IMG/VR virus record: IMGVR_UViG_3300006869_000064
Location: 1-29,906 of that record
Source: a virus
DNA: 29,906 bases
Reading direction: 5' to 3' (one strand)
Below, in pieces: positions 1 to 29,906 of this stretch. Under the pieces are notes generated by a model, which had not been told where the DNA came from, did no database searches, and saw nothing but the letters and a program-made list of their open reading frames with translations. Positions within the stretch are counted from its first letter, which is position 1, and each line of letters opens with the position of its first letter. The translations under genes were made by a program, and so were the position numbers.

Positions 1-372
1 TTAGTCCTCGCTGTTCATCAGCTTCTCGTAACTAACCGTAACGTCCACGTCCGTGCCTGTGACTGCCACGCCGAGGCTGTCGCCCGCGTTTATGTAGAGC
101 GGCCCGCTGAGAACGTCTAAGCTCGCCTGTGCCGGGATGCTGACAACAGCAAGGTTTCGTGCAGTGCCGCCAGAGGGCGTGAAGCTAACTGTGGCAACTG
201 CAACAGTGCTTGCGCTTGGGTTAGCCACAAGCAGCAGGTTTGTCTTGAGCGTTGTGTATAGGGGTGTCACTGTGTCGTCAGCGATACCACTGAGGCTGTA
301 CGCTGTGCTGGTCGTGGCCTGTCCGTTGACGGTTTCGCCTTGCAGACTGGTTACTTTTGTAATGTTTGGCAT
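1..372 (-). CDS. small beta-rich structural protein downstream of tail fibre
   Basis: The 123-residue protein is complete: its TAA stop occupies the first three bases of the window and its ATG is at 372. The spacer after the tail fibre stop carries AAAGGAA about 8 bases before this ATG, so it is the next gene of the same late transcript. The sequence is rich in Thr, Ser, Val and Ala and alternates as expected for beta strands (for example LLLVANPSASTVAVATVSF). It has no signal peptide, no membrane segment and no Cys. This composition suits a compact beta-sandwich that decorates the head or forms part of the tail or fibre. I do not recognise a family; a virion or fibre-accessory role is inferred only from position and composition. 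Confidence 0.75.
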   Translation of the reverse strand: MPNITKVTSLQGETVNGQATTSTAYSLSGIADDTVTPLYTTLKTNLLLVANPSASTVAVATVSFTPSGGTARNLAVVSIPAQASLDVLSGPLYINAGDSLGVAVTGTDVDVTVSYEKLMNSED

Positions 373-384
373 GTCAGGGTTCCT

Positions 385-1959
385 TTAGAATACGATGGAC
401 ATGGCAATCGCGAAGCCAGCCGTAGCCTTGGCCGCTATCGCAGTCGTGTTGCTGTCGATTGATGCTTTGAGGGCCACGCCCTGCTGCGCGCTCAGTGGCA
501 CGGCTGTGCCGCCAGTCGTCACGTCATTCACAACGTCGCCCGGTTGCAGCGCGGTGGATGCTAGGTCGCCTTCTGCGCCTGTCGCGAAGTCGTCTACGTT
601 TTGCACTGCCGCCGTGCCGAGGCCCGACACGTCTGTGGTGCTAATCGCCAGCGCCGTCTTCACTGCTGCTGGGGTGACGTTGACCCACTGCGCCGGGTTG
701 CTGTTGTCGCGCATGATGAAGTCTTGGTACGTCTCCGTCGTAAACGTAACGTCACCAGTTGCGCCCAGCGTAGCCGCTGCGTTCACCTGCACGCTGTTGT
801 TCAGTGTCACCCACACGCTATTGCCCGCGTCGTAGAATTTCAGATTGTTTGACGTGGTGTTGTAATAGAGGTCGCCATCGGTCAGCGGGTCGCCGTTACC
901 GTCCGCACTTGGGTCCGCGCTGTAAGCGCCAAGGTACGTCCGGTTGAACGCTTCAAGCGCTGCCTGTGCTGCTGCCGCGTTCGTCGATGCATTCTCAAGG
1001 TGCGTCAGGTACGCAGTGCCGCCGCTGTCAGTACCAGACGCCAGCGTGTCGATGTTGGTCACTTGTGGCGCAAGGTCACTAATGTTCGTCAGGTGCGCCG
1101 TGCCGCCTGCATCGTTGCCTGCCAGCGTGTTGACGTTTGCAATTGACCCGGCGACCGTGCCGATTGTGTTAGTGCCAGTCAGGTCTTCCGCGACAGTCTC
1201 GATGTTGACCAGATGCGCTGTACCATCCGTGTCGTTTCCGGCGAGCGTGTTTACGTCTGCGATGCTGTTGCTGACCGCTTGGACGTGGTTGTTCCCGCCC
1301 GTCCGAATGTCGGTTGCAACCGTTGTGATGTCGCTGTTTGCACCAAGGTTCAGGTCGTCTGCTACGTCCTCAATGTTGAGGCGATGCAGTCTGCCGCTAG
1401 TATCCGTGCCGCTACCTAGCGTCGTCACGTCGCTCGCGATGCCTGCTACGGTCGTGATGTCAGGCCCGATGCCGCTGTCAACGTCCACTTTTCGTATGGC
1501 GTCGTTGTCGGCAGTAGGCTGCGCAAGGTTCGTGATGCGGAGCGAAGTGGCGTCCCACGCGGTGTCGTTGACGTTCTTACCAAGGGCTTCCTCAGTGTTA
1601 CGACCAAATTCTTGCAGCGCGTAGTTCTGCTGGTTCAGCAGCAGGTTAATGTCGTCAGCCCGCAGGCTCACACCATCTTGGAACGTGGTGGCCAACGTGG
1701 CGATGTCGGTTGCGCGGGAGATAGTGACCGTGTGGCCTGAGGTCAGCGGGGTGGGTGCGTTGTCAGTAATCGTGCCGTCTGCAACGACGCGCGCTTTGAA
1801 GCTGCCATCAAGGAAAATCTCGTAGTCAAATGCGCTGACCGTGTTGCCGCTAGGGTCAAAGACCGTGACTACAACGTCAGCTTCCTTGAGGAAGGGAAAC
1901 GTGATGGCAAAGGTCGTCTCAGTGCCAGTCGTCGTGTAGCTATTAGGAGTGTAACTCAT
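385..1959 (-). CDS. tail fibre protein (T7 gp17 N-terminal domain type)
   Basis: This 524-residue protein should be the receptor-binding fibre attached to the tail. Residues 1-150 resemble the phage T7 tail-fibre N-terminal domain, which anchors the fibre to the tail: it opens with a Tyr/Thr-rich strand, then ITFPFLKEADVVVTV, FDYEIFLDGSF and SLRADDINLLLNQQNYALQE. Residues 178-321 hold repeats built on VNTLAGNDxxGTAHLxNI, likely a repetitive shaft. Residues 345-385 carry a DGDLYYNTTSNNLKFYD segment, a motif common in phage fibres. The ATG follows AAGGAA by 9 bases and lies 6 bases after the preceding stop. At 524 residues it is close to T7 gp17 (553), but the distal part is unlike T7, as expected for host-range regions. 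No fibre chaperone gene is seen in the window. Confidence 0.9.
   Translation of the reverse strand: MSYTPNSYTTTGTETTFAITFPFLKEADVVVTVFDPSGNTVSAFDYEIFLDGSFKARVVADGTITDNAPTPLTSGHTVTISRATDIATLATTFQDGVSLRADDINLLLNQQNYALQEFGRNTEEALGKNVNDTAWDATSLRITNLAQPTADNDAIRKVDVDSGIGPDITTVAGIASDVTTLGSGTDTSGRLHRLNIEDVADDLNLGANSDITTVATDIRTGGNNHVQAVSNSIADVNTLAGNDTDGTAHLVNIETVAEDLTGTNTIGTVAGSIANVNTLAGNDAGGTAHLTNISDLAPQVTNIDTLASGTDSGGTAYLTHLENASTNAAAAQAALEAFNRTYLGAYSADPSADGNGDPLTDGDLYYNTTSNNLKFYDAGNSVWVTLNNSVQVNAAATLGATGDVTFTTETYQDFIMRDNSNPAQWVNVTPAAVKTALAISTTDVSGLGTAAVQNVDDFATGAEGDLASTALQPGDVVNDVTTGGTAVPLSAQQGVALKASIDSNTTAIAAKATAGFAIAMSIVF
997..1428 (-). repeat. imperfect repeats in the tail-fibre shaft
   Basis: Within the tail fibre, residues 178-195, 236-253, 276-293 and 302-321 are variants of one unit of about 18 residues (VNTLAGNDxxGTAHLxNI). 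The two middle copies are nearly identical and start 40 residues apart. The DNA repeats are correspondingly similar. They look like tandem shaft elements of a trimeric fibre and could support length variation by recombination. Confidence 0.75.
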
Positions 1960-1965
1960 GAGTAA

Positions 1966-4900
1966 TTATTCCTTTCGCGTAAGCACTGAACCGCCAAATG
2001 ACGGCTTTTCCCCGGCTATGAGCGCGGCTCCTGCGTTGGTCATGGGCTTGATATACGGCAACTCTGAAGCGCCGCCGAGGATAACACGCAGCGATTGAGA
2101 TGTCGAACTTTCGGTAGCGTTTCCGGTTGCTGCGCGGTACAGCCCACCGGGCGCATTTGCGATGGTGTGGATTGCTGAGAATGCTGGCGCAGTCGGCACT
2201 GCACCGCGACTAATGGGCTGACCAGTGACCATCGCGTTGACTGCACTGATCGGGTAGGTGGCAAGCGACATGGGCGCACTGATTACTGGCATGTACCCGA
2301 TGCTGTAGAGCGCCGCTTGCGCAGGGTTAAGGGCTTTCTTCATGCGCTCACGGCGCTTCTTTTCACTCATGCCCATCGTCATGCCGTACTGGCGAGAGAA
2401 GTACATAGCGAGACTGGCGAGGAAGGTGCTTTGCAGCACGATGTTTGCAGTCGCTGTGTCACCTGCTTTGTAACGTGCAAGGAGCTGTACGCCCTGCTTC
2501 TCAAGCGAGTTAAAGGCGTATGTCTGGAACTGCATGAAAAACTTGAGCAGCCCGCCTTGCATCCAAGACGGCGCAAAGCCCCTGCTCGCTTCCTGCACTG
2601 CCGTGTACATTCGGTCCATGACTGCAAGCCGCATGTCGCGGGCCAGCACTTCTGCGTCGATACCGTCTTCTGCCCAGCGGTGGAACTGGAAGCTGCGCAC
2701 GGTATCTGTGTCAGGGTCAATGACCGCATACTTGTCGATCAGGCGCTTGGCTTCTGCCTGCTTAGCCGCCGTGTTGAGGCCGTAGTTCACTTCGATGTCG
2801 AAGGCGCTGAACGCATTGTTGCGGCCCTGCGCCCAGTTACGGATACGGTTCAGTGACCGGCTGTAGGTCAAGACGCGCATGATGGTAGTCGAAGGGCGCA
2901 GCAGGTTGGCCCGCATCATGATGTTCCGCCAGTTACTCGATGCGTTGTAGACCTTAGCGTCGAGCGACTGACGGGTGAGCCGCATCTCCATGTCTACGTT
3001 GTCGAAGCCTCGCGCGCTGGTCGCTGGGTCCCAGTCCAGCAACGGCAGGATGTCTTGCTCGAACAGGTCGTCAACAACCTCACCGCGCCCTACGCGCCGC
3101 ATTGCCGACCATACGCCGGTTAGCTGCTCAAGCTCTCGCAGTGTCGGCACACCCATTTGAGCTACAACGCCCGCCGCTTCCGGTAACTGAGAGAAGACAA
3201 CACCGGGCAGGAAGATGCTGGTAGCAAAGTTCTTTGCACTGCCCAGCCAAGCCCCGAAGTCCGTGTCAAGGCTCGTGCTGTTTTCACGGACAAACCCCGG
3301 CACGTCTAGCATTTCGTCAAAGGCACGCTTGTCAGAGTACCCAGCGTTAGTCAGCAGGTCATATATAGCGCTGTTCAGTCGCCGCTTTTCCTGCTTGATC
3401 TTGCGTGCGCTCATCTTGCTTTTATCGCGCTGCATCCAGCGTTTCTTCGCAGCACGTGCAATGTCCAGCGGCTCTTCGCGGATACCTCTTTGCGCAAAGC
3501 CTACCTTGCGGTTTGCACCACGGCTGTAGCGCGTTACCAGCTCACCGCCATTGTTGTTGAGCAGGTCAGCTACACTAATAGACCCTCGCGTGCTTACGCG
3601 CCGCTCGCCCAGCACCTCAGTAAGCAGCTCGTCAATTTGCTTTACGTCTGCTGGTGTCAGCCCACTGTTTAACTCAGCGATACTCATGGTGAACGTATCG
3701 TCCATCGCAACGCGCGTGTTGAGCGACTGGAACTCGGAACGGTCTTTGCCTTCCATGCGCTTAGCGAAGATGTCACGCACGGCTTGCTCTAGGTCGTCAC
3801 CGAACGTCACGACTAGCTCGTCATCAAGCTGCTCAGGTATCGAGCGCAGCACCGCTTCCTCAAGCTCATCCAGTCGGATTGTCTCAGCAACAAACGCATT
3901 GTTGTCGTCTGCGCGTGCCATGATAGCCCGCATGAAGCCTGTGCCGAACCGCTCGTAGTAGCGCTCCATGACAAACTTTACGTCATCTAGGCTGTTGTCG
4001 AGAATGTCGTCTGCCGTCCGGCCTTCAAACTGTTTGCCCGCGCGCGACAGCTTTCCGTCTGCCATCATCTGCGCGAACATGGGGAGCTGGTCGCCCTGCT
4101 CCCTGCGGATTGACCGGGCAATGAGCCTTCCAAGTATGCGCGCCTGATCAAACTTGGGCAGCGTTGGCATGCGTGAGCTAATGTTGTTGACGGTCAGCCC
4201 GTCCCACTGGCGCGGTGTGTACTCTGTACCGCTGCGCATGCTGAGAATGTCGCTCTTTGGTACACCTGCCTCGATCATCTGCACGCGCTTGCGCTCATAG
4301 AAGTCATCAAAGCTTTTTGCGATAGTGTCGAAGTCTGAGCGCACTGCATCAAGCTGCTGTGGGCTGATATTCAGTTGCTCAGCCGTAGGCTCTACGCCAC
4401 GGTTTTTGAGGCGGCGGTATTGCGTAAGGACCGTCATGCCTTTGTCGAAACTCATTTCGCCACGCTGGAAAGCTTCCAACATGTCTGACTTAGCCACGTT
4501 GATCTGGTTGCGGTCTTCAAGATCAAACATGCGGAACAGCGTAGCGATGTCGGTTTGCCGCCCGACAATGTTGCCGCTTGCATCCTCAAGCACTAGCCCG
4601 CCAAAGCTGTGTGCTACGTCACGCATCTGCACGTCATCCGTCATCATACCAGCACGCCGTGGCGTAAACAGCTCAAGCCACTCAGAGAAGAATGCGTCAC
4701 TCAGCACAGGCCGTGAACCAGCAAGGCTAGCGTCGTTGCGGATAGGGCCTGTCGCTACTTGAATGCGTTGGGCCACAGGCTTCGGAAACGCATCCTTTGC
4801 CTTCACAGCGGGTCGCCCAGCAAGCACACCGATACCGCCTTCAAACGCGCCACCGATAAGTGCACGCTGTAGGCTCATGCGGTTCTCACCAGTCGCAGCA

Positions 4901-5448
4901 GTCTCTAAACCCATGATGCTTGTCTCAGCACCGACACCCAGCGCGAAGCCTGCCCCTGCTCGCGTCAGCATACCCGCACGTACTGCTGCGGCTGTGCCAC
5001 CAGACGCCAGCAAGATCATGTTGCTCGCTGGGTCTAGTATCTGCGCGGCAAGCTCACTCGCTGCACTGATACGGTCGCGGTCAGGCAGCGCGCCAATAGC
5101 TTGAGCACGTGCACGCAGTGAGCGGTCCAGCCGCTCTTCGTCCATGCCCAAACTTTTCAGCTCAGCAAACTCGTACCGTAGATCGTCTAGGCGAGCCGCG
5201 TTGAGACCGTACTCTTGGCCGATGGCCAGCGTGCTTTGAAGCTCAGCTTCCGTCAGCGCTTCGGGCTGATTGAGCGGGTTGATCTGTGCGCTGAGCAGGT
5301 TGCGCTCAGGGTCGTCACCAGCACCCGCAAACCGCGTTGGGTTTAGCGTATTGAGGTACGCAGTAGGGCTGTAGGCTGCAAAGCTACGGCGAAAGCCAGC
5401 AAAGAAGTTAGCTTTCTGTGTCGGTGTCTCAGCGAGATACTTCACCAT
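1966..5448 (-). CDS. internal virion protein, T7 gp16-like position
   Basis: This 1160-residue protein sits directly upstream of the tail fibre, the place of T7 gp16, which is ejected into the host and helps carry DNA across the envelope. Hydrophobic, Ala/Gly-rich stretches occur at about residues 142-180 and 196-212, and another (SIFLPGVVFSQLPEAAGVVAQ) lies in the middle; these could contact membranes. Long charged helical segments separate them. I see no N-terminal lytic transglycosylase domain such as T7 gp16 carries, and the protein is shorter than T7 gp16 (1318). Its ATG lies one base after the stop of the preceding gene. Assignment rests mainly on order, size and composition; a distant relative with the same position is the safest reading. 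Confidence 0.75.
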   Translation of the reverse strand: MVKYLAETPTQKANFFAGFRRSFAAYSPTAYLNTLNPTRFAGAGDDPERNLLSAQINPLNQPEALTEAELQSTLAIGQEYGLNAARLDDLRYEFAELKSLGMDEERLDRSLRARAQAIGALPDRDRISAASELAAQILDPASNMILLASGGTAAAVRAGMLTRAGAGFALGVGAETSIMGLETAATGENRMSLQRALIGGAFEGGIGVLAGRPAVKAKDAFPKPVAQRIQVATGPIRNDASLAGSRPVLSDAFFSEWLELFTPRRAGMMTDDVQMRDVAHSFGGLVLEDASGNIVGRQTDIATLFRMFDLEDRNQINVAKSDMLEAFQRGEMSFDKGMTVLTQYRRLKNRGVEPTAEQLNISPQQLDAVRSDFDTIAKSFDDFYERKRVQMIEAGVPKSDILSMRSGTEYTPRQWDGLTVNNISSRMPTLPKFDQARILGRLIARSIRREQGDQLPMFAQMMADGKLSRAGKQFEGRTADDILDNSLDDVKFVMERYYERFGTGFMRAIMARADDNNAFVAETIRLDELEEAVLRSIPEQLDDELVVTFGDDLEQAVRDIFAKRMEGKDRSEFQSLNTRVAMDDTFTMSIAELNSGLTPADVKQIDELLTEVLGERRVSTRGSISVADLLNNNGGELVTRYSRGANRKVGFAQRGIREEPLDIARAAKKRWMQRDKSKMSARKIKQEKRRLNSAIYDLLTNAGYSDKRAFDEMLDVPGFVRENSTSLDTDFGAWLGSAKNFATSIFLPGVVFSQLPEAAGVVAQMGVPTLRELEQLTGVWSAMRRVGRGEVVDDLFEQDILPLLDWDPATSARGFDNVDMEMRLTRQSLDAKVYNASSNWRNIMMRANLLRPSTTIMRVLTYSRSLNRIRNWAQGRNNAFSAFDIEVNYGLNTAAKQAEAKRLIDKYAVIDPDTDTVRSFQFHRWAEDGIDAEVLARDMRLAVMDRMYTAVQEASRGFAPSWMQGGLLKFFMQFQTYAFNSLEKQGVQLLARYKAGDTATANIVLQSTFLASLAMYFSRQYGMTMGMSEKKRRERMKKALNPAQAALYSIGYMPVISAPMSLATYPISAVNAMVTGQPISRGAVPTAPAFSAIHTIANAPGGLYRAATGNATESSTSQSLRVILGGASELPYIKPMTNAGAALIAGEKPSFGGSVLTRKE

Positions 5449-5449
5449 G

Positions 5450-8400
5450 TCAGTCGAGCACCTTTATTCTGCCATTCGTGTAGTCGTCAGCCGCCTGCAT
5501 AAGCGCCGCTGTAGACAGACCGATGGGCGCGTCTAGGCCTGCGCTTAGCGGAATGTCGTCAATCTCGATCTCACCGGGGAACAGCGTCTCACCTTCGGGA
5601 AGCGCAAAGTAGTAGCCGACCACAGCTTCAGACTTCGGCACTGGCGTACCACCGCGCTTGTTGAGCAATGCAGCACCGGCACTTGTCACGGTCGGGCGCA
5701 GCTCTGACACAGGGATAACAAGAGACCGAGAGCCACGCTCACCGTCTGCTACCTTGACTGTGATCTCACTGACGCTGCTCAGGTCTAGATAGTAAGGGCT
5801 GTCTAGGAACACTGCGTCTTTTGTGGTTTCGACGACACCGCCCGTCTGCAAGTCCGTACCAGTTTCAACCAGCCTTACAGAGCGAGCCTGCGCTGTGGCG
5901 TTGTCGTCTGACAGCAGCGTAGCCAGCCGCCCACTGATCTCGCTGACGGCACCACCCTTCTTCTGCGTCAGCACTACCTGATCCCCAGCGACATCAATAA
6001 CGTATGACCGGTCATTTAAATTAAACGGTACTACGTCGCTCGGGTCTTCGGCACGAATGTCGGCCAGCACCTGCTGCGTCTTCTGCGCAAGCGCGGCAGC
6101 GAAGAAAGCAGCCATTGGCTTCTTGAGGTACTTCTCGCCCGCCATGATGTTGTGCCGCACGGTTTGCGTAGCCGTTGTTGCAAAGCCCGGTTGCGCGAAG
6201 CCAGCCACGCTGAACTCGCGGCTGCGCAGCATCTTGTCGATACTGTTATCAATGTAGTTCGCAATGTTGGCTTCGGTTGAGCCGTCTGGCACTTCCTCAA
6301 TAGCTTGTAGTAGCACGGCTGCCCGCACTCGGTCTCGCATTCCAGAGGGCGCACGTGCGAAGTTTACGGTCTCAAGCGCATCCACGAACTTAGGCGGCAC
6401 TGTGTCAGCGACTTCGACCACTTCACGCAGCACATCGTGCGCCCGCTGCCCGGGCTGGTATCGAAGAGCAACCAACATGTGAATGGGTTGGTCGTTGCCG
6501 AACAGCTCGATAGGGTCCGCACCACTGGCTGCAATAGCTTGATGCAGCTCGTCATAAGCCAAGTACTCAGCCTGTGTGTCAGGGTACGTGCTAGCCTCAC
6601 CGAACATGTCGTTGATAAGCCGCGACCCAAGGTTAATACCCAGCGCTGTGCTTTCCTGTAGCACCGCAGTGCGCTGCTCAAGGGTAGCGTCTGGCGAGGT
6701 AAACGCCGCTGCAAGGTTAGCTGTTTGCTGGCGCTTACGCTTGTTGAGCTGCTCAACGGTCAGCGGCTCTTGGCGCGCAATAAGCTGCTGTAGCCCAGTG
6801 TCGTATTCGTACTTGGTTGTGACCGTGGCGTTAGACAGCAAGAGCTGTTGGTCTTCTAGCTCCTGCAAGCCGGTGGCCGCATCTTCGCCGATGGTCTTGC
6901 GATAGTCTGCATCAAGGCCAAACTGCGAGCCGACATCCAGCGCAGTTGTGTGCGCAGCGATGATTGCGTCAGGCGACGTAGCGCCGCTGATCTCTGCCAG
7001 TGCAGCAGCCTCTACTACGTCAGCTTGTAGCGCAGTCAGGCGGTCGTTAGCGGCTTTGATCTTCTGCGTGTCTTGGCTGTTGAGGTTAGACGCAAGCGGG
7101 TCATCCATGATCGTTTGCAAGTACTGCTTGCTGCGCGCCATTTCCCGCACGTCATCAAAGGTCAACGCCTCAGGGTTCATCTCAAACGCATCGAGCTGCG
7201 TCTTTGCGCTGTTGACCAGCGTGTCGATCATGTTGCTGATCGTTTTAGGGCTGTGGTTTGCTAACATGCCGCGCAGCTCTTCACCGCTTTGCACGCGCGT
7301 AAAGAACTCACTGACCGCTGCGTCCGTTAGCTGCGCGCCGCGTTGCGCCTTGGCTTGCAGCCCTACACCTTTAGCAAATGCTTTACCGACAGGTGTTGTG
7401 TCTAGGCGACCAGCGAACTGTGCCGCAAGGACACTGCGCAGAGCCTCGTCACCGCCCGACATGATGTTGAGGATTGCGTCGTTCATGTTGTTGTTAGCGT
7501 CGCGCATAGCATTTGTGATCATGCCAAACTCACCCGCTTCAGTTTCAGCTTCAATTTCCGCCGCTATTGGCGTGCCTTGGCTAAACACAAAGTCTTCAAC
7601 AGCCTTTTGCTGGTCCTCAACAATGCTCTTTTCCAGCTCTGTGAAGATTTCACCCCTAGCTTTTAAGTACGCACGCCGCGTCTCGCGGTACTCGGGCGAC
7701 CCCTGTACGAATGCCTCTGCGTTGCCGCTAATGTTAGGGTCGTCATCCTGCCGTGCGATTGCGACAGCCCGCTGCACGCGGTCGCGGAACTGACTGTCTA
7801 GCTGCTCAAGTGCAGTCTGCGCTTCGGCTGCGCGTGCGTTTGGTCCCTCGTAGGCCATTGCAAACACGTCAGGTGTCTCACCACCAGCACCGATAGACAG
7901 CACGTCCGAGGCGTTACCGTTGTTGATCGGCACGCCGTAAGCAGCAGCAGCGCTCTTGACCGTCATGCTGGCAGGGCTACCGTCGCTCAGCGGGATCGGG
8001 TTGCTGCCATCATCGGCGCTAATGTCTACAGTGTGTTGCTTAGCGCTAGGCCCATCAAGCAGCGGGATCAGCTCGCTCAGTGCAAACTCGCGCTCGGTCA
8101 GGGTACGCCCGTCCGCCAACGTGACAGTCGCGCCGCCGTCTTGTTCAGTGTGTGGGGCCATCAAGACAGCACCGGGGATTTCACCCAGCGTGTCTTTTAC
8201 CAGCTCAGCATAGGCCGCCATGAACTCAGGGTTGCCAAGCAGCTCAACAGCGCGTGGGTCTTCCGCAAAGAACGGCTCAGTGTGGAAAGTACCGGGCTTG
8301 CCGCGTCCATTTTCGCTGCGCGTTGCTAGCCCATCGTCACCGTAGATGCCGTAGTCGTCATAGCCGTACTCGGCCATAAGCTGCTTCATGCCTTGCACGT

Positions 8401-9667
8401 AGCCACGAGCCGCTTGCAGCTCTTCGCCGGTCGCGTCGTCAGGCACCACAACCATCGCGTAGAAGCCGCCTTGGATGTCGGGTGCGCTGTTAAAGTCCAG
8501 CGACACGCGGCGCTCACCGTCTTTCATCGCGCCGTACTCTTCGCGATCCCCAGCGAACACTTTGAACTGACCGCTGTTGTTGCGGATAAGGCGACCCGTC
8601 TTGGTAGCGTTGATGCCTTCCTCTACCAGCTTGCCAACGGGCAGCTCGTCAAGCTCGCTCACGCCGTCAACCAGCATGGCACGGGCGAACTGCTCGCGGT
8701 TGTCAGCAAGGCTAGCGTCAGCGCTAAGGCCCTGCGCGTCGAGCATCTGCATGCGGCGCTGGTACAGACTAAGGACAGCCTCGCTTGCACCGGGTGTCGC
8801 CTCCACAGCACCGGTCGTGTTGAGACCAAAGAACACCCGCACTGCATCCTCAACTGTGCCGTTGGCTACGCCGTGGTGCTGTAGGTAAAAGCCCATGTAG
8901 CGAATACTGTCTTCGACTGTCTTGAACTGCGGCTGAGCGCCAAGCGCACCTTCGCCAAAGATGTTACGCAGCTTAGTGCGGGTCTCTGGGTCCATGTCAG
9001 CCATGCCGCCAAGGCCGCTAGCATTCTGGTCAGGCAGGCTATCGACAACCGTGCGGCTCGACACGCTTGCGTCCGTAACTGTCAGGTTTGCACCTGTGAC
9101 TGCTGCGACTTGCTCAAGTGCTTGACCGTACTGCTCAACAAAGCTTGTCGCCGCCGCACCAGTAGCTTGTACGCTACCGCTGAACGGGTCAGCGCTGACG
9201 GGTGAGTTACCGGGGCGCGACGACACAAGGCCAAGAAAGCTATTGTCAACGGGGCCAGAAAAGTCTGCATCAAGCGCTAACCCAATTGCCTCTTGCGCAT
9301 TGGCAGCGTTTAAGCGCGCCTGTTGTACCGCAAGGTCCTGCTCATCTTTCCAAAGGTTGAACTGGTTCTGCTCTTGTTGCAGCGACAGGCGGTCTCGCTG
9401 GTTCTGTAGGTCGTACTGTCGCTGCATGTCGCGGAGCTGCTGCTGCTGAGCGCTAAGCGCTGCATTGCTCAGGCCCTGCGCTGCACTTGCCACCCCACCG
9501 ACACTGCTCGCCAGCCCGCTGAGCGCACTGCGTTGACGGGCCAAGGCGTTTGCAAGCTGGCCCAGCGCACGGCTTTCGGTGTCATCGAGCAACGGGCGGA
9601 AGTACCGATTGCTCAGGTTAGCAACCGGGCTAGCGCCGGGGTTTACGGGGCGAATAAACTCAACCAT
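5450..9667 (-). CDS. very long internal virion protein (gp15 position) with possible cell-wall hydrolase segment
   Basis: At 1405 residues this is the largest gene here and almost twice T7 gp15 (747), whose genomic place it takes. Residues 70-125 are rich in Gln, Arg and Leu and should form coiled coil, as in internal core proteins. Residues about 385-515 look like a separate globular domain. It contains YGYDDYGIYGDDG (434-446), GTFHTEPFF (459-467) and MAPHTEQDGGA (503-513). The conserved-looking His462, Glu464 and His506 could be metal ligands of a peptidoglycan amidase-like fold, which I infer but cannot prove. Such an activity would open the wall during DNA entry and could replace the transglycosylase missing from the next protein. 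The rest is helical and charged without recognisable motifs. The ATG is one base after the stop of the gp14-like gene. Confidence 0.75.
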   Translation of the reverse strand: MVEFIRPVNPGASPVANLSNRYFRPLLDDTESRALGQLANALARQRSALSGLASSVGGVASAAQGLSNAALSAQQQQLRDMQRQYDLQNQRDRLSLQQEQNQFNLWKDEQDLAVQQARLNAANAQEAIGLALDADFSGPVDNSFLGLVSSRPGNSPVSADPFSGSVQATGAAATSFVEQYGQALEQVAAVTGANLTVTDASVSSRTVVDSLPDQNASGLGGMADMDPETRTKLRNIFGEGALGAQPQFKTVEDSIRYMGFYLQHHGVANGTVEDAVRVFFGLNTTGAVEATPGASEAVLSLYQRRMQMLDAQGLSADASLADNREQFARAMLVDGVSELDELPVGKLVEEGINATKTGRLIRNNSGQFKVFAGDREEYGAMKDGERRVSLDFNSAPDIQGGFYAMVVVPDDATGEELQAARGYVQGMKQLMAEYGYDDYGIYGDDGLATRSENGRGKPGTFHTEPFFAEDPRAVELLGNPEFMAAYAELVKDTLGEIPGAVLMAPHTEQDGGATVTLADGRTLTEREFALSELIPLLDGPSAKQHTVDISADDGSNPIPLSDGSPASMTVKSAAAAYGVPINNGNASDVLSIGAGGETPDVFAMAYEGPNARAAEAQTALEQLDSQFRDRVQRAVAIARQDDDPNISGNAEAFVQGSPEYRETRRAYLKARGEIFTELEKSIVEDQQKAVEDFVFSQGTPIAAEIEAETEAGEFGMITNAMRDANNNMNDAILNIMSGGDEALRSVLAAQFAGRLDTTPVGKAFAKGVGLQAKAQRGAQLTDAAVSEFFTRVQSGEELRGMLANHSPKTISNMIDTLVNSAKTQLDAFEMNPEALTFDDVREMARSKQYLQTIMDDPLASNLNSQDTQKIKAANDRLTALQADVVEAAALAEISGATSPDAIIAAHTTALDVGSQFGLDADYRKTIGEDAATGLQELEDQQLLLSNATVTTKYEYDTGLQQLIARQEPLTVEQLNKRKRQQTANLAAAFTSPDATLEQRTAVLQESTALGINLGSRLINDMFGEASTYPDTQAEYLAYDELHQAIAASGADPIELFGNDQPIHMLVALRYQPGQRAHDVLREVVEVADTVPPKFVDALETVNFARAPSGMRDRVRAAVLLQAIEEVPDGSTEANIANYIDNSIDKMLRSREFSVAGFAQPGFATTATQTVRHNIMAGEKYLKKPMAAFFAAALAQKTQQVLADIRAEDPSDVVPFNLNDRSYVIDVAGDQVVLTQKKGGAVSEISGRLATLLSDDNATAQARSVRLVETGTDLQTGGVVETTKDAVFLDSPYYLDLSSVSEITVKVADGERGSRSLVIPVSELRPTVTSAGAALLNKRGGTPVPKSEAVVGYYFALPEGETLFPGEIEIDDIPLSAGLDAPIGLSTAALMQAADDYTNGRIKVLD

Positions 9668-9668
9668 G

Positions 9669-10487
9669 TCAGAAATTTCCCGGTGCGGTCAGAAGAGGGT
9701 TGGCTGCTGTGTTGTAGATGTTGGCAATACGGATGGGCTGCATCTGTGTCTGTATCTGCTGCATCGAGCCAAGGTAGCTACGGGACTGCGCGAAGCTCTG
9801 CTGCTGTAGCATCTGGCCTTGCTGCATTGAGAACCGCTGGCTCTGCATGCTGTTGATTGAGCTAAAGGCATTTACAAAGCCGGTGATGCCACCGATAGCA
9901 GTCTGCTGCGCCTGCAACATTGTCTGCTGAGCGCCTATCATCGCTGCCTTACGGTTGACCTCGATGGCCTTGAGCGCGGTCGGGCTGATCTTACCCGGCG
10001 CAACCGAAGCAATCCGGCTCTCTGCCTCGAACTGCTGTTGCTTCTTGAGGTCTTGGCCGTACTCAAAGGTCTTGTCGCGCTTGTACGCCAGCCGGTTGAG
10101 GTTGCGTGCCTCTTCGGCCTTGATGGCTTGGCGTGCGTCTTGTGCGCTCACGCCCCGGCGACCCAGCGTAGCGTTAGTAGCGCCCATAGACGCCATGACT
10201 TGCCGCGCTTGCAGTGCCTGATCAAAGGCAGCCCGCTGAATTTCCTTGACGTTCTCAATGGTCTGCTTGTCGATCTGGTCTTGCTGTAGATCGTAGGCCT
10301 CAAGCGCAAGCTGCTTGTTCAGCTCGTACCGCTCTTGCTGCTCGCGGTACTGCTCGTAAACCATCTCGCGCTCAACGACAGCCTGCTCGTTAGCGAGGGC
10401 CATCTGTTGCCGTGCGATGTTCGCTTGCTGCCCAGCGGCGGCAAGGTTCATGACCGGCCCGATAAAGCTAGCTATCGCGGTGCACAT
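9669..10487 (-). CDS. internal virion protein, T7 gp14-like
   Basis: This 272-residue protein has a short hydrophobic N-terminus (residues 1-20, MCTAIASFIGPVMNLAAAGQ), then a long helical, Gln/Ala/Arg-rich middle and a Gln/Met/Ser-rich C-terminus. That build and its place between the gp13-like and gp15-like genes match T7 gp14, one of the core proteins ejected at infection that forms the outer-membrane channel. Podovirus gp14 homologues commonly open with an MC-type N-terminus and an IGP motif, as here. AAAGG lies about 8 bases before the ATG, supporting the start. The gene begins 20 bases inside the preceding gene and stops just before the gp15-like gene. Confidence 0.82.
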   Translation of the reverse strand: MCTAIASFIGPVMNLAAAGQQANIARQQMALANEQAVVEREMVYEQYREQQERYELNKQLALEAYDLQQDQIDKQTIENVKEIQRAAFDQALQARQVMASMGATNATLGRRGVSAQDARQAIKAEEARNLNRLAYKRDKTFEYGQDLKKQQQFEAESRIASVAPGKISPTALKAIEVNRKAAMIGAQQTMLQAQQTAIGGITGFVNAFSSINSMQSQRFSMQQGQMLQQQSFAQSRSYLGSMQQIQTQMQPIRIANIYNTAANPLLTAPGNF

Positions 10488-10956
10488 GGCGCAACCTTTC
10501 TTGTCTCAGGTAAAAGCGCTGGAACGGAAAGCCGTGCAGCATTATGGGGTTGTCCCACTCGGCACCCATCCACGTAAGCCAGCGGATGTGCAGTGTGTTC
10601 TGACAGTCAACGAGGTTAGTGAACGTGTGGCACCCGCTACGCTTGAACATTTCGCTGAGCACTTCGCCACTGCGACGCAGGAACGGGACCGGGTGCTTGT
10701 AGACCCAGTTTGTCGTGATCATCCAAGCAGCGCCTTCACCGCCACCCAGCGGCCCCGCAACACCCGCCAGTGCTACCGGCTTGCCCTTGCCGGTACGGGC
10801 GCTGAGCAGAATTTTTGACAGGCTGGACGACAGCTCAACGGCTTCGGCAGGCGTGGCATGGGGGAACGCCCGCGACGCTTCACGTCTGTCAGCCTTACGC
10901 ATCTTTCTCGCTAGCGTATCGATGTCCTCAACGCGCGCCGTGCCTATGGTCAGCAT
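10468..10956 (-). CDS. T7 gp13-like protein with acetyltransferase-like fold (DUF2833 type)
   Basis: From the ATG at 10956, five bases after the tail tube B stop, the product has 162 residues. The reading frame stays open to 11001, but that longer form would lie inside the previous gene. It resembles gp13/DUF2833 proteins of T7-like phages, thought to share the GNAT fold. The pattern is an N-terminal region on IDTLARKMRKADRREA, a central GKPVALAGVAG strand-turn, GGEGAAWMITTNWV, and the C-terminal NLVDCQNTLHIRWLTWMGA block. In T7, gp13 is needed for virion assembly and is found in trace amounts in particles. Whether this copy binds acetyl-CoA cannot be told. A cellular-type GNAT acetyltransferase is the alternative, but position favours gp13. 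Confidence 0.78.
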   Translation of the reverse strand: MLTIGTARVEDIDTLARKMRKADRREASRAFPHATPAEAVELSSSLSKILLSARTGKGKPVALAGVAGPLGGGEGAAWMITTNWVYKHPVPFLRRSGEVLSEMFKRSGCHTFTNLVDCQNTLHIRWLTWMGAEWDNPIMLHGFPFQRFYLRQERLRHVHRDS

Positions 10957-10961
10957 ACTCG

Positions 10962-13900
10962 TCACGCCTGCATACTCTTTGGGCTGATGAAGCCTTGCCA
11001 CTCTAGGGTCGTAAGGGTGCTGGGGAACGGGCCGTTGTTCGTAAACTTGATCTCTACGCTGTCATTCTTTGCAAAGATCGGGAACCGGAACGAGCCGGTC
11101 GCAAAGTTTTGCTGACCAAGCAGGATTTCGCTGTCCCCGCTTTGCAGCGCACCGAACACGTAGCTCTTTGCCGACCGCCCTTTCGGCGTGATCTCAGCCG
11201 TGAAGCCAGCCGTATCGTCAAAAGTGATGGTCGCGTACCTTAACTGCAAGCGAGCCTCACTGCGCCCAGTGTCAGCGCCTTGCGGCTTGTAGAACAGCGG
11301 GCTTTGCACGTAGGTCATCGTGTAGTCTACGCCGCACGTAAAATCAGGCGTTACAGCAGTCGTAATGTTGTTCAATACGCGGTCGTTGTCGGTAGCAAAC
11401 ACGCCGTCTAGGCGACCAAGCACGATAAAGCGAGTGTTGTTCATAGTGCTGTCAATCAGGGCAGCAAGCGCAGAGTGTGCGGAAGACGTTGCTGCGCTGT
11501 TAGGGTCAACCGTGGCCGCCCCAATAAACGCAAGCTGTGCTGCCTCAAACTGCGCAACCGTGACGCTCGTGGCCAGCTTTAGGTTTGTAGCTGCAAGGCG
11601 CGGCAGCGTGATACCAAAAGCAGCGGTGTCAGTTAGTAAAACAGAGAAGGTTGTCTCGTCTGTGCGGTAAGGCAGCTCAATCGCTGACCAGTCAAGGCCT
11701 GCACTGATCGGAGTGCCGCCGCTGGGTATTGGAAACTCGGCTGCATTGGGGTCGTATGCGTTACCACCACGTGCCGTGCGCCCACCGACAACTTCAATGC
11801 ACTTGCTGCGCGGAACGTACAAGTCAAGCAGCAACGGAAAGTCCGTCGCGCTAGCTTGCGTGATTTCTTCAAGCTCGACACGCAGCATGTAGGCACGAGT
11901 GCTGGTCGTGCCGAATGACGTGCCGAGGCTCGCTGCTTCCTCAAGCGTCTTGATGTAGTCCTTGCTCGTTACCTCAACAGCCAAATGCAGGTGGTCTTCA
12001 ATGACCTCCATGCCAACGATCTTTGTGTTGCTGTTGAGCGTCCACTTAGACCACGCGCTCTGCAAGCGCTGCCTGTCATTTTCATAGAACTTATAGACGT
12101 AAATGACGTTGGGTTCGCTGTGGCTCAGCGCAAACAGCATCTGTTTCTTTTGGCTAGCCGTCAGCTTGTGCACACCGCTCGGGATGTACTTCGGCACTTG
12201 GGCTGTCGTCTCGTCAGCCTCGATGATCTGCGTGTCAATCTCGCTACCAATTTCCATCACGGAACTGAACGAGATGTTGTCCTGCGCAAAGAAGACTTTA
12301 GTGCCGACAGCAATAGGCTTTGAGAGCTTACTTGCCTCAATCGAAGCGGCTTGCTGCAACAGCGCAGTCGCTGGTGTCAGGGCATTAGGAGCCACCAGCC
12401 GGAACTGCGCACGGTCAGACATGAGCAGCAGCGTGTTTGCAAAAGGGACAGCGCTTTGCAGTACGTCAACGCGCCCCGTAGACATCGAAATGTCAATGCG
12501 GTCAGTGTCCAGTAGCTGCGTTACGCTAGTCCTAAAGAACTGCGCGGTGTCCCCGAAGTCAGTAGCCGCACTGAGGATCATGTTTTCGTCGCTCAGGAAC
12601 CCTAAGCGCCCGCCGTGCACGAACACATCGTTGAGCCGGTTGCCTACAAAAGACGGGGTAGCATTAGTGTCTTCGTCGCCCACGACGCGCGGGCCGTACT
12701 TGTGCTGCGAAACGACAAACTGCGGGTTGCCCGAACTGTCAAACGAGCGCTGCACTTTGATAGGCAGTGTGCTCTCGTCCAGCACAAAGGGTACGTCATA
12801 CGTCTCGATGTAGCGCTGATCTGCCCCTGTGTCGTCATCGTAGACAATCACGTAGTACGCACCGTCACCGATGGCCGTGCCGCCTACCTCATAGATCGAG
12901 CCGCCGTTAATTGATGGCGACCCGTTAAGGGCAGGCAAGTCTTGGAACGTGTCAACCTGATTGCTGCTGCTGCCTTGCTGCACAACCGTAGCAGTCAAGC
13001 CGTAGGCGTCGATGACTTCATACGAGCTGCCAAGGAACTGTGTGGTGTTCGCAGGAACGCCTGCGTCGTTGTAGGCAGAGTATGCAAGTACCCAAAGCAC
13101 CTCATTGAGCAGCGTGCGCTGGCTTGCGTGGTTAGGGAACGTAGCGCTAGCAAACTCTGCAACAGTTTTTGTGCTCGCCCCACTGTTGTACGTTAGCGTT
13201 GTGTTGACATACCACGTGCTGCTTGTCAGCCCAGTGCCTACGTTGTCGAAGTCAATGTCGGGGCTAGTCTCAGGACGATTGCTGGTAGCGTTAGCGTTCA
13301 GCTTAATTGTTGAGTGATCGTTGACGCGCAGAGGGCGGTAGGTAACGCCGTTATCGTCACTGATTTCAATCTTACCCGCAAACACGCGCAAGTCGTTAGT
13401 GATCGTCTTCCCGAACAGGGTGGTGTAAGTGCCGTTGGGTCCGTAGCTGCGGTTAGGGACAACGCTAAACGAAATGTCTACAAAACTGTCGCCGTTGTTA
13501 GTCTGTACAGCAGTATTGGTAGTGCCATTGTACGTCCATGCGTAGGTGCCAAGCAGCACGTCGCGGTGCGAAAACGTGTCTTGACTGTCTACGTGGCTAC
13601 CCGATTGAAACCCAAGTGCGTTAGCAAGTTTCTGCACAGGCGCTGGGTTGCCCGCTGGTGGGTTCCAGACGTAGTTACCGTGCACTGGAAATACAATGTG
13701 TCGGCCCGCTGCGATGGACGAGCCAAACGCATTTTCTAAAAGGTTTGCTGTGTCGTGCGGGTCATTGCGGGAGTTATTGTTGTTCACAATTCGGGTCAAC
13801 GAACGCGCACCATTCACGCCTGCGCTGACAGCCGCCATGTACACAGTTGAGTTTGCGTTGACTGAAGGCGTGGTAACTCGGAACTCAGTTTCAGGTACAG

Positions 13901-14471
13901 TAGCGTCGGAGCGATACCGCACGCTGATACCATCATTCAGACCGTCGCCGCCACGGTTACTGTCGTAGGCCAGTTGCGGAAACGCCGCGAAATGGTGTGG
14001 CAGGAAGTCTGCGTCTACAGAGCCGCTCACCGTCACGTTGCGGTTCAAAATGAACGTGGTGTCTGCAACAGTGGCAAAGCGCAAGCCGCCCGTGAAGTCT
14101 GTCATCGTGCCACCACTACCGTCGCCGGTCAGGTACGCCGATACGTCTGTCTGCTGGATGACCTCGATAGCGGCACCCGTGTCTGCATCAAAGGCGCGCA
14201 GCCCGTCCGTATCAATTACGAGGACATAGTGCTCAGTCTCGTCACGGTTGATAAAATGACAGGCAGCCTTGTCGCTAAAAGTCGGCGCAGTAGTGCTGCC
14301 AAACTCTGTCATTTCGCCAAGCCATTCGGTTGCCTGCCGTTTCTGCATACCGACAACCGGGCTGAGAAAGGCGTTCTCGATACTGGTTGCCGTGTTGCTA
14401 AACCTCAGGTTCTCGGCCTGCTGCGATACGCCGCCGACAAGGTTCGATACGGTCTCACTGATCAGCGGCAT
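10962..14471 (-). CDS. tail tubular protein B (T7 gp12-like)
   Basis: The N-terminus matches T7 gp12-like nozzle proteins well: VSNLVGGVSQQAENLRF is followed by the ENAFLSPVVGMQKRQATEWL region. This family starts with a conserved "NL..GVSQQ...R...Q...QvN.....v.GL.KRP" signature. Gp12 forms the tail nozzle that binds the fibres. At 1169 residues the protein is much longer than T7 gp12 (794). The surplus seems to be beta-rich insertions within residues 150-560, typical of marine homologues. The C-terminal end includes SYVFGALQSGDSEILLGQQ and a final WQGFISPK segment, as in other family members. The ATG overlaps the TAA of the tail tube A gene (TAATG), implying coupled translation. Confidence 0.93.
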   Translation of the reverse strand: MPLISETVSNLVGGVSQQAENLRFSNTATSIENAFLSPVVGMQKRQATEWLGEMTEFGSTTAPTFSDKAACHFINRDETEHYVLVIDTDGLRAFDADTGAAIEVIQQTDVSAYLTGDGSGGTMTDFTGGLRFATVADTTFILNRNVTVSGSVDADFLPHHFAAFPQLAYDSNRGGDGLNDGISVRYRSDATVPETEFRVTTPSVNANSTVYMAAVSAGVNGARSLTRIVNNNNSRNDPHDTANLLENAFGSSIAAGRHIVFPVHGNYVWNPPAGNPAPVQKLANALGFQSGSHVDSQDTFSHRDVLLGTYAWTYNGTTNTAVQTNNGDSFVDISFSVVPNRSYGPNGTYTTLFGKTITNDLRVFAGKIEISDDNGVTYRPLRVNDHSTIKLNANATSNRPETSPDIDFDNVGTGLTSSTWYVNTTLTYNSGASTKTVAEFASATFPNHASQRTLLNEVLWVLAYSAYNDAGVPANTTQFLGSSYEVIDAYGLTATVVQQGSSSNQVDTFQDLPALNGSPSINGGSIYEVGGTAIGDGAYYVIVYDDDTGADQRYIETYDVPFVLDESTLPIKVQRSFDSSGNPQFVVSQHKYGPRVVGDEDTNATPSFVGNRLNDVFVHGGRLGFLSDENMILSAATDFGDTAQFFRTSVTQLLDTDRIDISMSTGRVDVLQSAVPFANTLLLMSDRAQFRLVAPNALTPATALLQQAASIEASKLSKPIAVGTKVFFAQDNISFSSVMEIGSEIDTQIIEADETTAQVPKYIPSGVHKLTASQKKQMLFALSHSEPNVIYVYKFYENDRQRLQSAWSKWTLNSNTKIVGMEVIEDHLHLAVEVTSKDYIKTLEEAASLGTSFGTTSTRAYMLRVELEEITQASATDFPLLLDLYVPRSKCIEVVGGRTARGGNAYDPNAAEFPIPSGGTPISAGLDWSAIELPYRTDETTFSVLLTDTAAFGITLPRLAATNLKLATSVTVAQFEAAQLAFIGAATVDPNSAATSSAHSALAALIDSTMNNTRFIVLGRLDGVFATDNDRVLNNITTAVTPDFTCGVDYTMTYVQSPLFYKPQGADTGRSEARLQLRYATITFDDTAGFTAEITPKGRSAKSYVFGALQSGDSEILLGQQNFATGSFRFPIFAKNDSVEIKFTNNGPFPSTLTTLEWQGFISPKSMQA

Positions 14472-15070
14472 TAGCGGATAAGCCCCGCGCGGTTGACAAT
14501 ACGCTGGGTGGTCAGGTTGTCAGCGAGGTAGTTGTAGCCAGACACGTTGGTCTCTTCGTTCACCAGTGCCGTGTAGGCCGTGAACTCGTCAGCGCGGTCA
14601 GACTGCGCAATGCTCTCGCTAGAAATGGTGCGCTCTTGGAAGATGCGCGCAGCACGCAACGAAATGAACCGCCGTGCTGTCTCAGGAATTTCGTCAAACG
14701 GCAGCCCAAGGGTCTGATCGACAGTGATGTCATGATCGAAGTTGTAGCTGTGGGTCAGCCGGTTGTAGAGGTACGTGCCACGCTGCACGATAGGCAAGTG
14801 CTGGTCAGGACCGCTAGGCTTTACTCGCAGCACGTTGGGCGCAAGCACTACCCGGCCACTCAGGTTACGGGTCAGCTTGATCTGGATGTCTGTGTTCCAG
14901 TGCCACGACTGGCTTTGCAGCTCACGAGTGACAGCGCGCACGATCTCAAGCGCCATGCTGGCGTCAACTACCGTCTCGTCCTCAAGGCTCTGAACAGGTG
15001 TCTCGCCGATATTTGTCAGGCACGTATTGACTGCCTGTAGCTCAGTTGTAGCGGTAACGGGATTGCCCAT
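14471..15070 (-). CDS. tail tubular protein A (T7 gp11-like)
   Basis: This 199-residue protein matches T7 gp11 (196) in length and pattern. It starts with TTELQAVNTCLTNIGETPVQSLE, the usual "AVN..L..iGE.PV..L" opening, followed by the SWHWNTD strand and a C-terminal helix with IPETARRFISLRAARIFQER. Gp11 forms the adaptor ring between portal and nozzle. AGGAGGT at 15078-15084, seven bases before the ATG, is the strongest ribosome binding site I saw in the window. It stands directly downstream of the hairpin that follows the capsid gene. This fits a need to recover high tail expression after partial termination. Confidence 0.93.
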   Translation of the reverse strand: MGNPVTATTELQAVNTCLTNIGETPVQSLEDETVVDASMALEIVRAVTRELQSQSWHWNTDIQIKLTRNLSGRVVLAPNVLRVKPSGPDQHLPIVQRGTYLYNRLTHSYNFDHDITVDQTLGLPFDEIPETARRFISLRAARIFQERTISSESIAQSDRADEFTAYTALVNEETNVSGYNYLADNLTTQRIVNRAGLIR

Positions 15071-15090
15071 GTGGCTGACCTCCTAAGTGC

Positions 15091-15123
15091 AAAAGGCGAG
15101 GGGTAGCCCGTAGGCCACCCCCC
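15091..15123 (-). terminator. hairpin terminator after the capsid gene
   Basis: On the minus strand the 60-base spacer after the capsid stop contains the arms GGGGTGGCC (15121-15113) and GGCTACCCC (15108-15100) around a TACG loop. This gives nine pairs with one G-U wobble, extendable by two more at the base. C(UACG)G is a UNCG tetraloop, one of the most stable RNA loops. A short CCTTTT run follows. T7 has its late terminator at the same place, after gene 10, where it lets more transcript cover capsid than tail. The T-run is short, so leaky termination is likely. Confidence 0.8.
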
Positions 15124-15130
15124 GTTTCAA

Positions 15131-16186
15131 TTAGGCGTCAGTTGGGGTGTTACCCGTGATGCCGATCATACACTCAGGGCGAAGCACGCCATGACCTACG
15201 GCCATCTTGGACACCATGAGCGTACCAAGTCTCCGAGGATCATAACTACTTTCGGTTGCAAGACCCGCAAGCTGTACAGTCCCAAGTGCTTCTGGGTGCA
15301 TTACCAGAGCAAGGAAGCTGGACATGTCTGCACTGTACTGAGACCGGAAGTCAGGGAAGCGGTCCACAGAGTTAATCTGCGGGCTGGACCCGTGGTTGAC
15401 CGCCATGTTGGTCGTCTTGACAATCTGCATGCCCGCAACTCGCAGGACCGAAGCGTTGGCGTAGTCGCCGTTGTTGGTCACAAAGTCACGGTTCAAGATT
15501 TTGTCGTTCTGTACGAGGCCGTAGTAAATTTGTGGCGTCACGTACACAAAGCGGTCAGTCTCAGGAACGAACTTCTCATCGAGCTTCTGTGCACAGAGGT
15601 ACAGAGCGTCGATCAGCTCGGCCATGTCGTTAGTGGTTTCAGTTGGGCTGTCAGTATCAACGACGCCAGTAACAGCAGTGTTGATGTCGATCTTCTCTGC
15701 TACGCCTTGGTCTGCCAGCGAGCCAGTGGGGTTCAGAATTTCTGCACCCGCTGCTGCAAACAGATTGCGGTCATAGGTCAGAGCAAGCGCTTTGCCCATC
15801 TGGTTAGTGAACTCACCACGGACATCGTAGTGGTTTTTAAGCTCATCAATATCTGCAACGAAGGTATGCGATACCAGCATGTCGTCTATGGTAATTACAC
15901 GCTCGTCTTGCGCAATGGATCGGCCTGTGAGTTCCGTCCCACTTGCGTGATATTCCGCAACGGTCTTACCGATTGCAGGGAACTGTGCAGACTTACCCGA
16001 CTGGATGGTGCGCACACGAGTGCGCTCACGCAGAACAGTGTTTGCATCGAAAGCTGCTTGTGTTTCACCACTCCACAGCTTCAAAAAAAGTTCGTTGTTG
16101 GTGTCCCATTCGGACTGGTTGGTAGGTGGTTGCGTATAGGTAGAACCCGACCCGATACCGAGGCGGGAAACAGTAGCGTTAGCCAT
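15131..16186 (-). CDS. major capsid protein (T7 gp10A-like)
   Basis: This 351-residue protein is close to T7 gp10A (345) and should form the HK97-fold shell. The N-terminus has the typical "ELFLKLWSGETQAAFDANTV" helix, followed by the SGKSAQFPAIGKTVAEYH segment, which corresponds to the E-loop and start of the shell domain in this family. The later FVYVTPQIYYGLVQND and GVLRPECMI blocks are also typical. The ATG lies downstream of AAAGGG in the only spacer on its upstream side (67 bases). A T7 gp10B-type frameshift product is not evident: the stop is followed at once by the terminator hairpin. Position after scaffold is disturbed by the lysis genes that intervene. Confidence 0.95.
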   Translation of the reverse strand: MANATVSRLGIGSGSTYTQPPTNQSEWDTNNELFLKLWSGETQAAFDANTVLRERTRVRTIQSGKSAQFPAIGKTVAEYHASGTELTGRSIAQDERVITIDDMLVSHTFVADIDELKNHYDVRGEFTNQMGKALALTYDRNLFAAAGAEILNPTGSLADQGVAEKIDINTAVTGVVDTDSPTETTNDMAELIDALYLCAQKLDEKFVPETDRFVYVTPQIYYGLVQNDKILNRDFVTNNGDYANASVLRVAGMQIVKTTNMAVNHGSSPQINSVDRFPDFRSQYSADMSSFLALVMHPEALGTVQLAGLATESSYDPRRLGTLMVSKMAVGHGVLRPECMIGITGNTPTDA

Positions 16187-16253
16187 CGTTTGGCCCTTTC
16201 ATTAACTACGAGGTTTCTTTCGCTTCGGTTGTCCCGGTCATCGGGGCCGATAC
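16187..16253 (-). promoter_or_regulatory. spacer upstream of capsid gene: candidate late promoter region and leader
   Basis: These 67 bases are one of only two sizeable non-coding gaps. On the minus strand they contain the small inverted repeat ATCGG-CC-CCGAT at their 5' end, an A-rich purine stretch, and the capsid ribosome binding site AAAGGG. T7-like phages usually place a strong phage-polymerase promoter before the capsid gene, so this is the best candidate location. No resemblance to the T7 consensus is seen, which is expected given the divergent polymerase. The promoter call is inference from position. Confidence 0.35.
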
Positions 16254-16478
16254 TTAGCGGCAGTAGGCCTGTCTCGCTAAGTTGTTTCCCAGTGCCTGCG
16301 TCTGTGTCTTCATCGTATCGTCTGGTGATACATAGATAGGCAGCCAGATTGTGCAGGTTTGGTCTTTAATCTCCGCGATACCATCCTCTTTCGCGCAGCT
16401 CGCGACGGATAGCATCATCATCGTCAAAGCGATTAACGTCATTGCGCGCTTCGGCGGCATCACGGGCGATGTTCTCAT
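16254..16478 (-). CDS. outer-membrane spanin lipoprotein (Rz1-like)
   Basis: The product has a basic N-terminus, a hydrophobic core (MTLIALTMMMLS, residues 13-24) and a lipobox VASC ending at Cys28, so it should be processed to a lipoprotein of about 47 residues. The mature part contains CTIWLPIYVSPDDT, a pattern frequent in small phage lipoproteins, and ends with a Cys near the C-terminus. With the inner-membrane partner, o-spanins fuse or disrupt the outer membrane at the end of lysis. It starts inside the i-spanin gene in another frame (113-base overlap), the hallmark of Rz/Rz1 pairs. The start could be ATG 16478 or ATG 16442; both leave the lipobox intact. Confidence 0.8.
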   Translation of the reverse strand: MRTSPVMPPKRAMTLIALTMMMLSVASCAKEDGIAEIKDQTCTIWLPIYVSPDDTMKTQTQALGNNLARQAYCR

Positions 16479-16566
16479 GTGTCTGTTTGCGGGAGCTTAG
16501 GAGATAACCGACGACAGCAGCGCCTGCGGCGAAGGCTAGGAGCCAGTTTCGTACTGTCTGCAACAT
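16366..16566 (-). CDS. inner-membrane spanin-like protein (Rz-like)
   Basis: From the ATG at 16566, one base after the endolysin stop, the product has 66 residues; the frame is open to an ATG at 16593 inside the endolysin gene. Residues 6-23 form one membrane segment (RNWLLAFAAGAAVVGYLL). A charged, probably helical periplasmic part follows, ending in RRELRERGWYRGD. This is the topology of i-spanins, though shorter than lambda Rz (153). The lipoprotein gene nested in its 3' half strongly supports the role. An alternative is a small holin, but one segment with a long charged tail and the nested partner fit a spanin better. Confidence 0.7.
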   Translation of the reverse strand: MLQTVRNWLLAFAAGAAVVGYLLSSRKQTHENIARDAAEARNDVNRFDDDDAIRRELRERGWYRGD

Positions 16567-16567
16567 G

Positions 16568-17305
16568 TCACCGCTTGCCTTTGCGCCAGTCATCCCACCG
16601 CAAGTAGACTAAATAAATGAATACTAACGCTAGCGCAACAAAAAATGCCCAAGTGTACTCTTTGGCAAAGCTAGCGATCTCTTTTGCAGGCTCTACAGCG
16701 GGCGCTACAGCAGCTACACCGCTCACAATTGCGGCTGCCCCGGCAGTTTTGACCGTCCTGCTGTCGGTCAGGTTTGCCCGCACTTCTTTATATGGTGTCG
16801 TGAAGAGCTGACGCTCTAGCATCCTGCGCTTGATCAGGCCTGCAAACTTTTTGCCACCTGCGTAAACCCACTTGTCAAACTCTTTGGCGGCTGCCGTAGC
16901 GTTACCGCCATTAAGCAATGACAGCAGGGTGCTAGTGCGCAACGCTTCTCGCCCACAGTTGTAGGTAAAGCTGACAAGTGCATCAAACTGGTTGGGGTTT
17001 AGCGGAACTGTCACGAGGTCCCGCACAGCCTGTTCATACTTGCTAATTGTGTTCAGAAACATGGCGACAACTTGCTCGTGCGTGTACACGTCGCCTTCCT
17101 GTAGCTCAGGAATGTCGTAGGTCGTCGTGCCATAGCCGACAGTCAAGACAGGTTTGCTGGCGAGCTTGTCCCAATACACAGTACGGTAGCGTAACGGTGT
17201 CTTACTGACACCATCGGGATACGGGGTGGTGCCGTCGCTTAGCTTTAGTGAGACACTTGCCTCAAAGTAAGCAATCAGCGCTACCCCTCGCTCGCTCAGC
17301 CTCAT
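16568..17305 (-). CDS. endolysin, GH24-type lysozyme with C-terminal membrane anchor
   Basis: Residues 1-175 look like a T4/P22-type muramidase (glycoside hydrolase 24). An N-terminal helix with the catalytic Glu candidate (ALIAYFEAS, Glu15) comes first, then an Asp at 24 or 31 and LTVGYGTT with Thr55 in place of the family's (T/I)xGYG strand. NQFDALVSFTYNCG (105-118) is the characteristic internal helix. The gap between Glu and Thr is about 25 residues longer than in T4 lysozyme. Residues 187-203 are Ala/Val-rich, and 219-236 (TWAFFVALALVFIYLVYL) form a clear membrane segment followed by a basic tail. The enzyme should thus be tethered to the inner membrane. Its ATG overlaps the scaffold stop (ATGA). 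No separate holin is seen, so the C-terminal part may contribute to membrane release. Confidence 0.88.
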   Translation of the reverse strand: MRLSERGVALIAYFEASVSLKLSDGTTPYPDGVSKTPLRYRTVYWDKLASKPVLTVGYGTTTYDIPELQEGDVYTHEQVVAMFLNTISKYEQAVRDLVTVPLNPNQFDALVSFTYNCGREALRTSTLLSLLNGGNATAAAKEFDKWVYAGGKKFAGLIKRRMLERQLFTTPYKEVRANLTDSRTVKTAGAAAIVSGVAAVAPAVEPAKEIASFAKEYTWAFFVALALVFIYLVYLRWDDWRKGKR

Positions 17306-18033
17306 TGCATCAACGCCACTTTGCGCTCAACGTCCTGTCGGAACGCTGGGTCTTTGCGGTAGCGTGGGTCTTGCATTGCGGCGACCATCTCAGCAGTAGA
17401 CCTAAAGCCTTGGGGCTGTGCAGCACCGCGACCGCTGATTGTCTGGCTCGGCTCACGAGCGCCAGTTGCAGCTTGGAAGTCACTGCGTATCTGGTTCATG
17501 GCCATGCGCACAGTTGTCTGATCGTTGCTGTTCAGCATGTCATTGAGCTTGTCGATCATAGTGTCTTCGTAGACGCCGGACCCTGCCCATTCCTGCATCT
17601 GGGACACGGCTTGATCACCACCGAACTCACTGATAATTGCTTGGCGAGCTGCCTCTCCCTCCCGCACACGCATGTCTCTGATCTGCTCGACAAGCGCTCT
17701 AGGGATGCCGACCTTCTCGAACTTGGCAATCGTGTCATCGCTGATCTCTCCACCTGTCTCCATGAACTCGCGCTCAGCATCAGTCACAAGGTTGTCAACC
17801 TCAGGCGTAGTCTGCTGAGACACTTGAGACAGCTTGCGCTCTAGCTCACTGTAGGATTTCGCTAGGTCTTCGGGCGTCTTGAACTTTTCGGGCAGCCAGC
17901 CCGGGCGCTCTGGCTCAGGTGGCTGCTCTTCTGCAACTTGCTCGTTGCCTTCAAGAGCCGCTAGCTGTTCCTCAAGGGACGGCTGGGGTTGTTCTTGGTC
18001 GGGCATTGGTAAGTTAAGTTGTTCAGTTGACAT
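17302..18033 (-). CDS. scaffolding / capsid assembly protein (T7 gp9-like)
   Basis: The ATG at 18033 gives 243 residues; the reading frame extends to 18096 but only within the portal gene. GGAAAG lies a few bases upstream of 18033. The protein is acidic and Gln/Glu/Pro-rich at the N-terminus, then has WLPEKFKTPEDLAKSYSELE, a motif found in many podovirus gp9-like scaffolds. Helical segments and a basic C-terminus ending in RKDPAFRQDVERKVALMQ complete it. Scaffolds template the procapsid and leave before or during packaging. The basic C-terminal helix is the part that usually binds the coat protein. It overlaps the portal gene by 11 bases, as expected for linked assembly genes. Confidence 0.88.
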   Translation of the reverse strand: MSTEQLNLPMPDQEQPQPSLEEQLAALEGNEQVAEEQPPEPERPGWLPEKFKTPEDLAKSYSELERKLSQVSQQTTPEVDNLVTDAEREFMETGGEISDDTIAKFEKVGIPRALVEQIRDMRVREGEAARQAIISEFGGDQAVSQMQEWAGSGVYEDTMIDKLNDMLNSNDQTTVRMAMNQIRSDFQAATGAREPSQTISGRGAAQPQGFRSTAEMVAAMQDPRYRKDPAFRQDVERKVALMQ

Positions 18034-19573
18034 TCGCACTTTCCATGTACTGCTCGTTAGCGGCGCTAACGGCTTGTGGGGCAGCAGCCTTGGCAATCTC
18101 AGCCGCTTGCTGCTGCTGAATAGCTTGTTGTCTTTGCATCTCTTCCTGTTCGCGCTGCTCGCCAGATTTCACGAGACCGTTCATGTCGATACCGATTGCA
18201 GCACCAGTCCGCTTCACGAACTCGTCCATGTTGAGGTAGCCCTCGACAACCTGTGGCCCAAGTTGCGCTATGAACTGGAAGAAACTTTGCAGGTTCTGTA
18301 GGTCGTTGGCGCGACCCAGCGCAGCAGTACCGGTCACAATGCTCGGAGCCACGATACCGTCCTGCAAAGGGTCAAGCCGGTTTTGCCTCTGCATGCGCTC
18401 CATCAGGCGACGAACAAAGACAAGTTGGAAGCTGTTGCTGAGCATGCTGAACACGCCGCCAAGCCCGACTTCAAGCGCGTTGATAGCCTCGCGGACCTCG
18501 TAGGCTGTCGTGCGCTCGCTGCGTCTGGCCACAGTGTCGAACAGCATGAAGGCGTGACCTAATCGCTGCTCAATAGCTTGCGCAGTTGCGCTCGCCACCG
18601 CCATGTCAGCCTGCTTGTTGAGCTGCACAGCGCTTACTTCGGCTGCGTTGCCAGACCGGAAGTCGCCACTGTCAGCTTCGGCTAGGTCCTGCACGCGCGT
18701 CGTGCCGTTGGGTGCCACAAGAAAGACAACTTTGGCAGCCGCCGCAGACGCTTCAAGAATTGCACGGCTCAGACCCTCAAGGCTGATCAGGTCGCCAATG
18801 TACTCTTCGACAAACCCGCGCCCGTAGTCCTCGCCGTCAACTCTGTTCCAGCGCAGCGCCATCATCGGCGGCTTGTCAGCGGGCCAGCTACCCTCAGAAC
18901 CCGGTACTACTTCACCGCCTACGTCTTGGTAGCTCAGCCACTTTCCGTCTTCGAGATAGAACTTTGTGTACAGGGCCACATCGTCATCGCCTTTGCTAGC
19001 GAGCAGGGCTTGCATGTCAGCGCTCAGTACTTCCGGGCTGACCTCTTCCTTAATGATGACCTCAAGCAGATTGCCTACTGCGTCACGAACACAGACAAAC
19101 TTGTCGATGCCGTACACCTTTGCGCCGCCGCTAGCGGGCAGATAGAAGAGGGCGTTGCCGCCGACAATTAAGTGCTTGAGCATTTCGAACACTGGGGCGC
19201 GCAGGCCCTCGCGCTCAATCTCATCCATGACAGCACGCTCAATCATGGACAGCTCAGCTTGCACTTCGCCTTCCAGCTTCTGCTGTTTGGCAATTTCCTT
19301 AGCGTCTGCGTCGCTGACTTCTAGCTTAAAGAAAGGCGTGTTGGGTGGCAGCAGCGACAACAGCAAACGAGCCGCTAGGTTGTTTACACCCCGGCTCCCG
19401 ATGCCCTGATAGGGCGTGTAGAAACGTGTCGCACTGTTGTGTCCGCTTTCGGGGATCAGTGGCGGCAGGGTCAGCTTTGCGCATTCCCGTGCTCGGTGCA
19501 GGAAGTTCTCGCGCAGACTGCTAAGCTGCTCGTACCGGCTCGCGCAATTCGAGCTGAAGAGGTTACTTTCCAA
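18023..19573 (-). CDS. portal / head-tail connector (T7 gp8-like)
   Basis: The 516 residues compare with 536 in T7 gp8, the dodecameric portal through which DNA is packaged and ejected. Family features are the N-terminal helix RYEQLSSLRENFLHRARECAKLTLPPLIP, the ARLLLSLLPPNTPFFKLEV block, LIVGGNALFYLP, RWNRVDGEDYGRGFVEEYIGDL, and ATAQAIEQRLGHAFML with RSERTTAYEVRE. The C-terminus is Gln/Ala-rich. The apparent start is TTG at 19573, overlapping the preceding gene by 11 bases; no ATG or GTG is available near the N-terminus. The protein start therefore looks genuinely non-ATG, which may lower its translation relative to scaffold. Confidence 0.94.
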   Translation of the reverse strand: MESNLFSSNCASRYEQLSSLRENFLHRARECAKLTLPPLIPESGHNSATRFYTPYQGIGSRGVNNLAARLLLSLLPPNTPFFKLEVSDADAKEIAKQQKLEGEVQAELSMIERAVMDEIEREGLRAPVFEMLKHLIVGGNALFYLPASGGAKVYGIDKFVCVRDAVGNLLEVIIKEEVSPEVLSADMQALLASKGDDDVALYTKFYLEDGKWLSYQDVGGEVVPGSEGSWPADKPPMMALRWNRVDGEDYGRGFVEEYIGDLISLEGLSRAILEASAAAAKVVFLVAPNGTTRVQDLAEADSGDFRSGNAAEVSAVQLNKQADMAVASATAQAIEQRLGHAFMLFDTVARRSERTTAYEVREAINALEVGLGGVFSMLSNSFQLVFVRRLMERMQRQNRLDPLQDGIVAPSIVTGTAALGRANDLQNLQSFFQFIAQLGPQVVEGYLNMDEFVKRTGAAIGIDMNGLVKSGEQREQEEMQRQQAIQQQQAAEIAKAAAPQAVSAANEQYMESANVN

Positions 19574-19832
19574 TGTTTAGCCCAACTTTGCTCTGGCCCA
19601 CATTGATAGGTGCCGACACCTTTGCGTTGCCCGGTCGCCGGATGCGCAGACTGTACGACGCGCGTGTCTTGTTACCGCCAGCCATTGCAGGTGCAGACTG
19701 ACTAGGCCCAGCGTCAGCCGTGGGGTCTGGCGTAGGCTCTGGTGCGCGCACAATGATAGGTGGCGCTGGTGGTGGTGGGGGTGGTGCGTAAACTGGGGGT
19801 GGGGGTGCGCTGCCGCCGCCGAACAGACACAT
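19563..19832 (-). CDS. small proline-rich protein upstream of portal
   Basis: This 89-residue protein begins MCLFGGGSAPPPP and holds two proline runs in residues 9-26, then a Pro/Asp/Ala linker and a basic C-terminal part (NKTRASYSLRIRRPG) ending in VGLNIGK. Similar short proteins with an MCxFGGG start and polyproline are common just upstream of the portal in marine T7-like phages, where they are usually unnamed. T7 gp7.3, a tail assembly protein in this position, is a possible counterpart, but I cannot show homology. The ATG overlaps the TAA of the preceding gene (TAATG). Confidence 0.8.
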   Translation of the reverse strand: MCLFGGGSAPPPPVYAPPPPPPAPPIIVRAPEPTPDPTADAGPSQSAPAMAGGNKTRASYSLRIRRPGNAKVSAPINVGQSKVGLNIGK

Positions 19833-20026
19833 TACTTTGTCACCTTTTTGCTTAGGATGGTTTCTTGCTGGTCTTCAAAGACATGATGCAGATGGCGGAC
19901 GACACCGACTGCGCCGACAGCCATCCATATCTCCCGTTCAGACTGCTCCGCTGTCGGTGCCTTGTCGGGGAACCGTTCAGTCAAATAGGCGAGCAAGTCT
20001 TTCTTGATGACGGGAGCTTCAAGCAC
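19832..20026 (-). CDS. small conserved-looking phage protein of unknown function
   Basis: A GTG at 20026, eight bases after GGGAGGAA inside the end of the reductase gene, gives a 64-residue product. An ATG at 20062 would add 12 residues but lacks a comparable ribosome binding site. The pattern VIKKDLLAYLTERFPDK, then REIWMAVGAVGVVRHLHHVFE, recalls short helical proteins found between replication and head genes of many podoviruses. Two amphipathic helices are likely. Function is unknown. The 8-base overlap with the reductase suggests translational coupling. Confidence 0.72.
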   Translation of the reverse strand: MLEAPVIKKDLLAYLTERFPDKAPTAEQSEREIWMAVGAVGVVRHLHHVFEDQQETILSKKVTK

Positions 20027-21665
20027 CGCAGCTTCCTCCCGCTGTGATGTCGCAAACGTCATGCGTCTCGACAAAAGTGATGCCTTGCTGGTTGCTGGCC
20101 TCGCTGTACGGCACTGCCGTAAGTGGCTGACCGCCCCGGCTACCATCAGCGTAAAAGGTGAGGCCGCGCAGGCCGTGTGCGTACTTGGCAATCAGCGCCG
20201 TGTAGTCCGCAACCGTGTCGTCGTTGTTGAGTTCCGAACCCCAAGCAGGCAGGTTAATCGTGCTGCTGATAGCGTGATCGACATACCCCTGCATTTCGTA
20301 TTGGAACTTGATGCGGCGCTCAGGGTCAGCCGCTAGATCAAGCGCACTCTCGATGCTCTCGGGGTCTACGCCATAGGTGTCAATCACCTGCTGCGCTGCG
20401 CTATCGACAACGTATTGGAACTGCCACGTGTCGTTTGGCCCAAGCCAGCGGCGCTTGTACGCTACGCTAAACAGCGGCTCGATGCCTGTGGTGGTGCCAG
20501 CCAAGATGCCGATGCTGCCCGTAGGCGCAATGGCGCGCTTACCCGCTGGCTCGTTAACACTGAGGGTGTTGCTGTACGTCTTAGCCGTAGCGTCAGATGC
20601 TGCCTGATAGACTTCCATCCACTTGCGCAGCTCGCGTGTCATTTCGTACCGCTTGCCACGACTGATCAGCCACTCGTGCACGCCCATAAGACCAAGGCCT
20701 AGACGCCGGTTCTTTGCGCGTGTCTTTGCTACCTTTTCATACGGCACTTCTGAGGTAATGGTGCCGCAAAGCAGGAAGCAAGTGGCTAGCTCAACCGCCT
20801 CGCGGAACTCTTGCAAGGTGTCGAAGCGCGACATGTTGAGAGAGCCAAGACAGCAAATGTCACTGTCGTCAGAGCTGGTCAACTCACAGCACGCATTGCG
20901 CAGCGTCTCGCGCTCTTTGCCGTAGAAGTTAAACGAAAAGCCCGGTTCACTGGACTTCATGGCCTGCCGCACGTTTTGGCGGAAGATGTCACCCACGTCG
21001 CCGGTCTCGTTGTAGTGCTCAAGCCACCGAGTGCCGTAATTCAACGAGATGTTTGTGCCGTCGAGCGGGGCGGGAAAGTTAAAGTCTAACTCTTTAATGT
21101 CAGCCAGTGACTTACCGGTGCCTGCAACCTCAATCTTGTGCCAGTCTTTTGCGTACAGCAGCAGCTCGGCGTCAGGGTGGTCAGCACTGAGCGAGCCGTA
21201 GATAGCCGACCGCCTGTCTCCACCTTGTCTGATAGCCCGCCCGATGTCGTTAATCATGATCATCTTGGAGACAGGGCCAGAGGCTACGCCACCAGTGCGG
21301 CCAAGCCGTGCGCCTTTCTCCCGGTACACAGAGTAATCGACACCGATACCGCCACCAGAGGTAAGGCATAGCTCTACCCGCTTAGATAGATCAGCCCAGT
21401 CCTCTCTGGTATCCTCTTCGGCACGCAGAAGAAAACAATTGTTATACAACCGGGCCTTCCGGTTCGCATTCGCAAGGTAGCGGCCACCGGGCAGGAACTT
21501 AAAGTCTGTGATCAGTTGTACTAATTCTTTTTTCGCGTCATCCGGCAGGCGATGCCCCACCACGTTTTCGACCAGCGTCTGTGCCAGCTCTTGCCACGTC
21601 TCTGCACCCGCATGCGCGTATTTCTGACGAAAAATCGCCTCCCCGAACTCATTGCGAAACGTCAT
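20019..21665 (-). CDS. nrdJ: ribonucleotide reductase, adenosylcobalamin-dependent class II (NrdJ)
   Basis: This enzyme reduces ribonucleotides to deoxyribonucleotides for phage DNA synthesis. Motifs in the 548-residue form are NNCF (Cys77), the finger-loop NACCEL (residues 257-262, the NxCxE pattern with the thiyl-radical Cys259), CCLGSLNMSRF (Cys271/272, one likely the redox partner of Cys77), and PTGSIGILAGTTTG (381-394), the phosphate-binding segment. The C-terminus CDITAGGSCGA carries the two Cys (538, 546) that would be re-reduced by host thioredoxin. No NrdB, NrdG or NrdI gene is nearby and the size fits short monomeric NrdJ. The host or environment must therefore supply cobalamin. The start is ATG 21665, preceded by AAGGA at 8 bases, overlapping DUF3310 by 17. 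Such genes are well known in roseophages and other marine phages. Confidence 0.92.
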   Translation of the reverse strand: MTFRNEFGEAIFRQKYAHAGAETWQELAQTLVENVVGHRLPDDAKKELVQLITDFKFLPGGRYLANANRKARLYNNCFLLRAEEDTREDWADLSKRVELCLTSGGGIGVDYSVYREKGARLGRTGGVASGPVSKMIMINDIGRAIRQGGDRRSAIYGSLSADHPDAELLLYAKDWHKIEVAGTGKSLADIKELDFNFPAPLDGTNISLNYGTRWLEHYNETGDVGDIFRQNVRQAMKSSEPGFSFNFYGKERETLRNACCELTSSDDSDICCLGSLNMSRFDTLQEFREAVELATCFLLCGTITSEVPYEKVAKTRAKNRRLGLGLMGVHEWLISRGKRYEMTRELRKWMEVYQAASDATAKTYSNTLSVNEPAGKRAIAPTGSIGILAGTTTGIEPLFSVAYKRRWLGPNDTWQFQYVVDSAAQQVIDTYGVDPESIESALDLAADPERRIKFQYEMQGYVDHAISSTINLPAWGSELNNDDTVADYTALIAKYAHGLRGLTFYADGSRGGQPLTAVPYSEASNQQGITFVETHDVCDITAGGSCGA

Positions 21666-21900
21666 CGAAAAGTCCTTCCGCATCCTCGGCAGCTTGCTGC
21701 TGCGAGATAAGTTGATCGAGATACCATTTAGCTTTTTGCAGGTCTTGCAACGGTTTGCCCTTTAGTTTGTAGCGCGTAATGTATTTCACCACTGCCCCTT
21801 CAGCGTAGGACATCCCGTGGCTAGTTATGTAATCAAAGCACTCAATGCCTTGAGTGTAGTGGCGCGGGTGGTTTACGATGTCTTCGTCGAAGGGGTCCAC
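21649..21900 (-). CDS. DUF3310 protein
   Basis: The 83 residues carry the full DUF3310 pattern: VNHPRHYTQGIECFDYI at the N-terminus, then KYITRYKLKGKPLQDLQKA and WYLDQLI. The family is widespread in phages, often next to nucleotide metabolism genes, and is sometimes labelled as nucleotide kinase-like; its biochemical role is not established. Here it lies between the exonuclease, which releases host nucleotides, and the reductase that uses them, which fits a link to nucleotide supply. The start appears to be GTG 21900, 28 bases inside the exonuclease gene. Confidence 0.88.
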   Translation of the reverse strand: MDPFDEDIVNHPRHYTQGIECFDYITSHGMSYAEGAVVKYITRYKLKGKPLQDLQKAKWYLDQLISQQQAAEDAEGLFDDVSQ

Positions 21901-22616
21901 AGAGTAACACTTTCGCTAGCGTAATCACAGGGGCGCAATATCCGTGCGAGCCGTGCCTGTGTCAAGGCAGCGCTTTCATCCAGACCTTGCTTTTCGTATG
22001 CGGCCACGACTGCCTGCCACATTTCGTCAAGCGACGGGCCGACAGCATCAAGGATGCGCTCTGCACGCACCTTACCAATGGTCGGGCAGCCGGGGTAGCC
22101 GTCCGTTGCATCACCAGTCAGGGTCTGCATCATCCAGTACCTGTTCGCTTCGTCCTCGTTAATCTCGTAGACCTCGCCCGTATCCTTATCCAAGTGCATG
22201 CCCGGGATGGTCTTGAGGTCTTTGTCTATTGAGCAGATGATGCTGCCCGGTTCGCTACCGTGAATGCCCACGAGGTCGTCACCCTCAAGCTCGTCCACGA
22301 ATATCGCTCCGTACTTGTCTTGGGCATGCCCGCGCATTGCTGACCACCCAATAGGCCGTGCGCCTTTCCGGTTCTTTTTGTAGTCCGGGTAAATTTCTTT
22401 GCGGAAACAGTCAGCGCCACTCAGACACAGCAGCAACTCTTCCGCTTCGCACTGGTCACGTACCGTCTCGATCATGGCGTCAAACAAGACACCCGCCTCA
22501 GTGACAGACATGAACTCTTGCAGTACTAGGTCGCCGCCTACCTCGTGCTCAGCGACAGCAGTAGCGCCCATGCACGCCTGATAGACAACAACGTCTGCAT
22601 CTATGACGGCTCTCAT
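21873..22616 (-). CDS. 5'-3' exonuclease (T7 gp6-like, FEN family)
   Basis: The enzyme degrades host DNA and removes RNA primers and 5' ends during replication. In 247 residues it shows the FEN-nuclease acidic set: IDAD (Asp6, Asp8), DYKKNRK (78-84, the helical-arch region), ELEGDDLVGI (Glu109, Glu111, Asp113, Asp114), CSIDKDLKTIPG (Asp131, Asp133), and the LTGDATDGYPGCPTIG block (Asp169, Asp172 with the helix-hairpin glycine pattern). T7 gp6 has 300 residues, so this is a compact version. The ATG at 22616 overlaps the stop of the previous gene (ATGA). The frame extends to 22643 but without ribosome binding site. Confidence 0.92.
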   Translation of the reverse strand: MRAVIDADVVVYQACMGATAVAEHEVGGDLVLQEFMSVTEAGVLFDAMIETVRDQCEAEELLLCLSGADCFRKEIYPDYKKNRKGARPIGWSAMRGHAQDKYGAIFVDELEGDDLVGIHGSEPGSIICSIDKDLKTIPGMHLDKDTGEVYEINEDEANRYWMMQTLTGDATDGYPGCPTIGKVRAERILDAVGPSLDEMWQAVVAAYEKQGLDESAALTQARLARILRPCDYASESVTLWTPSTKTS

Positions 22617-22987
22617 ACTTTGTCGCCCCACCCTTCGGTACACGGGAATGCGATAGCGTGACTGACAACTACGACGATCTCGAACAGCGCATTGGGATCA
22701 CCGGCTAACTTGTACTCAGCAACGTAGTTCATGATGGTGTCTAGCGTTTGGTCTATGTCGTTACCGCCGGGTGCGTTGCAGACGACAGGCGTGCCGTATG
22801 CCAGCAAGCTGTGCACGTTAGCGCCATTGATCAGGCCTGCTACGTAGACCCACGCTGGGTGCTCGGGGCCTGCTTGTCGTGCCTCTTCCAGCCACGGCAC
22901 AAAGTCCGAAGGTGGCGACAACACGGCTTGCGACTGCGCACTGAAGGGGAACGCAAGCGCTACAAGTGCGGCGGCCAGTGCGCGCAC
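22613..22987 (-). CDS. exported small protein resembling the Rap1a/Tai immunity family
   Basis: Residues 1-21 are a classical signal peptide (Arg2, an Ala/Leu/Phe core, cleavage likely after AQSQA), so the 103-residue mature protein should reach the periplasm. The mature part follows the Rap1a/Tai pattern: a helix with WVYVAGLINGA, Cys70 after a variable loop, a helix with TLDTIMNYVAEY, and the terminal AFPC (Cys116). The two Cys could form a disulfide. Members of that family bind and inhibit type VI secretion peptidoglycan amidases, though many relatives are uncharacterised. The start is GTG 22987, one base after the preceding stop. It is embedded in the DNA-replication block, an odd place for an exported protein. 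The family assignment is by pattern only. Confidence 0.65.
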   Translation of the reverse strand: MRALAAALVALAFPFSAQSQAVLSPPSDFVPWLEEARQAGPEHPAWVYVAGLINGANVHSLLAYGTPVVCNAPGGNDIDQTLDTIMNYVAEYKLAGDPNALFEIVVVVSHAIAFPCTEGWGDKV

Positions 22988-22988
22988 G

Positions 22989-23126
22989 CTACTTCTTTTT
23001 CTTTGCTGCGAACCCGCCGGTCTTATTCTTCATCGCGCTGTAGGTCTTGGAGCTGATGGTGCTCTTGCTTTTCGGGCGCGACGTGCCAGCCTTTTTGCGA
23101 GCGTTCATGTTCTTGTATAACGACAT
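22989..23126 (-). CDS. 45-residue lysine-rich basic protein
   Basis: The ATG overlaps the DNA polymerase stop (TGATG), and TAG ends at 22989. The product starts MSLYKNMNARKKAGTSRPKS, continues with KSTISSKTYSAM and ends FAAKKKK. Very similar short proteins, with SLYxNxNxRKKAGTSR at the start and a polylysine end, recur in marine podoviruses near the replication genes. It has no Cys and about one third Lys/Arg, so it probably binds nucleic acid or an acidic protein surface. The tight coupling to the polymerase suggests co-production. Function is unknown. Confidence 0.85.
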   Translation of the reverse strand: MSLYKNMNARKKAGTSRPKSKSTISSKTYSAMKNKTGGFAAKKKK

Positions 23127-24874
23127 CAGTGGCTCTCCGCCCAGTTGTCACCTACCTGCGTGTCACAGGTCATTGGAACCGACAAGTTAAAGTAATCATT
23201 ACTCTGACGCAAGCATTCTTTGATGACAACACTTGCAGGTTGCAGGTGGTGCTCGGCGCAATCGAACTGCAATTCGTCATGGACATACAGCACCATGTCA
23301 CACTCAAGACCACGCATCTGCTCGGCACAGCGCACTGCCCAGTACTTTGCAGCGCTGCTGGTTGCTGACTGGATCAGGTAGTTCAGCGCCGTGTGCTCTT
23401 TCTCGACCGGAATGCGCCGCCCGTCGATACTCGTGATGTACCCGTTACTCTTCGCTTCGCGCTGCACCTTGGCAATCAGGTCTTCCAGCCCGGGGATGGC
23501 AGCAAACAGACGCTTGCGCACCTCACCGCCGGGTAGGCCTGTCATCTCACCCAGCTTCCTGTCGCCTGCCCCGTAGATGAAGCCGAACTGCACGCCTTTC
23601 ATCTGCGCGCGCGTGATGCCCATACGGTCAGCATTAACTTGATGTATGTCGGCGCTTTGCAGCAGCTTACCGTACTCACCGTTGTCATCGAGATAGTGTG
23701 CCAGCATGGTCAGCTCAGCTCGGTCAAGGTCACTGGCCAGTAGCTTGCGGCCCGGGCTAGCTGTGAACAGACGGCGGCTTTCCTCACCATAGGGTGCACC
23801 TACACGCGGCACGGCTTGCAAATTTGGCGACCTTGAACTCGTGCGCCCCGTGATGGCAGCGTTAGGTATCACCTGCGCACGTATACGCCCGTCAGCTCCG
23901 TGCTCTAGCCACGAGCGCACAAGGGCTAGCCGCTTTGTCACCATAAAGTTGTCAGCCAGTAGCTCAGCCTCAGGAAACTTAGGCGCGATGGCACGTAGCG
24001 TCTTCTCGTCAACCTTAGCTTGGCCGCTTGGGGTGTGCTCGGATGGCGACCACCCGCGCGCAACAAGCACCTTCTCGATGTGCTGTCGGCTGTTGCTGTT
24101 GAACAAGACAAACTCGACCTTCTGGTACGGGCAACCTTCGGCTACGTGCGGCTTGTCTTTGTAGCGCACGCTTCGCTTTGGCACGACAACCTCGCCGACC
24201 GGTGCGTACCAGCCGCCAAAGGTCTCAAGCATCTGGTCTTCAATAATTGTCGAGCGGTCTTGCAGCTCTTGCTCTAGGTCCCGTGCGCCCTGCACGTCAA
24301 AGGCAAAGCCGTAGGTGCGCAGTTGTACACACAACTCAGCGAACTGGTGCTCAAGCAGGTCAACACGCTCGTCTATGCCCTTGTCCTTAAGGTGCAGATA
24401 CAGCCGCCGCGTGACACGACAGTCTTGCAAGCAGTACGCACCCAGCGCTGGCGTGTACTCAGTGTCCCAGTCGCCCTCGAACTCCTGCTTGGCAAACCCA
24501 AGCCGCACGCCCCACGTAGCCAGACCGTGACTGCCCAGCCTTGCCCGGTCGTCAACTTTGCGCAGGCTTTCGGTCGTGTGTGTTCGCAGGTCGTGGCCCA
24601 GCATGTCTTGGTACACGAACCGTGAGCGAACTAGCGTGTCAACAATGCGGTGGCGGGGCTGCCACCAGTCGTACAAGCGCTTGATGGTCGGCACGTCAAA
24701 GTCGATACCGTTGTGGAACACAAGCTCGCCGTCATACTCCATCAAGGTGCGCAGGCCGCTCTCAATGTTGTGATAGCAGTCTACTTCTTCGCCAGTCTCA
24801 ATGTTGATCCAACACAGCGCCGTTATTCGCGTCGCGTTCAGTCCGTCCGTCTCAATGTCAACAGCTAGCGCCAT
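23126..24874 (-). CDS. DNA polymerase, family A (T7 gp5-like) with 3'-5' exonuclease
   Basis: This is the replicative polymerase. Proofreading motifs are DIETDG (Asp6, Glu8), FHNGIDFD (53-60) and YCLQD (147-151). Polymerase motifs are SDLDRAEL (Asp382, Glu387), RAQMKGVQFGFIYG (Arg422, Lys426, Phe430, Tyr434) and YVHDELQ (His532, Asp533). The residue equivalent to E. coli Pol I 762 and T7 Tyr526 is Phe. At 582 residues it is shorter than T7 gp5 (704). The loop corresponding to the thioredoxin-binding insert (about residues 219-259) is roughly half as long, so host thioredoxin may not act as processivity factor. The ATG lies 17 bases inside the winged-helix-like gene, and the stop overlaps the ATG of the basic protein. 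Confidence 0.95.
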   Translation of the reverse strand: MALAVDIETDGLNATRITALCWINIETGEEVDCYHNIESGLRTLMEYDGELVFHNGIDFDVPTIKRLYDWWQPRHRIVDTLVRSRFVYQDMLGHDLRTHTTESLRKVDDRARLGSHGLATWGVRLGFAKQEFEGDWDTEYTPALGAYCLQDCRVTRRLYLHLKDKGIDERVDLLEHQFAELCVQLRTYGFAFDVQGARDLEQELQDRSTIIEDQMLETFGGWYAPVGEVVVPKRSVRYKDKPHVAEGCPYQKVEFVLFNSNSRQHIEKVLVARGWSPSEHTPSGQAKVDEKTLRAIAPKFPEAELLADNFMVTKRLALVRSWLEHGADGRIRAQVIPNAAITGRTSSRSPNLQAVPRVGAPYGEESRRLFTASPGRKLLASDLDRAELTMLAHYLDDNGEYGKLLQSADIHQVNADRMGITRAQMKGVQFGFIYGAGDRKLGEMTGLPGGEVRKRLFAAIPGLEDLIAKVQREAKSNGYITSIDGRRIPVEKEHTALNYLIQSATSSAAKYWAVRCAEQMRGLECDMVLYVHDELQFDCAEHHLQPASVVIKECLRQSNDYFNLSVPMTCDTQVGDNWAESH

Positions 24875-25223
24875 GTGCTACCCACTCCCTTAGGTAATAA
24901 CGTCTACTTCTCTTGCCTTTGCCGACAGCCACGAGGTCGTAGCCTCGTTGTCTCAATTTCCACCAGACGTTTGACGGCTTGCGCCACCAGAACCCCATCG
25001 TTCGCAGGTCATCTACGGTCAGACCGACGCCGGTTTGCAGAACGCCTACGATGCTATCGAGACAGTCGCTGGTGCCTTCGACCCGTGCTATCTCGTAAGA
25101 CAGCTTGTCTCTGAACGCGCCGAACCGGCGGTCACGAAACGCTTTCTCTACAGCCCAGTCGTGGACATCGTAGAGAGCGTCAAAGTGCGGAACTGCACCG
25201 CAATCGGCCTTGAATATCATCAT
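24858..25223 (-). CDS. small protein with winged-helix-like C-terminus
   Basis: The 121-residue form starts at ATG 25223 (a second ATG follows at 25220) and overlaps the helicase gene by 44 bases; the ribosome binding site is weak. The N-terminal half is acidic and aromatic (FDALYDVHDWAVEKAFRDRR). Residues 66-115 read like a winged helix: GLTVDDLRTMGF, then KPSNVWWKLRQRGYDLVAV as the likely recognition helix, and GKRSRRYYLREW as the basic wing. A DNA-binding role at the fork or in regulation is plausible. I do not recognise a named family. It sits between helicase and polymerase and overlaps both. Confidence 0.7.
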   Translation of the reverse strand: MMIFKADCGAVPHFDALYDVHDWAVEKAFRDRRFGAFRDKLSYEIARVEGTSDCLDSIVGVLQTGVGLTVDDLRTMGFWWRKPSNVWWKLRQRGYDLVAVGKGKRSRRYYLREWVAHGASC

Positions 25224-26814
25224 AAAGAAGGGTGCCAGCAGAACCGACATCGCCCGACATTCGGTTTTTCAGTACCGTTAGATCGACCGCGCCCCGAACA
25301 ACGTCGCCTGCTTCGTCCTTACTTTTGTCAATCGCTATAACTGCGTCACTAAGCTGAGCGATTGCGCCAGTGCCGCGAATGTCCGACAGCCGCACTTGTG
25401 CTGAGCCGTCGCTGTGGTCGCCGTGTGTCGGCTTACGTGTATGACTAACAAGAATTACACTCACACCACACGCATCAACGATCTGCGTTCGTATGGCCGT
25501 AGTGAGGGCATCAATCGACTGTCGCTCACTCAAGACACCCCCGCCGCTCATGGGCAGGGTGCTGGCAATCGTGATGTGATCAAGAATAATGTAGTCGCAG
25601 TTTACGCCGTTGGCCAAATACGTCATGCGGCGCAGTAGGTCCTCGTTACTTACAGAACCAAAGTGATCGTAGGTGTAGAAGGTGTCTGGCTCGAACAGCT
25701 CTTTGGCTGCTGCAACCTGCTCGCTGACACTGAACGCACTGTTGGGCCTGAGCAAATTTGTCTTGAGGTGAATGCTCAGCAGCCGCCGCAGTGCGTGCTC
25801 GCTCCGCTCTTCAAGAAACATAAGACCGACACGCTTGCCGTGCGTAACTTTAAGGTCAATGCACAGGTGGCCGACCAGCGTGCTCTTGCCGACGCCCGTG
25901 CCTGCAACAATCGTCCACATCTCGTTATTGCGGTAGCCACCTAGCCGCTCACTCAACCGCTCAAACATAATCGGCAGACCGTAATCGACCGGCTTCTCTA
26001 AGCTCGGGATTAGGTCGTGCATGTCGTGAATGTTCTCAGGTCGCCAGCGCGTTGCGCCCGCAACAAAGTCGCTGACACTCAAGCCCTTCTCGTGCACGTC
26101 GCAAGCATCTTTGCACTCGTCTGGCCATTTAACGACGCTGACAGGCATGGCGTCCATTGCTGTACCAAGCGCTGTCGCTAGCTGGTCAGTTGCATCCTTG
26201 CCGGGGCCATCCGTATCGCCAGCCAGTATCACTTCTGACCACCCGTGCAAGTAGTCCCAGTGCCTGTGCAATACGTGGCCCACACTGCTAGCGCCACCGG
26301 GCAGGCTGACCACGTGGTACTTGTCGAGCGGTAGGTTTGTAGCGACTACAAGACAATCGTACTCACCTTCAGTTATCACTAGCGCTTTCTTAGCGGTCGG
26401 CTTCTGCACAAACTGGCCGAACAGCGCTGGCTCGCTACCGTCACCCACCCAGCGTATCGTGTCTTTGTCGTCAGGCTTGCGGGTCTTTGTACCCTTCCAG
26501 ACACCTGCGCTGCTGAAGTAGTGGAACAGTGACAGGCCGTCGCTTGTTGTCTCGACCTCGTACCTCTTCAACGTGCCAAGATGATCAATGCGGCGAGACA
26601 CAATCTTTTGCACTGAGCCAGTTGGGCGACCAGACTTCGGGTGCTGCACTATAACCTCAGGGTTATAATCGAGCGGCTTAGTCCACGTGTGCTGCTTACA
26701 CGAGAAACAAAAGGTGTGGTCTTCATAGACACTAAGTGCGTCACTGCTGCCGCAATCCGGGCAAGGCTGGTGGGTCAGTAACGGCTTCTGCCGCTCGTCA
26801 TGTTGCGTTGTCAT
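25180..26814 (-). CDS. primase-helicase (T7 gp4-like)
   Basis: A single 544-residue protein primes lagging strands and unwinds the fork. In order: a zinc-binding domain with CPDC (Cys18, Cys21) and CFSC (Cys36, Cys39); the TOPRIM primase domain with ITEGEYD (Glu149) and AGDTDGPG (Asp200, Asp202); and the RecA-like helicase with Walker A AGTGVGKST (304-312), Walker B YIILD (408-412), VSHTRK (457-461) and a C-terminal arginine-finger region near Arg537/539. T7 gp4 has 566 residues and ends in an acidic tail with Phe that binds the polymerase; this one ends in SSAL without such a tail. ATG 26814 overlaps the endonuclease stop (ATGA); a longer frame reaching 26853 lies inside that gene. Confidence 0.95.
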   Translation of the reverse strand: MTTQHDERQKPLLTHQPCPDCGSSDALSVYEDHTFCFSCKQHTWTKPLDYNPEVIVQHPKSGRPTGSVQKIVSRRIDHLGTLKRYEVETTSDGLSLFHYFSSAGVWKGTKTRKPDDKDTIRWVGDGSEPALFGQFVQKPTAKKALVITEGEYDCLVVATNLPLDKYHVVSLPGGASSVGHVLHRHWDYLHGWSEVILAGDTDGPGKDATDQLATALGTAMDAMPVSVVKWPDECKDACDVHEKGLSVSDFVAGATRWRPENIHDMHDLIPSLEKPVDYGLPIMFERLSERLGGYRNNEMWTIVAGTGVGKSTLVGHLCIDLKVTHGKRVGLMFLEERSEHALRRLLSIHLKTNLLRPNSAFSVSEQVAAAKELFEPDTFYTYDHFGSVSNEDLLRRMTYLANGVNCDYIILDHITIASTLPMSGGGVLSERQSIDALTTAIRTQIVDACGVSVILVSHTRKPTHGDHSDGSAQVRLSDIRGTGAIAQLSDAVIAIDKSKDEAGDVVRGAVDLTVLKNRMSGDVGSAGTLLYDDIQGRLRCSSAL

Positions 26815-27281
26815 ATTTTCATCCATGCATCCGGCACGCGGCCTTCTGCCCATTTAAATTTGTGCTTGTCTGCCCACTGGCCCGCCGTCTTTTTCTGTCT
26901 ACCCGCCGATGTCTTTGCGTTAGAGAACAAAAACCTGATGTCTAGCTCTACGTGCTGCCTACAAACATGCAGCATTTTAGCCATACTGTCCCCGTCTAGG
27001 CGGCCCTTGGCCTCGACGTAGATCAAATGACCGTCTGCTCTGATCAGCACAAAGTCCGGTGAGTAGACGTGATGGGTGGCTGGTCGGGTCCACTGGATGC
27101 GGTCAATCATCCGCTCGTATCGGAACGAAATCTTGCGCTCGCACAGGTCCCGGGCAATCCGGTCTTCAAACTGTGACCGGAAGCCCTTAATGAGACCTTG
27201 CTGATCGTGCAGGTTGAGAGGGTTGTTGCTACGCCGCGCTCGCAAGCCCGCCGTCCTCTTCTTTCTTGTACGGGTTGTCAT
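26811..27281 (-). CDS. endonuclease I, Holliday-junction resolvase (T7 gp3-like)
   Basis: T7 endonuclease I resolves branched DNA and helps break down the host chromosome. The catalytic set is intact: GFRSQFEDR with Glu39 (T7 Glu20), YSPDFVL with Asp76 (T7 Asp55) and YVEAKG with Glu90 and Lys92 (T7 Glu65 and Lys67), followed by ELDIRFLFSN. The 156-residue form starting at ATG 27281 has a basic 30-residue N-terminal extension. A TTG at 27245, preceded by AAGAGGA at good spacing, would give a product closer to T7 in length (149) and is a serious alternative. Another TTG at 27320 is possible but unlikely. The gene starts inside the SSB-like gene and shares an ATGA junction with the helicase. Confidence 0.92.
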   Translation of the reverse strand: MTTRTRKKRTAGLRARRSNNPLNLHDQQGLIKGFRSQFEDRIARDLCERKISFRYERMIDRIQWTRPATHHVYSPDFVLIRADGHLIYVEAKGRLDGDSMAKMLHVCRQHVELDIRFLFSNAKTSAGRQKKTAGQWADKHKFKWAEGRVPDAWMKI

Positions 27282-27786
27282 TCGACGCACCGCCACCGGC
27301 TTCCTCAGTGTGCTCGACAAGCTTAATCACTTGGAACGACACGGGCTGGACTTGCATGTAGTGCTTGCCGCCGTACTCAGTGGTGCGCAGCTTGACAGTC
27401 GGGCGCACGATAGAGCCGTGACCCACTTCCCATGTCGGCTGCTGTAGGTCTGCGTCCCAGTTGAAAATCTTAGGCTGGCTGAAGTCCACGCCGTCCTTGA
27501 GGCGCTGGTCTCGTGCCGTGCGCAGCATCATCATCTGCTCGCCGAAGAGTTCCTGCGGCTTGACACGCAGCATTGGGTCAACACCCCAGCTCTCGTGCAG
27601 CATGTTCCAGTCGTTAGCGATCTCGTCCCACACCTGCATCGGCAGGCCAAAGGTCAGCTCGTACTTGCTGGTCGTCGCATCAGGCTGCGCTACTGCGTAC
27701 CACATTTGCTCGGCACGATTGCGGAGTAGGCGACAGCGCCCGAGTGTGAAGTTGCGCTCTTCAGAGGCTTTACTGAACGGTTTCAT
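27229..27786 (-). CDS. single-stranded DNA-binding protein (T7 gp2.5 position, OB-fold-like)
   Basis: From ATG 27786, with AAGGA about 9 bases upstream, the protein has 185 residues. The C-terminal half has the strand pattern common in podovirus SSBs: GHGSIVRPTVKLRTTEY, then HYMQVQPVSFQVIKLVE. Its place between the RNA polymerase block and endonuclease I is that of T7 gene 2.5, whose product coats single strands and coordinates polymerase and helicase. T7 gp2.5 is 232 residues and ends in an acidic tail with Phe. Here the tail (KKEEDGGLASAA) has only three acidic residues before a neutral end and no terminal aromatic. The reading frame stays open further upstream, inside the neighbouring gene. 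Sequence identity to gp2.5 is not obvious by eye. Confidence 0.72.
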   Translation of the reverse strand: MKPFSKASEERNFTLGRCRLLRNRAEQMWYAVAQPDATTSKYELTFGLPMQVWDEIANDWNMLHESWGVDPMLRVKPQELFGEQMMMLRTARDQRLKDGVDFSQPKIFNWDADLQQPTWEVGHGSIVRPTVKLRTTEYGGKHYMQVQPVSFQVIKLVEHTEEAGGGASNDNPYKKEEDGGLASAA

Positions 27787-28003
27787 TTGGAGTTTCCTTG
27801 AAGTGGAGTTGGAGAATATTGAACAGCTCTTCTGCTTCCTCATGATCCAGCTCGACTATCGAGCCACCATCTAGGAGCATCGAGACTTCCTCGACGGTCT
27901 CGCACTCGTCCAAGTCGTGCATGACGCCGATGTCGTAGAGGCTAAGAGTTCCGCTTGGAGTTAGCCCGAGAGCCAAGTCGTCGCTTAGTTGGTACAGGTG
28001 CAT
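27770..28003 (-). CDS. small acidic protein of unknown function
   Basis: The frame is open from 28093 to a stop at 27770; I place the start at ATG 28003 (77 residues), with ATG 27922 (50 residues) as an alternative. No start has a convincing ribosome binding site. The product is acidic (LDECETVEEV, ELDHEEAEEL) with an N-terminal strand-like part (LALGLTPSGTLSLYDI) and a C-terminal helix. It overlaps the four-Cys protein by 62 bases and the SSB-like gene by 17, in the dense style of this genome. T7-like early genes in this region often encode small inhibitors of host proteins, but nothing in the sequence shows a target. Confidence 0.55.
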   Translation of the reverse strand: MHLYQLSDDLALGLTPSGTLSLYDIGVMHDLDECETVEEVSMLLDGGSIVELDHEEAEELFNILQLHFKETPNETVQ

Positions 28004-28139
28004 GCTCGCCACATTTGTAATAGGGTGGGACATCCATAGATCGTGGGTATCGGCGACACTCATACTTGCCACTGATTGAGCGCTCGAAAGCATGAGCGCA
28101 GTTGTGACAAGCCGGGTCAGACTTGGAAGTAGCGGCCAC
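27942..28139 (-). CDS. four-cysteine mini-protein (probable zinc-binding)
   Basis: The 65-residue product has Cys11, Cys14, Cys28 and Cys43 in the arrangement CHNCAHAF, ECRRYP, YKCGEHAP. This is the same layout as many small phage proteins of the type CxxC...CRRxPP...WCGE, generally assumed to bind zinc. The C-terminus is basic (TKRRLGSRANSKRNS). The start is GTG 28139, with GAGGT at 8 bases, inside the last codons of the RNA polymerase gene. A second small gene overlaps its 3' part. Role unknown; nucleic-acid or protein binding is likely. Confidence 0.72.
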   Translation of the reverse strand: MAATSKSDPACHNCAHAFERSISGKYECRRYPRSMDVPPYYKCGEHAPVPTKRRLGSRANSKRNS

Positions 28140-29682
28140 TGTTCAGTACCTCTTCGATTTTGTGGGTGCCGTACTCAGGCAGGGGCGGAAGGTCATCAGC
28201 AAGCTGGCCTTGGAAGCACTCAGCAATTTGATGAAGGTGGTCAGGCTTGTACTGGTGCAGCCACGCTTGCTTCAGTGGCCCAAAGTGATCGAGCATGTCT
28301 TCAAGACAGGCAGCATGGACGCCAATGCTGTCGTGGATCAGGGAAACATTCGTGATGGGCTGCACGAGGTCACGTGCGTAGCTGACAACACGGCTCAAGT
28401 AGGCAGCTTCAAAGCTGTGGACGAACAGCGGCGGTACTTGTTGGCGCATCGCCCGCCCGTCCATTGTGTCTGTGTCATCCAGCACCACCGGCACGTACAC
28501 AGTCTGCCCGATGTGTGTCTGTATCTTGCGCGTGCGCTTCTGCCACTCAGCGCTGGCTACCGGGAAGCCACTCGGGCTAACCCAGCGCAGTACTACTTGC
28601 TCACGCGCAGCCTGTGCGGCTACCTCACCCAGCCACTTTTGCAGCGCGAACGGCTTGCTCATTAGCAGCTGTGCGGACTGCCAGAGACATTGGGTCAGAC
28701 ACAGACTGTAACGATAAAGGTCCGGGTACGGCGGCTGCATGTCGCCACGCTCGACTGCCCCAAAGACATGCTGGATCGTAGCGTTCTCGACGCTTCTGTG
28801 TCTTGCGCCGTAGCCCAACGGCATGACCACCCGCTTTGCATCGGCGCGCGTGATGCCCTTGCGGGCGACAGCATCAGCAACCTCAGTGCCGACAGTGCGT
28901 GCGAACGTGACAGCTAGCTCAGCGACCTTTGTGTACAAGTCGGGCGCTGTATCGTCGTCAGTCAGGTCAACGTGCGGAGCAAGTGTGTCGTCACGCATCA
29001 GTGCAGCGTAGTGTGCTGGCCCTGAGCACGTCTGGTCACGGTAGTGCACCATGTGATCGACGTAGCCTAGCCCGTGCGCGTGAAACTCGCTGAGCATTTG
29101 AGCTGCACGTAGCCGCATGAAGGGTGCCTCGCCGTGCATCCAGTCGTCGTGGCGCAGTGGCTCAGCGACACACCGGTCAGCCTGCTCGACTGTCAGTCCA
29201 TCGGGCCACAAGTCTGCGACCGTAGCCATCGCGTGCTCGACTGCCGTGTCGTTGGCAATCGGCATGCCTTCGGCAAAGTCCAGCATGCTCCGGTTTGTCT
29301 TGCTCGACTGCGGGCTGAGCGTAGGCTTGTAGTGCATGCGACCCGACTTGATCGTCTGCATTGGTAGCCACAGGCGACGGTCACGGTACTTCAAGGCATT
29401 CGCCAAGGCTGCACGCAGGCTTATCCGAGAGTGTCGGCTTGCGTTTTGGCTAGCGTGCCACTCGCGCAGCTCGTGCTTCATGCGCTTAGCTAGGTCTGGA
29501 TTGCGCCAGCTCGCCTCGTCCAGCGTCGGCTTGTCAATCGGCTTGCGGTAGTACGGAACGTCAAGGTCCCGCTGCACAGTTTCGTCAATGACACCAGCGA
29601 TCAGTGGGTTGCACTTGTAGGGTGTCAGTTGAGCGGCGTTGACAGCGTCCACAGCCATCGTGAGGTTTACATTATGCGACAT
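28117..29682 (-). CDS. T7-like RNA polymerase, separate catalytic-domain ORF
   Basis: This 521-residue protein contains the whole polymerase core of single-subunit phage RNA polymerases. Motif A is RDQTCSGPAHYAALMRD (Asp216 = T7 Asp537). Motif B is TRADAKRVVMPLGYG (Arg279, Lys283, Tyr291 = T7 Arg627, Lys631, Tyr639). Motif C is IHDSIG (His450, Asp451 = T7 His811, Asp812). LFVHSFEAAYL and an aromatic C-terminal end (YFQV, cf. T7 FAFA) follow the family. It aligns only from about T7 residue 315 onward. The missing N-terminal part is encoded upstream in another frame. An in-frame TAG at 29695-29697 separates it from any longer ORF. ATG 29682 is 9 bases after AGAGG; GTG 29691 is the alternative. 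The T7 DWRGR element is changed to IKSGR (111-115). Confidence 0.9.
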   Translation of the reverse strand: MSHNVNLTMAVDAVNAAQLTPYKCNPLIAGVIDETVQRDLDVPYYRKPIDKPTLDEASWRNPDLAKRMKHELREWHASQNASRHSRISLRAALANALKYRDRRLWLPMQTIKSGRMHYKPTLSPQSSKTNRSMLDFAEGMPIANDTAVEHAMATVADLWPDGLTVEQADRCVAEPLRHDDWMHGEAPFMRLRAAQMLSEFHAHGLGYVDHMVHYRDQTCSGPAHYAALMRDDTLAPHVDLTDDDTAPDLYTKVAELAVTFARTVGTEVADAVARKGITRADAKRVVMPLGYGARHRSVENATIQHVFGAVERGDMQPPYPDLYRYSLCLTQCLWQSAQLLMSKPFALQKWLGEVAAQAAREQVVLRWVSPSGFPVASAEWQKRTRKIQTHIGQTVYVPVVLDDTDTMDGRAMRQQVPPLFVHSFEAAYLSRVVSYARDLVQPITNVSLIHDSIGVHAACLEDMLDHFGPLKQAWLHQYKPDHLHQIAECFQGQLADDLPPLPEYGTHKIEEVLNSGRYFQV

Positions 29683-29906
29683 CGGAGACACCCTCTAACT
29701 CAGCGTGATCCGAACGTGTCCAGTCCTTACAGAACCCGTAAGCAGGAATGTCGTCGCTGTCGTAGCTACCGCCCCATAGGTGCCAGTCGCAGTCCCATGC
29801 TTTCGGTGGCACCACCATCGGCATAGGGAACCACGCCGCATCCACGAGCTGCTGCTGTAGTGCCTCGACACGATCACGGAACTGTGAGCTAGCAACGACA
29901 AGCGGC
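29672..29906 (-). CDS. T7-like RNA polymerase, N-terminal domain ORF (partial, runs off the window)
   Basis: Reading the minus strand from 29905 in the frame of codon CCG gives 77 residues ending at TAA 29672-29674. The segment FPMPMVVPPKAWDCDWHLWGG matches T7 RNA polymerase around residues 266-285 (CVVPPKPW, then GGGYW), the end of the N-terminal domain that forms the promoter-binding and RNA-exit surfaces. A helix with FRDRVEALQQQLVDAA precedes it, as in T7. The tail (YDSDDIPAYGFCKDWTRSDHAELEGVSDVA) has no T7 counterpart. The ORF overlaps the catalytic ORF by 11 bases in a different frame (+1). The 5' portion lies beyond the window. Confidence 0.8.
   Translation of the reverse strand, partial: PLVVASSQFRDRVEALQQQLVDAAWFPMPMVVPPKAWDCDWHLWGGSYDSDDIPAYGFCKDWTRSDHAELEGVSDVA
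29692..29696 (-). promoter_or_regulatory. ribosome binding site of the catalytic RNA polymerase ORF
   Basis: AGAGG stands 9 bases before ATG 29682 and inside the 3' end of the N-terminal ORF. It decides the start of the catalytic ORF and is the main argument that this is a real second cistron rather than a reading error. Confidence 0.7.

Follow-up and report, generated by a model that had tools for sequence, protein, structure and literature searches.

The phage represented by this DNA appears to carry a naturally split T7-type RNA polymerase (RNAP), in which the N-terminal domain and the catalytic core are encoded by two overlapping genes. We consider it probable, at roughly 0.8, that these genes are coupled cistrons and that their products assemble into a heterodimer transcribing the phage genes. 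We infer that two polypeptides are present in the cell, that they associate, that the assembled enzyme has promoter-specific activity and that translation of the two genes is coupled.

The sequence analysed, referred to here as the window, is a virus contig from IMG/VR, 29,906 bases long and incomplete, of a T7-like phage whose genes are read on the minus strand. Along that strand, gene order runs from the RNA polymerase through a gene occupying the ssDNA-binding protein position (27229-27843, minus strand, without a Pfam match), endonuclease I, primase-helicase, DNA polymerase and 5'-3' exonuclease to ribonucleotide reductase, portal, capsid, tail and internal proteins, the last three being named by position and size. 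Intergenic space is almost nil, and no repeated phage promoter was obvious by eye in the window. A short unlisted ORF at 22988-23125, located between the DNA polymerase gene and a 124-aa ORF (22613-22987), encodes a Lys/Arg-rich protein of 45 aa (MSLYKNMNARKKAGTSRPKSKS...KKKK). The closest isolates by portal (~54%) and DNA polymerase (~37%) are the Roseobacter phages CRP-403, CRP-118 and CRP-804. Scans with the RNAP core and the DNA polymerase returned near-identical contigs only, and no intermediate relatives of the window phage.

Positions 29672-29906 (minus strand) contain the last 77 codons of the gene for the N-terminal domain and its TAA stop at 29672-29674; the 5' part of this gene lies beyond the contig end. 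These codons include the conserved C-linker region motif MVVPPKAW...GGSY (29762-29818, minus strand; VVPPKPW...GGGYW in T7). The catalytic-core gene (28117-29682, minus strand) is read in the +1 frame relative to the N frame and encodes 521 aa from ATG 29682, or 524 aa if GTG 29691 is used. An in-frame TAG closes the core frame upstream (29695-29697), an AGAGG ribosome-binding site is located at 29692-29696, 9 bases before the ATG, and the two genes overlap by 11 bases, from the core ATG to the N-gene TAA (29672-29682; all on the minus strand). The duplex of the core ribosome-binding site with the anti-Shine-Dalgarno sequence has an energy of -7.1 kcal/mol, stronger than for most window genes, and the Shine-Dalgarno (SD) site of the core gene is also stronger than those at either candidate start of the N gene. 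The original prediction, made from the letters of the DNA, had the frames, the stop at 29672, the ATG at 29682, the spacing of the AGAGG and the blocking TAG correct to the base.

The N gene is complete in five related contigs (L002, L004, L005, L006 and L175), where a GTG start gives a product of 304 aa and an in-frame ATG one of 297 aa. The presence of a T7-type N-terminal domain in its product was established by profile and structural comparisons. An HMM built from 79 intact RNA polymerase N-domains, with split members excluded, matches the product with an E-value of about 1e-18 at positions 15-285/288. The product also matches the RNA polymerase profile phrog_414 at positions 7-255 of 816, and its AlphaFold2 model (pLDDT 85) aligns structurally with T7 RNAP residues 26-315 (Z 18.2, rmsd 3.4, 279 residues). 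A Pfam match was not found for the N product, which is recognised by PHROG and the HMM only. The end of this product had been taken for an extra polar tail; it proves to be homologous to intact enzymes, aligning with T7 residues 294-314 and with the intact-enzyme consensus LVKxxxxxYxxEL.

The core product matches Pfam RNA_pol (PF00940, E 1.4e-34), aligns in sequence with T7 RNAP residues 315-879 and covers phrog_414 positions 280-815 of 816. Its AlphaFold2 model (pLDDT 91) aligns with T7 residues 307-883 (Z 32.5, rmsd 3.0, 497 residues). Equivalents of T7 D537, R627, K631, Y639, H784, H811, D812 and R425 are all retained. On the minus strand, the mapped positions are the catalytic aspartate of motif A, D216 (T7 D537, within DQTCSGPAH; 29035-29037), motif B residues R279, K283 and Y291 (T7 R627, K631 and Y639; 28810-28848), the HDSIG of motif C (T7 H811-D812; 28321-28335), and R115 (T7 R425; 29338-29340), at which the DxxGR motif reads IKSGR. 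The Pfam match, the T7 alignment and the kept catalytic residues thus bear out the predicted catalytic core with motifs A, B and C. Six residues that are invariant or almost invariant across 47 relatives, corresponding to T7 D421, R423, Y427, Q544, N560 and D787, have been lost from the core. An intact DxxGR is consequently absent, with the G and the R425 equivalent kept and D421 and R423 lost; variation in this motif also occurs in other family members, such as N4 vRNAP with TxxGR. In the core tree, the branch leading to this core measures 4.3 substitutions per site against a median of 0.38, roughly ten times as long. The core has the look of an enzyme that is functional although strongly diverged; its divergence and the lost near-invariant residues may entail an altered or reduced activity.

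The break between the two products falls at T7 residues 307-315, in agreement with the predicted split near residues 290-315. In the models it is located in a loop that follows the last helix of the N product (residues 291-301) and precedes the core's first helix (residues 8-18). Relative to T7-type homologues the N and core products overlap by ~5 residues; together, they leave no part missing, and a one-base shift could have been the origin of the break. The claim that the joint was not a simple one-base break is therefore not upheld, since the pieces abut almost seamlessly and the fused relative HTVC011P, discussed below, differs from near-identical split contigs at the joint by a single base. 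Because both halves match one PHROG family end to end and the identical break recurs in six other contigs, the break is not a product of chance.

In the proposed mechanism, the N gene would be translated first and would supply a complete promoter-binding domain (304 aa, T7 ~26-315). Ribosomes terminating at TAA 29674-29672, within 11 bases of ATG 29682, would then probably initiate the core by translational coupling, and the core (521 aa; thumb-palm-fingers, T7 ~307-883) would start from its own ATG and the AGAGG located inside the end of the N gene. Coupled translation might also set the subunit ratio. Each chain would fold on its own, and the contacts normally made between the two domains would hold them together as a heterodimer. 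In T7 RNAP, promoter binding is a task of the N-terminal domain, which turns away about the C-linker hinge when initiation gives way to elongation (PMC3961267), and elongation still requires an N fragment of the enzyme (PMC4299499). As the break lies downstream of this hinge, the hinge would stay intact in the N subunit and the covalent tie to the core would be gone. A more far-reaching proposal is that the N product acts as a dissociable, sigma-like initiation subunit that guides the catalytic core to phage promoters and can leave, be limiting or be exchanged, that its supply regulates transcription, and that fission arose at least twice for being useful; we regard this as unlikely.

It is also improbable that no heterodimer forms and that the core acts alone or with host factors, the N product having some other role. 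The core model folds confidently on its own, and the partner needs of so diverged a core may have changed. Against this stands the requirement for the T7 N-terminal domain in both promoter contact and elongation (PMC4299499, PMC3961267). Furthermore, all contigs long enough to show both genes have them side by side and conserved, and what the N gene encodes is a whole domain, not a remnant. A heterodimer of the two products remains the preferred reading.

An alignment of homologues at the junction, suggested as a check together with the original prediction, revealed the identical break, overlap and ribosome-binding site in six other public contigs from six assemblies (L002-L006 from IMG/VR, five assemblies, and the 4.7-kb L175), with the AGAGG identical in each of them. 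Two reading frames are present in 7/7 contigs, the window included, and a single continuous polypeptide in none. A scan of IMG/VR for the junction pattern with variable spacing found no fused variant and returned only the 51-base form, in five contigs. Counted from the core ATG, positions -29 to +23 contain one variable inner site in the window clade, at -5, while the flanks vary more; this near-invariant block of ~50 bases fits a segment in which overlapping coding sequence and a ribosome-binding site coincide. Between the window and L004, 53 codons of the core gene carry synonymous changes and 7 carry nonsynonymous ones; the corresponding counts for the N gene, compared between L002 and L004, are 26 and 4. 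By this codon comparison, both ORFs are under purifying selection and both products are kept as proteins.

Two further observations concern the biology of this lineage. A tyrosine integrase gene (PF00589) is located immediately upstream of the split RNAP (L004:3142-4020, L002:1884-2765), and suggests that the window lineage is a temperate T7-like phage. L175 (WTIG01000177.1), which carries the window-lineage split RNAP, is binned in a Puniceicoccaceae (Verrucomicrobiota) MAG; this is a weak hint at the host, or a binning error.

A survey of other autographiviruses drew ~250 loci, almost all of them encoding an RNAP, from phage isolates, GTDB genomes and IMG/VR; the loci were partly fetched with split queries, and the survey counts are not prevalences. 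Wherever a locus reached far enough, we asked whether a single frame stays open from the N part into the core. Three split groups were found: the window lineage, pelagiphage group III with the exception of HTVC011P (sampled here as Fussvirus, Stopavirus and SAR11 single-cell genome contigs), and a Chosvirus clade. The RNAP of Fussvirus S30C28 is also annotated as two genes in the set of nearest annotated matches. The other autographivirus RNAPs with enough sequence are intact (80 and 65 in two sets, HTVC011P included). An SD-like motif precedes the core start in 80/80 split loci scored, a count that includes the window lineage and some loci fetched twice. At split loci, the overlap between the genes is 38, 32, 29, 20, 11 or 1 nt, and loci without overlap have gaps of 1, 9 or 497 nt; the window-lineage overlap was scored as 20 nt from the upstream GTG and is 11 nt from the favoured ATG. 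All three relative frames are represented among the group III and Chosvirus junctions. In HTVC025P (L015:2003-2501), two small ORFs of 48 and 85 aa are located between the RNAP halves.

Three candidates for further independent splits, L086, L228 and L246, were rejected: each has a one-base frame break without a new start or ribosome-binding site, as in an artefact or pseudogene. The breaks at L246:4950-5300 (Veillonella sp. CHU740, at a run of G) and L228:4700-5120 (a Sphingomonas MAG) are in prophage-like RNAP genes and are likely errors or decay. In Salmonella phage LPST153 (L011:1077-3855), the RNAP is annotated as two ORFs with an 11-nt overlap in mid-core; this looks like a one-base break, unlike the clean splits.

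The survey bears on a different reading of the junction, a programmed +1 frameshift between TAG 29695 and TAA 29672 that would yield one fused polymerase. Such a product would have near-normal spacing, given the ~5-residue abutment of the pieces; the junction block is nearly invariant within the clade, and the sequence of the window lineage is compatible with a low level of frameshifted fusion. However, none of the known +1 slippery sites is present in the zero-frame codons GAG GGT GTC TCC GAT GTC GCA TAA, and the core gene has its own start and SD. In HTVC025P, the inserted genes make the halves fully separate genes and exclude frameshifting there. Together with the occurrence of all three relative frames and of overlaps ranging from 38 to -497 nt, this insertion means that a programmed frameshift cannot explain the split clades, and we consider it a very doubtful account of the window junction. 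Two separately translated cistrons, as the original prediction proposed, are well supported by the fixed break, the purifying selection, the core's own start and SD, and the existence of two other split clades. Finally, although a one-base indel would join the frames and artefact-like one-base breaks without a new start do occur at L086, L228 and L246, a sequencing or assembly error or a recent pseudogene, which had been listed as a rival, is refuted by the independent assemblies: seven contigs share the break yet differ at dozens of synonymous sites, both ORFs are under purifying selection, and position -5 is the only variable site from -29 to +23 of the core ATG.

HTVC011P is the only fused member of group III. 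Its core is 98.9% identical to that of contig L130, the one member of a close set of split contigs (L129-L133) in which core identity was compared, and its joint (L016:2380-2580) differs from those of L129 and L130 by one base. A pattern scan allowing 0-3 bases did not find the fused joint, and the split form was present in 5/5 IMG/VR contigs. HTVC011P represents either a re-fusion by a single deletion or an error of the record at the joint. Unless the record is wrong there, HTVC011P and L129/L130 offer a natural comparison of the fused and split forms.

The three split groups do not all appear to share one origin. Group III and Chosvirus are united with 100/99 support in the core tree, which has 47 rows, and their split is probably a single event. 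The window lineage lies on a long branch of the RNAP tree, and its grouping with group III and Chosvirus is not rejected by an AU test (p=0.289). In the portal and DNA polymerase trees, the window phage groups with CRP-403 (support 84/89 and 84/83, respectively), and the split phages are united in 0/200 bootstrap trees. The window break is also ~15 residues downstream of that in group III and Chosvirus (T7 307-314 versus 292-300), and CRP-403, whose RNAP was checked, has an intact enzyme. The different break position, the portal and DNA polymerase placement and the intact RNAP of this close isolate argue for a separate fission. An independent origin of the window-lineage split is accordingly likely from these comparisons, with moderate support, the RNAP tree itself being unable to decide.

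Two-piece T7-type RNAPs have precedents in N4 RNAPII and in pelagiphage group III. The passages of Chen et al. 2019 that deal with the RNAP describe all group III RNAP genes except that of HTVC011P as 'fragmented into two parts', state that unsplit reads were not found, and mention the matter in passing as a gene interruption (PMC6811365). As in the window, HTVC019Pvirus group III (Fussvirus, Stopavirus, uv-Fonsiphage-EPL) has an N-domain gene followed by a core gene with its own SD and a small overlap, and an integrase is encoded upstream in several members. The differences are that the group III core starts with MHYNLxK (T7 about 292-297), whereas the window core does not and starts at T7 307, that core identity is ~25%, and that the nearest relatives by portal and DNA polymerase are not the same. 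CRP-403 shares the integrase before the RNAP with the window lineage but has an intact RNAP with 27% core identity.

N4 RNAPII (gp15/gp16, Schitoviridae) is a purified, biochemically proven heterodimer of T7 type (PMC4496689). Like the window enzyme, it is divided between two genes whose products make up complementary portions of a T7-type RNAP, and its PDB entries 6dt7 and 6dta are among the structural-alignment matches of the N and core models. Its break, however, is near T7 residues 449-454, between DxxGR and motif A, rather than at 307-315. The thumb and DxxGR consequently belong to the N subunit of N4 RNAPII, whose N domain is strongly truncated (PMC4496689), whereas the window N domain is complete; the N4 genes are 47 bases apart, and the window genes overlap. 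T7 RNAP itself has the same fold and motifs as the window enzyme but is naturally one polypeptide. It tolerates cuts in five seams according to a bisection map (PMC4299498), and the enzyme cut at 301/302 works once its halves are joined by light-controlled dimerising domains (PMC13304687). This engineered site falls between the two natural break positions.

What is new here is the same arrangement in an unrelated-looking and highly diverged lineage, with a different break position. The Chosvirus clade, the evidence that both window-lineage halves are under selection, the junctions in relatives that exclude frameshifting and the one-base comparison of fused and split forms are also new. T7 RNAP is the model one-chain transcriptase, which carries out promoter binding, initiation and elongation without factors. 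In the phages described here, the promoter-binding domain has one conserved gene and the catalytic core another, with the cut near a site at which engineers could split the enzyme, and some phages probably use the 'single-subunit' T7-type polymerase in a two-subunit form. SAR11 bacteria are among the most abundant in the ocean, and a similar cut is fixed in their phages, some of which are in culture, making it directly testable. In 2015, it was considered unclear how heterodimeric T7-type RNAPs arose and what advantage they confer (PMC4496689); phages with split RNAPs make that question testable.
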